This document shows positions 1-64,000 of a DNA stretch of 64,000 nt, in pieces. A model generated the notes under the pieces. The model did not search any database. It was not told the DNA's origin and saw only the letters and a program-made list of their open reading frames with translations. The translations under genes were made by a program, and so were the position numbers. Positions within the stretch are counted from its first letter, which is position 1, and each line of letters starts with the position of its first letter. Source of the DNA: Methylocystis iwaonis (GTDB lineage Bacteria; Pseudomonadota; Alphaproteobacteria; Rhizobiales; Beijerinckiaceae); NCBI RefSeq assembly GCF_027925385.1, contig NZ_AP027142.1, positions 2,462,001-2,526,000 of the forward strand, in the 5' to 3' direction.

Positions 1-1043
1 TGGCCGCAGCTCTCGTGCTTGTAGAAATAAGCGAGGCGCGCGATGGCGCGGATGATGTCGGTGGACTTGTCCATGACGATCACCGCCGCCGTGCCGAGGC
101 CGGAGCCGAGCTTGACGAGGCTGTCGAAGTCCATCGGGCAGTCGATGATCTGATGCGCAGGAACGCAGCGCACCGACGAGCCACCGGGAATGACGGCGAG
201 CAGATTGTCCCAACCGCCGCGAATGCCGCCGCAATGGGTGTCGATCAGTTCGCGGAAGGAGATGGACATCGCCTCTTCGACATTGCACGGCCGGTTGACG
301 TGGCCGGAGATCGAAAAGAGCTTGGTGCCCGTGTTATTGGGCTTGCCGATGCCGGCGAACCAGGCTGGGCCGCGACGCAGAATGGTCGGAACGACGGCGA
401 TGGATTCGACGTTATTGACCGTGGTCGGGCAGCCATAGAGGCCGACATTCGCCGGGAACGGCGGCTTCAGGCGCGGCATGCCCTTCTTGCCTTCGAGGCT
501 CTCGATCAGCGCCGTCTCTTCGCCGCAGATATAGGCGCCGGCGCCGTGATGGACGTAGAGGTCGAAGGGGTAGCCGTGGACATTGTTCTTGCCGATGAGG
601 TTCGCCTCATAGGCTTCGTCGACGGCCTTCTGCAGAGCGATGCGCTCGGCGATGAATTCGCCGCGCACATAGATGTAGCAGGCATGCGCGCCCATCGCGA
701 AAGACGCGACCAAAGCGCCCTCGACCAGCGTATGCGGGTCGTTGCGCATGATCTCGCGGTCTTTACAGGTGCCGGGCTCGGATTCGTCGGCGTTGATGAC
801 GAGGTAATGCGGCCGCTTGGGGTCGACTTCCTTCGGCATGAAGGACCATTTGAGGCCCGTCGAGAAGCCTGCGCCGCCACGTCCGCGAAGGCCGGAGGCT
901 TTCACTTCCTCGATGATCTTGTCGCGGCCCCTGGCGAGCAAAGCCTTGGTGCCGTCCCACTGGCCGCGCGCGCGGGCGCCGGCGAGCGAACGGTCGCCGA
1001 GGCCGTAGAGGTTCGTGAATATGCGGTCTGCGTCGGAAAGCAT
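1..1043 (-). CDS. nuoF: NADH-quinone oxidoreductase subunit F (partial, 3' end cut by window)
   Basis: Peripheral-arm subunit of complex I that binds NADH and FMN and passes electrons to the iron-sulfur chain. The minus-strand translation starts [15 protein letters not shown] at 1043 and reads without interruption for about 347 codons to the window edge. The glycine-rich [13 protein letters not shown] segment (NADH/FMN site) and the [14 protein letters not shown] segment are visible. The window ends at residues HESCG, just inside the C-G-x-C motif that begins the 4Fe-4S site, so that site and the C-terminus lie outside. It is the last visible gene of the nuo operon and follows a small ORF by about 9 bases. 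Confidence 0.96.
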
Positions 1044-1052
1044 GATCCGTCC

Positions 1053-1319
1053 TTACGCGTGCGGCGTGTCGATGATTTCGAGGCGGCGCTCGATGCGGGA
1101 CATGCGCCCCTCCATCGCGCCGGACGCCTCGTAAATATTCGCAAGATCCATATGAAAAGCGCCCATGCGATTGTCGATTGCAGCAATGGCCGACCGAAGC
1201 GCCCTGACCTCCCCACGCGATTCACGCATGGATTCCTCAAGATTGCCGAGGCGCGCCTGTATCGCCTTCAGCACTTCATAGATCAGTTCGTTCGTGACTT
1301 CGGCCATGGCGCGCTCCAT
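1053..1319 (-). CDS. Small helical protein encoded between nuoE and nuoF
   Basis: An 88-aa reading frame (MERAMAEVTNELIYEVL...) whose ATG overlaps the nuoE stop codon as TGATG; an alternative start MAEV lies at 1307. The sequence is rich in Leu, Glu and Arg with heptad-like spacing (EVLKAIQARLGNLEESM, later MEGRMSRIERRLEII), so a short coiled coil is likely. No cofactor motif or membrane segment is seen. It is not one of the fourteen canonical Nuo subunits. Overlap with nuoE and a 9-base gap to nuoF show co-translation with the operon. Function unknown; a role in complex I assembly or an accidental passenger are both possible. Confidence 0.75.
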   Translation of the reverse strand: MERAMAEVTNELIYEVLKAIQARLGNLEESMRESRGEVRALRSAIAAIDNRMGAFHMDLANIYEASGAMEGRMSRIERRLEIIDTPHA

Positions 1320-1927
1320 CACTTCTGGCCGTAGAGCGAGGTGAGGCTCGTGAGCCCTCCCTCGGGCTCGGAGGATTCGCGGCCCTTCTGCGAGCCGGTC
1401 TTCACCGGGCGGCCGGCGGCGAGATCGTCGAGCAGCTTCTCGAAATTCTCGGCCGTGAGGTCTTCGTAGTAATCGTCGTTGATCTGCACCATCGGCGCGT
1501 TGCAGCAGGCGCCGAGGCACTCGACTTCGAGCCAGGAGAACAGGCCGTCGGCCGTCACCTTACGCTGCGGGCCGACCCGGCGCTCCAGCACCTTGATGAG
1601 ATCGTCCGAGCCGCACAGCATGCAGGGCGTCGTGCCGCAGAGCTGGATGTAGAATTTCCCAACCGGCTCGAGGTTGAACATCGTGTAGAAGGTCGCGACC
1701 TCGAGGACGCGGATCTTCGGCATGCCGAGCGTCTCGGCGACCTTCTCGATCGCCTTCTGCGGCAGCCAATAGTTATTCTGCTTCTGCGCCTGCCACAAAG
1801 CGGGCACAACCGCCGAGGCCTGACGGCCGTCGGGATATTTGGCGATCTGCTTCTCCAGCCACGCAAGATTCTCCTGCGTGAACTCGAAGCTCTCGGGCTG
1901 CTGGTCGGCGAGACGACGGACGGACAT
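1319..1927 (-). CDS. nuoE: NADH-quinone oxidoreductase subunit E
   Basis: The 24-kDa-type subunit of the NADH dehydrogenase module, carrying the off-pathway [2Fe-2S] cluster N1a. The four ligands expected for the family are visible as C97-x4-C102 and C137-x3-C141 (segments QLCGTTPCMLCG and VECLGACCNAP). At 202 aa it is longer than short bacterial forms because of a charged C-terminal tail of about 35 residues after DDLAAGRP. The start ATG overlaps the nuoD stop (TAATG arrangement), and the stop overlaps the next small ORF, so translation is coupled on both sides. Confidence 0.97.
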   Translation of the reverse strand: MSVRRLADQQPESFEFTQENLAWLEKQIAKYPDGRQASAVVPALWQAQKQNNYWLPQKAIEKVAETLGMPKIRVLEVATFYTMFNLEPVGKFYIQLCGTTPCMLCGSDDLIKVLERRVGPQRKVTADGLFSWLEVECLGACCNAPMVQINDDYYEDLTAENFEKLLDDLAAGRPVKTGSQKGRESSEPEGGLTSLTSLYGQK

Positions 1928-3162
1928 TAGCGATCGACCTCCCCGAAGACGATATCGAGCGAGCCAAGGATCGCCGAGACGTCGGCGAGCATATGGCCCT
2001 TACACATGAAATCCATGGACGAGAGATGGGCGAAGCCCGGCGCGCGGATCTTGCAGCGATAGGGTTTGTCGCCGCCGTCCGACACCAGATAGACGCCGAA
2101 TTCGCCCTTGGGCGCCTCGACCGCGGCGTAAACCTCGCCGGCCGGGACGTGGAAGCCCTCGGTGAAGAGCTTGAAGTGATGGATGAGCGCTTCCATCGAG
2201 CGCTTCATGTCGCCGCGCGACGGCTGAGTGATCTTGTGGTTCGGCGTCAGCACCGGGCCGCGGCCGTCGGCGCGCAGCAGCTTCTCGACGCACTGCTTCA
2301 TGATGTAAGTCGACTGCCGCATCTCCTCCATGCGGATCACCGCGCGGTCGTAGCAGTCGCCGTTCTTGCCGACGGGGATGTCGAATTCCATCTCCTCGTA
2401 GCACTCATAGGGTTGCGCCTTGCGCAGATCCCAAGCCGCGCCGGAGCCGCGCACCATCACGCCCGAATAGCCCCATTTCCAGGCGTCCTCGAGCGAGATC
2501 ACGCCGATGTCGACGTTGCGCTGCTTGAAGATGCGGTTCTCGATGAAGAGGTCCGCGAGATCGTCGCAGAGCTTCAGGAAGGGGTCGCAGAAGGCGCCGA
2601 TGTCTTCGACGAGCTGATCCGGCAGATCGCGCGCGACGCCGCCCGGACGGAAATAATTGGCGTGCATGCGCGCGCCGGAAGCGCGCTCATAAAACACCAT
2701 GAGCTTCTCGCGCTCTTCATAGCCCCAGAGCGGCGGGGTCAGCGCGCCGACGTCCATCGCCTGCGACGTGACGTTCAAGAGGTGCGACAGCAGACGGCCG
2801 ATCTCGGCGTAGAGAACGCGGATGAGCTGGCCGCGGCGCGGCACCTGCACGTCGAGCAGGCGCTCGATCGCGAGGCAGAAAGCGTGCTCCTGATTCATCG
2901 GCGCGCAATAGTCGAGCCGATCGAAGTAGGGCACGTTCTGCAGATAGGTGCGCGACTCCATCAGCTTCTCAGTGCCGCGATGGAGGAAGCCGACATGCGG
3001 GTCGACGCGCTCGACGACTTCGCCGTCGAGCTCCAGGATCAGGCGCAGCACGCCGTGCGCCGCCGGATGCTGCGGGCCGAAGTTGATGTTGAAGTTACGC
3101 AGGCCCTGGGATTCGGGCTTCGTGGGGGCGATAGCTTGATCGTTCATCTGCGCCGCGCTCAC
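1927..3162 (-). CDS. nuoD: NADH-quinone oxidoreductase subunit D (operon copy)
   Basis: The 49-kDa subunit lining the quinone cavity of complex I. The 411-aa product carries the family signatures [20 protein letters not shown] near the N-terminus, [18 protein letters not shown] (with the quinone-site tyrosine) and the C-terminal [18 protein letters not shown]. The start is GTG at 3162, overlapping the nuoC stop as GTGA with an AAGGCGAG-like ribosome site; an internal ATG at 3147 (MNDQAIAP) is the alternative. A second, solitary nuoD paralogue is present at about 59.4-60.6 kb. Confidence 0.98.
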
Positions 3163-3761
3163 TTGCTCGCCTTCTCATCGCCGGGAAGGTCGTATTTCAC
3201 GGCCTCCCAAGGCGAGAGGAAATCGAAATTGCGGTATTCCTGCTGGAGCCGCACGGGCTCGTAAACGACGCGCTTGCGCTCGTCGTCGTAACGCACCTCG
3301 ACGAAGCCGGTCATGGGGAAGTCCTTGCGCAGCGGATGGCCGTCGAAGCCGTAGTCGGTCATGATGCGGCGCAGGTCGGGATGGCCCGCGAAGATCACGC
3401 CGAAGAGATCGTACGTCTCGCGCTCGTACCAATCCGCGCCGGGAAACAGCGGAACGATCGAGGCGATGGGCGTGTCTTCGGCGACCGACGCCTTGATGCG
3501 GATGCGGCGATTGTGCTTGGGCGACTGGAAATGCGCCACAACCTCGAAACGCTCCTCGCGCTCGGGATAGTCGGCGGCGGTGACGTCGATGAAATTGACG
3601 AAGAGGCACTCGGGATCGTCGCGCAGATAGGTCGCCGCGTCGATCCAGCGATCGCGCGCGATGGTGAGCGTGAGCTCGCCAAAAGCGACCTTCACCTCGG
3701 TCACCGCGCCGGGAAGAGCGCCGCTGACTCGCGCGCCGAGAGCTTCCAATTCAGCCGACAT
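3159..3761 (-). CDS. nuoC: NADH-quinone oxidoreductase subunit C
   Basis: The 30-kDa subunit of the hydrophilic arm that docks beside NuoD and supports the quinone-binding interface. The 200-aa protein has the conserved signatures [20 protein letters not shown] and [20 protein letters not shown] of the family. NuoC and NuoD are separate genes here, as in most alphaproteobacteria, not fused as in enterobacteria. The gene is separated from nuoB by about 134 bases occupied by a dispersed palindromic repeat, and overlaps nuoD by 4 bases. Confidence 0.97.
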
Positions 3762-3804
3762 CCGTCAACCCCATTCAAGGACGCGAGCGCGTCCGTCACA
3801 TCCC

Positions 3805-3873
3805 GTCATTGCGAGCGGAGCGAAGCAATCCAGTCCGCCGGATCGCTTCGTCGCTTCGCTTCTCGCAATGGCG
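3805..3873. repeat. Dispersed palindromic repeat, family A, inside the nuo operon
   Basis: The segment begins CATTGCGAGCGGAGCGAAG and ends with the complementary CGCTTCTCGCAATG, so its transcript can fold into a long imperfect hairpin. Closely related copies occur at about 15030, 17205, 49172 and 60637. Here it lies between nuoB and nuoC of one operon, so it must be transcribed and tolerated; it could affect mRNA decay or the NuoB:NuoC ratio. Confidence 0.85.
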
Positions 3874-3895
3874 GCAGGCGCCATTGCCAATTTGC

Positions 3896-4483
3896 TTACC
3901 GCTCGATCGTGCCCGTGCGGCGAATCTTCTTCTGCAGCAGCAGCATGCCGTAGACCAGCGCTTCCGCCGACGGCGGGCAGCCCGGCACATAGACGTCGAC
4001 CGGAATGATGCGGTCGCAGCCGCGCACCACCGAGTAGGAATAGTGGTAGTAGCCGCCGCCATTGGCGCAGGAGCCCATGGAGATGACGTAGCGCGGCTCC
4101 GGCATCTGGTCATAGACCTTGCGCAGCGCCGGCGCCATCTTGTTCGTCAGCGTGCCGGCGATGATGATGCAGTCCGACTGGCGCGGCGAGGCGCGCGGCG
4201 CGAAGCCGAAGCGCTCGAGATCGTAGCGCGGCATGGCCGCTTGAATCATCTCGACCGCGCAGCAGGCGAGACCGAAGGTCATCCACATGAGCGAGCCGGT
4301 GCGCGCCCAATTGATGACGTCGTCGGTCGCCGTGACGAAGAAGCCCTTGTCGGCCAGCTCTTCGTTGATCTGCAGGAAGAAGGGGTCGTCCGAGCCCACC
4401 GGCTTGCCGGTGCGCGGATCGATGAGTCCCTTGGCCTGCGGCGCCACCAGCGTCTGATGGCCCTGGTTCGTGATCAATCCCAT
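3896..4483 (-). CDS. nuoB: NADH-quinone oxidoreductase subunit B
   Basis: PSST-type subunit that holds the terminal 4Fe-4S cluster N2 and hands electrons to quinone. With the ATG at 4483 ([15 protein letters not shown]) the product is 195 aa; the N2 ligands are the tandem C74-C75 in [10 protein letters not shown]139 in GSCANGG and C169 in PGCPP. This start is preferred over an upstream in-frame GTG at 4504 because a GGGAG ribosome site lies 7 bases before it. The 5' end overlaps the 3' end of nuoA by about 10 bases. A repeat separates it from nuoC. Confidence 0.97.
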
Positions 4484-4839
4484 TCCAGCGCTCCCTTGCG
4501 CCACTCATAGACGAAGCCGACGGTCAGCACGCCGAGGAAAACCATCATCGACCAGAAACCGAAGGCCCCGGCGTCCTTGAAGGCGACCGCCCAGGGGAAG
4601 AGAAACGCCACTTCGAGATCGAACACGATGAAGAGCAGCGACACGAGGTAGAAGCGCACGTCGAATTTCATGCGCGAGTCGTTGAACGGATTGAAGCCGC
4701 ACTCGTAAGCGGAGAGCTTCTCCGGATCCGGCGCCTTGAAGGCGAAGAGGAAGGGCGCGACGAGCAGCGCGCCGGCGATGATCGCGGAGAGCGCGATGAA
4801 GATTGCCAGCGGCATATATTGTTCGAGCAGCATCGGCAT
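4474..4839 (-). CDS. nuoA: NADH-quinone oxidoreductase subunit A
   Basis: Small membrane subunit of complex I at the junction of the membrane and peripheral arms. The 121-aa product has three hydrophobic helices (about residues 9-30, 63-86 and 90-112) and the family loop [20 protein letters not shown] between the first two, which takes part in the quinone cavity. It is the first gene of the operon. The roughly 175 bases upstream (4840-5013) must hold the operon promoter; I could not single out convincing -35/-10 boxes there. Confidence 0.97.
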
Positions 4840-5013
4840 GAGTCGTGTCCGGTCGGTCCGACATTGCGGCGGGGCGAAGGCCGCATTCTCGGGAGCTCAA
4901 AGTTGGAAAAGCTCCAGGCCGCGGGTTCCGTAACGCAGCGCCTTGTGCAAAGCAAGAGACAAGGATGGCGGCGGCGAAGTTATGAGGGGAAAGCTTTTGG
5001 GAGAGACGCCTTT

Positions 5014-5847
5014 TCAGGCGTCCTGCCCATTTGCCGTTCCTTCCGTCGCGCAGTCGGACAGAAAAGCGGCCGCCGCCATTTCCTTGAATCGCGCCTCGCG
5101 GCGCGCCAGCGCCTCGGCGTCCGCGCCCCAGGCCCGCATCTGGAAGTCCTCGTCGATATGGGCGGCGGCCCAAGCATGCGCAAGGTCGATATGATTCAGT
5201 GACTTGGCAAGCCCGAGAATCAGTGAGCCGGTCAGCGTCGTCATGACGTGCAGGGCCGCGAGCCGCAGCGGCGCGCCCGCCCCCTCGCCGACATGCCGAC
5301 GCACGGCCTCGGCGAGCGCCGCGATGGACTCGTCGGGCTGAGCGGCGAACATCACGCCCTCGGCGAGCGTCAGCCGCGCGCCGAAGCGCTCGCGCGCGAA
5401 GGCCAGCAGCGGATCCCACGCCTCCCTTTGCGCCGCAGCGAGACTTTCGGGCTCTCCGGCGCGGTAGCAGATCATGTCGGAGCCGGCGTATTTGACCAGC
5501 TCCGCCTCCACCTCCGCCATCTGCGCGGCGACGCCGTCGAGGGCAGTGTTGACGAGCTTGGTCAGCGGCATTGTCGCGGGGTCGATATAATCGCCCTGCC
5601 CCGCCCATTCCGCAGCCATCGCCTCGGCGAGCTTGCGCGACGGAATGACGACCCGGCGTCTCGCGGGGGTGTTGACCGTGCGCCCGTCCAGCAGGATCGA
5701 AAAGCCGTCTTCCGTCTCGCCGACCGTGGCCTCCTTGTAGAAGCGCTTGGGCAGGGGACGCGCGGGGTCGCGCGCCGCTTTCACGGGGTCACGCTCGGCG
5801 GCTGGCACGAAGAAGTCGGCGTCGAAGCCGGTGGGGGTGTCGGGCAT
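5014..5847 (-). CDS. ATP12-family F1-ATPase assembly chaperone
   Basis: Alphaproteobacterial and mitochondrial ATP12 proteins bind the F1 alpha subunit during ATP synthase assembly. The 277-aa product (start MPDTPTGFDADFF) has the family pattern: KRFYKEATVGETEDGFSILL followed by LDGRTVNTPARRRVV near the N-terminus, then AEWAGQGDYIDPATMPLTKL, DMICYRAGEP and the helical DHIDLAHAWAAAHIDE-like C-terminal region. The reading frame is open further upstream but runs through a repeat, so the ATG at 5847 is the sensible start. It lies downstream of the pseudouridine synthase gene on the same strand, separated by a repeat of about 120 bases. Confidence 0.88.
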   Translation of the reverse strand: MPDTPTGFDADFFVPAAERDPVKAARDPARPLPKRFYKEATVGETEDGFSILLDGRTVNTPARRRVVIPSRKLAEAMAAEWAGQGDYIDPATMPLTKLVNTALDGVAAQMAEVEAELVKYAGSDMICYRAGEPESLAAAQREAWDPLLAFARERFGARLTLAEGVMFAAQPDESIAALAEAVRRHVGEGAGAPLRLAALHVMTTLTGSLILGLAKSLNHIDLAHAWAAAHIDEDFQMRAWGADAEALARREARFKEMAAAAFLSDCATEGTANGQDA

Positions 5848-5876
5848 GGGTTTTTCCAGTTTGTTGGAGCTGCTTG

Positions 5877-5997
5877 GCCCCCTCCCTGTCCCTCCCCCGC
5901 TCTCGCGGGAGAGGGGACGCTCACGATCAGCGTTGTCGATGAAGGCTACGATCTGCCCCCTCTCCCGCGCAGCGGGGGAGGGTTGGGGAGGGGGCCT
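5877..5997. repeat. Dispersed GC-rich repeat, family C
   Basis: Two inverted arms built of CCCTCTCCCGC-type sequence: CTCGCGGGAGAGGGGAC on the left, then after about 45 bases CCCCCTCTCCCGCGCAGCGG on the right. It fills the gap between the ATP12 gene and the pseudouridine synthase gene. A related but diverged block lies at about 9434-9568. Confidence 0.75.
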
Positions 5998-7055
5998 CAC
6001 GCGTCCGGCGCATCCTCGATCGGGTCATATTGCTTCACATCGAAGCCGAAGAGCTCCCAGCTCTTCCTCATATGGTCGGGCAGCGGCGCGGTGACATCGA
6101 GCACGCCGCCTTTGGGATGCGGCAGCACGAGGCGCCGGGCCAAGAGATGCAGCTTGCGCTCCAGCCCGTCGGGCATGGCCCGCAGCGGATCGCGGCGGCG
6201 CACCTCGTCCTCGGGGCGGTGGCCATATTTGGGATCGCCGAAGATCGGATGGCCGATCGCCTCGGCATGGGCGCGCAATTGGTGGGTGCGGCCGGTCAGC
6301 GGCTTCATCGACAACCAGGCGCAGCGCGGCGCCACCTTGTCGACAATAGCGTAATAGGTCAGCGAATGCTGTGCGTCGGCCTCGCCATGTTTGGCGACCC
6401 GCATTTTTTCGAGATCGCGCCCGGCGCCGCGCGTCTTCTCCATCCCTGCGCCCTTGGCGAGATAGAGCGAGACCCGCCCCTGCGCCGGCTTGGGCACGCC
6501 CTCGACCAGCGCCCAGTAGATTTTCTTGGCCTGCCGCGAGCGGAAGATTTCGCCGAGGTCGGCCGCCATGCGCCGGTTCTTGGCGACGAGCAGCACGCCG
6601 CAGGTGTCGCGGTCGAGGCGGTGCACCAGCACGGGCCGGGAATCGCCCTTGGCCAGCGATTCGAGCATGCCGTCGATATGGCGCTTCTGGCCCGAGCCGC
6701 CCTGGGTCGCGAGACCGAAGGGTTTGTCGAGGACCATCAAATCCTTGTCCTCGAAAAGGGTCATCTCGCTGAGCGCCCGCGCGTCCTCGGGATTGGCGCG
6801 CTTGATGGCGGGGCTCGCGGGCTCCTCGATCTTGAGCGGCGGCACGCGGACCTTCTGGCCCTCCTCCAGCCGCGTCGAGGTCTCGACGCGCTTGCCGTCG
6901 ACGCGCACCTCGCCCTTGCGGCAGATTTTGGCGAGATGGGAGAGCGCGAGCGACGGGTAGCGCCGCTTGAACCAGCGGTCCACGCGCATCCCGGCTTCGT
7001 CCTCGGTGACCATGGTCGTGGTCACGCCGGCGGCTTTGGCTTCCGGCGCGCTCAT
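5997..7055 (-). CDS. rluC: RluA/RluC-family 23S rRNA pseudouridine synthase
   Basis: Converts uridines to pseudouridine in large-subunit rRNA. The 352-aa protein has an N-terminal S4 RNA-binding domain (about residues 24-75, ending with the conserved GEVRVDGKRVETSTRLEEGQ) and a catalytic domain with HRLDRDTCGVLLVAKN at about 145; D148 of the HRLD motif is the expected catalytic aspartate. The GRTHQLRAHAEAIGHPIFGD signature follows. S4 plus HRLDRDTSG-type motif fits RluC or RluD; RluC is the usual assignment for this alphaproteobacterial type, but the target uridines cannot be read from sequence. Confidence 0.85.
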   Translation of the reverse strand: MSAPEAKAAGVTTTMVTEDEAGMRVDRWFKRRYPSLALSHLAKICRKGEVRVDGKRVETSTRLEEGQKVRVPPLKIEEPASPAIKRANPEDARALSEMTLFEDKDLMVLDKPFGLATQGGSGQKRHIDGMLESLAKGDSRPVLVHRLDRDTCGVLLVAKNRRMAADLGEIFRSRQAKKIYWALVEGVPKPAQGRVSLYLAKGAGMEKTRGAGRDLEKMRVAKHGEADAQHSLTYYAIVDKVAPRCAWLSMKPLTGRTHQLRAHAEAIGHPIFGDPKYGHRPEDEVRRRDPLRAMPDGLERKLHLLARRLVLPHPKGGVLDVTAPLPDHMRKSWELFGFDVKQYDPIEDAPDA

Positions 7056-7292
7056 CGGGCGGCTCCCGGTCGCATATGTTTCGAAACTGCATGCATCGCC
7101 GCCTTATCGGACAAACCGCGCCGCCTGTCGATGGCGCTCGGCGCGTCGAAAAGCTGCGGGTCCGACGACCGTCGTCGCCGTAAGCTCGCGTTTTTGCCCT
7201 CGCCTTAGGCAGGAATTAATATTCGAGCCGCATGCAAGGGTTGCGGCAACCGCCTTCTTCCGAAGGCGCGTCCAAGGCCGCCTGGGCGGGCC

Positions 7293-8663
7293 ATGAAAAC
7301 CGAAAGCCTGATTGAAGCGAGATGGGCCGAGTTGATGCAAGAGGCTTCGCCGGCGGCGAAGCAATTGCTGGTGGCGCTCTGCGAAGGTCATGCGCACGAA
7401 TTCGCGACGGCCTTCTACACGGCAATGCTGCAGGACCCCGATGCGCAGGGATTTCTCTCCGGCGAGGGGATGGTCGAGCGTCTGAGCGAAACCATGCGGC
7501 GCTGGATCGACGATATTCTGATGAATTGGGAGCCGTCGGCTCTCCCCCAACTGATGGACGCCCAGCGCCGTCTTGGCGCTATTCACGCGCGCATCGGGAT
7601 CCCGCTCGAGCTGGTGATGCGCGGGATGCGTCTGCTCAAGCAGACGATCATCAACGCGCTGCTCGGCAACGCGATCAACACCGACCATCTCGAAGCCGTG
7701 AAGATGGCCATCGAGCGGATAGACATGGCCCTCGAAATCGCCGCGCATCAATATTACGCATCGAGCGAGGCCGAGGCGCGCAAGGACGAGGCGTACCGCA
7801 ATTACGCCGCCAGCGCGAATATGTCGGTCGAGCGGGAGCGTCAGCGCGCGGCCCTGTTCAGTTGGGAAAATGAGTTGCTGCACGCTTTGGTGGTTAGCTC
7901 GGGCGAGAAGGCTCTCACGCCGATCTCACAATCGGGCTTCGGCCTTTGGCTGAGGCACAAGGCAAACTCGATCTTCCCGGCCGACGGTGAGTTTCTCGAG
8001 ATCGTCGAGGCGACGGAACGGATCGACCGCGATCTGGCGCTTTTGCAATCGCCCGATGCGCCGCGCGCCTCCCAGGAAGAGGTCAAGCGCGTCATCGATC
8101 TCGTGTCGAAAGAAACCCGGCGCATCCGGGAGATTATCGAGACGCTGTTCGAGCGCCAGATCAATCTGGAATCAGGTCGCGACTCGCTGACGCATTTGCT
8201 GAGCCGGCGGTTCGAGTCGACGGTTCTTGCCCGCGAGATCGAGATCAGCCGGAACACCGGCAAGCCCTTCGCCGCGCTCCTGCTCGACGTCGACCACTTC
8301 AAGAGCGTGAACGATACCTATGGCCATGAGGCAGGCGATCACGTTCTGCAGCATGTCGCGGGCGTTTTCATCGAAAATGTGAGGAGCGGGGATTTCGTCT
8401 TCCGCCATGGCGGCGAGGAGTTTTTGATTATCTGCGTGGAGCTGACCGCCCAAGAGGCGCTCTCCGTCGCCAACAAGGTCCGCGCCGCCATTCAGGCGGA
8501 GCCCATCGCGATCTCGGACACGACCAAGCTCTCTGTTACGGTGAGCATCGGCGTCGCGGGCTATGACGGGCATCCGGATTATCAGCGCCTCGTCGCGCGG
8601 GCGGACAGAGCGCTCTACGAAGCCAAGAACGGCGGCCGAAACAAATGCGTGCTCGCGGCCTGA
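7293..8663 (+). CDS. Globin-coupled diguanylate cyclase (DosC-like)
   Basis: Predicted heme-based oxygen sensor that makes cyclic di-GMP. The 456-aa length matches DosC-type proteins (about 460 aa). Residues 1-150 look like a sensor globin: H98 in GAIHARIGIPLELVMRGMR is in the place of the proximal heme ligand and Y42 (FYTAML) is in the place of the distal tyrosine. A helical middle region (about 180-290) connects to a GGDEF domain (about 295-455) with LLLDVDHFKSVNDTYGHEAG, active-site GGEEF at 373-377 and an RSGD product-inhibition site at 364-367, exactly five residues upstream. All catalytic residues look intact. The gene stands alone, divergent from the pseudouridine synthase gene. Confidence 0.9.
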   Translation: MKTESLIEARWAELMQEASPAAKQLLVALCEGHAHEFATAFYTAMLQDPDAQGFLSGEGMVERLSETMRRWIDDILMNWEPSALPQLMDAQRRLGAIHARIGIPLELVMRGMRLLKQTIINALLGNAINTDHLEAVKMAIERIDMALEIAAHQYYASSEAEARKDEAYRNYAASANMSVERERQRAALFSWENELLHALVVSSGEKALTPISQSGFGLWLRHKANSIFPADGEFLEIVEATERIDRDLALLQSPDAPRASQEEVKRVIDLVSKETRRIREIIETLFERQINLESGRDSLTHLLSRRFESTVLAREIEISRNTGKPFAALLLDVDHFKSVNDTYGHEAGDHVLQHVAGVFIENVRSGDFVFRHGGEEFLIICVELTAQEALSVANKVRAAIQAEPIAISDTTKLSVTVSIGVAGYDGHPDYQRLVARADRALYEAKNGGRNKCVLAA

Positions 8664-8709
8664 ATGGCGCGACGCACAGCGGTTTGACGATTTCTCGCGC
8701 GCCCCGTTA

Positions 8710-8734
8710 CTCTCTTCGAAATCATTGAAGAGAG
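8710..8734 (+). promoter_or_regulatory. Inverted repeat over the ribosome-binding region of the next gene
   Basis: CTCTCTTC (8710-8717) and GAAGAGAG (8727-8734) form a perfect 8-base stem with a 9-base loop. The right arm is the purine-rich ribosome site of the gene starting at 8743, so a folded transcript would hide it. No known riboswitch is recognised. Confidence 0.4.
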
Positions 8735-8742
8735 AAATCAAA

Positions 8743-9399
8743 ATGTCCAATTTTTACGGCCCTGCCCATCGCGAGCTCCAGGACGCGTTCGATTCGCGCC
8801 GTTTGGCCGATCTGATGGAAGGCGGCGTGATGCACGCCGAATTCGCGCCCCATGAAATCGGCTTCATCGAATCGCGCGACATGTTCTTTCTCGCCAGCAT
8901 CGACCCCGCCGGCCGGCCGACCGTCTCCTACAAGGGCGGCGCAACGGGCTTCGTGCGCGTCACGGGGCCGAAGTCGCTTGTTTTTCCGTGGTTCGACGGC
9001 AACGGCATGTTCTATTCGGCCGGCAACATCGCCGAAAACAGCAAGGTCGGGCTGCTCTTCATCGACTTCGTGACCCCCAACCGGCTGCGCGTGCAAGGCG
9101 AGGCCAAATTGCTGCGCGACGCGGAGGCGGCTGCCGCTTTCCCCGGCGCGCAATTCGTCGTCGAGGTCGCGGTCGAGTCGATCTGGGTGAACTGCCCCCG
9201 CTATATCCATCCCCACCAGAAGGTCGCCGACTCGAAATATCTGCCCGACGCGGCGGGAGAGTCGCCGCTGCCCGGCTGGAAGCGGCTGGATGTGGCGCAA
9301 GACGCGCTGCGGCCCGAGGACCGGGAGAAAGTCGCCGCCGCCGGCGGGGTCTTGGATTTCGAGGCCTATGGGGCGTTGATTCAGCGCGGCGAGGGGTGA
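8743..9399 (+). CDS. Pyridoxamine 5'-phosphate oxidase-like FMN-binding split-barrel protein
   Basis: A 218-aa protein (start MSNFYGPAHRELQDAF) of the PNPOx-like superfamily, cytoplasmic and without signal peptide. Recognisable segments are RDMFFLASIDPAGRPTVSYK (first strands of the barrel), PWFDGNGMFYSAGNIAENSK and VGLLFIDFVTPNRLRVQGEA (FMN-contact strands), and a C-terminal CPRYIHPHQKV segment typical of the broad-specificity subgroup. The start is chosen because the purine-rich GAAGAGAG lies 8 bases upstream; the longer open frame overlaps the preceding cyclase gene. The actual reaction is unknown; this subgroup is often annotated only by fold. Confidence 0.82.
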   Translation: MSNFYGPAHRELQDAFDSRRLADLMEGGVMHAEFAPHEIGFIESRDMFFLASIDPAGRPTVSYKGGATGFVRVTGPKSLVFPWFDGNGMFYSAGNIAENSKVGLLFIDFVTPNRLRVQGEAKLLRDAEAAAAFPGAQFVVEVAVESIWVNCPRYIHPHQKVADSKYLPDAAGESPLPGWKRLDVAQDALRPEDREKVAAAGGVLDFEAYGALIQRGEG

Positions 9400-9433
9400 G
9401 GAATTCCAGGCGAAACGCCGGGCGTGATCCCAT

Positions 9434-9568
9434 CCCTCCCCTTTCCGGGGAGGGTGGCCCCGCGTGAGCGGGGTCGGGTGGGGGTTGGGCAAAACCCCAA
9501 CTATGTCGTTGCGGCGCGAACCCCACCCGGCGGCCTTTGGCCGCCGACCTCCCCGTAAAGGGGAGGTA
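9434..9568. repeat. Dispersed GC-rich repeat block, family C relatives
   Basis: This block fills most of the 281-base gap between the FMN-barrel gene and the symporter gene. It contains CCTCCCCTTTCCGGGGAGG, GGCCCCGCGTGAGCGGGG, GGCGGCCTTTGGCCGCCG and CCTCCCCGTAAAGGGGAGG as successive palindromes. The two outer palindromes are near copies of each other in a symmetrical arrangement. No gene is seen in it. Confidence 0.75.
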
Positions 9569-9680
9569 GCGGGCTAGCCGCGCGAGATCGCTATTTGCCG
9601 GTTCCCCAGTAAGGGCTCCTTCCCCCCTCACCCGGGCTCCGCTACTCTCCCCTCGCCCCAAGAGCGAGAGACGACCAAAA

Positions 9681-11456
9681 ATGAGAGAGCGCCCAGGCGA
9701 AGCCATTTTGTTCGACCGCGCCAATCTCGATTCGCGAATCGCCTTCGTCTCCGCCGGCTTCCTCCTGGCCTATGGCTTTGCGGCCCTGCTCGACCGCGTC
9801 GGCGCGCCGGAGCGTTTCGTGGCGGCGGCGCCGCCCTGGTTCACGGTCCTGGCGCTCGCCGCGCTCGGCTTTCTGCTCCATTCGATGCGGGTCTCCTTCT
9901 ATTATGCCGGCGGCCGCGCGGTTCCGGCGAATTATGCGGGCTTCGCCAACGCCGCCATCGCCGTCGCGCTGCTCCTGCCCTTCGCGACCCGGCTCGCCGG
10001 CCGTTCCTGGAGCGTGGGCGTCGTCGCCGGCGCCTTTCTCGGGCTCGCCGGCGCGGCGCTCTTTCTAGGGCCGCTGCTGCGCAAGACCGGCGTGTTCTCC
10101 GTCTCCGGGCTTCTCGCCGCGCGCTTTCCCTCCGCCGCCCCGCGTTTCGGGTTGATCGCGGCGGTCGCGCTGTCCTCGGGCCTGCTCGCCGTCGCGGGCG
10201 GGCAGATGGCGGTCGACGCCCTCGTCGATCTGAGCGGCGCCGGCCGCGCCTTCGCCGCCTTCACCATCGCCGGCGCCGGGCTTTTCATCGCCGGGCCGGG
10301 AGGATTGGGCGGCGCCATCTGGGCGGCCGCCGCCGCGGCGGGCGTCGCCTTGCTCGGCCTCGGCTGGCCCATCGCCGCTTTGGGCTTTCGCGGCGAATTG
10401 CCGGTCGACCTCTTGGGCGGCGGCGGCTGGCCGGAGGCGGCCAGCCTCCTGTCGGAATGGCGGATCATGCCGGCGCCCGCCGGGGTTGGCGTCGAGCTCG
10501 GCGCGACGATCGCAATCGCCATGGGCGTTGTGGCGCTGGCGCCGGTTCTCGCCCCCGCCGTGACGACGCAGGCCAACGAGTCGGCGCGCGCTTCGGGCGT
10601 GGCGACCCTCGCCTGGAGCCTGATCTTCGCGCTGCTTGTCGCCGCCGCGGTCGCCGCCTCGGCCGTGAGCCTCGCGGCAAGTGTGTCCGGCCAGACGGTC
10701 GAGCGCCTGCCGGAGTCCGTCTATGCCGCGAGCGGGCGCGGACTGGTCGAGATCTGCGGGGCCAAGGTCAACACGCCGTCCCAAGCCCTGCGCGCCTGCG
10801 CGGCTGAAAAGATTCCGCCCGGAACGCCGCTTCGCCCGGTGGATGTGCGGCCGCTCGACGGCGACTTTCTCCTGGGCGCGTTTCCCGGCGCGGCGGGACT
10901 CGGCGCCGCGGCGTCGGGCCTTCTCGCCTCGGCGATCGTCGGCCTCGGCCTCGCGCTGGCCGCCGTCGGGCTCCAGGCCTGCGGCGCCGCCGTCGGCCAC
11001 GACGCGCTCTACCGGCTGCGCGGCGAGGTCGATCTCACCAGCCGCCGCCTCGCCATCACGCGGCTGGCCCTCATCGTGGTCGCCACCGGCAGCTATGTCG
11101 CGAGCGCGACGCAGATGGTGACGCCCGGCGGGCTGATCGGATTGGCGCTCGGGATTTCCGCCGCTTGCGTCGCCCCTTCCCTCGCGCTGGCCTTTTGGAA
11201 TCGCGCCGGCGATCGCGAAGCTTTGGTGGCGCTGCTCGGCGGCTCCGCCGGATTGGCGGCCGCCCTGCTGCTTGCGGGACCGGCGCGCAAAATCGAGGCC
11301 TATGCGCTCGCCGCGCTGGCCGGCGCGACGCTGGGACTTGCAGCCGGCGTCCTCTCCGGCCTCGCCTCGCGCGAGGAGAAGCCGGCTGCCGTCGCCTTCG
11401 TGCGGCGCGTGCTGCGCGGCGACGGGCAGATCGTCACGCCGGACAAGGGCGCTTGA
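9681..11456 (+). CDS. Sodium:solute symporter-like multi-spanning membrane protein
   Basis: A 591-aa protein that is hydrophobic almost throughout, with about 13 predicted membrane spans and a soluble loop at about residues 335-395. The pattern YYAGGRAVPANYAGFANAAI near residue 73 matches the early GGR-x-V-P-x-x-x-x-G-x-A signature of the solute:sodium symporter (SSS) family, and VVALAPVLAPAVTTQANES resembles its later helices. It differs from acetate permease-type members by very high Ala/Gly content and a shortened core, so it may be diverged. Substrate unknown. The start ATG at 9681 follows a weak GAGAGA site. Confidence 0.65.
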   Translation: MRERPGEAILFDRANLDSRIAFVSAGFLLAYGFAALLDRVGAPERFVAAAPPWFTVLALAALGFLLHSMRVSFYYAGGRAVPANYAGFANAAIAVALLLPFATRLAGRSWSVGVVAGAFLGLAGAALFLGPLLRKTGVFSVSGLLAARFPSAAPRFGLIAAVALSSGLLAVAGGQMAVDALVDLSGAGRAFAAFTIAGAGLFIAGPGGLGGAIWAAAAAAGVALLGLGWPIAALGFRGELPVDLLGGGGWPEAASLLSEWRIMPAPAGVGVELGATIAIAMGVVALAPVLAPAVTTQANESARASGVATLAWSLIFALLVAAAVAASAVSLAASVSGQTVERLPESVYAASGRGLVEICGAKVNTPSQALRACAAEKIPPGTPLRPVDVRPLDGDFLLGAFPGAAGLGAAASGLLASAIVGLGLALAAVGLQACGAAVGHDALYRLRGEVDLTSRRLAITRLALIVVATGSYVASATQMVTPGGLIGLALGISAACVAPSLALAFWNRAGDREALVALLGGSAGLAAALLLAGPARKIEAYALAALAGATLGLAAGVLSGLASREEKPAAVAFVRRVLRGDGQIVTPDKGA

Positions 11457-12038
11457 TTATTTGAATTCGGCGCCCGCCTTGCCGAGGACGACCGGCTTGT
11501 CCGTGCCGCAGACGAAATCCCGCGCGTGTTTATCGGCGATCTCACGGGCGAGCGCATTGGCGTCGGCGTTCGCGCGCGCATCGACATAGCCCACATGACA
11601 GACGGGCCCTGGCGGCAGGCGCGTGACCACCAGCGCGCGCCCACTTGTCGTCCGCTTGTCTGTTTCCGCCGGCGCCTTGTAGTTCCAGCGCATGATCGTC
11701 GCGAAGGGCCTGCCTCCCGCGAGGCGCCATTCGATCGTCCCCTCATAGAAGTCATTGAAGGGCGCCAGCGTCTGGCCCGCCGCCGGCTCGTCTTTCGCCT
11801 TGGCGCCAAAGCTCACATACATGCGCTGGTCCCCGGCGCCGAGCCAGATCGGCACGCCCGCATAGCCCATGCAGCGCCAGTCGCCGTAATCCTCGGGCGC
11901 GACGCCCCGGCGATGCTTGCAATCTTTTTCGATGTCGATCTTTGTGTAAGCCGACGTCGCTTCCTGCCCGCTCGCAGATGCAACCGAGAGAATAAGGAAG
12001 ATCAACGCTGCGGCTCGCCTGCCCCCGATAGGCTCCAT
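11457..12038 (-). CDS. Exported protein of unknown function, SH3-like/uncharacterised
   Basis: A 193-aa product starting [20 protein letters not shown], i.e. a signal peptide with probable cleavage after ASASG. The ATG at 12038 has a GGGAGAG site 6 bases upstream, preferred over a longer frame beginning at 12146. The mature part contains four cysteines (CKHRRG, WRCMGY, PVCHVG, FVCGTD) that could form disulfides in the periplasm. No catalytic motif is recognised. It lies convergent to the symporter gene (stop codons a few bases apart) and divergent from rpsO. Confidence 0.7.
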
Positions 12039-12290
12039 AAATACTCTCCCGTCGACATCCTGCGGCAGGATACGCCCCTCGGCGAAGCTTTCCATGCGCT
12101 CGCGCACGGTCGGGGCGCTCGATCTCGCTGGCCCGCTTCTTGCCACCCTCTATCATTTCCGTTCGTTTCTGTTATAAGGCGCACGCACGCCCGGCCTCGC
12201 CGGGCGGCGCCGTTTGGGATCGACCTCGCTGGACGACATCCCGGCCAAGGCCTCTCCCTGCGGGATACTTCCAACAAAAAGGAAAGACGG

Positions 12291-12560
12291 ATGTCGATCA
12301 CTGCCGAGCGCAAGCAGGCGCTCATCAAGGAATACGCCACCAAGGTGGACGATACGGGCTCGCCCGAGGTTCAGGTCGCGATCCTCACGGAGCGCATCGT
12401 CAACCTCACCGAGCACTTCAAGACGCATGTGAAGGACAATCACTCGCGTCGCGGCCTGCTGAAGCTCGTCTCCCAGCGCCGCCAGCTCCTCGATTACGTC
12501 AAGAAGCGGGACGAACCCCGCTACAAGAGCCTCATCGAGCGGCTCGGCATTCGCCGCTGA
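12291..12560 (+). CDS. rpsO: 30S ribosomal protein S15
   Basis: Binds 16S rRNA helices in the central domain and forms a bridge to the 50S subunit. The 89-aa product ([18 protein letters not shown]) has the usual length and the conserved [20 protein letters not shown] and [20 protein letters not shown] segments. A GGAAAG ribosome site precedes the start. It heads the standard rpsO-pnp pair. An AT-rich TTATAAGG sequence near 12173 is a possible -10 element, but the matching -35 is not clear. Confidence 0.98.
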
Positions 12561-12570
12561 TTTAAGCCTC

Positions 12571-12606
12571 GCGAAGGCGGCGCGCCCGCGCCGCTTTCGC
12601 ATTTTT
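12571..12606 (+). terminator. rpsO: Intrinsic terminator/attenuator after rpsO
   Basis: GCGAAGGCGGCGCG and CGCGCCGCTTTCGC form a strong GC stem directly followed by ATTTTT, eleven bases after the rpsO stop. An analogous intrinsic terminator between rpsO and pnp is known in E. coli; here it would let part of transcription continue into pnp. Confidence 0.75.
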
Positions 12607-12660
12607 GGACCGCGAGCCTTCAGGCTCGCAAATTTCAGCGAGCCCGAAGGCTCGCCGTCC
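12607..12660. repeat. Dispersed palindromic repeat, family D
   Basis: GGACCGCGAGCCTTCAGGC followed by TCGC, then an inverted second half GCGAGCCCGAAGGCTCGC. A second copy lies at 37490-37550 next to mgtE. It sits in the rpsO-pnp gap between the terminator and the pnp leader. Confidence 0.8.
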
Positions 12661-12770
12661 ATCGGGCGCCGGCATGGGGCCGTCGCCAACAAACCGGCGC
12701 AAACCCGTCATGGCAGGATCGCCGGACGCTGCGTGGCGTTGAAACCCGCAGCCTCTCGCCGTCTTGCTCA

Positions 12771-12792
12771 TGACGAAGCGCCGGCTTCGTCA
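12771..12792 (+). promoter_or_regulatory. pnp: Perfect hairpin in the pnp leader
   Basis: TGACGAAGC (12771-12779) and GCTTCGTCA (12784-12792) form a perfect 9-base stem with a 4-base loop, ending 14 bases before the pnp start codon. In E. coli a double-stranded leader structure is processed by RNase III and PNPase to autoregulate pnp; a similar role here is an inference from position. Confidence 0.5.
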
Positions 12793-12806
12793 GAGAAAGA
12801 TCACAC

Positions 12807-14960
12807 ATGTTCCAAGTCCACCGCGAAGAACTCGACTGGGCCGGCCGCAAGCTCGTCCTCGAGACCGGCAAGATCGCCCGCCAGGCCGACGGCGCCGTTC
12901 TGGCGAGCTGGGGCGAGACCTCCGTGCTCGCGACCATCGTCGCCGCCAAGGCCCCGAAGCCGGGCCAGGACTTCTTCCCGCTGACCGTCAATTACCAGGA
13001 GAAGGCCTTCGCCGCCGGCCGCATCCCGGGCGGCTATTTCAAGCGTGAGGGCCGTCCCTCTGAGCGTGAGACGCTGATCTCCCGCCTCATCGACCGTCCG
13101 ATTCGTCCGCTCTTCCCCGACGCGTTCCGCTGCGACACCCAGGTCATCGTGACCGTGCTGTCGCATGACCTCGAAAACGATCCGGACATCCTCGCCATGG
13201 TCGCGGCCTCCGCCGCGTTGACCCTCTCGGGCGTGCCCTTCATGGGCCCCGTCGGCGGCGCGCGCGTCGGCTATATCAACGGCCAGCTCAAGCTCAATCC
13301 GACAATCGAGGAGATGAAGCTCTCCGAGCTCGATCTCGTCGTCGCCGGCACGCAGGACGCCGTGCTGATGGTCGAATCGGAAGCCAAGGAGCTTTCCGAA
13401 GAGCTGATGCTCGAGGCCGTGATGACCGGCCACCGCGGCTTCCAGCCGGTGATCGACGCGATCATCCGCCTCGCCGAGCGCGCCGCCAAGGACCCGCGCG
13501 ACCTGGTCGTTCCCGATCGTTCGGAAGTCGCCGCTTTCGTCTCGCGGATCGCCGAGGCCGAGCTGCGCGCCGCCTATAAGCTCACCGTGAAGCAGGAGCG
13601 CTACGCCGCCGTCGACGCGGTGAAGGCGAAGGTCATGGCCGAGCTCCTCCCCGAGGGCGAAGCGACGAACTTCACCAAGGAGGAAGTCGGCGAGGTCTTC
13701 AAGGAGCTGCAGGCCAAGGTCGTCCGCTGGAACATCCTCGACACCGGCATTCGCATCGACGGCCGCGACGTGAAGACCGTGCGCCCGATCGTCGCCGAAG
13801 TCGGCGTGCTCCCGCGCACCCATGGCTCGGCGCTCTTCACCCGCGGCGAGACGCAGGCGCTGGTCGTCGCCACGCTCGGCACGGCGGAGGACGAGCAGTT
13901 CGTCGATTCGCTAGAGGGCACCTATAAGGAGCGCTTCCTGCTCCATTATAACTTCCCGCCCTACTCTGTCGGCGAAACCGGCCGCATGGGTTCGCCCGGC
14001 CGCCGCGAGATCGGCCATGGCAAGCTCGCCTGGCGCGCGATGCACCCGATGCTGCCGGCGGCCGCCGAATTCCCCTACACGCTGCGCGTCGTCTCGGAGA
14101 TCACCGAGTCCAACGGCTCGTCGTCGATGGCGACGGTCTGCGGCACCTCGCTCGCGCTGATGGACGCCGGCGTGCCGATCAAGTCGCCGACGGCCGGCAT
14201 CGCCATGGGCCTGATTCTGGAAGGCGAGCGCTTCGCCGTGCTCTCCGACATTCTCGGCGACGAGGATCACCTCGGCGACATGGACTTCAAGGTGGCGGGC
14301 ACGTCGAACGGCGTGACCTCGCTGCAGATGGACATCAAGATCGCCGGCATCACCGAAGAGATCATGCGCGTCGCCCTCGGCCAGGCCAAGGAAGGCCGCC
14401 TGCACATCCTCGGCGAGATGGCCAAGGCCATCACCACCTCGCGCGCGGAGCTCGGCGAATTCGCGCCGCGCATCGAGACCTTGAAGATCGCGACCGACAA
14501 GATCCGCGACGTCATCGGCTCGGGCGGCAAGGTGATCCGCGAGATCTGCGAGAAGACCGGCGCCAAGATCAACATCGAGGACGACGGCACGGTGAAGGTC
14601 GCCTCCAGCGACGGCAACTCCATCAAGGCGGCGATCAACTGGATCAAATCCATCGCCTCCGATCCGGAAGTCGGCGCGATCTATGAAGGCACAGTCGTGA
14701 AGACCGCGGATTTCGGCGCCTTCGTCAACTTCTTCGGCGCCAAGGACGGCCTCGTCCATATCTCGCAGCTCTCCAAGCAGCGCGTGGCGAAGACGACCGA
14801 CGTGGTGAAGGAAGGCGACCGCGTGAAGGTGAAGCTCCTCGGCTTCGACGATCGCGGCAAGGTGCGCCTCTCCATGCGCGTCGTCGATCAGGAGACGGGC
14901 GAAGACCTCGAGGCCAAGGAAAAGGCCGAGAAGGAAGCCGCCGCCGCCAATGGCGAGTGA
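12807..14960 (+). CDS. pnp: Polyribonucleotide nucleotidyltransferase (PNPase)
   Basis: Phosphorolytic 3'-5' exoribonuclease of the RNA degradosome. The 717-aa product has two RNase PH-like domains (about 1-140 and 310-545), the first with the [27 protein letters not shown] region, the second with [21 protein letters not shown] active-site sequence and [20 protein letters not shown]. These are followed by KH ([19 protein letters not shown], near 570) and S1 ([19 protein letters not shown], near 623) RNA-binding domains. Length and architecture are standard. It is co-transcribed with rpsO. Confidence 0.98.
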
Positions 14961-15029
14961 TACGACATCCGCTTGATTGGCTCAGTGTCCCGACGCTCGC
15001 GCCGTTTGGACACTAGGAAAACACCGCCT

Positions 15030-15109
15030 CATTGCGAGGAGGCGGAGCCGACGAAGCAATCCAGAGCCGCATCGCCGCCCTGGATTGCTTCGCTTCGCTC
15101 GCAATGACG
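15030..15109. repeat. Dispersed palindromic repeat, family A
   Basis: Begins CATTGCGAGGAGGCGGAGCC and ends GCTTCGCTTCGCTCGCAATG; the ends are complementary. It is immediately followed (about 15140-15181) by a family B element ending GCCCGCCGGGAATGAC. Together they fill most of the 328-base gap after pnp, which also holds a stem AGTGTCC/GGACACT at 14984-15014. Confidence 0.85.
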
Positions 15110-15139
15110 GGCGCTGGGCAAAACCAGCGGCGCTCTTGT

Positions 15140-15181
15140 GGCTCTGGATTCCGGTCGGGCTTTCAGCCCGCCGGGAATGAC
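15140..15181. repeat. Dispersed palindromic repeat, family B
   Basis: CTCTGGATTCCGGTCGGGCT, then TTCAGCCCGCCGGGAATGAC. The inner CGGGCTTTCAGCCCG is a palindrome. Related copies lie at about 17159-17194, 42127-42230, 49119-49155 and 49261-49299, usually next to family A. Confidence 0.8.
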
Positions 15182-15246
15182 AACGCCCAGCGCGAGCTGT
15201 TCAATCGGAAATGGTATGAGCGCTAACGCACAGTTTTGAACGTCGA

Positions 15247-15276
15247 GCCGCCCGATATTTCGGGCGGCTTTTCTTT
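15247..15276 (+). terminator. Rho-independent terminator downstream of pnp
   Basis: GCCGCCCGA and TCGGGCGGC form a 9-base stem with a TATT loop, followed by TTTTCTTT. It most plausibly ends the rpsO-pnp transcript. It lies only 12 bases before the start codon of the next gene, so that gene either has a promoter inside the repeat region or depends on read-through. Confidence 0.85.
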
Positions 15277-15288
15277 GAGGGGGCAATA

Positions 15289-15852
15289 ATGCGCAGACTG
15301 GTTATGATAGCGGCGACGGTATGCCTTGCGGGAGCGGCGCAGGCCGAACCCGATTTCTCCACCGTTCTCGATTCCAAGACGCTTTCCTTCATGGACGGAA
15401 ATACGGACCGCGCCGTTCTGGTCGAGAACGGCGACTCTGGGGCCGATCTTTACCTCTATCTCAATCTCGAACCGGCCCGGGACATCTCGAAGCCGCTGAA
15501 GGCGGCGCTGGTGAAGAAGAGCGTGGCCTGGAGCGGCGGCATGTGGGGCACGCGCCCCTCGCTGGAGACGACCGCCAGGGGCTCGTTGCTGATCAAGTCG
15601 GAAAACACCGGCGTCGGTAGAGACCGCTGGACGCAGACGCTCACGGTCGTCTATCGCAACAAGGACTTCGTCGTCGCCGGCCTCACGCGCGAATCCTACG
15701 ACACGCTCGACCCCAACGCCGCCCACAACTGCGATCTCAATTTCCTCAGCGGCAAAGGCAAGCGCGACGGCAAGGCGATCGAAGTCAAAACGCCCGCGAA
15801 GAAACTCGAAAGCTGGTCCGAGGACGCGCTGCCGAAAGAATGCGTGTTCTGA
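15289..15852 (+). CDS. Exported protein of unknown function
   Basis: A 187-aa product with a clear signal peptide (MRRLVMIAATVCLAGAAQA, cleavage after AQA). The mature part is polar and beta-rich by appearance (LYLYLNLEPARDISK, WTQTLTVVYRNKDFVVAGL), with two cysteines near the C-terminus (HNCDLNF and the final KECVF) that may pair. A GGGGG ribosome site precedes the ATG by 7 bases. No family recognised; a periplasmic role is inferred only from the leader. Confidence 0.75.
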   Translation: MRRLVMIAATVCLAGAAQAEPDFSTVLDSKTLSFMDGNTDRAVLVENGDSGADLYLYLNLEPARDISKPLKAALVKKSVAWSGGMWGTRPSLETTARGSLLIKSENTGVGRDRWTQTLTVVYRNKDFVVAGLTRESYDTLDPNAAHNCDLNFLSGKGKRDGKAIEVKTPAKKLESWSEDALPKECVF

Positions 15853-16046
15853 AAATGAATGCGCGCGCCGGATGCCGCCGGCGCGCGCCTCCCATTACGC
15901 GCGCAGCCGTAGCAGTAAAGTTTTAGCCACATTTTCCGAGCTTCGACGAAGCTCGCCTGCGCTGCAGGCGCAGATCGCAGGCAATATGCGCGTTTGCCCA
16001 CGCCCGAGACGCCTTATCTAAAGGGCCCGACACTGCGGAGGGGCCG

Positions 16047-17120
16047 ATGGCGGATCGCATAAAAGTGGAAGAGGCGCAACTCGTGGAGCTCACCACCGGC
16101 GGCGAGCCAATCGACGTCTATCTTCTCGTCCGGCTAGGCTTCACCGCCCTCTTCGTGATTGTCACGGCGCTGATCGTCGAGCCTTACTTTGCGAGCCTCA
16201 CCTGGGCGCTCGTGCTGGCTGTGCTCTTCGTGCGCCCGCATCGCTGGTTCGAATCTCGTGTCGGCCCCAATACCGCGGCGGCGCTGTCCGTAACGAGCGT
16301 CGCGCTCATTATCGTCGCGCCCTTGCTGTTCATCTCCCAACGCCTCATCGCCGAGGCGCTGGCCGGCGTGACTTACATCCAGAAGGCCGTTTCAGAGGGA
16401 AACTGGGGCGCGTTTCTCGACGCGCATCCTTGGCTGAAATGGCTGGGCGAGCGCGTCGATGCGCCGACTATCGCCGCCCGGATCGGCGAATTCCTCACCA
16501 ACATCGGCGCGTCGCTGCTCAAGCAGTCGACCGGCCAGGCGATCACCCTCGTTCTCGCCTTCTATCTGCTCTTCTTCTTTTTGCGCGACCGGCGCACCGG
16601 TCTCGACGCCCTCGTGCGTCTCTCGCCCTTCTCGAATGTAGAGACGGGCAAGCTCATCATACGCGTGCGCGACACCATTCATGCGACGATCTTCGGCACG
16701 CTCGCCGTCGCGGCCCTGCAAGGCGCGCTCGGCGGCTTCATGTTCTGGTGGCTCGGCTTCCCCTCGCCCGCGCTCTGGGCTGTCGTGATGGGCGTCATCT
16801 CCATCATCCCCGTGCTCGGCTCTTTCGTCATCTGGATACCGGCGACGATCTATCTCTTTCTTGAGGATCGCTGGGCCGACGCCATCACGCTTGCGCTTTG
16901 GGGCGGCGTGGTCATCTCGACGGCGGATAATGTCGTGCGTCCCTTGCTCGTCGGCGAAACCCTGCGGCTGCATACGGCGCCCGCTTTCGTCGCCATGCTC
17001 GGCGGCCTTCAACTCTTCGGCGCCCATGGTTTGATCCTGGGCCCGATCGCATTCACGATGACGACGCTCATGCTGGAATTCTGGCGCCGTCGCAGCGGTC
17101 CGGAGCAGCATGAGGAGTGA
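16047..17120 (+). CDS. AI-2E family transporter (PerM-like permease)
   Basis: A 357-aa integral membrane protein with about seven hydrophobic spans. It shows the family layout: two N-terminal helices (VRLGFTALFVIVTALIVEP, ALVLAVLFVRP), a soluble stretch (about 110-160), the LAFYLLFFFLRDR helix, and the C-terminal cluster with WAVVMGVISIIPVLGSFVIW and GGLQLFGAHGLILGPI, which is the most conserved part of the family. A GAGGGG ribosome site lies before the ATG. Members export or exchange diverse small molecules; the AI-2 name does not fix the substrate. Confidence 0.88.
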   Translation: MADRIKVEEAQLVELTTGGEPIDVYLLVRLGFTALFVIVTALIVEPYFASLTWALVLAVLFVRPHRWFESRVGPNTAAALSVTSVALIIVAPLLFISQRLIAEALAGVTYIQKAVSEGNWGAFLDAHPWLKWLGERVDAPTIAARIGEFLTNIGASLLKQSTGQAITLVLAFYLLFFFLRDRRTGLDALVRLSPFSNVETGKLIIRVRDTIHATIFGTLAVAALQGALGGFMFWWLGFPSPALWAVVMGVISIIPVLGSFVIWIPATIYLFLEDRWADAITLALWGGVVISTADNVVRPLLVGETLRLHTAPAFVAMLGGLQLFGAHGLILGPIAFTMTTLMLEFWRRRSGPEQHEE

Positions 17121-17158
17121 TACAGTCTTCTCCGTTGACAAGCTCGCGTTGGCGCCTG

Positions 17159-17342
17159 TCATTCCCGGCGGGCTGAAAGCCCGACCGGGAATCCGGCCCC
17201 CATCGTCATTGCGAGGAGCGAAGCGACGAAGCAATCCAGGGCCGAGGCGGGGCTCTGGATTGCTTCGCTTCGCTCGCAATGACGGCGCTGGTTTTGCTCT
17301 GGATTCACGATCGCTCGCTACGCGAGCGTCGGGAATGACAGG
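17159..17342. repeat. Composite repeat: family B, family A, family B-like
   Basis: 17159-17194 is a family B copy (ATTCCCGGCGGGCTGAAAGC...), 17205-17284 a family A copy (CATTGCGAGGAGCGAAGCG... to CGCTTCGCTCGCAATGACGG), and 17299-17342 a related B-type end with the palindrome CGCTCGCTACGCGAGCG. The composite fills the 259-base gap between the AI-2E gene and addA, whose 3' ends face each other. Confidence 0.85.
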
Positions 17343-17379
17343 CGCCAAAACGAAAACGGGACGCGTCGTTTGCCGCAGC

Positions 17380-20300
17380 TCAACCGTTCTTCAGGGCCAG
17401 CGCCAACGCCGCATCGAGCGCCGCGTCATCCGCTTCCACGACAGACGCAGTCTCGGTCCAAATAATAAAGCAGCGCGCCTTCTTTTGCGGATAAAGCGGC
17501 GCGAGCGCCGCCCTGTAGAGCGCGAGCTGACGAAGCTGAGTCGCATCGAGCGCCTCGCGCGGGCGGCTCGTCTTGAAATCGGCGATCAGCAATTCATCGT
17601 CCGTCTCGGCAAGCCGGTCGATGCGGCCCGATACGACATGCCCTTCCGCAAGCGCGGAGACGATGTCGACCTCGGCGGCCGAGCGCGACCCAAAGAGCTG
17701 CGCGAGCCGCGGATCTGAAACCACTGCCATCGCAGCCTCGACGATCTGCGCGCGCGTGGCGTCGTCGAGCGTTGCGCCGCGAAGGTCGATAAAGCGCTTG
17801 GCGGCCTCTTCGCGACGCGCCTGCGGACATTCGGGAAGATGCTGCAGCAAAGCATGCGTCAGCCGCCCGATCAGAATGCGCGCAGCGTCGCTCTTCCGGG
17901 GCGCCACGCCATAGAGATCGCCAAGCGCATCGGCGCCGGCCAATGCGCTCGACGGCCGCAAAGGCGGCATGGGCGCGCTCTCACGCGGCGCGGGCGCGCG
18001 CGCAAAGGATGGAATTTCGATGCTGCTGAAGACCGCGTCGCCACACGCAAGATCGTGGCGCAACTGAACGTCGCCACGACTCAGAATGTATCCGTCGGGC
18101 GCGTCGGGATCGTCGCGTTCTTTGCAGCTTTCCTTCAAGGCGTCGACGATCATCTTGTGCCAGCAGCCGTCGGCGGGCCCCTTCTCGCCGTGGTATCCCG
18201 CAATATAGAGCCGCTCCTCGGCGCGCGTCATGGCGACGTAAAGCAAGCGCCGATGCTCCGCGCGTTCGGCCTCGCGATGCGCCTCGCGCGCAGCGGTAAT
18301 GGCGGCAGGGTCGCTGTCCTTGCCGCGCGACCAGACAAGCGAAAGCGCGTCTTCGTCTCCCAGCGTGAAGAGCTTGGGATCGTGTTTTCCCGATGGGGCG
18401 CCGCAAGTGTCGGGCAGAAACACGATCTTCGCTTCGAGCCCCTTCGCCGCATGAGCGGTCATCACGCGCACGGCCGCGCCTGCCGCCTCCATGTCGCGTT
18501 TGATGGAGAGATCGAGCCTCTCCACCATCGCCAGAAAGCTGACGAGCGAGGGCGACTCCTCACGCTCGAACGACAGCGCGAGCCGCAGAAATTCGTCGAT
18601 CGCGTCATTAGCTTCGGGCCCCAGACGCGCGACGACACGGCGCCGCCCCTCGCCCGGCCCGAGTATCTTCGCGTAAAACTCGAACGGCACCAGCGCGAAG
18701 GCGTCACGCCGCCAGCTCTCTATCAAGCGCGCGGCGGCGCGATAGGTTTCGTCTTCGGCTTGCGCAAGCGCATCAAAGAGCGAAGCGGGCCTGGGCGGCG
18801 CGAGCTTGATGAGATCGTCGTCATCAAAGCCGAAGATCGGCGATTTCAAAACTGTCGCGAGCGTGAGATCGTCCTGCGGGAGCAGCACGACGCGCCCCAA
18901 AGCGACGAGGTCGTTCACGGCGATATGGGCGCCGAGGTCCAGCCTGTCGGCGCCGGCGACAGGAACATTCTCCGACTTCAGCGCACGGATCAGCGCTTCG
19001 AAGAAAGCGCCGCGCTTGCGCACGACGATGAGAATATCGCGCGGCTCGACGCGCCGCGCCGTCTTGTTCTCGTGCACGCACTCGCCGCTCTCGGGCGCCA
19101 AAAGAGCGCGAATTTTTTTCGCGATTCTGCGCGCGAGACGTTCGGGCGGATCGCTCGATGTGGCGTAATCGAGCGGCAGGCGCCAGTCCTCGGGCTCCTC
19201 CTTGCCGGATGGGCCGATCGGCTTCCAGATCTCGACCAGCGCCGGAAGGTGGCTTTTCGCCGCCTCATGTTTAAGTGGCGGCTTGTCCGGATCGGAGTCG
19301 CAAGTTAAGCCGACGTCATTATCCGCAAAGTTGAACACGTCGTCGACGGCGGCGAGGACGCCTGGCGCCGAGCGGAAGGATTCAACGAGCCGCACATATT
19401 CGAAATGCTGTTCGACAGCGAGAAAGCCACGCTCGAAGCTGCGCCGCATGGCGTCGAATTTCTCCGGCGCCGCGCCCTGGAAGGAGAAGATCGACTGCTT
19501 GTCGTCGCCGACGGCGAAGAAGCTTCGGGCCAAGCGCCTCGCGCCGACGCCCGCGCAAAATTCCTTGGCGATCGCCGTGAGAATGTCCCATTGCCGCGCG
19601 CTCGTATCCTGCGCCTCGTCGAGCAGAATGTGATCGATTTGCGAGTCGAGCTTGTAGAGCACCCAGGAGGGATTCGAGCGATTGAGCAGGCGCCGCGCGC
19701 TTTCGATGAGATCGTCGTAATCGAGAAGATTGCGGTAGCGCTTCGAGCGCTCATATTCGGCGATGATCGCGTCGCCGAGGAGCGCGAGCGCCAAGGAGCG
19801 CGCGACCACCGCCGCCGCTTTGCGTTTTTCGATGAGCAGTCCGAGCCGATCGCGCTCCGCCTCCAACTGCTCCAACAGGCCCGGCGCGCGCTTCTGCAAT
19901 CCGCTCGTGATGATCTTTGTCTTTTCGCCGCCGCGCGGCGTTCCTTTATCGGTGTAGAAGACAGAGACATAACTATCGGCGCGCTCAGTGGGCGACGTCA
20001 GCGCCATTGCTCGCTTGAGATGTTCGGCGAGCTTCTTGTCGTTGGCCGAACCGAGTTGCAGCAACGCCAATAGCTCGGGCCATGTCTCAAAGCCCTCGAC
20101 CATCTCCGCTTCGATTAGCGCGAGCGTCTCGTCCTCATCGAGACCCAGACGGCGCCGCAGGCGACGCGAATAATCTTCTCGATCGAAAGCCTGCGCCAGC
20201 GCGTCGCGCTTGGTGAGCAGCTCGTTGCAGAGATCGTCGAAGCCATTCTCCGTCGTCTCCTGCGCGACGAGCGTCAGCGCGTCGTGCAAGTCGCACTCGC

Positions 20301-20817
20301 TCTGCATTGCTTCTTGGATCGCGCGCAGCTTCGAGGTCTGCAAAAGCTCGGCGCGCGCCATATCGTCGAGCACGCTGAAGCCCGCCGGCGCATTGGCCTC
20401 AAGCGGAAAAATATGCAGCAGCTTTTCGCAGAAGGCGTGGATCGTCTGGATTTTCAACCCGCCCGGCGTCTCCACCGCGCGGGCGAACAGGCGGCGCGCG
20501 AAATCAAGCTGCGCCGGCGTCGGCGCTCCCGCGCCCATCTCCTCGATTTCTCGGGCGAGCGTTTCGTCATCGAGCAAGGCCCATTGCGCCAGCCTGTCGA
20601 AAATACGCGTCGACATATTGGCTGCAGCGGCCTTGGTGAAGGTCAGGCACAGGATCTGCGAAGGGCGCACGCCTTCGAGCAGCAAACGCAACACGCGTTG
20701 CGTGAGCACATAGGTTTTGCCAGAGCCCGCATGGGCCGACACCCATGCCGACACGCGCGGATCGGAGGCCTTATGCTGGGCGCGAACGGTCATCGAGACG
20801 AAGACGCGGTCGCTCAT
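17380..20817 (-). CDS. addA: Double-strand break repair helicase-nuclease AddA
   Basis: Large subunit of the AddAB helicase-nuclease, which resects broken DNA ends for recombination. The 1145-aa product (start MSDRVFVSMTVRAQHKASDP) has Walker A in SAHAGSGKT near residue 30, the UvrD-type motif LLDEAQDTSARQWDIL, later SFRSAPGVL and VMTAHAAKGLEAKIVFLPDT, and a C-terminal RecB-like nuclease with GRIDRLAETDDELLIADFKT. The ATG at 20817 overlaps the addB stop as ATGA, so this start is preferred to the upstream in-frame codon at 20844. In many alphaproteobacteria trxA follows addA; here the next feature is a repeat block. Confidence 0.96.
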   Translation of the reverse strand: MSDRVFVSMTVRAQHKASDPRVSAWVSAHAGSGKTYVLTQRVLRLLLEGVRPSQILCLTFTKAAAANMSTRIFDRLAQWALLDDETLAREIEEMGAGAPTPAQLDFARRLFARAVETPGGLKIQTIHAFCEKLLHIFPLEANAPAGFSVLDDMARAELLQTSKLRAIQEAMQSECDLHDALTLVAQETTENGFDDLCNELLTKRDALAQAFDREDYSRRLRRRLGLDEDETLALIEAEMVEGFETWPELLALLQLGSANDKKLAEHLKRAMALTSPTERADSYVSVFYTDKGTPRGGEKTKIITSGLQKRAPGLLEQLEAERDRLGLLIEKRKAAAVVARSLALALLGDAIIAEYERSKRYRNLLDYDDLIESARRLLNRSNPSWVLYKLDSQIDHILLDEAQDTSARQWDILTAIAKEFCAGVGARRLARSFFAVGDDKQSIFSFQGAAPEKFDAMRRSFERGFLAVEQHFEYVRLVESFRSAPGVLAAVDDVFNFADNDVGLTCDSDPDKPPLKHEAAKSHLPALVEIWKPIGPSGKEEPEDWRLPLDYATSSDPPERLARRIAKKIRALLAPESGECVHENKTARRVEPRDILIVVRKRGAFFEALIRALKSENVPVAGADRLDLGAHIAVNDLVALGRVVLLPQDDLTLATVLKSPIFGFDDDDLIKLAPPRPASLFDALAQAEDETYRAAARLIESWRRDAFALVPFEFYAKILGPGEGRRRVVARLGPEANDAIDEFLRLALSFEREESPSLVSFLAMVERLDLSIKRDMEAAGAAVRVMTAHAAKGLEAKIVFLPDTCGAPSGKHDPKLFTLGDEDALSLVWSRGKDSDPAAITAAREAHREAERAEHRRLLYVAMTRAEERLYIAGYHGEKGPADGCWHKMIVDALKESCKERDDPDAPDGYILSRGDVQLRHDLACGDAVFSSIEIPSFARAPAPRESAPMPPLRPSSALAGADALGDLYGVAPRKSDAARILIGRLTHALLQHLPECPQARREEAAKRFIDLRGATLDDATRAQIVEAAMAVVSDPRLAQLFGSRSAAEVDIVSALAEGHVVSGRIDRLAETDDELLIADFKTSRPREALDATQLRQLALYRAALAPLYPQKKARCFIIWTETASVVEADDAALDAALALALKNG

Positions 20818-23800
20818 GCGCCCTCTCCGCCGCCGCGCGACCATTCCTTCACGCGCGCGAGATGATCATAATCGCCTTCATGCGCAACGAGCGCCACAAA
20901 GGGGCGCGACGGATAGGGCGTCTCGGGGTTGCGATATTGCGAGAGCATCTTCACGAGTTCTTGCGCGTGCTTCGCTACCACCTCTTCGAAAGAGGCGCCG
21001 TCGAATTTCAAAGCCTGCGTCTTGCCGCCGTCCTTCAGCCCCACATAAGCGGCGCCAGAGACGACATGCGCGCCAATCTCCTTGAACGCGCCCGCCTCAA
21101 CCATCGCCGCTTCGAGGGTGAGCTGCGGCGCGAAACCCGCCTGCACCTGCTTCATGCTCGGCGGCTTGCCGGTCTTGTAGTCGAAGACGCAGGCTCTCTT
21201 ATCGGGCCCGATCTCGATGCGGTCCGCCTTCGCCGTCAGCGTGAAACTCGAACCGTCGATCAGCGGAAGCGCCCAGGACGCCGATTTCTCTATGAAGATG
21301 ACGCCACCTTCCTCGCGCCTTTGCGTTTCGAAGTCGAGGGCGTGATCGAGCCCGGCCATGAGCCTCGGCCAGACAAAGGTCTCGAAGGCCGGATCGGAAA
21401 GGAATTCCTTCAAACACGCGCGTGCGATCCCCTGGAGCTCCTCACGCGCTGTCGGCGGCAAGGGGCCGCTCGGGTGACTCGTCACGAAGGTTTCGAGCGT
21501 TTCGTGGATCGCCGTGCCGATCTCACGCGGGCCGATTTCCACGCCCAGCGGATCGAGCGGTTTCAACCTCAGAATATGCTCGGCGAAAATGGCGTAAGGG
21601 TCGCGCCGCAAGACTTCGATGCGCGTGACGCTGAGGCTCTTCGGCCGCAGCTCGATTGGCGGCCGCGGCGCCGGCCGCGATAGCGCCGTGGCCTCATCCA
21701 CGCCTGGCTGATCGAGCGCAGTTGCGAGCGCGAGCATTTTTGCGCCGCGCGCGCGACAGGCGTCGATCGCTTCGCCAGCGAGCGCTTCGAGGCGCGTGAG
21801 GAAGCGGGACGCAACGGTCGGCGAGCCATCGCGTTTGGCGGCGCGGCTGAGCACGACGCGTGTCGCGCCGAGCCCCATCATGAAGTCATGCGCGCTCTGC
21901 CCGATGCGTCGTTCGGGCGGCGAGAGCCCGAGCTGTGCGCGCATCGAACGATTCAGAAAGGCCCCCGTTTCCGTTTGCGGCGGCCAAATGCTTTCGTCCA
22001 GTCCCGCAAGCAGCATGAGGTCGGCGTCGATGAGGCGCGCTTCCAGAGGACCGAGAATTTTCAAGCGCGGATGCGCGCGCCGCGGCCCGCGCAAAGTTGT
22101 TTCGAAGGCGATGCGATCGAAGAGCGCCGCATAGGCCGAGGCGGTGAAGCCCGACGGCGCATCGGCGCGCGCGAGTCGCTCGAAAAGATCGAAGAGCGCT
22201 ACCGCCCCTTCGTCATCACTCTCCTCGGCCCCTTGCGCGATCGCCTCGAAGGCCGCGCGATGGGCGCGTGCGAAAGCCCGCAAATCCTGTGCGTCGCGCA
22301 AGGCGAGAAGCGGCGCCAAGGCTGCTTCCATATCTTGCAAAAGCGACTCGATCTGCGCCCATTGTGCGGCGTCGATGCGGCGCGCCGCAGGATGCGCGCG
22401 CCAATCGCCCGCCGCCCGCTGCGCTTCCGCCGCCCGTTGCGCATAACCAGCCGCGCTTGCCGGCAAACCCCGCAGCGCGCCGATCTCGACGCGCGGCGCC
22501 AGCGCCGCAATCTCTTCCCGCGTGTGACCAAGACGCGTGAGCGGATGCGCAAGCAGCGACGCGATGGCGATGGCGTCGAGCCCCGTCGCGCCGATCCCGG
22601 CCAGCTCCCGCGCCAGCGCGCCCGCTTGCGTCGAGGCGAGCGACGCGCCGCCGGAATCGTCGATCTCGATCTCGAAGCGCCGCAACTCGGCGGCGACGCG
22701 CCGCGCGATTGTGCGGTCGGGCGTAACGAGGGCGGCGGTTTGGCCGGGCGTCTCCAGCGCCTCGCGCAGGAACAAGGCAAGCGCGAGCGCCTCGGCCTGC
22801 TCGTCGGGCGCTTCCAGCAGGGCGACGCCGTCGAGCGCGGCATCGAAACTAGCGCTGTGAGCGCTTCGGAAATCGCGCCACACGGCCGTCGCATCCGCCG
22901 GCAACATCGCTTGCGAGACGAGCCGGCGCCGCTCGGCGCGCATATCGGATGTCGATAGCTCGCGCACGTCTTCGCGCGTCAATTGCATCACGCCGAGCAG
23001 GCGCTTCAGCATGGTCTGCGGATGGGTGAACGCAGGCTCGCCGTCGCCCTCCCCCACTTGCGCCCAGGCGGCGTCGCTCATGTCGAGACCGAGGCCCGGC
23101 AACACCACGGCGCCATTGTCGCGCGCGGCGATGGCGGAGAGCAGTCGCGCCGTCGTCGGCTGCGCGCCGGTCGAACCGATGGCGATCACCGGCGCGTGAT
23201 CCTGGCTTTCCGAGAGCTTCGCGATCTGCGCTTCGATCAGGCGCTTCTGACGCGCCGAGGCGTCGATGCGGCCCATCTCCTGCAGCATCTGCGGCCATTG
23301 CTGCAAGGCGATGCGCAGGAAGGTCGTGGTGATCGACCAATAGGGATCGAAGGCGCTGTCGTCGATTGCTCGATCTATGGCGTCAGCAGGAATGTCCTCG
23401 ATGATGAATTCGTCGATCAGCGCGCTGAGGTCCGCTGCAAGCGCATAGGCGCCGGCGGGCGAGGAGGCGACGAGAAAAGGCTCGCTTTCGTCGTAGATGA
23501 AGTCGCCCTGCCCATCCGCTGAAACGATGGCGGCGCCGACCGCCTCGGACCATTTCACGATGAGCTGCGCCAGCAGAAGACGCCGCTCCAGCTCCTCGAT
23601 TTGCGGCAGCGCGGCGGCGTCGAAATCATCCGAGAAATCGCCAAAGAGCGCGGTTGTCTCGCGCTCCTCCAATCCGCCGAGCGGCAAGATGCGCGGCAAG
23701 AGCGTTGCGCCTTTGTCGAAGGCGCGGGCGAATTGCGTGCGAAGGGCACGCGCCGCGCGTTGCGTCGGCACATAGATCGTCGTTCGCGCCATGGCGAGCG

Positions 23801-23915
23801 GCGGCGTCTCGCGCGAAAGCCCGGAGACGATCTCGCCTGCAAGAAAGGCCTCGACGAAGGTTTCGAGAAACGGCGCGCCCGGCGCAATGGTGAAGACGTT
23901 GCGCCTGACGCCCAA
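20814..23915 (-). CDS. addB: Double-strand break repair protein AddB (TTG start)
   Basis: Partner of AddA with an inactive helicase fold and a second RecB-type nuclease. The likely start is TTG at 23915 (LGVRRNVFTIAPGAPFLETF), with GGGAG six bases upstream, giving 1033 aa, normal for the alphaproteobacterial family. The frame is open to 24251 but that part is the antisense of the preceding nucleotidyltransferase gene and is not credible. Visible features are TTIYVPTQRAARALRTQF near the N-terminus, VIAIGSTGAQPTTARLL in the middle, and the nuclease signature LTAKADRIEIGPDKRACVFD followed by YKTGKPP. It starts 3 bases after the upstream stop and overlaps addA by 4. Confidence 0.94.
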   Translation of the reverse strand: MGVRRNVFTIAPGAPFLETFVEAFLAGEIVSGLSRETPPLAMARTTIYVPTQRAARALRTQFARAFDKGATLLPRILPLGGLEERETTALFGDFSDDFDAAALPQIEELERRLLLAQLIVKWSEAVGAAIVSADGQGDFIYDESEPFLVASSPAGAYALAADLSALIDEFIIEDIPADAIDRAIDDSAFDPYWSITTTFLRIALQQWPQMLQEMGRIDASARQKRLIEAQIAKLSESQDHAPVIAIGSTGAQPTTARLLSAIAARDNGAVVLPGLGLDMSDAAWAQVGEGDGEPAFTHPQTMLKRLLGVMQLTREDVRELSTSDMRAERRRLVSQAMLPADATAVWRDFRSAHSASFDAALDGVALLEAPDEQAEALALALFLREALETPGQTAALVTPDRTIARRVAAELRRFEIEIDDSGGASLASTQAGALARELAGIGATGLDAIAIASLLAHPLTRLGHTREEIAALAPRVEIGALRGLPASAAGYAQRAAEAQRAAGDWRAHPAARRIDAAQWAQIESLLQDMEAALAPLLALRDAQDLRAFARAHRAAFEAIAQGAEESDDEGAVALFDLFERLARADAPSGFTASAYAALFDRIAFETTLRGPRRAHPRLKILGPLEARLIDADLMLLAGLDESIWPPQTETGAFLNRSMRAQLGLSPPERRIGQSAHDFMMGLGATRVVLSRAAKRDGSPTVASRFLTRLEALAGEAIDACRARGAKMLALATALDQPGVDEATALSRPAPRPPIELRPKSLSVTRIEVLRRDPYAIFAEHILRLKPLDPLGVEIGPREIGTAIHETLETFVTSHPSGPLPPTAREELQGIARACLKEFLSDPAFETFVWPRLMAGLDHALDFETQRREEGGVIFIEKSASWALPLIDGSSFTLTAKADRIEIGPDKRACVFDYKTGKPPSMKQVQAGFAPQLTLEAAMVEAGAFKEIGAHVVSGAAYVGLKDGGKTQALKFDGASFEEVVAKHAQELVKMLSQYRNPETPYPSRPFVALVAHEGDYDHLARVKEWSRGGGEGA

Positions 23916-23917
23916 GC

Positions 23918-24643
23918 TTATCTCCCTTGCGCGTGGATCGCTTTCTCGGCCTCGGCGATCGCCGCGACCGTGCCGACGTGAAGCCAGAGTCCCGTGGAGA
24001 CGACGCCGAAAAGGCGCCCTCTTTCGGCCGCCGAAAAAAAGAAAGGCGCGAGCTTGAAGACGTCGCTGGACTCTTGCGCGAAAAGCTGCGGCTTGATCAG
24101 GCCAACGCCGGAATAGACATAGGGCTTGGGCCCGGCGCGGCGGATGATGCGGCCTTCGTGAGAAAGATCGAAGTCGCCATCCCAATCGACGCCGACGCTG
24201 CCCTGCGTCGGCGCAAGCAACAGCGCCGCATCCATGTCGTCGGCGTTCCAAGCTTGCGCGAGCGCGATCAGATTGGGCTGCGGCGCGTCGAACCAGAAAG
24301 CATCCGTGTTGCAGATGAAGAACGGGTCTTCGCCGATGAGCGACAAAACCTTCTTGATGCCGCCGCCCTGATCGAGCAGCACAGCGCGTTCGTCGGAAAT
24401 CACGATGCGCGGCTCGCGCCGGTCGGTAAGATGCGCTTCGATCTGATCGGCGAGATGATGCACGTTCACGATTGCCGTCTCGACGCCTGCGCGCGCGAGA
24501 TCATCCAGCGCGCGGTCGATCAGCGTGCGGCCGGCGACTGTGACCAGCGGCTTGGGAGTCTGATCGGTGAGAGGCCGCATGCGCGTGCCGAGCCCCGCCG
24601 CGAAGACCATGGCGGTCTTCGGCATGGCGACGCGCTCAGCCAT
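23918..24643 (-). CDS. Nucleotidyltransferase, MurU-like (N-acetylmuramate-1-phosphate uridylyltransferase type)
   Basis: A 241-aa sugar-phosphate nucleotidyltransferase, start MAERVAMPKTAMVFAAGLG (an alternative MPKT start lies at 24625). The NTP-binding signature FAAGLGTRMRPLTDQTPKPL is at the N-terminus, with ICNTDAFWFDAP as the metal-site region. It follows a gene whose C-terminal half is an AmgK-like sugar kinase, with 8 bases overlap. In Pseudomonas, AmgK and MurU together recycle MurNAc to UDP-MurNAc and bypass fosfomycin-sensitive synthesis. The same pathway is a good inference here; mannose-1-phosphate guanylyltransferase is the common alternative label. Confidence 0.85.
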   Translation of the reverse strand: MAERVAMPKTAMVFAAGLGTRMRPLTDQTPKPLVTVAGRTLIDRALDDLARAGVETAIVNVHHLADQIEAHLTDRREPRIVISDERAVLLDQGGGIKKVLSLIGEDPFFICNTDAFWFDAPQPNLIALAQAWNADDMDAALLLAPTQGSVGVDWDGDFDLSHEGRIIRRAGPKPYVYSGVGLIKPQLFAQESSDVFKLAPFFFSAAERGRLFGVVSTGLWLHVGTVAAIAEAEKAIHAQGR

Positions 24644-26174
24644 CACTGAAGAGTCCTGGCAGATTGGCTTCATACCAGGCGTTTATCTCAGCCAGAGCCG
24701 GGTGTCGCAAGCTCTTCTTCAGATAGGCTTCCACCCGCGGCATATGCGCCAGATATTGCGGCTTGCCGTCGCGCTGGTTGAGGCGCGCGAAGATGCCGAG
24801 CACCTTGGTCGCGCGCTGGGCCGCGAGCGTCATATAGGCCTTGGCGAAGGCCGCCATGTCGAAGGTCTCATCTGCGTCGCGACGCAGCTTGGCGTAATGG
24901 GCGAGAAGCCTCACCTCGAGCTGGTCGGGCACAGTGACGCGCGCGTCCTGGCCAAGGGAGGCCATGTCGTAAGCAGGGTGGCCGAGCACGCAATCCTGGA
25001 AGTCGATGACGCCGACGCGCTTGATCCCCTCGCGGCCGTCGAGCCAGATGAGATTGGGCGAATGATAATCGCGCAGCGTCCATGTCGGCTGAGCGCTGGC
25101 GATCTCCAGCAGCGCCTGACGCCAGAGATTGGCGAAGATCGCGCGCGCGCCGGAGGCGACGCTCGCCTTTTTATGGGCGACATACCATTCGAGCAGCAGG
25201 TCCACCTCGACCAGCAGCGCATCCATATCGTAGGGCGGAATGTGATAATTGCCCGCGCCATCGACCGGCAGCGTATCCGGCAGCTTCTGCGAATGAAGAT
25301 GGGCGAGCGCGCCGGCCGCTTCGAGATAGCGCTCGTGGATCGGCCCATTCTCGTCGACGACGCCTTCGCGGCCGAGGTCTTCGACGATGAGCAGACCGGC
25401 GGCGATGTCCTCGCCATAGATTTCCGGCGCCGAGAGGCCATGCGCGCGAAGCCCATTCGCCATGGCCACGAATGGCTTCACATTCTCGGCGAGCCGCGCG
25501 ATGGCGCTGTAGGATTTGCCGTAGCGGATCGGCGGACCGTCGGGGCGCGGCGGCGAGATCATCAGGATCGCGCGCTGGCCCTCGGGCTTTTCCAAAGTCT
25601 CATAGGCGCGCGTCGAGGCGTCGCCCATCAGGAAGCTACGTTTGACGTCGCTCCATCCCTCGCGACGCAGAAACTCGCGCAGCGCCTTGAAGGAGGCGAG
25701 CCGTTGCGCGAAGGCGCCATGGCCGGAGATGGTGACGCGGCGGGCGTCGCGATTATCGACGTCGGCGAAGCTCAGACGAACGTCGAGGCGGTCTGGCGGA
25801 AGAACCTCGGGCGCGCGCTCGGCCCATTCCACGAGGACGATGGCGTCCTCCACCGCTTCTTCCCAGCCGAGGCCGGAAAGCTCCGAAGAGGAGTCGATGC
25901 GGTAGAAATCGGCGTGAACGATTCGAACTTGATCGCTCTCGTAGACCTGCATGAGCGTGAAGGTCGGGCTTGGCGCCTCCACCGCCGGGTCTTCCATCAG
26001 CTTGCGGATGAGCGCGCGGGCGAAGGTCGTTTTACCCGCGCCGAGGTCGCCGGCGAGCGTCACGGTGTCGCCACTTTCGAGCAGCGACGCGAGATCCTGC
26101 GCGAGGGCGGCCGTCGCCGCCTCGTCCCTGACTTCCACGCGCCAGACGGTTTTCCCTGCCGCTTCGTCCGTCAC
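24636..26174 (-). CDS. tsaE: Fused TsaE ATPase and AmgK-like phosphotransferase
   Basis: A 512-aa bifunctional protein. Residues 1-150 are TsaE, the ATPase that supports synthesis of threonylcarbamoyladenosine at tRNA position 37, with Walker A AGDLGAGKTTFARALIRKL near 41 and the conserved SPTFTLMQVYES and LVEWAERAPEVLPPDRL segments. Residues 175-490 are an aminoglycoside-phosphotransferase-fold kinase with TLRDYHSPNLIWLDG (catalytic loop) and VGVIDFQDCVLGHPAYDMAS (metal site), matching AmgK-type anomeric MurNAc/GlcNAc kinases. Such fusions are known in alphaproteobacteria. The gene overlaps divL by 4 bases and the MurU-like gene by 8, implying one transcript. Confidence 0.93.
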   Translation of the reverse strand: MTDEAAGKTVWRVEVRDEAATAALAQDLASLLESGDTVTLAGDLGAGKTTFARALIRKLMEDPAVEAPSPTFTLMQVYESDQVRIVHADFYRIDSSSELSGLGWEEAVEDAIVLVEWAERAPEVLPPDRLDVRLSFADVDNRDARRVTISGHGAFAQRLASFKALREFLRREGWSDVKRSFLMGDASTRAYETLEKPEGQRAILMISPPRPDGPPIRYGKSYSAIARLAENVKPFVAMANGLRAHGLSAPEIYGEDIAAGLLIVEDLGREGVVDENGPIHERYLEAAGALAHLHSQKLPDTLPVDGAGNYHIPPYDMDALLVEVDLLLEWYVAHKKASVASGARAIFANLWRQALLEIASAQPTWTLRDYHSPNLIWLDGREGIKRVGVIDFQDCVLGHPAYDMASLGQDARVTVPDQLEVRLLAHYAKLRRDADETFDMAAFAKAYMTLAAQRATKVLGIFARLNQRDGKPQYLAHMPRVEAYLKKSLRHPALAEINAWYEANLPGLFSDG

Positions 26175-28714
26175 TCGGCGCCTCCTTCATGCGCGATCAG
26201 TCGCGCTTCTTCTTCGGCCGCAAGAGCCGGAAAGACGCAAGTGACGGTCGTCCCCTCTCCCGGCGCCGTGTCGATGAACACTTTCCCGCCGTGAAGCTCG
26301 ACGAAGGCGCGCACGATGGAGAGGCCCAGGCCGACGCCGCGATGGCGCGAGCCGGCGGTATGCGACTCGAAACGCTCGAAGACGCGCTCCAGAACCTCCG
26401 CCGGAATGCCGCGGCCGTGGTCAGTGACCTTGAACACGACCTCATCGCCGCGGCGCAGGGCGGCGAGCGTCACGGTCTGGCCAGGGCGAGAGAAGCCGAT
26501 GGCGTTGGACAGCAGATTGAAGAGCACCTGCCGCACGCGCTTGGCGTCGCCCCGGAACGTGCCGATGTCGTCCATGGCAATGATTTGCACGTCGATCGAA
26601 TTCTCAGCGAGGCGATCCTGAACGCCTTCGATGGCGGCGCCCATGGTGGCGCGCACATCGACGTCGGAGAGTTCCAGCTCCATCGCGTCTTCGTCGATCG
26701 TGGCAAGATCGAGAATATCGTCGATGATCGCGAGCAGCGCGGCCGACGACTTGCTGACATAACCAAGATATTCCATCTGGCGCGGATTGAGCGGTCCGGT
26801 CGACTCCTCGCCCAAGAGGTGAACGAATCCGTTGATGTTATTGAGCGGTGACCGCAGCTCATAGCTGACGTGATGGATGAAGTCGTTGCGCAGCTTCTCG
26901 GCCGCGACCAGCGCGGTGTTGCGGTCGGTGAGCGCGCGCTCGACGTTCACGTCCGCCGTTACGTCGACGAAGGTCAAGAGCGCCGCGCCTTCGAGCAGAG
27001 ATTGCGCCGTGCAATCCAGCACCATGCCGTCGCTGCGCTCGATGCGCCGCGTGAAGCCTTCGCGCATATCGTTGAAGCTCGTCACAAAGCCCTTCAGCGC
27101 CGCCCAGGTGTCGTCATTATCGTGCAGCGTCTTGCACTGCGTCACGATCGCCTCGAAGCGTGGCTTTTTGGCGAGCACGTCGGGATCGAGCCGCCAGAGT
27201 TCCGCGAAGGCCGGGTTGCAGAAGCTCAGACGCCCATCGGCGCCGAACACCGCGACGCCCTCGTGCAGCGTCTCCAGCGTCTCGCTTTGCGTGCGATTGA
27301 GCGCATTGAAACGCGTTTCGAGATCATAGGCTTTGGTTGTGTCGTCGTAGAGGTAAGTGACGCCGCCCTGCGTGTTGGGATGCGCGACAACCTCGAGGAT
27401 GCGCCCGTCCGGCAGATGCCAGGTATGGCGAACGGGCTCCGGAGAACGATAGGCTTCGAACAGCCGCTCCTTCCAGGCCTTATAGTCGGATTCGACCGGC
27501 ATGCGCTCGCCGGCGCGCAGGCGATCGAGAATTTCGCCGTCGGTCGGCTTGTGGTCGAGGAAGCGCGGTTCGAGCTGCCAGAGCTTGGCGTAGGCGTCAT
27601 TGTGATAGACGAGCCGCCGCCCGCGATCGAAGATCGCGACCGCCGTCGGCAGTTGATCGAGCGTGCGCACATGCGATTGCATCTGCTGCTGGAGATCGGC
27701 GCGCACCGTCTCCACCTCGTGCTGGTCTATGGCGATCGAGGCCGCCATGGGCCCCGCCGCCTGCGTCACATCGAGCATATGACGGGCGCCCGCAACGACC
27801 GCCGGCACGCGCGCGCGCCACGCCACGCCCTTGGCGATCGCCTTCGCGGCTTCCGATCGGGCGGACTGATCCAGAAGCTCCAGGCCGCGCGCAATGGCGT
27901 CGGCGGGATCTTTCGCCTCGACGGCGGATGCGTAAGCGCTGTTGACGAAAGCGAGCCGGCCGTCGGCGTCGCGCGCCCAGACGGGGGTCGGCGAGGCTTC
28001 CAACAGCGCATGCAGGCCGGAAAGCTCCTTTTGCGTTTCGGCGTAACGCTCGCGCAGGCCGATGAGCTCCAGCCGGTCGCCCGAGACTTCGCGAATGCGC
28101 AATACGGCGCTGCCGCCGACCGCGCGGCCGTCTGCATCGAAATGCCGGCCGACCGCGCCCGCGAGCTGCAGGCGGAAGGACTCGCCGCTGTTGCGGAGGC
28201 GCTCGACGGCGGCTTCGAGGTCTTGCGCGCCCTTCGGAGCCAGCCAGCTCCCGAAGGAGAGGATGCGCCGCGGCGAAATCGCCGCATCGGATGGGAGCAG
28301 CGTCGACGCGCTGACGTCGGGCTCGCTGTCCGGGGTCGTCCAGGCGATGAAGACCTGCGGCTCGCTCGCCATGAAGGTCTTTATGCGATCGAGCCGCGCG
28401 CGCGCGTCTTCGAGCTCCTCCAGCAGCTCGGTCTCGCGCCGGCGCCAGCCGTTACGCTCGCCGATATGGGCGATGGCCACCACGGCGGAAAACAGGGCGA
28501 GCCCGCCGCTGAGGGCGAAACTGACGACATTCGAGTCGAAAGGAATATCCGCAACGAGCGCCTGCGCGAGCGCCGGCGTCGCGAAAAGCGCGGCGAGCGC
28601 CGTAGCGCCATTCGCAACAGCGCAACGCAAACCACCTGCCCCGGCATATTGAAGCTTCTGAGAATTCGTTTGGCGGCGCCGCGTCATGAAGGACAGAATT
28701 CCTTTCGCGCGCAA
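26171..28714 (-). CDS. divL: DivL-type cell-cycle sensor kinase with tyrosine in place of the phospho-histidine
   Basis: An 847-aa membrane protein (838 aa if the ATG at 28687 is used). Two hydrophobic segments (about 33-52 and 65-83) precede several PAS-like domains (around 235-340, 350-465 and 475-590), then a kinase core. The dimerisation helix reads DFIHHVSYELRSPLNNINGF: Y618 occupies the position of the canonical phosphorylated His, the hallmark of DivL. ATP-domain boxes VRQVLFNLLSNAIGFSRPG, DHGRGIPAEVLERVFERF and RGVGLGLSIVRAF look intact. In Caulobacter DivL reads the phosphorylation state of DivK and controls CckA and hence CtrA. It heads the divL-tsaE-murU-like-addB-addA block. Confidence 0.9.
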   Translation of the reverse strand: MRAKGILSFMTRRRQTNSQKLQYAGAGGLRCAVANGATALAALFATPALAQALVADIPFDSNVVSFALSGGLALFSAVVAIAHIGERNGWRRRETELLEELEDARARLDRIKTFMASEPQVFIAWTTPDSEPDVSASTLLPSDAAISPRRILSFGSWLAPKGAQDLEAAVERLRNSGESFRLQLAGAVGRHFDADGRAVGGSAVLRIREVSGDRLELIGLRERYAETQKELSGLHALLEASPTPVWARDADGRLAFVNSAYASAVEAKDPADAIARGLELLDQSARSEAAKAIAKGVAWRARVPAVVAGARHMLDVTQAAGPMAASIAIDQHEVETVRADLQQQMQSHVRTLDQLPTAVAIFDRGRRLVYHNDAYAKLWQLEPRFLDHKPTDGEILDRLRAGERMPVESDYKAWKERLFEAYRSPEPVRHTWHLPDGRILEVVAHPNTQGGVTYLYDDTTKAYDLETRFNALNRTQSETLETLHEGVAVFGADGRLSFCNPAFAELWRLDPDVLAKKPRFEAIVTQCKTLHDNDDTWAALKGFVTSFNDMREGFTRRIERSDGMVLDCTAQSLLEGAALLTFVDVTADVNVERALTDRNTALVAAEKLRNDFIHHVSYELRSPLNNINGFVHLLGEESTGPLNPRQMEYLGYVSKSSAALLAIIDDILDLATIDEDAMELELSDVDVRATMGAAIEGVQDRLAENSIDVQIIAMDDIGTFRGDAKRVRQVLFNLLSNAIGFSRPGQTVTLAALRRGDEVVFKVTDHGRGIPAEVLERVFERFESHTAGSRHRGVGLGLSIVRAFVELHGGKVFIDTAPGEGTTVTCVFPALAAEEEARLIAHEGGAE

Positions 28715-28960
28715 ACCGGCTCTGGCGTCATGAGACCAAGCTCCAAGAGATCATCGGGGTGCTCATCACATCAACGCCGCGGGACCGCACAGGTTGCGCA
28801 ATTTCCCGCCAGGACGCGCGCGCGGACTCCCATCGCCCCCAGGGTGAGGGCGGCAACACATTCGGCCCGGCTGTTACGCTGCGCCGACGACGCTCGATAC
28901 GAATCGCCTCAATCTAAAACGCGATGAGCCAAAACGGAATCCGATTTCTATTAGAAATTG
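28715..28960. other. divL: Non-coding gap upstream of divL
   Basis: Between the divL start and the ahcY terminator there is no convincing gene. The stretch should contain the divL promoter. A CtrA-like TTAA-N7-TTAA box was looked for and not found. Confidence 0.4.
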
Positions 28961-28963
28961 ACT

Positions 28964-28998
28964 AAAAAATGCGGCCCCGCTCCATGGAGGGGGGCCGC
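28964..28998 (-). terminator. ahcY: Rho-independent terminator of ahcY
   Basis: Read on the minus strand, GCGGCCCC and GGGGCCGC form an 8-base GC stem around a loop containing TCCATGGA, followed by ATTTTTTAG. It lies about 75 bases beyond the ahcY stop. Confidence 0.85.
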
Positions 28999-29071
28999 AA
29001 GGCATGGGAAACGAAAGCTGGCGGCGGGCCGGGCGGGATTTCTGGCCAAACCCCGCCCGTAAACGCCGGGC

Positions 29072-30478
29072 TCAGTAGCGGTAGTGATCCGGCTTGAACG
29101 GGCCGTTCACCGGCAGGTTGAGATAGGTCGCCTGCTGATCGGTCATCTTGGTGAGCTTCACGCCGATCTTGTCGAGGTGGAGGGCCGCGACCTTCTCGTC
29201 GAGATGCTTGGGCAGCGTGTAGACGCCCGTCGGATACTGACCCTGCTTCGTGTAGAGCTCGATCTGCGCCAGCGTCTGATTGGTGAAGGACGCGGACATC
29301 ACGAAGGACGGATGGCCCGTCGCGTTGCCGAGGTTCACGAGGCGGCCTTCCGAGAGCAGGATGATGCGCTTGCCGTCCTGGAACTCGATCTCATCGACCT
29401 GCGGCTTCACATTGTGCCACTTGAGATTGCGCAGGCCGGCGACCTGGATCTCCGAGTCGAAGTGGCCGATGTTGCAGACGATGGCGCGGTCCTTCATGGC
29501 GCGCATGTGCTCGATGGTGATGACGTCGACATTGCCCGTCGCCGTGCAGAAGAGGTCGGCGCGCGGCGCCGCGTCTTCCATCGTCGTGACCTCATAGCCT
29601 TCCATCGCCGCCTGCAGGGCGCAGATCGGATCGATTTCGGTCACGAGCACGCGGCAACCGGCGTTGCGCAGCGAGGCGGCCGAGCCCTTGCCCACATCGC
29701 CGAAGCCCGCGACGCAAGCGACTTTGCCGGCCATCATCACGTCCGTGCCGCGGCGGATGCCGTCGACGAGCGACTCGCGGCAGCCGTAGAGATTGTCGAA
29801 CTTGGACTTGGTGACAGAGTCGTTGACGTTGATCGCCGGCCAGAGGAGCTTGCCCTCCTTGTGCATGACATAGAGGCGATGCACGCCGGTGGTCGTCTCT
29901 TCGGTGACGCCCTTGATCGTCTCCGCGTTGCGCTTGTACCAGCCTGGATTGGCCTTCAGGCGCTTCTTGATGGCGGCGAAGAGGACTTCCTCTTCTTCAT
30001 TGGTCGCCTTGTCGAGGAAAGCGGTGTCGCCGCCCTCGGCGCGCAGGCCGAGATGGATGAGGAGCGTGGCGTCGCCGCCGTCGTCCAGGATCATGTTCGG
30101 GCAGCCGCCGTCGGCCCATTCGAAGATCTTGTGGGTGTAGTCCCAATAGTCTTCGAGGCTCTCGCCCTTGCGCGCGAAGACCGGCGTGCCGGTGGCGGCG
30201 ATGGCTGCGGCGGCGTGGTCCTGCGTCGAATAAATGTTGCAGGAGGCCCAGCGCACGTCGGCGCCGAGCGCCTTCAGCGTCTCGATCAGCACGGCCGTCT
30301 GAATGGTCATATGCAGCGAGCCGGCGATGCGGGCGCCCTTCAGCGGCAGCGACGCGCCATATTCGGCGCGCGTCGCCATCAGGCCCGGCATTTCGGTCTC
30401 GGCGATGTTGATTTCCTTGCGGCCCCAATCGGCCAGCGAAATGTCGGTGACGGCGTAGTCATTGAAATGAGCGGTCAT
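29072..30478 (-). CDS. ahcY: Adenosylhomocysteinase
   Basis: NAD-dependent hydrolysis of S-adenosylhomocysteine to adenosine and homocysteine, which keeps methyltransferases free of product inhibition. The 468-aa product (start [18 protein letters not shown]) has the signatures [16 protein letters not shown] and [20 protein letters not shown] (NAD site), and ends in KPDHYRY, the standard C-terminus of the tetrameric enzyme. The ATG at 30478 is used because the longer frame extends through the regulatory region. It is a single-gene transcript with its own terminator. Confidence 0.97.
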
Positions 30479-30549
30479 GCGAATCCTCTGCTCGCGAAGG
30501 CCGGCGCCCCGGCGTTGAGCGCCTATAGCAAAGGCGGAAGGTGAAGGCA

Positions 30550-30565
30550 ATAAAGATATAAAGAT
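30550..30565 (-). promoter_or_regulatory. ahcY: Tandem ATAAAGAT repeat upstream of ahcY, possible operator
   Basis: Two exact back-to-back copies of ATAAAGAT (30550-30557, 30558-30565) lie about 70 bases upstream of the ahcY start in an AT-rich island within GC-rich DNA. ArsR-family SahR regulators control ahcY and methionine genes in many proteobacteria through AT-rich sites, so this is a candidate operator. No SAH or SAM riboswitch fold was recognised in the leader. Confidence 0.4.
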
Positions 30566-30590
30566 TTGTTTATGTGATGACCGTCGCTCC

Positions 30591-30806
30591 CTATTCAATG
30601 CCCTCACGCCGCTGGAGCGCGCGCTCATCCCCGCCCGAGTTTCGTAAGAACTCCTTCAAGGCCAATTGCATCAACAGCCGAACGATCGCCACGGACAGCG
30701 GCTCATTCGCCACAGCCGCCAGGGACAGACGCATCGCCTTCGCGAGTTCCTGCTGGATCATAAGCTCGTCTTGCGCCTGATCGGAATTGTCGTTGTCGGG
30801 CAGCAT
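30591..30806 (-). CDS. Small protein of unknown function under an EcfG-type promoter
   Basis: A 71-aa acidic-to-amphipathic protein ([19 protein letters not shown] then [17 protein letters not shown]) with predicted helices over most of its length and no membrane segment. A GGGAG sequence lies 9 bases upstream of the ATG. A general-stress promoter match (GGAAC, 16 bases, CGTT) sits about 26 bases upstream of the start. It does not look like the anti-sigma factor NepR. It is encoded just downstream of a HisKA_2 kinase on the same strand, with the gap holding the promoter. Confidence 0.62.
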
Positions 30807-30831
30807 TTTAGGAGACTCCCTGAGCTTCCCG

Positions 30832-30856
30832 AACGCACGGAAATTTAGGTAGTTCC
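30832..30856 (-). promoter_or_regulatory. EcfG-type general stress response promoter
   Basis: On the minus strand GGAAC (30856-30852) is followed by a 16-base spacer and CGTT (30835-30832). This matches the alphaproteobacterial EcfG consensus GGAAC-N16/17-CGTT exactly. It faces the 71-aa gene starting at 30806. Confidence 0.75.
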
Positions 30857-30902
30857 CACTAGGAAAAATTACGGCAGAGGCCCGAAGATTTACGCGGCGC
30901 GA

Positions 30903-31874
30903 TCACTCATGCGCGAATTCGACGCTCAACGCCGTGCCCGCGCCGGGGGCGACTTCAAGTGAGCCGCCGAGCTGGGTAGCGAAAGCCTCCATAATGCCCA
31001 TCCCGAGGGAGCTCGACTCCGTCTCTTGGGCGCCAGCCATTCCCGGCCCATCGTCTTTGATGACGAGATGGAGGTGTCCCTTCTCGTTCTTCGACAGGGC
31101 GACGTCGAAGCGCGTTCCCAATCCTTTGGAGAAAACATGCTTTGCGGCGTTGAGCGCCGCCTCGTTCACAAGGAGCGTCATAGCGGTCATCTGATCAATC
31201 GAGAGGTCGGCGGCGCCGCTGACATCCACCGTGACTTTGACGGGCAAATCGTGGAAGGCATGGCCAAGCATTTCCCTTAGCAACGGCTCGAGCCCATTCA
31301 CATAAGCTAATCCGTCATGAAGGCGGCGGTGCAACTCGGACATTGCAAGGATGCGCGACTCTGCGTCGCTGAGGGTCTCCGCCGCGACCACAGGGTTCCG
31401 CAAATTGCGCTGGGCGTTGCGCAGCAGCGCCACGACGAGCTGCAAATTATTGGCGACGCGGTGCTGCAGCTCGCGGAAAAGCGTCTCCTGAACCGCCTTC
31501 GCCAATTCCACGCGCCTGATCGTCTCCCGCAGGGCCGCCACCAGAACGATATTGAAGCCGCCGACGAGCAGGAAGGCGACAAGCGCGCCGACACTGGGGC
31601 TGTCCGTCAATTGGAAAGAACTCGCCGGCTCCAGAAACAAATACCAGGCGGCGAGAGCCGAGAGGGAAAGGACGAAGACTCCCTGGAGCCAGCCGCAGAG
31701 AAGCGTCGCGGCGACGATAGCCGGATGAAAGGTCAGAAATTTCATCCCTGCCAGAACCGGCTCGAGGAGAATCCGCGCCGCAAGGCTCGCCGCAAACAAC
31801 AGCAAGGCGACCGCCCAGGGCAAAATGCCCCGGCGCTTGATGGAGGCGGTGTGGATTTTATGGACCCAGGGCAT
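30903..31874 (-). CDS. HisKA_2-family membrane sensor histidine kinase with DUF4118-like region
   Basis: A 323-aa kinase. Residues 18-115 hold about four hydrophobic helices with the DUF4118 (KdpD-like) pattern, including KFLTFHPAIVAATLLCGWLQ and WYLFLEP. Residues about 130-200 are a HisKA_2 dimerisation domain with ELQHRVANNLQLVVALL, H138 being the phospho-acceptor, followed by an ATP-binding domain with NEAALNAAKHVF and DDGPGM. Kinases with this H-box act in alphaproteobacterial general stress response and photosensing pathways upstream of PhyR. No receiver domain or response regulator lies nearby. An EcfG-type promoter sits about 50 bases upstream, suggesting feedback within that regulon. 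Confidence 0.88.
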   Translation of the reverse strand: MPWVHKIHTASIKRRGILPWAVALLLFAASLAARILLEPVLAGMKFLTFHPAIVAATLLCGWLQGVFVLSLSALAAWYLFLEPASSFQLTDSPSVGALVAFLLVGGFNIVLVAALRETIRRVELAKAVQETLFRELQHRVANNLQLVVALLRNAQRNLRNPVVAAETLSDAESRILAMSELHRRLHDGLAYVNGLEPLLREMLGHAFHDLPVKVTVDVSGAADLSIDQMTAMTLLVNEAALNAAKHVFSKGLGTRFDVALSKNEKGHLHLVIKDDGPGMAGAQETESSSLGMGIMEAFATQLGGSLEVAPGAGTALSVEFAHE

Positions 31875-31922
31875 GCGCGCCTCTGCTCGATAATCGACCG
31901 AGCTTGGACTGAGATGCTTGTT

Positions 31923-31948
31923 AACGAGCGGGACCGGCGTCTGGTTCC
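31923..31948 (-). promoter_or_regulatory. EcfG-type general stress response promoter
   Basis: Minus strand GGAAC (31948-31944), a 17-base spacer and CGTT (31926-31923), followed by TAAC. It faces the HisKA_2 kinase gene starting at 31874. It is the second exact match within 1.1 kb. Confidence 0.75.
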
Positions 31949-32098
31949 ATAGGGCGCAGAGCGCACGCGGCGCGTGGGAGGCGCCGAACAGCGATCAAAG
32001 AAACGGACGATCCGGCGCCTAGGGAAAGGCGCCGCGCCATCGCGACGACGGAGTGTCGGCAATAGAGGCGGCTTGGCGCCGCCCCTTTAACCCGGCGA

Positions 32099-34000
32099 CT
32101 AAAACTCGTCCCAATCGTCCTGTTGCGGCGCGAGGGCCGCGCCGCCCCTGCCGACGGATTTCATGGCGACGACGGGCGCCGCCGCCGGCCGGGCGGCAAC
32201 CTCCCGGACGGACGCCAGCGCATCCTGCGTCAGCCGGAAATCCCTCACAGTGAGGGCGAGATTGCTCGTCTCCTCCTGAAGCGCTCGGGAGGCGACAGTC
32301 ATCTCCTCCGCCATTTGTGCGTTCTTTTGCGTGTTCCGGTCGATCTGCGAGACGACGGAATTCACATCCGTGAGGCCCGCGGCCTGCTCGCGGGCGCTGG
32401 AGGCGATATCCGCGACCGCGCGCTCCAAATTGAACACATTTGTGACGATCTTTCCGAGCGCCGTGCCGGCGAGACCCACAAGCTCCACGCCCTGCGCAAC
32501 CTCTGTGGAAGAAGCGGAAATCAGCGTCTTGATCTCCTTCGCCGCCTCGGCCGAGCGCTGCGCCAAAGCGCGCACCTCCGACGCGACCACGGCGAAGCCG
32601 CGGCCAGCCTCGCCCGCGCGCGCCGCCTCCACCCCGGCGTTCAGCGCCAGGAGATTGGTCTGGAAAGCGATCTCGTCGACGACCGCAATGATCTGACCGA
32701 TGCTTTGCGAGGATTTCTCGATGAGATTGATCGCCTCCACGGCGCGGCGGACCACGGCGCCGCTTTCCTCCGCCTCGGTCCGCGTCGCGCCGACGATTTT
32801 ATTCGCCTCCCCCGCGCCAACGGCGATGTGTCGCGCGCTCTCGGTGATCTCATGCAGAGCCGAGGAGGCGCGCTCCAGTCCTTCGGCCTGCTGCTGGGCC
32901 TGCCCGGAGAGCTCCTCGGCGGCCGAGGCGATCGACTCCGCGCCGGGCGCAATCGCGCCGACGCCGGATTTCACGACGGCGACCGCGTTTTCGAGCTGCT
33001 CGATGGCGGCGTTGAAGTCGAGCTGCAGCCTGGCGTAGGCCTCCGGCAGATCACGATCCATACGATAGTCGAGGTTCTTGGCGGACAGCTCCGAAAGACC
33101 GGCGCCGATGGACGCGGAAACCAGCTCCCGCTCGGCTAGGATCGCCCGTTCCTCGGCCAGGCGGCGCTCTTCGCGATGGCGATGCTCGTCTTCCGCCGCG
33201 CGCAACCGGCTCTGTTCGCGCTCGATCAAGGTCTCACGGAACAGATCGACCGCGCGGGCGACCCCGCCGATCTCGTCTGAATTGTTCGTGTAAGGCACGC
33301 TTTCGCCGTAGCGTCCCTCGGTCAATTGCTCGAGATAGGCGGCGAGCGCGCCGAGCGGCTCGCACGATCTGCGCCGCAGATAGCGGATCACCGCCCACAT
33401 GCTCACGAAGACGAGCGCGGCCAGACCGAACATCACCGAGAGAAAGAGTTTCGCCTCGAAGGCGGCATTGGCCTCGGCCTGCGACGAGAACTCGTTGGCC
33501 TTCACCACCATTTCATCGACGACGGCGCGGTGCGCGTTATAGGCGCTGGTGAGCTCCGCCATGGCGCGGGAAATCTGCGTCGAATCGCCGGATTTCAGCG
33601 CGGCGGGCAGAGAGGTCTCGATCGTGCGCCAGAATTTCTGAACGTCGTCGTCCGAGCGCGCGACAAGCGCCTTCAGCTCTGCAGGGAGCACCTCGGACCT
33701 TCGCCAGAATTCGCGCCGCGCGGAATAGTCGGACTTCAATTGCTGAAGGCGCTCGAGATGCGCCTGCATTTCCTTGGGCTCGCGCAAGGCAAGATGCGCT
33801 TCGAGATAAGATTCGATCACATAAGCGGGCGGCGGCAGAATATCCGCCACGAGATCCTTGCCGGCGACGATCTTTTCGTAAGCGGGCCCGCCGATCTCCA
33901 GGCGATGAAGCGCGACGCTGCTGGCGAGCAATGAGACCGCGAAGCCCGCAAGTATCAGACATGCGCTCAACGAAAACAGCTTGGATATCGTTAAACGCAT
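32099..34000 (-). CDS. Methyl-accepting chemotaxis protein
   Basis: A 633-aa transmembrane chemoreceptor, start [20 protein letters not shown] with AGGAGG four bases upstream. TM1 spans about 9-31, a helical periplasmic sensor about 32-185, TM2 about 187-208, then HAMP ([24 protein letters not shown] region), a second HAMP-like stretch near 310-360, and the signalling hairpin with [20 protein letters not shown] and [17 protein letters not shown]. The C-terminus DDWDEF resembles the CheR/CheB-binding pentapeptide of high-abundance receptors. The ligand is unknown; no other chemotaxis gene is nearby. Confidence 0.95.
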
Positions 34001-34290
34001 ATGGCCTCCTGGAGAGCGTACGTGATTGCGCTCGCGCGTGGGCGCGAGTGAACCATGGAAAAACGGGGGTGAAGGGAACAAGCGCGCCGGCGTCATGCCC
34101 GCGAATGCCGGCTCCGCCGACGTCAAGATATTCTGAGACCAAAGCCTAAAATGTCGTAAATAGTTCGAGATATATTTCGGAGTCCGATCAAGGGCGCGGG
34201 CGCCTCACGCTTGCCCTAAACGCTCGCCCTACCCTTGCGCGCGCCCCTGCTCTATAGCAACGCAACCGCATCCTTTCGGCTTGGCTCACC

Positions 34291-34791
34291 ATGTTAGACG
34301 CGCTCAGATCCTTCATCACCGAACTCACCGGCGACGCCAACGCGCCCAAACCCGTCGAGGCGGCCGATTACCAGCTCGCGGCCGCCGCGCTGCTCGTCAA
34401 TATCGCCTCGATCGACGGCGACTTCGACGACAACGAGAAGGCGCGCATCCAGCTCCTCGTCGAGACGCGCTTCGGCCTTCCGCCGGACGAGGCGCGCGCC
34501 CTCATCCAACAGGCTTGCCAGAACGAGCGCGAGGCCGTCGACCTTTATCATTTCACCAGCGTGCTGAAGCGGCGGCTCGACGAAGACGGCCGCAAGCAGG
34601 TGATCGGCATGATGTGGGACATGGCCCATGCCGACGGCACGGTGCATGAATTCGAGGAAAATGTGGTCTGGCGCGTCGCCGAGCTTCTCGGCGTCTCGAC
34701 GCGAGAGCGCGTCGAGCTGCGCCGCGAGGCGCGCGAGGCGCTGGAGAACCCGCCGCCGCTCGACGGCCCCTGGTCCCGCCCCAAGGAGTGA
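34291..34791 (+). CDS. TerB-family (tellurite resistance/DjlA N-terminal-like) protein
   Basis: A 166-aa all-helical cytoplasmic protein. The repeated pattern AAAALLVNIASIDGDFDDNEK and MMWDMAHADGTVHEFEENVV, each with an acidic D-G-x metal-binding-like turn, is characteristic of the TerB fold. Function of these stand-alone members is not established; the tellurite name is historical. The next gene follows after 6 bases with its ribosome site AAGGAG inside the terB-like stop region, so the two are translationally linked. Confidence 0.85.
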   Translation: MLDALRSFITELTGDANAPKPVEAADYQLAAAALLVNIASIDGDFDDNEKARIQLLVETRFGLPPDEARALIQQACQNEREAVDLYHFTSVLKRRLDEDGRKQVIGMMWDMAHADGTVHEFEENVVWRVAELLGVSTRERVELRREAREALENPPPLDGPWSRPKE

Positions 34792-34797
34792 CGTTTC

Positions 34798-35601
34798 ATG
34801 ACACAATTTTCAAACGCCCGCCCGGCGGCCGTCGTCACCGGCGCGTCGGAGGGAATCGGCGCCGAGCTTGCCCGCGTCTTCGCCGCAAAAGGCCATGAGG
34901 TGGCGATCGTCGCCCGGCGCGGCGACCGGCTGGCGACGCTGGCCGAGGACATCGCCGCCAAGGGCCACAAGCGCCCGATCGTCGTGGAGCTGGACCTCCT
35001 CTCCGAAGGCGCCGCCGAGACGCTCGCCGCGCGCCTCAGCGAGGCCGGGCTCGCGCCGCAATATCTCGTCAACAACGCCGGCTTCGGTCTGATCGGCGCC
35101 ATCGCCGATCTCGATCAGGCCGAGCAGCTCGCCATGATCGACCTCAATATCCGCGCGCTGACCGCTCTGACGCTGCGCTTCCTGCCCTCGCTGACGCAGA
35201 CCAAGGGCGGCGTCATGAATGTCGCCTCGGTCGCCTCCTTCATGCCGGGGCCGGGCTTTGCTGTCTATTACGCCACCAAGGCCTTCGTCCGCTCCTTCAG
35301 CGAGGCGATCTCATACGAGCTGAAGCCGGCCGGCGTGAAAGTGTCCTGCCTCTGCCCCGGCCCGGTGCTCACGGGCTTTCAGGCCCGCGCCGGCATGAGC
35401 TACGACGGGCTGATGAGCGCGATGAAGCCGGCGCTGGTGCCGGCGGAGGAAGTCGCGCGCCAGGGCTATGAGGGGCTGATGGCCGGAAGGCGCGTCGTCG
35501 TCCCGGGGACCATGAACAAGTTCATGGTCTGGAGCGCCCGCCTCTCGCCGCGCGCGATTCTGCTGCCTCTGCTCGGGACGGCGCAGATGAAGCGGGTTTA
35601 A
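34798..35601 (+). CDS. Short-chain dehydrogenase/reductase
   Basis: A 267-aa classical SDR. The cofactor site is VVTGASEGIGAELARVFAAK near residue 12 (TGxxxGIG), with NNAGFG near 87, and the catalytic SVASFMPGPGFAVYYATKAF where Y and K form the YxxxK pair. The arginine pair in VARRGDRLA after the second strand suggests NADP preference. The C-terminal part (VVPGTMNKFMVWSARLSPRA) resembles the DltE/YdfG-like membrane-associated subgroup. The substrate cannot be inferred. Confidence 0.9.
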   Translation: MTQFSNARPAAVVTGASEGIGAELARVFAAKGHEVAIVARRGDRLATLAEDIAAKGHKRPIVVELDLLSEGAAETLAARLSEAGLAPQYLVNNAGFGLIGAIADLDQAEQLAMIDLNIRALTALTLRFLPSLTQTKGGVMNVASVASFMPGPGFAVYYATKAFVRSFSEAISYELKPAGVKVSCLCPGPVLTGFQARAGMSYDGLMSAMKPALVPAEEVARQGYEGLMAGRRVVVPGTMNKFMVWSARLSPRAILLPLLGTAQMKRV

Positions 35602-35612
35602 CTGACGAGATT

Positions 35613-35666
35613 GCGCCCTCGCCCCTCGAGACGCGCGCTGCGGGCGCTCCTCAGGGTGAGGGCTGA
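35613..35666. repeat. Dispersed repeat, family E (outer copy)
   Basis: CCCCTCGAGACGCGCGCTGC then GGGCGCTCCTCAGGGTGAGG: an imperfect palindrome with the arrangement of the hairpin that follows (CTCATGCTGAGGAG...GTCTCGAAG) but on the opposite orientation. Confidence 0.65.
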
Positions 35667-35678
35667 TAGGAGCCAGAA

Positions 35679-35743
35679 ACGAAAAACCCCTCATGCTGAG
35701 GAGCCTGCGAAGCAGGCGTCTCGAAGCACGAGGGGTTTTTCGT
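35679..35743. terminator. rpmF: Bidirectional terminator built on a family E repeat
   Basis: ACGAAAAACCCCTC (35679-35692) pairs perfectly with GAGGGGTTTTTCGT (35730-35743), with an inner GCCTGCGAAGCAGGC stem. The A/T flanks give a U tract in both directions, so it can end both the SDR transcript and the convergent rpmF transcript. Confidence 0.85.
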
Positions 35744-35772
35744 TTTAAGGACAAGAGGGCCCGAAAGCCCGC

Positions 35773-35961
35773 TTATTCCTCGGCCGACTTGACCTTGAGC
35801 ACCTGACGGCCGCGATACATGCCGGTCTTCAGGTCGATATGGTGCGGACGGCGCAGCTCGCCCGAATCCTTGTCCTCGACATAGGTCGGAGCCTTCAGCG
35901 CATCGGCGGAACGGCGGAAGCCCCGCTTCATCGGGGAGGTTTTTCTCTTCGGAACGGCCAT
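35773..35961 (-). CDS. rpmF: 50S ribosomal protein L32
   Basis: A 62-aa protein with the L32 start [20 protein letters not shown] and the alphaproteobacterial continuation [19 protein letters not shown]. There are no zinc-binding cysteine pairs, so it is the zinc-independent form usual for this class. It stands as a single gene; plsX, its partner in many bacteria, is not in the window. Confidence 0.97.
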
Positions 35962-36144
35962 TTTCTTGTCTCTCTAAACAGCGAAGGCCGCGGGCGTTGC
36001 GCGCCGCGCGGCGGAAACTGGTGCCGGGCGTATACTCGAAAACATGCCCCGTGGCTACCCCCATCAGCCCCGAAAGGCCTCAGCAGCAGCCTTCTCGGGT
36101 CACCCCCAGGGCTCCGCATCCAGGTTAACAAACCCTACGCAGCC

Positions 36145-36290
36145 GCGTCATGCCCGCGCTTGTCGCGGGCATCCACGCCGGGACATTACGACACGCGGGG
36201 AGAAGAAGCGCGTTGGTCCGATCATGTTCTCAGCTTTCCGGGTCGGCGCCGCGTGGATGGCCGCGACAAGCGCGGCCATGACGTGGGGAC
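36145..36290. repeat. Long dispersed inverted repeat, family F
   Basis: The left arm CGTCATGCCCGCGCTTGTCG, continuing CGGGCATCCACG, is matched about 100 bases later by CGTGGATGGCCGCGACAAGC, continuing GCGGCCATGACG. The arms themselves contain short GC palindromes. It fills most of the 365-base gap between rpmF and the lysozyme gene, together with the rpmF promoter region; no gene is seen there. Confidence 0.75.
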
Positions 36291-36326
36291 ACATCTGCTC
36301 GTCAACCCGAATTCGGAGCCCTGGAA

Positions 36327-37373
36327 TCACCCCTTGTCGGGCTGCCCCTCGATCCCCGCGGGCGGAATCGGCCCGCTCTGCGCCGGCGCGTCTTTCTCAT
36401 AGGCGCCCTTCTCGACGCCCTTGAGCATCGCCGGATCGTCCTCGATGAGCTTATTGGCGGCGCGCTCGTCCACGATGGGCTTCGGCGCCGCCGCCGCTAC
36501 GGGCGCGGCCTTCATGCCGGTCGTCGAGGCGAGCCAGCCGCGCCAATGCTCATGGGAGCCGTTGAAGGTGTTCTGGTCCACGGCGCCGACGATTCCGGGC
36601 ACGCGGCCGTCCGAGCGATATTGCCAGAAGGTCCATTTGCGGTCGCCGTAGCGCACCTTGGGGTGGTATTTCGTCGAGCGCACCCAGATCGGATATTCCG
36701 ACAGCGCGTCGGGCTGCAGAATCGCCTGGTAGAAGTCGACCGAAGAATAGATGATCGGCTTCTTGCCGTAATGGCGCTCCATCGCCTCCAGCATGACCCG
36801 CATGTCGCGGATCGCCTCGTCGCGATACAGGGTGCGCTTGCAGCTCTTGGACTCCGGCGTCGGCTCGACGTCGAGCACGGGCGGCAGCGCGTCCGGATCG
36901 TTGGGCACGACCGAGGCGAAATTGGCGATTTCCTCGTGCGGCGGCCGGCACCAATAGACGAAGTGATAGGCGCCGCGCGGCACGCCCGCGGCCTTGGCGG
37001 CCGCCCAATTGTACTGGAACTTCGAATCGGCCTTGTCGCCGCCCTCGGTCGCCTTGATGAAGGCGAAGGCGACGCCCGACTCCTTGACCTGCTCCCAGTC
37101 TATGTCGCCCTGATATTTGGACACGTCGATGCCATGGACGGCGAATTCGGCGCTGCGCGTCGCGGGGAAGAGGTGAAGGTCCGATTCCGGCACCGCATAG
37201 GCGAGGAAGGTCGGGTCCCGCTTGGCGTTCAGGAGGGGAGCGCTGGTCGCAAAGCGCGGCCGCTTTGCGTGGCCGGGATCATAGCTGCTGCCACAGCCGG
37301 CGAGAGTCGCCGCGCCGGCCGCAACGCAAGCAAGCGCGGTGATACGCAATACGGAACTATTCAACGAGCACAT
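36327..37373 (-). CDS. GH25-family lysozyme-like lipoprotein
   Basis: Predicted peptidoglycan N-acetylmuramidase of glycoside hydrolase family 25. The 348-aa product has a lipoprotein leader with lipobox LAGC (C27). The GH25 domain (about 75-280) shows GIDVSKYQGDIDWEQVKESG, FAFIKATEGG, YHFVYWCRPP and PPVLDVEPTP; the DVS aspartate and the DVE acidic pair are the expected catalytic and substrate residues. A C-terminal extension of about 65 residues is Ala/Pro rich. A self-wall remodelling enzyme anchored to the envelope is likelier than a phage endolysin, as no phage genes surround it. Confidence 0.9.
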   Translation of the reverse strand: MCSLNSSVLRITALACVAAGAATLAGCGSSYDPGHAKRPRFATSAPLLNAKRDPTFLAYAVPESDLHLFPATRSAEFAVHGIDVSKYQGDIDWEQVKESGVAFAFIKATEGGDKADSKFQYNWAAAKAAGVPRGAYHFVYWCRPPHEEIANFASVVPNDPDALPPVLDVEPTPESKSCKRTLYRDEAIRDMRVMLEAMERHYGKKPIIYSSVDFYQAILQPDALSEYPIWVRSTKYHPKVRYGDRKWTFWQYRSDGRVPGIVGAVDQNTFNGSHEHWRGWLASTTGMKAAPVAAAAPKPIVDERAANKLIEDDPAMLKGVEKGAYEKDAPAQSGPIPPAGIEGQPDKG

Positions 37374-37489
37374 TTCGTCAAATTATCCCAGGAGGGGGCA
37401 ACGAAGCGTTAACGCGCCGCGCCGCGAATGCACGCCGATCGGGGATTTTTGTGATTCTTTGCAGCCGAAATATGTTGGTGGGGAGGCAG

Positions 37490-37550
37490 GCGAGCCTGAA
37501 GGCTCGCGGTCCAGGGGGGCGGGCTTTGGACCGCGAGTCTTCAGGCTCGC
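37490..37550. repeat. Dispersed palindromic repeat, family D, abutting mgtE
   Basis: GCGAGCCTGAAGGCTCGCGG on the left and CCGCGAGTCTTCAGGCTCGC on the right, the same core as the 12607-12660 copy. Its right end touches the mgtE stop codon (TAA complement at 37551-37553), so it may act as the mgtE transcript 3' hairpin. Confidence 0.8.
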
Positions 37551-38960
37551 TTATTTCAAATGGAACCACATCGTCGCAATCGTCAAAAATGCCCCATAAC
37601 CAACGACATCGGTAATCGTCGTCACGAACGGCCCCGAGGACACCGCCGGATCGAATTTGAAGCGATTGAACAGCAGCGGCACGACGATGCCGCCAAAAGC
37701 GCCCGCCACCAAATTCGTGAACATCGCCAGGGCCATGACCGGCCACAGCCCGACGTTCTGGAACCAGTTGGCGGCGACGATCCCGGTCACCAGGCCGAAA
37801 GCCGCGCCATTCACCGCGCCGATCGCCAATTCGCGGAGGATGATCTTCATAGCGTTGGCGCGGTTCAATTCGCGGGTGGCCAGCGCGCGGACGGCGACGG
37901 TCATGGTCTGGGTCGCCGAATTGCCGCCCTGCCCCGCAATGATCGGACCGAGCACCGCAAGCGCGACCATCTGCTCCAGTTGCGACTGGAAGGTCTTGAG
38001 CACGCTGGAGGTGATAAAGGCGGTCAGCAGATTGATGAAGAGCCAGGTAAAGCGGCTTTTGGCGATCCACCAGAAATCATCGGTCAGCTCTTCTTCCGGG
38101 TTCACGCCGCCGAGCGCCTTGATCTCTTCAGAGGCCTGCTCCTGAATGACGTCGACGATGTCGTCGATGGTGAGCGCGCCGACGAGGCGCTCGCTTTCGT
38201 CGACGACCGGCGCCGACACGAGATTGTAGCGCTCGAAAAGACGCGCCGCCTCGGTTCCGTCCTCGGTCGCCTTCACCCGGCGCCGGTCGGCCTGCATGAT
38301 CTCGTCGAGCCGCGCATTCGGCTTGGCGCGCACAAGGGCGTCGAGAAAGACCGTGCCGAGCAGGTGATAGCCGGGGTCGACGACGAAGACCTCGAAGAAA
38401 GTTTCAGGCAGTTCGTCGCCATCCGTCTCGCGGAAGAAGTCGAGCACGCGGCCCGCCGTCCAGAAGGGCGGCACGGCGATGAGCGTCGTCTGCATCAGAC
38501 GGCCGGCGGAGCCTTCCGGATAATCGAGCGAGCGGCGCAGGACGATGCGTTCCTGCGCCGGCAGGGCTTCGAGAACCTCCGCCTGCTCCGCGGGCTCGAG
38601 CGTCTCGAGAATGGCGACGGCGTCGTCGCTTTCGAGATCGCGCATGCCCTCGACCAGGGTCTCGACCGGCAGCTCTTCGAGAATATCTTCGCGGGTGGCT
38701 TCACCCACTTCCATCAGCGCGGTAAAATCGAAGTCCGCGCCCATCAGCTCGACGAGGCGCGGGCGGGCCTCGTGGCTCAAAAGCTCGAGCAGCGCGCCGA
38801 GATCGGCCTCGTGGAGATCGCCGACGAGTTCATGGACCTTGTCGGAGTCGCCGAGCGCGACGGCGGCCTCGACCGCGAAGACGAAATCGCGGTCCGGCCC
38901 GCCGTTTTCTTCGCGGAAACCCTCGGCGCCCGCCGCCGTTTCTTCATGATCGAGTGGCAT
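37551..38960 (-). CDS. mgtE: Magnesium transporter MgtE
   Basis: Mg2+-gated magnesium channel of the inner membrane. The 469-aa product has the standard order: acidic helical N domain (about 30-150, many Glu), paired CBS domains (about 155-275, with ARLFERYNLVSAPVVDESE) and five C-terminal membrane helices (about 305-465) including LGPIIAGQGGNSATQTMTVA, the pore-region signature. A short acidic extension precedes the N domain. Regulation is expected at protein level by Mg2+ binding to the N and CBS domains; no leader riboswitch was recognised. Confidence 0.95.
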   Translation of the reverse strand: MPLDHEETAAGAEGFREENGGPDRDFVFAVEAAVALGDSDKVHELVGDLHEADLGALLELLSHEARPRLVELMGADFDFTALMEVGEATREDILEELPVETLVEGMRDLESDDAVAILETLEPAEQAEVLEALPAQERIVLRRSLDYPEGSAGRLMQTTLIAVPPFWTAGRVLDFFRETDGDELPETFFEVFVVDPGYHLLGTVFLDALVRAKPNARLDEIMQADRRRVKATEDGTEAARLFERYNLVSAPVVDESERLVGALTIDDIVDVIQEQASEEIKALGGVNPEEELTDDFWWIAKSRFTWLFINLLTAFITSSVLKTFQSQLEQMVALAVLGPIIAGQGGNSATQTMTVAVRALATRELNRANAMKIILRELAIGAVNGAAFGLVTGIVAANWFQNVGLWPVMALAMFTNLVAGAFGGIVVPLLFNRFKFDPAVSSGPFVTTITDVVGYGAFLTIATMWFHLK

Positions 38961-39030
38961 GCCGATTCCCGCTACCAGGCTTCAGGCTCCTTAACCCGCT
39001 CAGATGCGGAAGCAAACCGGCAAAACCGAA

Positions 39031-39903
39031 ATGATCAAACTTTCGAGCGTCACTCTCTGCGCCCTCCTGACCCTCGGCGCGACGGCCGCCGTCGCCCGCG
39101 ACTGCGGGCCTGACGCGCTCGGCGTCTCGCGCACCATCGCCATCGGCCCGAAGGGAACCGCCGTCGGATTGCAAAGCTATCCGCGCACGCTCGATCTGCA
39201 GGACCATGAGGTTGTCCTCACTTTCGACGACGGGCCGGCCGAGCCCACCGCGCGCGTGCTCGATGCGCTCGCCAAGGAATGCGCGCTCGCGACATTCTTC
39301 GTCATCGGCCGCAACGCCGAGGAAACGCCGGCATTGGTGCGGCGCGAGGCGGCCGAAGGCCACAGCATCGGCTACCACTCCTATAGCCATCCGGCGAATA
39401 CGCTGCGGCTGATGTACGACGACGCGGCGAAGGCCGACATCGAGAAGGGCGTGGCGGCGGTCGAAAAGGCGTCGGGCGGCAAATCCGCGCCCTTCTTCCG
39501 CTTTCCCGGCTTTGCCGATACGCCCGAGCTTGTCTCTTACCTGGAAGGCAAGGGCTTCACCATTTTCGGCTCGGACCTATGGGCCTCCGACTGGTCGCCG
39601 ATGGCGCCGAAGGCCGAGCTCGATCTCGTGATGTCGCGGCTGGAAAAGGCGGGCAAGGGAATCGTGCTCTTCCACGACTCCAAGGCGCAGACGGCGGCCA
39701 TGCTGCCCGACTTCCTAACCGCGCTGAAAAGCCGGGGCTATAAGCTCGTCCATATCGTCCCCGGCGCGGGCGAGACGCCGGTCGTCGACGCGGGGCCGGA
39801 TTGGACCTCGACGACCGAGCCGATCATCGCCAAGACGCTTGCCGGCAAGGTCAAAGGCGCCGCCGCGGGAGACGGCCACGGCCACTCCCACGGCGATCAA
39901 TAG
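39031..39903 (+). CDS. Exported polysaccharide deacetylase family protein
   Basis: NodB-homology carbohydrate esterase. With the ATG at 39031 (MIKLSSVTLCALLTLGATAA) the 290-aa product has a signal peptide; another ATG lies at 39004. Catalytic motifs are VLTFDDGPAEPTARVL (D-D), IGYHSYSHPANTLR (metal-binding His pair), FFRFPGFADT, and LFHDSKAQTAA. The C-terminus GHGHSHGDQ is histidine-rich, which may help capture metal ions. The substrate may be peptidoglycan or another surface polysaccharide. It is divergent from mgtE. Confidence 0.9.
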   Translation: MIKLSSVTLCALLTLGATAAVARDCGPDALGVSRTIAIGPKGTAVGLQSYPRTLDLQDHEVVLTFDDGPAEPTARVLDALAKECALATFFVIGRNAEETPALVRREAAEGHSIGYHSYSHPANTLRLMYDDAAKADIEKGVAAVEKASGGKSAPFFRFPGFADTPELVSYLEGKGFTIFGSDLWASDWSPMAPKAELDLVMSRLEKAGKGIVLFHDSKAQTAAMLPDFLTALKSRGYKLVHIVPGAGETPVVDAGPDWTSTTEPIIAKTLAGKVKGAAAGDGHGHSHGDQ

Positions 39904-40830
39904 TCAGCCATTCTCGCAGGCGTAGAAGCCCTTGGCGCCCCAGCAGGCCCCGGTCTTGTAGACTTGGCCGAGATTGCGGCCGCCGAGCGTCGCCGTCCAG
40001 ACGCGCCCGTGCTTATGGGCGATTTCGAGCGGCTTGCCCGGCAGGTCGAAGGTCACGGCCTCGGCGGTATGATGCACCTTGCAGCTTCCGCTGTTCTGCA
40101 CGCGGCCCGAAAGCTTCAAATAGCATTTCGCCATATGCGCGTCATCCGCGGGCGCTTCCGCCTGCCTTGCGGGTGAAGCAGGTTCCGCCTTGGCCTGCGG
40201 CGCCGGCGCGGCGGGGAGCTCGGCGACATTGGCGTTGTCGGGCGGCGCCGCCATCTCCTGGCTTTCCGCGCCCTGCCCGGCTCCGAGCTTCTCCCGCATG
40301 GAGGCCGGCGGCGGCGCCAAAGGCTCCGGCGCGCGCGCGGGCGCGGCCGCTGTTTCGGTCATGGGACGCGCATCAAGGAAGGGATCGAGGGCCGATGTCT
40401 TCAGCGCAGGAGCCGCAGGCTGCGGCGCGGCTGGCTGCATAGCGGCGGCGGGCGCCGTCTCGGTCGCCGGCGCCGGTTTCGCGCCCATCTCCTCCTCGAC
40501 GGGCGCCGCGACGGCGACGGCTGCTTTCGGCGCCGCGAACTCGGGCTGGGCTTCGCTCGATCCGCCGAGCGGCGCGCCCGGGCCAAAGAGCGCCGTGCTC
40601 ATGATCGCGGCGGCGCCGCCGACAATCGTGAAGGCGAGAACCAGATGGATGACGCCTTCGACGCGATCGTAGGACAGGCCCCACAGCGGCGCACGATAGG
40701 CGTCGCGCCCTGGCGGCGCCGTCCGCGGGCGAGACAGAAAGGCGGGGATGCTGGAGGCGCGCGCGACGGGGCGCTTGGCTTCCGGCTTGGCGGCGCCGTT
40801 ACGACGGCGGTTTTCTAGAATGACGCTCAT
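39904..40830 (-). CDS. Membrane-anchored Ala/Pro-rich protein of unknown function
   Basis: A 308-aa product starting MSVILENRRRNGAAKPEAKR, with GGAGAG six bases upstream of the ATG. One hydrophobic segment (about 60-82, VIHLVLAFTIVGGAAAIMST) anchors it, with the basic N-terminus cytoplasmic. Residues 85-230 are a low-complexity Ala/Pro/Glu linker. The C-terminal 80 residues form a compact domain with three cysteines (KCYLKLSG, GSCKVHH, GACWGAK, and the final YACENG), probably periplasmic and disulfide-bonded. It looks like an envelope-spanning tether. It lies downstream of modA behind a terminator. Confidence 0.72.
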   Translation of the reverse strand: MSVILENRRRNGAAKPEAKRPVARASSIPAFLSRPRTAPPGRDAYRAPLWGLSYDRVEGVIHLVLAFTIVGGAAAIMSTALFGPGAPLGGSSEAQPEFAAPKAAVAVAAPVEEEMGAKPAPATETAPAAAMQPAAPQPAAPALKTSALDPFLDARPMTETAAAPARAPEPLAPPPASMREKLGAGQGAESQEMAAPPDNANVAELPAAPAPQAKAEPASPARQAEAPADDAHMAKCYLKLSGRVQNSGSCKVHHTAEAVTFDLPGKPLEIAHKHGRVWTATLGGRNLGQVYKTGACWGAKGFYACENG

Positions 40831-41117
40831 GTTACTCTCTCCGGGCACGAGGCTCGAGAGACGACAGGGGCGCGCCGCGCTTCCAGAGCGGCCTTTGACG
40901 CGCCACGTCTCGCGAGTCCGATATGCCGGGACGCTCTCCCGGACGGTTTTTCCCAGCCCAACCAGCGCGGGCAGCCATGCTCGGCCCTCTCTCTGCGCCA
41001 GTTCCAGACGCATCTTGCGAGGGAAAATGTGGCTGATCTTTGCCCTGGCCGGAACTTCCGCTTTCGGACCGCCGGCGGCGCCCAAAAGAGGCGCCCACTT
41101 GGATAATCAATAATTTG
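40831..41117. other. Non-coding gap between the Ala/Pro-rich protein gene and the modA terminator
   Basis: No convincing gene is present on either strand; frames here lack ribosome sites and resemble no family. The promoter of the downstream minus-strand gene should be here. Nothing else is recognised. Confidence 0.4.
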
Positions 41118-41150
41118 GCGTCGCGGATCGGCTGCCTCGATCCGCGACGC
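41118..41150 (-). terminator. modA: Probable terminator of modA
   Basis: GCGTCGCGGATC and GATCCGCGACGC form a perfect 12-base stem with a 9-base loop a few bases beyond the modA stop. On the minus strand it is followed by CAAATTATTG, AT-rich but not a pure T run. Confidence 0.65.
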
Positions 41151-41156
41151 GAAGGA

Positions 41157-41963
41157 TCAACGGGAAACGCTGAACCCCTGCTCGGCGAAGATCGCCTTGC
41201 CGGGCTTGCTGAGAAGGAAGGAGAGGAGCTTCGCCGCCCCGTCGCCCTGCGCCGTGGCGGTGAGAGCGATCGGGTAAATGATCGCCGGGTGAGTATTCGC
41301 CGGGAAGGTGGCGACGACTTTCACCTTGGGCTCCGATTTGGCGTCGGTGAGATAGACGATTCCGAGCGGCGCTTCGTCACGCGCGACGAAATTGAGCGCG
41401 GCGCGCACATTATCGGTGAAGGCGAAATTCGGCTCGGCGACCGACCACAGCCCCAACTTCTCCAACGCCGCCTTCGCATATTTGCCGACGGGGACGGAGG
41501 CCGGGTCGCCGGTCGCGATCTTGCCCGAGCCGATCGCCTGCGTCAGGGCGTCCTTTGTGAAGGCGAGCTTTTCCAGCTTAGAGGATTTCGGCGCGACCAC
41601 GACGAGCACATTGCCGAGGAAATCGGCGCGCGTGTCGGCGCGGATCAGATTTTTGCCGGCCAGATAGTCCATCGACGCCGCATCGGCCGAGACGAACACA
41701 TCCGCGGGCGCCCCGGATTCGATCTGCTTGGCGAGCGCCATCGAGCCCGCATAGCTGATTTTCAGCTCGATTCCGCTTTTCGCTTTGAAGGCGGCGGCCG
41801 CCGTGTCCAGCGCGTTTTTGAGGCTCGCCGCGGCGAACACGGTCACCGTAGGCGCGCTCGCCTGGGCATTTGGCGGCGGCGACGCGACGGGACCTTCCGC
41901 GAAAACCGAGGCGGCGACGAGCGAGAAGGTGAGCGTGAAGGCGAGGGTGAGCAATCTGATCAT
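41157..41963 (-). CDS. modA: Molybdate ABC transporter substrate-binding protein
   Basis: Periplasmic oxyanion-binding protein for molybdate or tungstate. The 268-aa product (MIRLLTLAFTLTFSLVAASV) has a signal peptide and a GAGG ribosome site 7 bases before the ATG at 41963. The mature protein begins with the family motif VTVFAAASLKNALDTAAAAF, followed by SYAGSMALAKQIESGAPADV and later DEAPLGIVYLTDA. modB and modC are not adjacent on either side, so the permease and ATPase must be encoded elsewhere. Confidence 0.93.
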   Translation of the reverse strand: MIRLLTLAFTLTFSLVAASVFAEGPVASPPPNAQASAPTVTVFAAASLKNALDTAAAAFKAKSGIELKISYAGSMALAKQIESGAPADVFVSADAASMDYLAGKNLIRADTRADFLGNVLVVVAPKSSKLEKLAFTKDALTQAIGSGKIATGDPASVPVGKYAKAALEKLGLWSVAEPNFAFTDNVRAALNFVARDEAPLGIVYLTDAKSEPKVKVVATFPANTHPAIIYPIALTATAQGDGAAKLLSFLLSKPGKAIFAEQGFSVSR

Positions 41964-42126
41964 GGACAATCCTCGAAGAGGCGTGGGCACCGCGGACGTG
42001 AATATGTGAACTTAGGAATAGTTTAACGACGTGCTGGAGTCATGCGCATATTTTCCGCAAATAACGCCTAACTTTACACCAGAATGCACCTCTGCAGCAA
42101 GGCCAACGACCGTTGCGCAACCTGCT

Positions 42127-42230
42127 GTCATTCCCGACGCCCGCAAAGCTGGCGATCGGGAATCCAGAGCAAAACCAATGCTCTTGTGGCTCTGGATTCC
42201 CGGCCGGGCCTTTGGCCCGCCGGGAATGAC
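42127..42230. repeat. Dispersed palindromic repeat, family B, inverted pair
   Basis: GTCATTCCCGACGCCCGCAA at the left and GGCCCGCCGGGAATGAC at the right, with CGATCGGGAATCCAGAGC and GGCTCTGGATTCCCGG between, so two B elements face each other. It occupies the middle of the 351-base gap between modA and the VOC gene, in which no gene is seen. Confidence 0.85.
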
Positions 42231-42314
42231 CCAGTCGCAATGCGTGCTATTCAAAGGGGAGTGGATTAAGGGGTCGGCCGGGGCTAAGCGGACCGAGGCC
42301 CGCTCCCGTACCCC

Positions 42315-42737
42315 CTAGACGCCGAAGGTCACGAAACCGCGCTCGTCGATTGGCCAGGCGGGGTTCCACGCGATCTCCCAGGCATGATCGTCGGGATCGG
42401 CGACATAGCCGCGAAAACCGCCATGCGGCGGCTCGTCTGCAGGGCGGATGATGACGCCGCCTGCCTGCGCAAGCCTGTTCATCAAGGGAATCACGTCCTC
42501 TTTCGCCGATACATTATGTGCGAGAGAGAAAGCGCCGGGTTGCAGCAGACCGGCGCGATTCATATCGGCTTCCAAGGCGGCCTTCAGGAAGGTTCCCAAA
42601 ACGAAGCCGTTCATTTGATAGAAGACGATCTGGTTGGCCTCGAAAACCGGCGCCCATCCGAAGCCGTCGACGTAAAAGCGCCGCGACCGATCGAGATCGA
42701 CGACGCCAAGGGTAATGACGGAAATTTGCTGTTGCAC
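42315..42737 (-). CDS. VOC-family (glyoxalase/bleomycin resistance fold) protein
   Basis: A 140-aa protein of the vicinal oxygen chelate superfamily. It shows the paired beta-alpha-beta-beta-beta modules: VITLGVVDLDRSRRFYVDGF at the N-terminus and ADEPPHGGFRGYVADPDDHA followed by WEIAWNPAW at the C-terminus. The C-terminal E of WEIAWNP is the usual metal ligand position, but the first-module His ligand is not obvious. Substrate unknown. The start ATG at 42737 lies in a region without a clear strong ribosome site. Confidence 0.85.
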   Translation of the reverse strand: MQQQISVITLGVVDLDRSRRFYVDGFGWAPVFEANQIVFYQMNGFVLGTFLKAALEADMNRAGLLQPGAFSLAHNVSAKEDVIPLMNRLAQAGGVIIRPADEPPHGGFRGYVADPDDHAWEIAWNPAWPIDERGFVTFGV

Positions 42738-43002
42738 CCTACGACCTCCTCTTCGCCGACACGCGATTGCGTCGGGCGTTAAAGGTCAGGGGACTCATCG
42801 CTGTCGCGAAGGTCAGGACCCGATTCCACGGGGATCGGGCTAACCGCACCGATCTCTCCTTTTTAGACAGTCTAGGATTAGCAGCGCTTCGCCAGCCGTT
42901 CAACGCCTCGTTGGGCGAGACAGGCGTGATGGCGCTCGAAGAATTGGCGGCCCTAAAGCCGCTCGCCGATCTTGCGGCTAGGGAATGCCCGCTGGAAATT
43001 TT

Positions 43003-43087
43003 TGGTGCGGTCGAGAGGACTCGAACCTCCACTGGTTGCCCAACTAGCACCTCAAGCTAGCGCGTCTACCAATTCCGCCACGACCGC
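43003..43087 (-). tRNA. tRNA-Leu (anticodon GAG)
   Basis: On the minus strand GCGGTCG and CGACCGC form the acceptor stem, with discriminator A and an encoded CCA. The D-arm GGCGGAATTGGTAGACGC, anticodon loop CTTGAGG (anticodon GAG, reads CUC/CUU), a long leucine-type variable arm (TGCTAGTTGGGCAACCAGT region) and TTCGAGTCC T-loop are all present. A TTGTCA-like box with a weak TTAGAG lies about 60-85 bases upstream. Confidence 0.96.
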
Positions 43088-43439
43088 ATCGGGCGCTTCG
43101 ATCTGTGCTGTGAAGCGCCGGCGCGCAGCCTCTAACAAATTGACCGGGCGCTGACAAGGGCGGCGCCATAATTTTGCAATCGACCGGGCGCCAACGGGGG
43201 AAAAGTCGAGCTAAACCAAGGGAAAACTTTGCATCGAGACATGTGGAAGAACGGCCGGGCGCTGATGCGGAGCCTACCGCCAGCCTCGTAGACCCTCGCC
43301 TCCTCTGGCGTACAGATTCGACGCGCCCTAGCCTGGGTCGAGATGCCGCATAATCTTTCAGAAATGCAGGGGCCTGAGTGATTTGACAAGAGCGCGGCTA
43401 TAGCCGAAGGGTTTCCCGGCGGCAAAAAACAAGAACGAA
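43088..43439. other. Non-coding gap between tRNA-Leu and the desaturase gene
   Basis: About 350 bases without a credible gene. A TTGACA sequence at about 43383 could be a -35 box for the desaturase, but the -10 is not clear. The tRNA-Leu promoter must lie in the left part. Nothing else is recognised. Confidence 0.4.
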
Positions 43440-44564
43440 ATGGCGCGTCGCGCGCCCCCGGGGAAGAAAAAATTGAACGACACGATCGCTACTTTAGGCG
43501 GTAGCCTGGAAACAGGCGAACCGGACGGGCGGGCGCTCGCCCAACGCATGGCGGCGCTCAAAAACGAGGCGCGCGAAAAGGGCTATTTCAACGTCCCGCT
43601 CTGGGAGCAGGCGCTTCGCGGCGTCGAGCTCGTCGGCGTTCCGACGCTGGCTTTCGCTTTGCTCGCGAAAGGCGGGCTTGCCGCCGCGGCCGGCGCGCTG
43701 CTGCTCGGCGTCCATTATCCGCGCACGGCGTATCTGGGCCATGACGTCGCCCATAACCAATGGGGACCGCGCGAGGAGCCGAAAGCGCGCGTCATGCTCG
43801 CGGCGGCGGCGCTGTTCCAGGGCTTCGGCGCCTCCTGGTGGGTGGAGAAGCACGAGCTGCACCACTCTTTCCCGAACGGATGCAAGATGAACGCCGAAGG
43901 CGTGCTGACGCCGATCGACGGCGACATCGATTCGGCGCCGTGGATCGTGTGGGACAAGCTCCTCGTCCAGCACAATGACACGGCCCAGATGTCCGGCTTG
44001 TCGAGGTTCCTCGCTCCCTTCCTGCGGCGGTTCCAGGTCGCCCTCTTCTTCCCGCTGCTCATGCTCGCCCGCTTCAACTGGAGCTGGCAGAGCATCGCGA
44101 CCGCGGCGCGCAAAGAGAAGACGCTCGAGACGGCGCTTTGCGTGGCGCATTGGGTTCTGGGCCTCACGCTCGCGGGCTTCCTCACGCCGGGCGCCGCCTG
44201 GACGGGTTGGGCGTGGTTCGTGTTCGCGCAGCTTCTCGGCGGCTTCATCCTCGCCTTCGTCTTCGTCCTCAATCACACGGGGATGGAAGTCTATGACGCT
44301 GCGAAGGCGATGGGCTTCTACGACCGTCAGGCGCGCTCGACCCGCAACACGCCGACCTCGACCTTCCTGGACTGGCTCACCGGCGGCCTCAACAGCCAGA
44401 TCGAGCACCATATGTTCCCGACCATGGCGCGGCGCAATTTGAGCAAGATGCGCGATGCGACCCGCAAAGCCATGCAGGAGTGCGGCTACGCCTATGACGA
44501 GCTGAACAACCGCGAGGCCATGCGCGCGGTTCTGACGACTCTGGACGAAGCCGCTCGGGCTTAA
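43440..44564 (+). CDS. Membrane fatty acid desaturase (acyl-lipid type)
   Basis: A 374-aa di-iron desaturase. The three histidine boxes are HDVAH (101-105), HELHH (138-142) and QIEHH (320-324); the last, with Gln replacing the first His, is the hallmark of front-end (delta-5/delta-6-like) and related desaturases. Hydrophobic spans at about 62-95, 200-215 and 230-280 form the membrane part. Unlike eukaryotic front-end enzymes it has no fused cytochrome b5 domain, so it needs a separate electron donor, and none is adjacent. The regiospecificity cannot be read from sequence. Confidence 0.92.
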   Translation: MARRAPPGKKKLNDTIATLGGSLETGEPDGRALAQRMAALKNEAREKGYFNVPLWEQALRGVELVGVPTLAFALLAKGGLAAAAGALLLGVHYPRTAYLGHDVAHNQWGPREEPKARVMLAAAALFQGFGASWWVEKHELHHSFPNGCKMNAEGVLTPIDGDIDSAPWIVWDKLLVQHNDTAQMSGLSRFLAPFLRRFQVALFFPLLMLARFNWSWQSIATAARKEKTLETALCVAHWVLGLTLAGFLTPGAAWTGWAWFVFAQLLGGFILAFVFVLNHTGMEVYDAAKAMGFYDRQARSTRNTPTSTFLDWLTGGLNSQIEHHMFPTMARRNLSKMRDATRKAMQECGYAYDELNNREAMRAVLTTLDEAARA

Positions 44565-44633
44565 AACAATTCGGGAGGCTGATGCTTTCAGCCTCCCTAC
44601 CAAAGGGCGCCAAGGCCCGGCCTCGCCTAAAAA

Positions 44634-44708
44634 TTAGATTGGCAGAATCGCAGCCATTGCGCCGATCGTGATGAAGCCGGCCAAGGCGATCATCGTGAGC
44701 TTGTCCAT
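44634..44708 (-). CDS. Predicted 24-aa membrane microprotein
   Basis: A very short frame, MDKLTMIALAGFITIGAMAA then ILPI, preceded by GGGAGG five bases before the ATG, the strongest ribosome site in the neighbourhood. The peptide is a single hydrophobic helix with a charged N-terminal end. It lies convergent to the desaturase gene, 70 bases from its stop. Similarity to known one-helix proteins of respiratory complexes is only in style. No homologue is recognised. Confidence 0.5.
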   Translation of the reverse strand: MDKLTMIALAGFITIGAMAAILPI

Positions 44709-45000
44709 CCGACCCTCCCCTGCCTCCGCCCAAATTGGCGCGAGCACGTCAATAACGCCACAGTTTTCTTTTGGTTGCATTCTGTGATGCAGCAAAATGC
44801 ACCAAAAAATCTTCGCAGGCGCACAATCAAGCCGACGCAAGTCACTGTCGAGCCTAAGAGAAATACTGTTCAATATTGCAGGACCGCTTTCTGACGGCCT
44901 CAGTGTTCCACAACCGCCGCGAGAGAAGTTCCGCTTCCGCCTTGATCCTGCCCGCCAACTCGGCAAAAGATAGCCGCATTCATCCGATCCGGTCTGAGCG

Positions 45001-45603
45001 ATGGCGAGTCACTACGAGGTTCTTGGCGTCAACGAGGACGCGACGCGGCGCGAGATCAACGCGGCCTATCGTCGTCTCGTCAAGCAGCATCATCCGGACA
45101 AGGGCGGCGATCCCGCCAAATTCCAGCGCGTCACGCAAGCCTATAATGCGCTCAAAAGCGAGCCCGAGCGCGAGGCCTACGACTTCGAACATAAGTTCGG
45201 CAGCTTCCTCGACGAGACCGCCAACAAGCGCACGCTGCTGCAGCGGCTGAACGCGTTTCTACGCGACCGCGCCTTCGCCGCGCTGAGCGTGCTGTCTTTT
45301 CTGCTCGGCGTGCTGCTGATCGACTCCGGCGACGGCGTCAACGAGAGTTACAATCCCTTTCTGCTGGCGGCGGGCTGCGCTTTTATCTTGCTGTGCGTCG
45401 GCTTTTTCGCCAATCGCGGACAGGCTTACGACGGCCTTGGCGCGGCGCTGCTGCGCGCTGTGTTCTCGATCCTGTTTTTCCTGTTCGACGTGCTCATGCG
45501 CGTCTATGTGATTCTGGCGCTGATGTTTTCGGTCGTCGTACTCGTCGCGCTGCTCAATTGGCTCAAGAAAAACTTCCTGCACCTGCTTCCGCTTCATTTC
45601 TGA
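45001..45603 (+). CDS. J-domain protein with C-terminal membrane segments
   Basis: A 200-aa protein with an N-terminal J domain (about 4-65) including the HPD motif in LVKQHHPDKGGDPAKFQRV, the element that stimulates DnaK ATPase. The G/F and zinc domains of true DnaJ are absent. The rest has three or four hydrophobic spans (about 95-105, 118-140, 150-190, ending in VVLVALLNWLKKNF). It is therefore a membrane-bound co-chaperone, probably recruiting DnaK to the membrane surface. Its last 10 bases overlap the end of the convergent DUF72 gene. Confidence 0.88.
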   Translation: MASHYEVLGVNEDATRREINAAYRRLVKQHHPDKGGDPAKFQRVTQAYNALKSEPEREAYDFEHKFGSFLDETANKRTLLQRLNAFLRDRAFAALSVLSFLLGVLLIDSGDGVNESYNPFLLAAGCAFILLCVGFFANRGQAYDGLGAALLRAVFSILFFLFDVLMRVYVILALMFSVVVLVALLNWLKKNFLHLLPLHF

Positions 45604-46394
45604 AGGCGTTCGATCAGCGCCATGGCGGCGGCGGGGTTTTTCTCCTTCGCGCCGCGAATGACATAAAGATAAACATCGCGCCCGCTGCGTTTGGGCGTAT
45701 TGGCGCAGATCCGCGGCAGATCGCTAGGCGCGCCGCCTTCCGCCCATTTTTGGGCGCGGGCGGCCCAGAGATCGAGCCGCTCGCGATCGTAGCCTTGCTT
45801 GCGCGACGCGCGCGTTCCCATGATGCGCGCATAGACGAAGGGCGCGGTGAGATCGGCGATCAGCGGAAAATCAGAATCGCCTTCGACGACGATCGCTGCG
45901 TGATGCGCGCGCGCCAAAGCGATGAATTCGCTCGTCACGAAGCTTTCGTCGCGCGCCTCGATCGCATGACGCAGCGCGACGCCTTCGCTCTCTCGCGGCA
46001 ATGCTGACAGAAAGGCCGCGCAGAAATCGAGATCGAACTTGCGCGTCGGCGGGAATTGCCACAGCACAGGCCCGAGCTTTTCGCCGAGCGCCGCGACGCC
46101 GCTGTCGAAGAAATGCGCAATCGACTCTTTCACGTCATGCGGCGTGCGCCGGCTCATGGCGTAGCGCGGCGCCTTCACGCTGAAGACGAAGCCCTCGGGC
46201 GTCTGGTCGCGCCAGCTCAGATAGGTCTCGCGCGTTTGCGTTCGATAGAAAGTCGCGTTGATTTCGATCGAGGTGAGATGACGGCTCGCATATTCCAGCT
46301 CATGCGACGTCGGCAGTCCCGGCGGGTAGAACGCCTCGCGCCAGGGAGCAAAGCTCCAGCCTCCGACGCCGACATAAATGCGGCCCGTCGTCAT
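45594..46394 (-). CDS. DUF72 family protein
   Basis: A 266-aa TIM-barrel-like protein of unknown biochemical role. The start MTTGRIYVGVGGWSFAPWRE has AAAGGAG five bases upstream. Family signatures are GVGGWSFAPWREAFYPPGLP, SIEINATFYRTQTRETYLSW, FSVKAPRYAMSRRTP, and the C-terminal VYLYVIRGAKEKNPAAA (the position usually reading V-Y-F-N-N). It is convergent with, and overlaps by 10 bases, the J-domain gene. Confidence 0.9.
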   Translation of the reverse strand: MTTGRIYVGVGGWSFAPWREAFYPPGLPTSHELEYASRHLTSIEINATFYRTQTRETYLSWRDQTPEGFVFSVKAPRYAMSRRTPHDVKESIAHFFDSGVAALGEKLGPVLWQFPPTRKFDLDFCAAFLSALPRESEGVALRHAIEARDESFVTSEFIALARAHHAAIVVEGDSDFPLIADLTAPFVYARIMGTRASRKQGYDRERLDLWAARAQKWAEGGAPSDLPRICANTPKRSGRDVYLYVIRGAKEKNPAAAMALIERLQK

Positions 46395-46655
46395 CCGCGC
46401 TCCTTTGCCCACGACTGGAGTTAGCGCGCGCGTCGCGGCGAGCGAGGGTGAACCGGCGCTGGGAAATTGTCTTGTGATCATTGCTCCTCGAAAAAGTGAT
46501 CGAGAAGAAAGGAAGGATTATGGCTGAGCGGCGGGAAGACGGCGCCGAAATGTGATTGTCCTCGATTACAATCGAGCGCGATGTGCGGACGCGCACAGGA
46601 CTTTTTTGCGGGGCGCGTTAGTCTTCGCCACCTCGAACCAAGAGAGATTCGGCTT

Positions 46656-47060
46656 GTGCCTGACTTTTTCCCCGGCCTTTTGGCGTTCGCCGTTTATTTC
46701 GCGGGCGCAGCAGGCTTCTGCGCCATTTTCTGTCTCGTTTACACGCGGGTGACGCGGCACGACGAATTCGCGCTCATTGTCGCGACGCAGAGCGCCTCCG
46801 CGGCAATCGCCTTCGGCGGCAGCCTTGTGGGATTTGCGATCTCGCTTGCCGCGGCGATCCACCATACAGGCTCCATCGCCGAATTCGCCGTCTGGGGCGT
46901 TGTCGCGCTCGTCACGCAGATCATCGCCTATGGGCTTGCACGGCTTGCGCATCCGGGGCTATCGCAGGCCATCCAGGAGAATGTGCTCTCGGCGGCCATC
47001 TGGGTCGCCGCCGTCTCCATCGCTGCCGGCCTGCTCAGCGCCGCCTGCATGAGCCCGTAA
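46656..47060 (+). CDS. DUF350 family membrane protein (YjfL-like)
   Basis: A 134-aa protein with GTG start at 46656 (VPDFFPGLLAFAVYFAGAAG) and an AGAGAGA site upstream; the longer frame from 46581 is unlikely. Four membrane helices are visible at about 5-27, 40-65, 72-95 and 108-130, with ALIVATQSASAAIAFGGSLV and GFAISLAAAI as the DUF350 core, in two repeated halves. It heads a three-gene cluster with a Cys-containing small protein and a glutathionylspermidine synthase-like gene, resembling the E. coli yjfL-yjfM-yjfC order. Confidence 0.85.
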   Translation: MPDFFPGLLAFAVYFAGAAGFCAIFCLVYTRVTRHDEFALIVATQSASAAIAFGGSLVGFAISLAAAIHHTGSIAEFAVWGVVALVTQIIAYGLARLAHPGLSQAIQENVLSAAIWVAAVSIAAGLLSAACMSP

Positions 47061-47064
47061 CGCC

Positions 47065-47418
47065 ATGGCCGACGGGACGCCCAAGGACTTCGGCAGGCGC
47101 GCGCCGCCGGTCGTTCTGCAGAAACCCAAAACGTCGAAGGAACGACCGAACCCGATCCTTCCCCAACGGAAGCGTTCGCTCGCCGTGTCCCTCGCAGTAA
47201 TGGGCGCGGTCTCGCTCGGCGGCTACGGGCTCTACGAATGGATCGAAAGCCCGCACTGCGAGCCGGACCCGAATAATCCCGACCAGCAGATCTGCAGGCA
47301 TAGCAACGGCTCGACCTCACACAGCTCCAGGGGCTGGCATTGGTCGTCGGGCTCCAGCGCCTCGACCCATGGCGTCTCCTTCGGCGGCTTCGGACACTCT
47401 GGCAGCGGCGGCGGCTGA
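47065..47418 (+). CDS. Small membrane-anchored Ser/Gly/His-rich protein (YjfM position)
   Basis: A 117-aa protein. Residues 1-37 are basic, 38-58 hydrophobic (LAVSLAVMGAVSLGGYGLY), and the exterior part has two cysteines (HCEPDPNNPDQQIC) followed by a Ser/His/Gly-rich tail ending GGFGHSGSGGG. It starts 4 bases after the DUF350 stop, and its stop overlaps the next start as TGATG. It occupies the same place as YjfM (DUF1190) in E. coli, but I see only general resemblance (small, membrane-anchored, Gly-rich tail). Confidence 0.75.
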   Translation: MADGTPKDFGRRAPPVVLQKPKTSKERPNPILPQRKRSLAVSLAVMGAVSLGGYGLYEWIESPHCEPDPNNPDQQICRHSNGSTSHSSRGWHWSSGSSASTHGVSFGGFGHSGSGGG

Positions 47419-48573
47419 TGAAACGGGAAATCTCACGACCCCGCCACGGCGTCGAAGCGCATTTCAAAAACATCGGCTTCGCCTACGCCCATATGGACGG
47501 CGAGCCTTATTGGGAGGAAAGCGCGCGCTATATCTTCACGCTTCGCGAGATCGAAGACGACATCGAGGCCGCAACGCGCGAACTCGACGCGCTTTGTCTG
47601 GAGCTCGTCGGCCGCATTGCCGAAAGCGAAGAGATGATGGATCGCCTGCATGTGGCGAAACATGCGCGCGAGCTTATCGCCGAGAGCTGGAAGCGGCGCG
47701 ACCCTTCGCTCTACGGCCGCTTCGATCTTGCTTACGACGGCAAGGGCCCGGCGAAGCTTCTCGAATATAACGCCGACACGCCGACGAGCCTGTTCGAAAC
47801 CGGCGTCGTGCAATGGCAGGCTGGAGCAGCTCACAGCGAGCGGCGAGCTGCCGCAGCACGCCGATCAGTTCAACTCGCTGCACGACAGGCTGATCGCGCG
47901 CTGGGGAGAGATCGCGCCCGAGCGTCTCGTGCATTTCGGCGCCATGAGCGACAGCGTCGAGGATTTCGGCACCGCGGCCTATCTCGCAGATTGTGCGGTG
48001 CAAGCGGGATGCGGCGCCGCGCTGCTCGACATGCACGACGTCGGCCTCGACGGCGCGCATTTCTGCGACCGCGACGGGCGCAAGATCGAGACGCTGTTCA
48101 AGCTCTATCCTTGGGAGTGGATGTTCGCGGACACATTTTCCCATGCGCCGGCCATGCGCGTCACGCGCTTCGTCGAGCCGCCATGGAAGGCGCTGCTCTC
48201 CAACAAGGGCGTGTTGGCGCTGTTGTGGGAGATGGCGCCGGGACATCCGAATTTGCTCGAGTGCTATTTCGCCGACGATCCCCGCGCGGCGGCGCTCGGC
48301 GAGAGCTACGCCAAGAAGCCGATCTACTCGCGCGAAGGCGCCAATGTGCTGCTGGTGAAGGACGGCGCCGCCATCGCCAGCGCGCCCGGCGACTACGGCG
48401 CCGAGGGCCATGTGCGGCAGGCGTTGCATATGCTGCCCTGTTTCGATGGGCGCTATCCGGTCGTCGGCTCCTGGGTGGTCGGCGGCGAACCGGCGGGCAT
48501 GGGCCTGCGCGAGGACGCGACGCCCCTCACCTCGAACCACTCGCGCTTCGTTCCGCACGCGATCGTCGGCTAG
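47418..48573 (+). pseudogene. Glutathionylspermidine synthase-like ATP-grasp protein, frameshifted
   Basis: The frame starting MKREISRPRHGVEAHFKNIG at 47418 reads as this family to ETGVVQWQ, near 47818, and then the homology continues in another frame from RLEQLTASGELPQHADQFNS to the end at 48573. The expected junction is VVQWQ-W-LEQ; two bases are missing (or one is extra) between CAATGGCAG and GCTGGAGCAG. Repaired, it would be about 385 aa, the normal size, with GPAKLLEYNADTPTSLFETG, DGRKIETLFKLYPWEWMF and GSWVVGGEPAGMGLRED signatures. It may be a true mutation or an assembly error. YjfC-type relatives have unproven substrates. Confidence 0.85.
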
Positions 48574-48639
48574 GCGCGCGACCGCCGGCGCCCGGCCGCT
48601 AAATAAAATCCCAAGCGGGGGGGCGAGTCGGAGGCGATC

Positions 48640-49098
48640 ATGCGGCTGACCTCGACGGCGTTACAGGATGGCGGCAATATTCCGCGCGCGTTCACTTGCG
48701 ACGGGGACGATCGTTCGCCGCCGCTCGCTTGGGCGGAGGCCCCCGGCGAGACGCAAAGCTTCGCTCTGATTGTCGATGATCTCGATGCGCCCGGGGGCGT
48801 GTTCGCGCATTGGGCCTGCTACGACATTCCCAAGAATTACACTGCGCTCGAGGAAGACTCCGGGCGGCCGGCGACCTCGGACATTCTCCGCCACGGTCAG
48901 AATGATTTTCGGGAGCTCGGCTACAACGGTCCCTGCCCGCCGCATGGCCACGGGCTGCATCGCTACCGTTTCCGTCTGTTTGCGCTGGATTGCCCCAAGC
49001 TGCCGCTCGGCCCGCGCCCGAGCTGTAAGCAGGTCGAGGAGGCGACGCATGGGCGCGTTCTCGCGGAAGCGCGGCTGATGGGACGTTACGGGCGCTGA
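48640..49098 (+). CDS. YbhB/YbcL family PEBP-like protein
   Basis: A 152-aa phosphatidylethanolamine-binding-protein homologue (Raf kinase inhibitor-like in name only). Motifs are PRAFTCDGDDRSPPLAWAEA, SFALIVDDLDAPGGVFAHWA (the D-P-D-type anion pocket), YNGPCPPHGHGLHRYRFRLF and ARLMGRYGR at the end. GGAGG lies five bases before the ATG. No signal peptide, so cytoplasmic. The physiological ligand of the bacterial proteins is unknown. Confidence 0.93.
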   Translation: MRLTSTALQDGGNIPRAFTCDGDDRSPPLAWAEAPGETQSFALIVDDLDAPGGVFAHWACYDIPKNYTALEEDSGRPATSDILRHGQNDFRELGYNGPCPPHGHGLHRYRFRLFALDCPKLPLGPRPSCKQVEEATHGRVLAEARLMGRYGR

Positions 49099-49118
49099 GA
49101 CGAGATTCAAGTTCGTTG

Positions 49119-49299
49119 TCATTCCCCACGCTCGCGAGCGAACGATCGGGAATCCAGAGCAGACCAGCGCCGTCATTGCGAGCGAAGCGAAGCAATCCAG
49201 AGCCCCGCCTCGGCCCTGGATTGCTTCGTCGCTTCGCTCCTCGCAATGACGGTGGGGGCCGAATTCCTAGCCGGGCCTTCGGCCCGCCGGGAATGACAA
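49119..49299. repeat. Composite repeat: B-type end, family A, family B
   Basis: 49119-49155 is a B-type end (GTCATTCCCCACGCTCGCGA...), 49172-49250 a family A copy (CATTGCGAGCGAAGCGAAGC... to CGCTCCTCGCAATGAC), 49261-49299 a family B copy (AGCCGGGCCTTCGGCCCGCC then GGGAATGAC). The arrangement mirrors the composite at 17159-17342. It fills most of the 346-base gap before the next gene. Confidence 0.85.
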
Positions 49300-49444
49300 G
49301 GGCTCGACGCGAGCTGTTTAAACGGAAAGTATGAGACGCCCGCAATCTGACGCTTTCGCCGCATCTCCCTGTCGTGCTTGCGCGCATAATCCGGATTCAA
49401 AAATGCTGTAAAAGAGAGTCATTGATTTAGTATCGGAGGTTGTC

Positions 49445-49792
49445 ATGGCTGTTTTCAAGCTTCCCCTCTCGGGCGACGTGCCTGTCAACGTCGCTCCCTT
49501 TTTGAATCCCTTCGGGATTGTCGGCAGCAATTTTTCCTTCATGAATATAGACCTTGGCCAATCCAGCGCGCCGCAGGTCGAGCAACAGGTGCTGAAAGAC
49601 GTGGGCAGCTACGGCAAGCAACTCGGGCGCGTCGGCGACGCCCTGCGCGTCATCGTCGAAAAGCTCGACGAGAGGGAGTTGTCGAAGAAGGATAAGAAGG
49701 CCGTCCGCGCCTTTCTCGCCATGCTCGATGAAATCGACGACATCAAGCGCGCGCAAGGCCGCGCGCCGGCGCCGAATGGCGAGGCGCCATGA
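49445..49792 (+). CDS. Conserved-looking small protein of unknown function upstream of lipB
   Basis: A 115-aa protein with GGAGG five bases before the ATG. The N-terminal half ([20 protein letters not shown]) is hydrophobic/aromatic without a clear signal peptide; the C-terminal half is helical and charged ([20 protein letters not shown] then [20 protein letters not shown]). Its stop overlaps the lipB start as ATGA, so the two are co-translated. No family recognised. Confidence 0.7.
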
Positions 49793-50508
49793 CCGCTTCC
49801 TCCTGCCCTCCCCGCGATATGATCGCGCCCGCGCTCTCGCCCCGCGCCGGCGCGCCGCCGGTCGAATGGCGCATAAGCGACGGCCTCGTCGGCTATGAAG
49901 AGGCCCTCGCCTTCATGGAGGACCGCGTCGCCGCGATCGCGCGCGGAGCGGCGCCGGAGTGCGTCTGGCTATTGGAGCATCCGCCGATCTACACGGCCGG
50001 AACCTCGGCCAAGGACAGCGACCTTCTCGACGCGCGCTTTCCCGTCCACCGCACGGGACGCGGCGGGCAATTCACCTATCACGGCCCCGGCCAGCGGATT
50101 GCCTATGTGATGCTCGACCTCACGCAAAGGCGCCGCGACATCCGCGCCTTTGTCTGCGCGCTTGAATCCTGGCTTATCGCCACGCTTGCAGAATTCGGCG
50201 TCGCCGGCGAACGCCGGGAGGCGCGCGTCGGCGTCTGGGTGCAGCGGCCAGACAAAGCGCCCGGCCCGAACGGCGAAATAGCGGAAGACAAGATCGCCGC
50301 CATCGGCGTGCGCTTGCGGCAATGGGTGAGCTTCCACGGCATTGCGCTCAACGTCGCGCCCGACCTCTCACACTTTTCCGGCATCGCGCCTTGCGGCGTG
50401 CGGGAGCGACATTTGGGCGTCACGAGCCTGAAAGACTTGGGGGCGCCCGCCACGATGGCCGACGTCGACGCAGCGCTGCGGCGCCATTTCGAGGCGATCT
50501 TCGGCTAA
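49789..50508 (+). CDS. lipB: Lipoyl(octanoyl) transferase
   Basis: Transfers octanoyl from octanoyl-ACP to lipoyl domains, the first step of lipoate synthesis. The 239-aa product has the family signatures [20 protein letters not shown] (90-109), the catalytic lysine K168 in [20 protein letters not shown], and the catalytic cysteine C202 in [16 protein letters not shown]. All catalytic residues are present. lipA is not nearby. The gene is translationally coupled to the small gene upstream. Confidence 0.96.
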
Positions 50509-50795
50509 ACAGTCTCGCCCACTGTGAACCCGGCAGCGTCGCCAAGCTCCGCCAGATCCGCCTCTGCCTCGCGCAAGCTCTCGACGCGTGCGAGAAGGGG
50601 GCCGCGCCGGGCCGCTGCGATCAAGGCCGCGACTTTCTCCTCCGGCCCAGCGGCGAGAGCCTCCACTGAACCATCCAGCCGATTGCGCGCCCAGCCGACC
50701 AGCCCGAGCGCATTGGCCTGCCGAATAAGAAAGGCGCGAAAGCCAACGCCCTGCACGCGGCCCGTCACAAAGAAACGGACGGCGCGGCGGCTCAT
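50505..50795 (-). CDS. Acylphosphatase
   Basis: A 96-aa enzyme hydrolysing acyl phosphates. The signature [20 protein letters not shown] carries the phosphate-binding Arg (R20), and the catalytic Asn is N38 in [17 protein letters not shown]. The ATG at 50795 overlaps the panC stop as ATGA, showing co-translation with panC. The reading frame continues open upstream only as an artefact of panC antiframes. Its last codons overlap the end of convergent lipB by 4 bases. Confidence 0.94.
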
Positions 50796-51652
50796 GTATT
50801 CGGAACCGCGACATTGTCGATGAGCCGTGTCGCGCCAAGCCGTGCGGCGGCGAGGATGCGCATCGGCCCTTCGAGGCGGCGCGCAACGCGCGCAAGCGTA
50901 TCGGCGTGACGCGCCTCGACATAGTCGATATCGAAACCTGCCCCCACGATCGCCTCGTGCGCCTCGCCCATCACATGCCCGACGACCTCGCCCTCTCCAA
51001 TGCGGCGCGCCGCCTCGGAGAGGGCGCGATAGAGCCGCGGCGCGCGGGCGCGATCTTCCGCCGAGAGATAGATGTTTCGCGAGGACATCGCGAGCCCGTC
51101 GGGGTCGCGCAGCGTCGGCCCCGCCAGGATGCAAGTTCCAATGTCGAGATCGCGCGCCAAATGGCGAATAACGAGAAGCTGCTGGTAATCCTTCTCGCCG
51201 AAGACGGCGATATCCGCCTGCGCCTGATTGAGCAGCTTGGCGACGACCGTAGCGACGCCGGCGAAATGGGTGGGGCGGAAGCGGTCCTCGAGGTCGGCCT
51301 TGGCCGGACCTTCGAGCATCACCGTCGTGCAAAAGCCTTCCGGATACATCTCCTCGACCGCCGGCGCGAAGACGAGATCGGCGGAGACGCTTGCGAGCTT
51401 CTCGCAATCGGCCGCCAGCGTGCGCGGGTAGCGCGAGAAATCCTCAGTGGGTCCGAACTGCGTGGGATTGACGAAGATTGTCGTGATGACGCGATCCGCG
51501 TGGCGGCGCGCCTCCTCGACGAGCGAGAGGTGGCCGGCGTGCAGCGCGCCCATGGTCGGGACGAGTCCAATGCGCTCGCCCGCCGCACGGCGCGCGTGCA
51601 CGAAGGCGCGCATGTCCTCGACAGTATGGACGACAGGAACCTCATAGCTCAT
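50792..51652 (-). CDS. panC: Pantoate--beta-alanine ligase
   Basis: ATP-dependent condensation of pantoate and beta-alanine, last step of pantothenate synthesis. The 286-aa product starts [20 protein letters not shown]. The nucleotidyltransferase HIGH-type motif is [18 protein letters not shown] (HAGH at 38-41), followed by [32 protein letters not shown], and the KMSKS-like MSSRN segment. Other pan genes are not adjacent. It is followed by the acylphosphatase gene with 4 bases overlap. Confidence 0.96.
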
Positions 51653-51880
51653 CCGCGCAGGCCTTTCTTCTGTTCCGCCGGCATAAGATGGAGCTTGCCA
51701 GAGCATGTCAATACACGCCAAAGCGCGTGCGCACGCTCCTGTAATTCTTGGTTTTCAGACGACTTGACGCAAAATCGCGCGCCCCTTGGCGACACTTCCG
51801 GGCCGCCCCTTTTAGCGAGCGCTAAACAACTCGCGACAAAGAGAGCGCTGGAGGGTATTCGCAAGTGCACAGCGCCCTAT

Positions 51881-52072
51881 ATGGCGGGAATGCCCAAGCG
51901 ACCATACGAAGATGAGGCCACGCGTCTCGCGAAAGCCAGACGCCAGTTGAGAGCCAAAATGGTTCAGTCTGGCATGCTGCCAGGCCTCTTCGTGAAAGGG
52001 ACCAAGACGCTGCGTCCCGAGATCAAGGCGCTCATAGACAAGGCAGTCGCGGAAAAAGCCCGCGAAAAGTGA
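51881..52072 (+). CDS. Small basic protein of unknown function
   Basis: A 63-aa lysine/arginine-rich protein: MAGMPKRPYEDEATRLAKAR then RQLRAKMVQSGMLPGLFVKG. A second ATG (MPKRPYED) at 51890 follows GGCGGG. The composition is like small RNA- or DNA-binding proteins but no motif is recognised. A clear GGAGG lies too far upstream (about 25 bases) to serve this start, so the start is uncertain. Confidence 0.5.
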   Translation: MAGMPKRPYEDEATRLAKARRQLRAKMVQSGMLPGLFVKGTKTLRPEIKALIDKAVAEKAREK

Positions 52073-52120
52073 ACGTGACCGCCAAAGACCGACCCGCTCT
52101 GCTCAGACTGGAGGGCCGAG

Positions 52121-52399
52121 ATGTCCCTCGAACGGCTCGACACGGAAACCTTGCGCGAGGCGCAGGGGTTTTCGTTCTCCATGCGCATCACCGGAACACA
52201 CGAGAATGTGCGGGTGTTCGTCGCCGACGACGCGCTCGATGACGGCATGGCGCGCGGCCTTGCCGAGCTGCGCTCGCAGTTCGATAAAGACAAGCAAGGG
52301 TTCGAGGATATTGCCAGCGCCCGACATTCGCACGGGAGAGTGGCGGCGAATGGCACCGTCACGATTACGGCGGCCGACCTTTTCGGGATCATCGACTAG
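52121..52399 (+). CDS. DUF1488-like small protein
   Basis: A 92-aa protein with GGAGGG eight bases before the ATG. The pattern FSFSMRITGTHENVRVFVAD, then spaced F..I...ARHSHGRVAANGTVTI and a final TAADLF resembles DUF1488 proteins common in this class (core beta strands, F-x-x-I-A-x-x-K/R helix and terminal S/T-A-D-L). No function is known. It lies between the small basic protein and the cold-shock gene on the same strand. Confidence 0.62.
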   Translation: MSLERLDTETLREAQGFSFSMRITGTHENVRVFVADDALDDGMARGLAELRSQFDKDKQGFEDIASARHSHGRVAANGTVTITAADLFGIID

Positions 52400-52626
52400 A
52401 CTTTTAGGCCTCGCCCGAGGAGCGGGATCGAAAACCCATCTGCCCGCGCCGGGGGCGGATCGGCTACGATTGTTAATTCGTTCGCGAGACGTTATCATCC
52501 ACCCATCGATAACGAACGGCCTGACGACTCGGCCCTGTTCCTCCGGGAACTGCTGATGATCACCCTCCAGACATCGATCGACCCGGCCCCGCGCATGCGG
52601 GCCTTTCTCCGTGCTTGGAGAGAAGA

Positions 52627-52836
52627 ATGGCAACTGGAACCGTAAAGTGGTTTAACGCCCAAAAGGGCTTTGGCTTTATTCAGCCTGACGAGGGCGGGCC
52701 GGACGTTTTCGTCCACATCAGCGCCGTCGAACGCGCGGGCATGAACGACCTCCGCGAAGGCCAGAAGATCAGCTACGAGATCGTGGCGGACCGCCGCTCG
52801 GGCAAGTCGTCGGCCGATCAGCTCAAGCCGGCCTGA
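52627..52836 (+). CDS. Cold-shock domain protein (CspA family)
   Basis: A 69-aa single cold-shock domain that binds single-stranded RNA/DNA. RNP1 is KGFGFIQPD and RNP2 is DVFVHISAV; the start [20 protein letters not shown] has GGAGAG close upstream. The 227 bases between the previous gene and this start form a long leader, as is usual for cold-regulated csp genes; whether this one is cold-induced cannot be told. A strong terminator follows. Confidence 0.96.
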
Positions 52837-52862
52837 CGGGCGCCGACCCCGAACAAGATCGA

Positions 52863-52897
52863 GGGCCGCCGTCGCAACGGCGGCTCTTTTTGTTTTT
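52863..52897 (+). terminator. Rho-independent terminator of the cold-shock gene
   Basis: GCCGCCGT (52865-52872) and ACGGCGGC (52877-52884) form an 8-base stem with a CGCA loop, followed by TCTTTTTGTTTTT. Confidence 0.9.
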
Positions 52898-53063
52898 GCC
52901 GGACGCGAAAAAGCAGGGCGCGACTGGGCGTTCGAGCCGCCTGCAGCAAGCGCGGGGGGCGCGCGGGCGCTTTCTACGTAGTTTCCCTAATTGAGCGTCA
53001 CCATGAGCGGCGCCAGCATCTGGCGGTAGCGGCGATAAGCCGCAATTTACCCGCGTGACCGCG

Positions 53064-53441
53064 ATGCGTCTTGTTCTCGTCGAGTGGGCCTCCGACAGAG
53101 TCCTTGGAGACACGGCGGATTTTGCCAAAGATTCGGCCGAATGGGCCGATTGCGCTTTTCGTGAAATTGCCCTCGAGCAACTCGCCGTCGTCGCCGCGCG
53201 GCTCTTCGATGAAAGTCGGGGACGGCGAGGGTGGCGCTACCAGTTCGCCTGTTTCGGTCGGAAAGAAAACACGACGTATGAGATCTTCACCGTGAACGAA
53301 GAAGAGGAGGAGGCGATCTTCCGTCCTGACGCCTCTTCGATCATGCAAGCCGTCATCACCCGCTGCGCCTATGCCGGCTTTGTCCGCCGAAAGCCGCCAG
53401 AGCCGCGAATAGCCACTTTGCCGAATACGAAAGCAGCATAG
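53064..53441 (+). CDS. Protein of unknown function
   Basis: A 125-aa frame (MRLVLVEWASDRVLGDTADF) that could also start at a GTG at 53055. It has protein-like composition, with WRYQFACFGRKENTTYEIFT as a beta-hairpin-like centre and an acidic EEEEE run. No ribosome site is evident and an antisense frame of 171 aa overlaps, so the call is weak. No family recognised. Confidence 0.4.
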   Translation: MRLVLVEWASDRVLGDTADFAKDSAEWADCAFREIALEQLAVVAARLFDESRGRRGWRYQFACFGRKENTTYEIFTVNEEEEEAIFRPDASSIMQAVITRCAYAGFVRRKPPEPRIATLPNTKAA

Positions 53442-53618
53442 CGCGGGCCCCGCCCCCGATATATCGGTTTGACGCGCAGCGCGCTGCGAGATGATTTGCC
53501 CTCGCGGAGTCAACAGGCACCGATGAGTTATCCAAAGAATTACGTAAATTTACGCAATTGAAAGCTGGCCCCTAAGTGCGGCAATCTGTCGCAGAGCTGG
53601 TTGGGCAAGGATTGCAAG

Positions 53619-53903
53619 ATGCTGAATGTTCAAAAGATTACGATCGCGACACGCCCGCACGCCGGCGAGACGATCCTTGCGGCCGCGCCATCCGCCAGGA
53701 GCCGCGTGCTGCTCTCGTCTTATCTGCTCAACCTCTGGCGTGGGCCCGACGCCGTGCGCGATATGATCGTCGCCGATTTCTGCGCGGCGACCGATTTGGG
53801 GGCGTCGGCGCAGGCGGCCGACCTCTTGCTGGTTCTGCGCCAGTTTCTCGAAGACTGGCCCGAGGCCGGCCTTGTTCCATGCGCCTGCCTGCGCCAGTGG
53901 TGA
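53619..53903 (+). CDS. Small protein of unknown function
   Basis: A 94-aa product, MLNVQKITIATRPHAGETIL then a mostly helical, Ala/Leu-rich body ending PCACLRQW. AAGGA lies seven bases before the ATG. A segment of high AT content and a GTAAATTTACG palindrome occur in the 100 bases upstream, which may hold its promoter. No family recognised. Confidence 0.55.
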   Translation: MLNVQKITIATRPHAGETILAAAPSARSRVLLSSYLLNLWRGPDAVRDMIVADFCAATDLGASAQAADLLLVLRQFLEDWPEAGLVPCACLRQW

Positions 53904-53918
53904 AAGCGCGGCGGCGTT

Positions 53919-54371
53919 TCAGCGGCCTTTCTTCTGCTCCGCCGCGAGATAAGCCAGATAGGCGATATGCGCCGCGGGCAGCTCCAGCGCCTGCGCCGCC
54001 CCGATAATCTCGGCAAGATAGCTTGGCCAGGCCGACGCGCCGGCCGCGCCCGGCGGCGGGGCGGCGCCGATATAGACGAGCGCCGGGGACGCGCCGAAGG
54101 GCTCGCGCAGAACGGGGATGATTTTCTTGGCGTAGAGCCCCTGCCCCACCTGCTCGTAGCGGTCGAGCGCCGCGACGTCCGAGGGCGGGACGTCCCACAG
54201 CGCGCCATGGACGGCGGCGCGCGCATCGGGAACGACGCTGGCGAAGCCCGAGGGCAGAATGACGAAACGCCAGCGCGCGAGCCGCGCCCGCCCCAGAAGC
54301 CGCGAACGCGGGCAGCGCCGCGCCATAGCGGCGGCGTCCATATTGGAGCCATAGGCAAAATGCAGCGGCAC
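53919..54371 (-). CDS. Gamma-glutamylcyclotransferase-fold protein
   Basis: A 150-aa protein with GTG start at 54371 (VPLHFAYGSNMDAAAMARRC) and AAGGAAGAG seven bases upstream. The substrate-loop motif YGSN and the following NM-D-x-x-x-M pattern, then GALWDVPPSDVAALDRYEQV with the conserved glutamate, are those of the GGCT/AIG2-like family, which cyclises gamma-glutamyl amines or releases 5-oxoproline. The enzyme's actual substrate is unknown. It is divergent from tRNA-Ser. Confidence 0.85.
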   Translation of the reverse strand: MPLHFAYGSNMDAAAMARRCPRSRLLGRARLARWRFVILPSGFASVVPDARAAVHGALWDVPPSDVAALDRYEQVGQGLYAKKIIPVLREPFGASPALVYIGAAPPPGAAGASAWPSYLAEIIGAAQALELPAAHIAYLAYLAAEQKKGR

Positions 54372-54431
54372 AGTCGATCTCTTCCTTTGCCCTCTCGCGC
54401 AACGGCGCCGCCGTGCTATATCACGCGCCGG

Positions 54432-54521
54432 GGAAGGGTGGCCGAGTGGTTTAAGGCAGCGGTCTTGAAAACCGCCGTGGGGGCAACTCCACCGTGGGTT
54501 CGAATCCCACCTCTTCCGCCA
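54432..54521 (+). tRNA. tRNA-Ser (anticodon TGA)
   Basis: The acceptor stem is GGAAGGG/CTCTTCC (one G-U pair), discriminator G with encoded CCA. The D-arm TGGCCGAGTGGTTTAAGGC, anticodon loop CTTGAAA (TGA), long class II variable arm (GTGGGGGCAACTCCAC) and T-loop GGTTCGAATCCC are present. The AT-richer segment carrying the deaminase begins directly after its 3' end, as is typical for islands inserted next to tRNA genes. Confidence 0.97.
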
Positions 54522-54782
54522 TTTTTCTAGTAAAATCAATGGATTGCTGACAATATCTTTGACTCGGCCTATCGCCTGCCATAACGGCAGTCGAAATAGG
54601 TTCAACCGAAACTTGGGTTAGTCAGCGAAAACGATGCAGACAGTAGCGTGCGCGTGGCGCGATGCGTCGGCGCAAAAGAGCGGGTTTCAAAGTGCAAATA
54701 AGGGTTTAAGCGCTTCTCAGCCTCTACGCCGGGACTCAGTTCGCGTCGTTCACTGACAGAACCTTTTGCGCCCTGCCCTCGG

Positions 54783-55010
54783 TCAACCAATGTGAGAGGC
54801 GAGTTTTAGGATCGCATCGAAATAATTTGACCTCTCATTGCTCAGCTTCTTTGCCCGATGTTTTTCCAAGCAGACGATATCGGCTGACCCGTCTAAGTCG
54901 TCGCCGTGACCGGCTGAGGGTGCGCGCACCTGCTCTGATTGGCGGACCTGCTTCTCAGCATCTATTGAAGCGGAGAAGTTGAACGATAACTGGGTTTGCT
55001 CCTCACGCAT
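54783..55010 (-). CDS. Small protein overlapping the deaminase gene; possible accessory component
   Basis: A 75-aa product if started at the ATG at 55010 (MREEQTQLSFNFSASIDAEK), which has GGAGG eight bases upstream and lies across the deaminase stop codon; in-frame GTG (55025) and ATG (55016) starts are alternatives. The N-terminus is polar with an LSFNF motif, the middle acidic (GHGDDLDGSAD), the C-terminus basic and helical (VCLEKHRAKKLSNERSNYFD). Not recognised. The overlap means it is translated with the deaminase gene. Confidence 0.62.
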   Translation of the reverse strand: MREEQTQLSFNFSASIDAEKQVRQSEQVRAPSAGHGDDLDGSADIVCLEKHRAKKLSNERSNYFDAILKLASHIG

Positions 55011-56586
55011 CGCCATCTCCTCCACCCTCTGAATCGGGGATAAGCTTTTTTTCTTTCAACCCCTTTAACACGATGGCTTCGAGGGTCGGAAGCGCCTCTA
55101 GTGTCTTGTCGAATCTAGGCTGTGAATCTTGTGGATCAACTAGAATCATTTTCCCTCCGCTCTTCCGGCCAGCTTGCGGCATCCTGAAGAGCTTTAAATA
55201 GCGCGAAGGAGCGACTCCGTCGTACGGGAGAATCCGAACCTTCGACTTGTCAGATTCCTCTTCAGTGATGGAATCGTCGTGCAACTTCGTTGCCAAACTT
55301 TTCCGGTAAGGCTCGATATAGAATACCTCTGTAATTCCCGCTGCAATTATGTGTCGCGCGCAATTATGGCAAGGATACGTTGTAATATAAATCTTGCCAC
55401 CCACTATAGAACCCTTAGCTGTTTGGCCAGCATTAATTATTGCATGCATTTCTGCATGCACAGATCGAGAAAACTCTATCAAATTTTTTATTTTGCTGTT
55501 CTTCGAAATTATTGACGATATCGCTTCCTTATGTCCATTATCTATGATGCCAGAGTTGACCAGCTCAGCTGCCAGAATCTGAGATATTTGATCCTTCTCA
55601 TCATCGTTAAAACATCTTCCGCCTTTTAGGTTCCAACAGCGCCTGTCATTATCCGAGTGAGGATCGTTCACAGGGTCAGTCATATACAGATTGCCCCCGT
55701 ACTTGGGCACATCGTTCCAACCGGTCGAGATTACCGCTCCACTCTGGTCAGTTAGCGCAGCCCCTACCTGCCTAGATAAGCACGCGGAATTCGTAGCGGC
55801 AGATGCAGCCGCATACATGGCCGTCTCAGCTGCGGTTGGCGTAACAACTTTCGTTCCCAGAATTAATTGCAGGAACCGTTCGACTCTGGTTTTGATTTGA
55901 CTGTCCGTGTCAGTATCAATGCGGAGAAAAAAGTCAGCGTGAGGAAAGGTGTCTCGGACTGTTTGACCATGGGCGAATTCTTCACCAGAGTCTTGGTCAA
56001 CAAGTTCGTAAATCTCGGAGAGCTTCATTCCACTTTGTTCGAGTGCTTTTACACGTGCCGGAAGCGGAGAAAAGACGCCAATAACATAGACCATATCGCG
56101 ATACACGAGCCGTAGAAGATCAAGCTCCTCCTGATTTTTAATCGAGTCGATGATATGGCAAATTCTACGCGGCCGAAACGCCGCCGACTCACTAGCTTCT
56201 TTATGCTTGGTTCGTTCAAGGGCAATCTCGCTTACAGCAAGTTCTGCAAGAATGCTGTTTCCATGTTGCTTGCGTAGCGAGTCGCCGCCTTCTATCAGTG
56301 CTTTCGTTCTTTCGTATGCAGTAGCGCTTGGCGCAACGCTTTCATGTTGCTCAATCAATCGACTTAAGCGCAATACGATACACGGGTCGTAACCGAATTC
56401 TTTTTTAAGGCTTTTTTCAAAAGCCTCCGCCACCTTATGCAATGGTGAACCGATGGGTCCGCAGAGAGCGATAACAAGCTCGCTCGTGTGCGAGTTTTTG
56501 ATTTGATGCTGCGCATTGAAGAGGTCATTAACTGGCCGTATGCTCGCGCGCTTGATAGCTGGTCTAGACGCCAACTTAATCTCCAC
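55003..56586 (-). CDS. Anti-phage dCTP deaminase-type protein (P-loop-like domain plus cytidine deaminase)
   Basis: A 527-aa two-domain protein. The N-terminal half (about 35-245) resembles a P-loop nucleotide kinase fold, with ELVIALCGPIGSPLHKVAEA at 36-55; the loop lacks the usual G-K-S/T ending. The C-terminal half is a zinc-dependent deaminase: SRQVGAALTD near 271, H377-A378-E379 and P405-C406-x-x-C409, with an extra cysteine pair C317/C325. Size and order match the DcdV/AvcD family, which removes dCTP/dCMP during phage infection. The annotated start is GTG; a TTG at 56574 with GGAG six bases before it is plausible. Base composition is clearly AT-richer than the neighbours, indicating transfer. 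Confidence 0.85.
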   Translation of the reverse strand: MEIKLASRPAIKRASIRPVNDLFNAQHQIKNSHTSELVIALCGPIGSPLHKVAEAFEKSLKKEFGYDPCIVLRLSRLIEQHESVAPSATAYERTKALIEGGDSLRKQHGNSILAELAVSEIALERTKHKEASESAAFRPRRICHIIDSIKNQEELDLLRLVYRDMVYVIGVFSPLPARVKALEQSGMKLSEIYELVDQDSGEEFAHGQTVRDTFPHADFFLRIDTDTDSQIKTRVERFLQLILGTKVVTPTAAETAMYAAASAATNSACLSRQVGAALTDQSGAVISTGWNDVPKYGGNLYMTDPVNDPHSDNDRRCWNLKGGRCFNDDEKDQISQILAAELVNSGIIDNGHKEAISSIISKNSKIKNLIEFSRSVHAEMHAIINAGQTAKGSIVGGKIYITTYPCHNCARHIIAAGITEVFYIEPYRKSLATKLHDDSITEEESDKSKVRILPYDGVAPSRYLKLFRMPQAGRKSGGKMILVDPQDSQPRFDKTLEALPTLEAIVLKGLKEKKLIPDSEGGGDGDA

Positions 56587-56800
56587 TGAATCAAGAAAAT
56601 CACCTGGAATCAGGCAAAATCGTATCTCTCTGCGTTTACGGCGCGCAAGAGCCTAAACAGACTGATACTACATGTATTGATGCAACCCTTTCATTTATCT
56701 CATATTGTGAATTTCTCGGTGCGACCGCGCACAGCTCTGGGGCGCGCGCTCCGCTTAACTCCCTCCCACGCCGCAAGGGCGTCACTAGAAGGAGTTTCCC

Positions 56801-56932
56801 ATGCTGAATTCTGCGATGCTGCGCCGTCTCTTTATCGCCCTGGCGGCTCTCTCGATCACCGCCTTCGCCGCGGGCGACATCTTGGCCCCGGCCGCCGCCG
56901 CCGTCTTCCCGTCCTGCACGGGCGAGGAATAG
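56801..56932 (+). CDS. Small hydrophobic protein (43 aa)
   Basis: MLNSAMLRRLFIALAALSIT, continuing with an Ala-rich hydrophobic stretch and ending PSCTGEE, preceded by AAGGAG seven bases before the ATG. It looks like a signal peptide or single membrane helix with one cysteine near the end. GC content is back to normal here, so it is probably outside the AT-rich island. A GC hairpin (CCACGCCGCAAGGGCG) lies upstream. No homologue recognised. Confidence 0.55.
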   Translation: MLNSAMLRRLFIALAALSITAFAAGDILAPAAAAVFPSCTGEE

Positions 56933-56977
56933 AACCGGGCGGATCGCCCATCTCGCGCCAAGAGCGCGTCCGCCCGC

Positions 56978-58174
56978 TCAGGCAGCCGTCAACGGCGGCA
57001 ACATATCGTCGTAACGGTTTCTTGTCGCTCGCGACGCAACGCGGGCGGCGTCGGGAGACAGAAAAACCCGGTTCCTGCCTGCGGCCTTCGCCATGTAAAG
57101 CGCTTCATCCGCCGCGCGCATCAACGCCGCCAAACCGGCGGTCCGATCCTGCATCGCCGCAACTCCCGCGCTGACTGTCGCCAATCCATCCGCAAGGGTG
57201 GCCGCTTCCTCGGCGAAATCGCACCGAATCCGTTCTGCGGTCGATAAGCCTGTCGATGGTTCGCAGATCAGCAAGGCGGCGAATTCTTCTCCGCCGACCC
57301 GAGCCAGCACGCCGCCTGCCGCTTTTGTGTTACGCGCGGCAACATCGGCGAAGCGCCTCAGCACGCGATCGCCCTCGGCGTGTCCGAAACGGTCGTTGAT
57401 CATCTTGAAGCGGTCGAGATCGAAGACGAGCAGAACCAGAGTCTCAGCTCCACGCGATTTCTCGATGGCGCGTTCCGCAGCAAGATCGAAGGCGCGCCGA
57501 TTCCCCAAGCCCGTGAGCGGATCGGTCAGCGCCGCAATCTTCTGCCGCGCCGTGGCCCGCACCTTCGAAAGCGCGAGCAGCATGAATCCAAGCACGATCC
57601 CGTGGCTCATGCCTTCAGCGGCCATGAATTTGGCGATTGGCGAGTCGTAAACCGACTTCATTGGCGTATCGACAGTCACGAACTGGGCGTAGATCCCCAT
57701 GAGCGCCATGAAGCAGCCATGGAACGCCGAAAGCGCCGCCGTCGCGCGCGCGATGGTCAGACGCTCCTTGTTGTAAGAGTAGAGCTCATAGGCGATCGAA
57801 AACGCATAGGCCGCGGCGATCGTCACGCGCCCATCGATGCGAATGAGAAGCGAGACGTCGGAAAAAGCCAGGATCCAGATGGCGCCGCCGGCTATCGCCG
57901 CGACTCTGCTGATCGGTTTTTCGACAAAAACCCGGATCCCCGCCCAAAGCGCGCCCACCCCCCAGAGATTGAGGGCGCCCGCGAGGACGGGAGGGATCGC
58001 GGCGAGATCGCTCACCGCATACACCAGCAACGCGCCGCTGTTGAGGAAAAACGCCAGGGACCAGAAGCGGAACTCTCCCGCTCTATCCTCGCGCCAGATG
58101 AAATACATGAACGCGCCCAGGAGCGCATAGATGAAGGTGTTGAAGGCAAAAAGCGTCGGTAGCAGAATGCTCAT
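56978..58174 (-). CDS. Membrane-bound diguanylate cyclase (GGDEF)
   Basis: A 398-aa protein with start MSILLPTLFAFNTFIYALLG at 58174; an in-frame ATG at 58237 would add 21 residues of non-membrane character and is less likely. Six or so membrane helices cover about 1-200. The GGDEF domain (about 215-380) has PLTGLGNRRAFDLAAERAIE, LLVFDLDRFKMINDRFGHAE and the active-site ARVGGEEFAALL. Substrate- and metal-binding residues appear intact, so activity is expected. There is no RxxD inhibition site five residues upstream, unlike the cyclase at 7.3 kb. The signal sensed is unknown. Confidence 0.92.
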   Translation of the reverse strand: MSILLPTLFAFNTFIYALLGAFMYFIWREDRAGEFRFWSLAFFLNSGALLVYAVSDLAAIPPVLAGALNLWGVGALWAGIRVFVEKPISRVAAIAGGAIWILAFSDVSLLIRIDGRVTIAAAYAFSIAYELYSYNKERLTIARATAALSAFHGCFMALMGIYAQFVTVDTPMKSVYDSPIAKFMAAEGMSHGIVLGFMLLALSKVRATARQKIAALTDPLTGLGNRRAFDLAAERAIEKSRGAETLVLLVFDLDRFKMINDRFGHAEGDRVLRRFADVAARNTKAAGGVLARVGGEEFAALLICEPSTGLSTAERIRCDFAEEAATLADGLATVSAGVAAMQDRTAGLAALMRAADEALYMAKAAGRNRVFLSPDAARVASRATRNRYDDMLPPLTAA

Positions 58175-58390
58175 CAGACTCTCGCCAACCTTGCCGATGC
58201 ACGCGCCTGCAGCCGCCGGCCACGCGAGCGCCTCCATCGCTGTTCTTCCTGGATTCGCGTTACATCACGCGACGTTTCCGCCTCGTCTGCATGACAAGGT
58301 TTGGCCGAACCTTAGCCCGCTCTCCGCTCGCAGGAATCGTGCCCGCGATGAGGAAAGCGCGCAGATTCAAAAAGCTGAGCGCACTCATAT

Positions 58391-58420
58391 CGCAAAAGCC
58401 TATCGACTTTTGCGGAACGC
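58391..58420. promoter_or_regulatory. Inverted repeat CGCAAAAG/CTTTTGCG upstream of the cyclase gene
   Basis: CGCAAAAG (58391-58398) and CTTTTGCG (58407-58414) around CCTATCGA, followed by GAACGC. A degenerate copy sharing AAGCCTATC and CTTTTGCGGAA occurs at 59309-59335 ahead of nuoD2. The remaining part of the 388-base gap between the cyclase and LysM genes shows nothing recognisable apart from an AT-rich stretch near 58470-58510. Confidence 0.5.
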
Positions 58421-58562
58421 GTTCGAGCGGCCAGCGCCTCTGCTCCAATTGAGAAGCTTTATACTGCAACATGTTAGCGCGCGCATATTTAATTGTTAAT
58501 TTAAAGCGTCATTCGTGGTTAGTCGTTCGCAAACAAATCAGAATACGCCGGCCGCTCTCGGA

Positions 58563-59254
58563 TTATTTGTGTCCCGCCAGCCTGGGCGCCTTTGGCAGCG
58601 CGATGACCTGCCCGGGGCGTAACCGATTGGGATCGATGTCGGGATTTGCCTGCGCAATGTCCCGCCAGCGCCCGGCGTCATGGAAGAGCTTCTTCGCGAC
58701 CCCGCGCAAAGTGTCGTTGGCGACGACAGTATAGCTGCTCGGCGCGGCTTCGCCCGAGCCCATCGGCTCCCCGGTTGTTCCTTCGCGGCCTGTGCGGCCG
58801 AGGGCCCGCCGCCTGTTTCGGGCTCTGGCTTTGGGGCCTCCACGGGGCCCGTCACGGCGCCTTGCGACGCTTCCCCTCCCGCTGTTTCGATCCCGCTCTC
58901 GCCGGGCGCCCAATTACGGATCGCTGTCACAGCGATGACAGCGACCATGGCGCTCGCCATCAGCAAGCCGGCCGCAAGCCGCCCCTTGTTCTCGCCCAGA
59001 GACTGTCTCGCTCCTTCGCGCGTCTCCGCGGCCGGCGCGCGGCGAATGAGAGGGCCGTTCTCCACTTCCGTTTTGTGAAGCGCTTCCAAATCGCGAAGCC
59101 CCAGCGGGGCGCCACGATCGTCCGTGATCTCGATCGGCGCTTCGGCGCGCGCCTGCAGGGTCTTGACCAGCTCGAGGCATTCGCTGGCGCTTGCGGGTAG
59201 ATCGCGAGCTCGGTCGGCTCCATGGACAACGACATAGGCCACGACGACCCTCAT
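58563..59254 (-). pseudogene. LysM-domain membrane protein with an internal frameshift
   Basis: The frame from ATG at 59254 ([20 protein letters not shown]) gives a cytoplasmic N-terminus, one membrane helix (about residues 107-125, RLAAGLLMASAMVAVIAVTA) and a Pro/Glu/Gly linker up to AAKEQPG. The next sensible sequence, GEPMGSGEAAPSSYTVVAND then the LysM core TLRGVAKKLFHDAGRWRDIA and RLRPGQVIALPKA, is in another frame ending at 58563. One G missing from a GGGG run at 58769-58772 explains it. Repaired length would be about 230 aa, like LysM-tethered envelope proteins. A homopolymer sequencing error is as likely as a real mutation. Confidence 0.8.
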
Positions 59255-59375
59255 GGATTTTGGCGGCAACAGTGACCTAGAAGACGGAAGCCAACGAACA
59301 AGCGCGATGAAGCCTATCAACTTTTGCGGAATGCGCGCTATCTCGCAGCCGAGCGAGACCAACCCGGCGAGACCG

Positions 59376-60587
59376 ATGCCGCTACAGCCCTCTCCCGCAA
59401 AAGCCGAGCCGCTGAGAAGCTTCATGCTCAACTTCGGGCCAGTGCATCCGGCCGCGCATGGCGTGCTTCGGTTGATTTTGGAGCTCGATGGGGAGGTCGT
59501 TCTACGGGCGGATCCCCATATCGGCTTTTTGCATCGCGGCACGGAAAAGCTCATGGAGAGCCGGCCCTATTTGCAATCCATTCCCTATTTCGACCGATTG
59601 GATTACGTCGCGCCGATGAACCAGGAGCACGCGTTTTGTTTGGCGGTCGAAAAGCTATTGGAGATAACGCCGCCCAAACGCGCGCAGCTCATTCGCGTTC
59701 TGTACTGCGAGATCGGCAGGCTGCTGTCGCATCTCCTGAACATCACCACGCAAGCCTCGGATGTCGGCGCACTGACGCCCAATCTCTGGGGCTTCGAGGA
59801 ACGCGAGAAGCTCATGGTTTTCTATGAGCGGGCCTCCGGCGCGCGGATGCATGCGAATTATTTCCGCTTCGGCGGCGTTCACGAGGATTTGCCCGAAAAG
59901 CTTTTGGACGACATCTACGCATTCTGCCCGCCGTTCCTGCAGGTTTGCGACGACCTCGATGAAATTCTCGGTGAGAACCGGGTTTTCAAAGAGCGTAATG
60001 TCGGCATTGGCGCGATCACGCTCGACGAAGCATGGGCGTGCGGCTTCTCCGGCGTGATGGTCCGCGCATGCGGCGCGCCCTGGGATCTTCGCAAGGCTCA
60101 GCCCTATGAATGCTACGAGGAGCTCGAATTCGACATCCCCGTCGGCGCTAACGGCGATTGCTATGATCGCTACGGCGTGCGGATGGAAGAGATGCGCCAG
60201 TCCGTGCGCATCATGACGCAATGTATCGAAAGATTGCAGTCGCCGGAGGGCTATGGCCCCATCATCGTACAGGACGGCAAGATCGCGCCGCCCAGGCGCA
60301 ACGCCATGAAACGATCCATGGAAGCGACGATCGAGCAGTTCAAGCTCTATTCCGAAGGCATTCACGTTCCAGCCGGCGAGGTTTACGCCGCAGTCGAAGC
60401 GCCCAAAGGCGAATTCGGCGTCTATCTTGTCTCGGAAGGCGGCAACCAGCCCTACAGATGTAAGATACGAGCCCCTTCCTTCGCCAACCTCGAAGCCATG
60501 GACCGCCTTGCGGCCGGCCATATGCTGGCCGACGTCTCGGCCATCGTCGGCTCGCTGGATATCGTGTTCGGGGAGATCGATCGATAG
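59376..60587 (+). CDS. nuoD: Second NADH-quinone oxidoreductase subunit D paralogue (solitary)
   Basis: About 403 aa from the ATG at 59376 ([20 protein letters not shown]); other in-frame ATGs lie at 59307 and 59331, within a repeated motif. It is a full-length Nuo[41 protein letters not shown] with the quinone-site Tyr, [20 protein letters not shown], and [18 protein letters not shown] at the end. It is close to the operon NuoD but not identical (for example [20 protein letters not shown] against [20 protein letters not shown]). No other nuo gene is nearby. It could replace NuoD under particular conditions or be a remnant of a second complex. Confidence 0.93.
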
Positions 60588-60636
60588 GCCTTCCATAGAC
60601 GAGACTCGGCGACTGTGAAGCTGATATGCGAGCGCC

Positions 60637-60716
60637 GTGATTGCGAGGAGCGAAGCGACGAAGCAATCCAGAGCCGCGATGGCGCTCTGGTTTGCTTCGC
60701 CCCGCTCGCAATGACG
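60637..60716. repeat. Dispersed palindromic repeat, family A
   Basis: GATTGCGAGGAGCGAAGCGA at the left and CCCGCTCGCAATGACGG at the right; fifth family A copy in the window. It lies between the convergent nuoD2 and coiled-coil genes. Confidence 0.85.
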
Positions 60717-60731
60717 GACGCCAACCGCAAG

Positions 60732-61265
60732 CTAACGCTTGCTCATTCGCCGCGCAGCTTCCCTTTTTAGCCAATCCCATGAAGCGACGGCGTGGGGTTG
60801 CGCCCATCTTAAAAATGTAACAGCGCTTTTCAGCCCCAAGCGTCCACCGGTTCTCGCCAGCGCGACCGCTTTGTCGAACCAAGGCAGAAACGCGCTCTCG
60901 GGCGGAATTTTCGCTCTCACCCAGGCGATCGCATCCTCGATGATCTGCACTAGGGCAAGCGACGCCACGCGCCAGGGGCCCTCATACGGCCCATACTCGA
61001 TCGTATGGCGCAGACGCGCGATTTCCTCGGCGCGCGCCGCGCTCTTGCGGCGCTCCTCGTCGAGTTCGCGCAAAAGCTCGTTGGCGCGCGCCGCTTCACA
61101 CTCGGCGCGTTCGTCAATCTCCTTCGCCATTTTGGCGTTGTGTTGGGATTCAACCAGCGCCTCGTCGACCTCTCGCACCGCTTCATCGACCTGCAGCGCC
61201 ATGGCCTCATATTGCGAAAGCACCGTGTCGCGCTGCTCCATTACGTCGCGCAGAAGCGCCAGCAA
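60732..61265 (-). CDS. Coiled-coil protein of unknown function
   Basis: A 177-aa product. The start is uncertain: TTG at 61265 with GAGG very close, or the ATG at 61241 (MEQRDTVLSQYEAMALQVDE). Residues about 10-90 are a long charged heptad-like helix (EEARAN-type and ELDEERRKSAARAEEIARLR), the remainder is a compact Trp-containing helical part (GPYEGPWRVASLALVQIIED, ending AARRMSKR). No signal peptide or membrane span. No family recognised. Confidence 0.65.
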   Translation of the reverse strand: MLALLRDVMEQRDTVLSQYEAMALQVDEAVREVDEALVESQHNAKMAKEIDERAECEAARANELLRELDEERRKSAARAEEIARLRHTIEYGPYEGPWRVASLALVQIIEDAIAWVRAKIPPESAFLPWFDKAVALARTGGRLGLKSAVTFLRWAQPHAVASWDWLKREAARRMSKR

Positions 61266-61521
61266 TTCCTCGCGCCCGAGCTTCTCATGTTCACGCTCGA
61301 AGCTACCTTTGGGAGTAGGCTGATCCGACAGCGTCGCCTCCGCGTGATTTCCGCCGGCGTCGCGAGAGCGGCGCCGACCGAAGCAGCTCCTTATCTAATT
61401 CAGCCCAATTCGGCTTCCAGGCAGCCCGCGAAGAAGCGAAGCGACGCTTGGTTCTTTCCGGCCTCTCGAGCTTGAACTAGGATGTCGCAAAGTGCGATCC
61501 GACGACAAAGGGAGCCGTGAG

Positions 61522-61779
61522 ATGACAAGCTGGGCCAAGATCCTGATGGCAAGCACATGTGTGGGCCTCGCAACGCCATGCGTCGCTCAGGAATCGCCCA
61601 AGCAAGTCCTCGCGGCGCATTTGCGCACGCAGGGCTATAAATGCGATGCGCCCAAAAGCGCGACCCGCGACGCCGCCGCGTCCCGGCCAGACGAGGCGGT
61701 GTGGATCATAAGGTGCGAAAACGCGCGTTACCGGGTTCGTCTGGTCCCGGATATGGCTGCGAGCGTCGAATCTTTTTAG
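61522..61779 (+). CDS. Small exported protein of unknown function
   Basis: An 85-aa product (MTSWAKILMASTCVGLATPC) with a signal peptide ending near CVAQ and GGGAG eight bases upstream of the ATG. The mature part has two cysteines (GYKCDAP and IIRCENA), probably a disulfide, and ends with RYRVRLVPDMAASVESF. Similar small secreted proteins are common in this class but have no assigned role. Confidence 0.65.
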   Translation: MTSWAKILMASTCVGLATPCVAQESPKQVLAAHLRTQGYKCDAPKSATRDAAASRPDEAVWIIRCENARYRVRLVPDMAASVESF

Positions 61780-61804
61780 GCGCGGCCGTGGAATTTAATT
61801 CAGA

Positions 61805-64000
61805 TCAGGAATAGGCGGCGCCGGACAGCGCCGCTTGTTTCGAGGCCGCGATTTGCGCCGTGAGCGCATCGTCGAAATCGCGTTGCTCGATACGCAGCGC
61901 GCCGACGTCGACGGCTTGCGTTCCGCCGGTCGGGTAAATGCGGCGGATGGCGCTCATTGCGGCGCGATCACATAAAAAGCGCACTTCGGCGGCCGACATG
62001 CCTTCGGCCGCTTGGGCGAGCGCGTCGAGATCGACGCGTTCGTCGACCGGCTTTTTGCGCAAATGCACCGCAAGAATGGCGGCGCGCGCCGCGAGATCGG
62101 GCCGCGTCACCTCCAAGTGGAAATCGAGCCTGCCCGGCCGGAGCAACGCGTCGTCGATAATATCGAGACGGTTCGTCGCGCCGATCACCCAAACCTGCTT
62201 CAACGTCTCGACGCCATCGAGCTCGGTGAGCAACTGGCTCACGACGCGGTCCGTTACCGGTGACCGGCCGTCCAGGCCACGTTTGGGCGCGAGGGAGTCG
62301 ATTTCGTCCAGAAACACCACGCAAGGCGCCGCATGACGCGCGCGCGCAAAAAGCTCGCGGACGGCCAATTCGGACTCGCCGATATATTTCGACAAGAGTT
62401 CGGGCCCCTTCACGGAAATGAAGTTCAAATTGCTCTGAGAGGCGAGCGCTTTCGCAATCAGCGTCTTTCCGTTTCCGGGCGGGCCATAGAGCAATATCCC
62501 GCGCGGCGGCTGCAAGCCGATCGCCTCGAAGAGCTGCGGCTGGCTCACCGGCCAGGCGATCGCTTCCTTCAACGCTTCCTTGATGGAGTCGAGTCCCCCG
62601 ACATCCTGCCATTCGACATTGGGCGTCTCCACCGCCACTTCGCGCAAGCCGGAGGGCGACACCTCGCTCATCGCTTCGGCGAAATCCGCCATAATAACTT
62701 CCAGCGTCATCAGCGCGTCATAGGCCATGGGGCTGTCCCCCAGCGTCAATGCGGGAAGCTGGCGACGCAGCGCCGCCATGGCCGCCTCCCGGCAAAGCGC
62801 ATTCAAATCGGCGCCAGTGAATCCATGCGTCGTCGCTGCGAGATCAGCAAGATCGATATCGATCCCAAGCGGCATGCCCCGCGCGTAAATCTCGAGGATT
62901 TCGCGCCGCGCCTGCTCATTGGGAATGCCGATGGCGATCTCCCTGTCGAACCTTCCGGGCCGGCGCAATGCGGGATCGAGGCTGTTGGGACGGTTCGTCG
63001 CCGCCATGACGATAACGTCGCCACGGCTCTTCAACCCGTCCATGAGCGCGAGCAACTGGGCGACGACGCGCTTTTCCACTTCGCCTTCCACCCGCTCCCG
63101 TTTGGGAGCCAGGGAATCGATTTCATCGAAAAAAATGATGCAGGGCGCGCGCTTTTGCGCATCCTCGAAAATCTTACGCAGTCGCGCCTCGCTCTCGCCG
63201 TAGAACTTTTGAATGATTTCGGGCCCGCTGACGTAAATGAAATCCGCGTCCGACTCGTTTGCGACCGCGCGCCCCAGAAGCGTCTTGCCGCAACCGGGAA
63301 GGCCATGCAGCAAAACGCCTTTCGGCGGCGTTATGCCGAGCCGCTCGAAGAGTTCTGGATGAAGCAGCGGCAGCTCCACCATCTCGCGGATCTTCGCGAC
63401 CTCGCGCTCCATGCCGCCCAAATCGTCGTAAGTGATGATGTCATCGGACTCCGAGGGCGCGGCGGAAGAAGAGGACGTCGACCGCGGGCGCTCCAACGAC
63501 AGCAACGTATCCGGGTGAACGATGACGGGCCCATCCGGCTCCGTTCGGCCGACGAGGAAATCACGATGCGTTCCGCCGAAAAGCGCGATCCGCACACGGT
63601 CGCCGGTGCGGATGGCGAGACCATCCAGCCGGCGCGCGGTATGTTCGATTTCGTCTTCGTGCAAAGCCCCGGCGCCGAGCGGAGTCACCACGAGCTTTTG
63701 CGCGATCGCGTGAGCAACCTTTCGGATCGTGACCATTTGGCCCAGCGCCACACCGGCGTTGGTGCGGCACACGCCGTCGAGCTGAATAAGATGCTGCCCT
63801 CTCTGTTCCTTGAAGGTCGGCATCGCCTTGGCGACGGTCTTCCCCCGGCCCGCAATTTCGAGAACTTCTCCCGGAGCGGCGCCAATCTGACGCAATGTCT
63901 CCGGATCGAGCCGCGCCACGCCGCGCCCAACATCTTCACGCCGCGCCTCGACCACGGTGAGACGCAGGATTCCGTCGCCTTGCTTGGCTTTCTCGATCAT
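61805..64000 (-). CDS. CDC48/VAT-family AAA+ ATPase with two ATPase domains
   Basis: A 731-aa unfoldase of the p97/CDC48/VAT type. The N domain (1-175) has the double-psi barrel pattern EDVGRGVARLDPETLRQIGA and GDRVRIALFG. D1 has Walker A GLPGCGKT (233-240) and Walker B CIIFFDEIDSLAPKRERVEG; D2 has Walker A GPPGNGKT (506-513) and Walker B CVVFLDEIDSLAPKRG; arginine fingers LRRPGRFDREI and LLRPGRLDFHL are in place. The ATG is formed by the last three bases of the window, so the start fits family alignments but an extension outside cannot be excluded. Such proteins are standard in archaea and patchy in bacteria. Confidence 0.92.
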   Translation of the reverse strand: MIEKAKQGDGILRLTVVEARREDVGRGVARLDPETLRQIGAAPGEVLEIAGRGKTVAKAMPTFKEQRGQHLIQLDGVCRTNAGVALGQMVTIRKVAHAIAQKLVVTPLGAGALHEDEIEHTARRLDGLAIRTGDRVRIALFGGTHRDFLVGRTEPDGPVIVHPDTLLSLERPRSTSSSSAAPSESDDIITYDDLGGMEREVAKIREMVELPLLHPELFERLGITPPKGVLLHGLPGCGKTLLGRAVANESDADFIYVSGPEIIQKFYGESEARLRKIFEDAQKRAPCIIFFDEIDSLAPKRERVEGEVEKRVVAQLLALMDGLKSRGDVIVMAATNRPNSLDPALRRPGRFDREIAIGIPNEQARREILEIYARGMPLGIDIDLADLAATTHGFTGADLNALCREAAMAALRRQLPALTLGDSPMAYDALMTLEVIMADFAEAMSEVSPSGLREVAVETPNVEWQDVGGLDSIKEALKEAIAWPVSQPQLFEAIGLQPPRGILLYGPPGNGKTLIAKALASQSNLNFISVKGPELLSKYIGESELAVRELFARARHAAPCVVFLDEIDSLAPKRGLDGRSPVTDRVVSQLLTELDGVETLKQVWVIGATNRLDIIDDALLRPGRLDFHLEVTRPDLAARAAILAVHLRKKPVDERVDLDALAQAAEGMSAAEVRFLCDRAAMSAIRRIYPTGGTQAVDVGALRIEQRDFDDALTAQIAASKQAALSGAAYS

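Follow-up and report, generated by a model that had tools for sequence, protein, structure and literature searches.

A dCTP deaminase at a tRNA-Ser hot spot of Methylocystis iwaonis and a small downstream gene with a sliding-clamp-binding-like motif

Nucleotide-depleting defences are already known. Directly behind a tRNA-Ser gene of the 64-kb window (the whole stretch of Methylocystis iwaonis DNA analysed), the initial annotation saw a horizontally acquired defence module with a single deaminase gene. Horizontal origin and position at the tRNA hold, and presence is patchy; the lone gene does not hold, as a conserved small partner gene is present. The reading that we favour, at a probability of about 0.5, is a two-gene dCTP-depletion module at a tRNA-Ser hot spot, in which the partner would restrain the deaminase and link it to the sliding clamp.

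The tRNA-Ser site and its AT-rich segment

54432..54521, + strand: tRNA-Ser(UGA), called by ARAGORN.
54508-54521: last 14 bases of tRNA-Ser(UGA), of which the elements inserted here in genomes G006 and G022 have a perfect copy at their far end.
54522..56713, no strand: AT-rich acquired segment, GC 0.482 against 0.637 for the window.

The fall in base composition behind the tRNA, which the initial annotation followed to about 56.7 kb, is borne out by a GC and codon-usage profile: 54522-56713 has 48.2% GC against 63.7%, below all 1149 sliding 2192-bp windows free of island overlap (minimum 0.599), and GC3 is 0.475 in the deaminase gene versus 0.73-0.82 in four neighbouring genes. On the left, the match to 17 relatives stops at the last base of the tRNA or at most 5 bases away. 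On the right, the match to G022 restarts at 56714 and that to G006 at 56966; we take the G022 restart as the best guide and set the edge at 56713/56714.

Comparison of the locus with 20 stretches of relatives, 17 of which contain the tRNA-Ser, supports the tRNA end as a breakpoint and integration site. Among the 18 downstream stretches (window included; 153 pairs), 23 pairs have at least 150 bp in common, and in none of these does the first stretch in common start less than 100 bases from the tRNA in both members. Two relatives carry integrase-borne elements bounded by the tRNA end:

G006 (same species): 12.9-kb element with a tyrosine integrase and an AT-rich defence-type block; perfect 14-bp tRNA-end copy at L094:15867.
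G022: 12.3-kb element, L095:1048-13336, with an integrase, type III restriction-modification and a dCTP deaminase; perfect 14-bp copy at L095:13323.

The G022 deaminase lies 0.9 kb from the tRNA and is 42% identical to the window's; since both stand at the site, the same tRNA-Ser has received two different dCTP deaminases. Downstream copies of the 14-bp tRNA end occur in 3/17 relatives (G006, G022 and G007). Integrases similar to the ones in G006 and G022 recur in G011 and in G014 (in two pieces there), with partial or weak matches in G007 and G001 as well. As separate observations, the AT-rich block of G006 (L094:9733-14711) consists of four genes, for a C5 methyltransferase, an HD-CE protein, an ORC-CDC6-like ATPase and a CARF-like protein, and looks like a defence operon; in G001, a 65-base, 97% copy of the 3' part of the tRNA-Ser (L105:391-455), about 13.4 kb from the tRNA, may mark where another element ends.

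In the 64-kb window we found neither an integrase resembling those of G006 and G022 nor a second copy of the tRNA-Ser 3' end, in agreement with the initial annotation, and an Rfam scan returned the tRNA alone, plus one match below the gathering score on its opposite strand. The segment shares with tRNA-integrated islands its start at the tRNA 3' end, its odd composition and its absence from a near relative; an integrase of its own and a tRNA-end direct repeat are both seen in G006 and G022 and not in the window. 'Island' is a generous label for 2.2 kb, the integrase-borne elements of the relatives at this site being larger.

Members of the deaminase family were detected in 3/39 genomes of the genus (the window's, G022 and G032), the last with a frame of 308 aa that lies at the edge of a contig and is nearest to the Vibrio nigripulchritudo type, and the same-species genome G006 contains no relative of the deaminase. 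Above the family cut-off, members occur in 14/385 genomes of a class sample and 11/398 of a phylum sample. The pattern is thus far from the genus-wide presence at one locus that the initial annotation had named as counter-evidence to acquisition. Vertical inheritance within the genus is rejected by this patchiness and by the deaminase tree.

The deaminase and its clade

55003..56586, − strand: anti-phage dCTP deaminase, 527 aa from GTG (NF041025, PADLOC dCTPase).
56437..56463, − strand: residues 42-50 (CGPIGSPLH), at the place of the P-loop in the kinase-like domain; Walker lysine absent.
55450..55458, − strand: zinc/catalytic motif H377-A-E379, invariant in a 40-row alignment.
55360..55374, − strand: zinc motif P405-C-H-N-C409; P405, C406 and C409 invariant in the 40 rows.
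55051..55092, − strand: C-terminal helix, residues 499-512 (ALPTLE tail), in a form absent from the AvcD-type rows seen.

The segment does hold one large frame, of 527 aa, and both H377-A-E and P-C-x-x-C at 405-409 lie where the initial annotation had put them. Its P-loop-like N-terminus stands in part: the predicted structure (pLDDT 85) comprises an adenylate-kinase-like and a dCMP-deaminase domain, but the loop, GPIGSPLH, is without the Walker lysine. A check against family models, which that annotation had proposed, was passed: the protein scores 480.3 bits against NF041025 (cut-off 400), covering profile positions 1-434 of 437, and 550.8 bits against PADLOC dCTPase, with housekeeping models far below their own cut-offs. 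A housekeeping dCMP deaminase is ruled out (ComEB model, 43 bits versus a cut-off of 219). On these profile matches the protein is a member of the known anti-phage dCTP deaminase family (DcdV/AvcD), by analogy with which it would deaminate deoxycytidine nucleotides and protect against phage.

In a deaminase tree inferred by a quick method from the 96/104 rows that were both long and complete enough (in-frame stops being replaced by X), the window's protein falls into a clade of 62 rows (SH-aLRT 100), separate from the AvcD-type clade of 8 rows (SH-aLRT also 100). The AvcD-type label rests on plasmid loci of ETEC, E. coli, Photobacterium and Vibrio, the Vibrio AvcD itself being absent from the tree. 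The window's clade spans Pseudomonadota, Bacteroidota, Myxococcota, Nitrospirota and Peregrinibacteriota; L011 and L040, which have in-frame stops, were excluded from the structure alignment. A contig from a viral collection (L165, IMGVR_UViG_2840489000_000001) carries a deaminase 54% identical to the window's together with a partner bearing QLELNF, and the pair may therefore travel on phages.

A small gene overlapping the deaminase 3' end

54783..55010, − strand: gene of the small partner, read from ATG 55010 for 75 aa (from GTG 55025 for 80 aa), recognised by position and by the coding signature of its relatives.
54975..54992, − strand: QLSFNF, sliding-clamp-binding-like hexapeptide, in the relaxed form only.
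54789..54869, − strand: residues 53-79 of the partner (80-aa numbering), predicted to form a C-terminal helix, block pLDDT 92-96.

A second gene, missed by the initial annotation, overlaps the 3' end of the deaminase gene. Its start and the stop of the deaminase have 8 nt in common, and a GGAGGAG stands 6 nt ahead of the ATG. By position, a small frame follows the deaminase at 60/61 testable loci of the window's clade, which alone proves little, such frames being present at 580/1224 random positions and 84/101 deaminase loci. An HMM of nine proteobacterial copies was run against 7194 frames from 104 loci, and ranks 1-35 were all frames directly behind a deaminase, including Bacteroidota loci outside the training set (rank 3 is flagged, an upstream start having been used). 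Nine pairs of relatives, hand-chosen by us with each locus used once, all have a coding signature (pN/pS 0.26-0.74, below both shifted frames; pooled Fisher p 8e-21, singly below 0.05 in 6/9), and in six pairs the nucleotide identity of the partner is about that of the deaminase. For the window's partner, even the closest copy available as DNA has 26% identity and is saturated, and the coding signature is thus that of the relatives' copies.

A search of 372 genomes of the class gave two matches below E 1e-14, the window's and that of G097, each adjoining a deaminase from the window's clade. Four others were weak, at E 8e-4 to 7e-3, and were incomplete or interrupted by stops. Among nine further loci, a partner-like frame was seen in three, L157 (QLSFNL), L158 (QFRLEL) and L165; none was seen at L159 (G022 type), L160 or L162-L164, and the frame of L161 is dissimilar. 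The model of the partner has a low-confidence N-terminal half, read as a disordered arm, ahead of the helix. Against solved structures the partner had no match below E 0.97; no Pfam family hit more than 1/25 members (best E 0.0056) or the window's copy, which was also without a match in NCBIfam and PADLOC. A homolog search with the partner alignment returned 11 proteins, the named ones hypothetical or uncharacterised. A different small downstream frame, E-x-W-P-x-W-like, trails deaminases of the Vibrio nigripulchritudo type (L119:3463-3645, L124:3006-3188, L128, L129 and L131) and does not match the clamp-motif family.

For the sliding-clamp-binding motif a 2024 review (PMC11139829) has two patterns, Q-phi-x-[LM][FL] and Q-phi-x-[LM]-x-[FL], whose best forms are QLxLF and QLxLxF; it names LQLELDF as the peptide most abundant in phage display. 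The window's QLSFNF has Phe at position 4 and so departs from the strict pattern. Among the clade's frames taken by position, 24/60 have the strict motif and 44/60 the relaxed one (F or I allowed at position 4), against 84/4073 and 136/4073 of random-position frames from the same loci searched with slightly looser patterns; by this count a clamp-like motif is enriched across the partner family. In these figures L123 and L004, identical in sequence, are each counted, and at L006 and L142 the positional rule took a frame other than the partner. In 51 aligned rows, some of them selected by a motif-like expression, the most conserved block, which lies near the N-terminus, has Q in 46, L in 42, L/F/I/M in 50 and F/L in 47. 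The five-residue forms QLDLF or QLSLF stand in L020, L021, L053 and L032. Behind 31 deaminases of other branches, 15 trailing frames were found and two fit, those of L002 (G022's) and L125, as QI[EP]MLL.

Two earlier counts were superseded. A first positional count, looser in accepting F, V or A at position 2, gave 46/61 relaxed and 29/61 strict; its 62 loci took in L122, which is off the clade, left out L046 (only 123 nt of sequence on its downstream side) and, with it, L058, L150, L151 and L156, and contained a spurious QASLL in L060. A figure of 43/58 motif-bearing partners was set aside because some rows had been chosen by the motif-like expression; alignment A1 and the 51-row table have the same row selection in part, and the positional count replaces all three.

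How the partner would act can be read in more than one way. It may restrain or assist the deaminase through a QLxLxF block that binds the deaminase or another host protein, not the clamp, in keeping with the departure of the window's copy and 36/60 clade copies from the strict motif and with the frequent F and I at position 4. We consider this unlikely, given a motif enrichment far above the controls, a Gln of the invariant type and the interchange of canonical five- and six-residue forms. The main alternative gives the partner a targeting role in place of an inhibitory one: it would tether the deaminase to clamps at the fork for local destruction of dCTP. A motif in a disordered arm joined to a separate conserved helix is the architecture of an adaptor, and the window's deaminase contains no clamp motif of its own; on the other hand, dCTP presumably diffuses, so that local depletion would gain little, and the likeness of the partner's C-terminal half to a frame that AvcD-type loci have in the antitoxin position favours restraint. 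We rate a targeting role as improbable on balance.

Upstream frames, proposed control and known systems

PMC10511110 describes AvcI as a noncoding RNA that binds AvcD and vanishes once transcription stops. At 8/8 AvcD-type loci we found an upstream frame of 50-78 aa and similar make, picked by us among several by place and C-terminal likeness; four of them (L114:1273-1458, L115:705-887, L116:1678-1848 and L118:1709-1894) are annotated as hypothetical proteins, as are the frames of L166 (922-1104), L173 (1032-1220) and L174 (869-1054). In the one pair compared, E. coli and Klebsiella, pN/pS of this frame is 0.49, versus 1.84 and 1.12 for the other frames. The upstream stretch of AvcD-type loci thus looks coding, which does not contradict an RNA role for AvcI. 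An HMM of the upstream frames had downstream partners as its first four untrained matches, all weak (E 0.14-1.2), and hhalign aligned the C-terminal halves of the two families with a score of 19.3 (P 0.0011, probability 21%), against 11.3 for the best of 200 random sets and 10.1 for an unrelated small-frame family. The downstream partner and the AvcD-type upstream frame are likely, though not proven, to be homologous. The upstream frames are without a canonical clamp motif.

The window's locus might instead be a plain AvcID-like system, its deaminase held by an upstream antitoxin RNA and its downstream gene incidental. AvcID is the characterised relative (PMC10511110), and with a terminator-like hairpin at 56617-56600, just upstream of the deaminase (5 sites of this kind against 2.7 expected), the window's locus could accommodate an antitoxin RNA as well. 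Against this, no Rfam match lies upstream, the folding z-score there is only -1.5 (-1.46), and in 6/6 pairs conservation of the 210 nt upstream does not exceed the best of 20 shuffles, in a test that is blunt, two of the pairs being close; BLAST gave short upstream matches in two pairs of relatives. With a downstream gene that is conserved, we regard control by an upstream RNA alone as very unlikely.

For the two-gene module that we prefer, the following course is proposed. The C-terminal helix of the partner would bind and restrain the deaminase, and its disordered N-terminus would dock on the DnaN sliding clamp through the QLxLxF-type motif, so that the deaminase is kept inactive near healthy replisomes. 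Infection would act as the trigger, either by halting host gene expression, with loss of a labile partner, or by stripping clamps; the freed deaminase would turn dC into dU nucleotides, and DNA synthesis of the phage would starve. Weighing against this are the Phe-4 motif of the window's own copy and the 16/60 frames lacking even the relaxed motif; AvcD-type upstream frames devoid of the canonical motif, and AvcI being published as RNA; the 21% of the hhalign link, the G022-type locus L159 with no partner frame, and the upstream hairpin; and the saturated, 26% identical nearest relative of the window's copy. A wider claim, that many dCTP deaminases of several phyla have a clamp-docking partner and are controlled by the replisome, and that the same family stands without the motif at the place of AvcI, AvcD-type enzymes being protein-controlled too or instead, is a tentative extension for which we see somewhat less than even odds.

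In the open-licence literature, searched by titles and abstract starts, dCTP deaminases were not joined with the sliding clamp or with a small downstream protein; as far as that literature goes, a deaminase clade with a downstream clamp-motif partner appears to be new. Restraint and triggering of a dC deaminase have been described for AvcID, there through RNA. If the mechanism is true, a conserved clamp-motif partner would be a direct link between the state of the replisome and dCTP depletion, the annotation of such systems and the gene set to clone for their tests would change, and one would have to ask whether relatives of AvcID rely on RNA alone as antitoxin.

Among known systems, NF041025 (DcdV/AvcD; PADLOC dCTPase) is matched by a two-domain protein above the cut-off with the same zinc motifs, whereas the window's deaminase differs in its separate 62-row clade, its ALPxLE tail, its downstream small gene and its loop, GPIGSPLH in place of the G-x-x-G-x-G-x-K seen in 5/7 plasmid loci. 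The type III toxin-antitoxin system AvcID likewise pairs a dC deaminase with a small neighbour, and its upstream frame is resembled by the C-terminal half of the partner; in the window, however, the neighbour is downstream and looks protein-coding, whereas AvcI is described as an upstream noncoding RNA. Hda offers a parallel for the arm: its disordered N-terminus bears a clamp-binding motif (PAQLSLPLYL; PMC11139829), as the partner has Q-L-x-[LFIM]-x-[FL] in its low-confidence N-terminal arm; unlike such clamp ligands, the partner has no AAA+ or polymerase domain, only a C-terminal helix, and its clamp binding is putative. In the toxin-antitoxin pair RipAB of Streptococcus pneumoniae (PMC12795458), it is the toxin that acts on DnaN: both systems would tie such a pair to the sliding clamp, which is the target of the toxin there, whereas here the motif sits in the partner of the deaminase.
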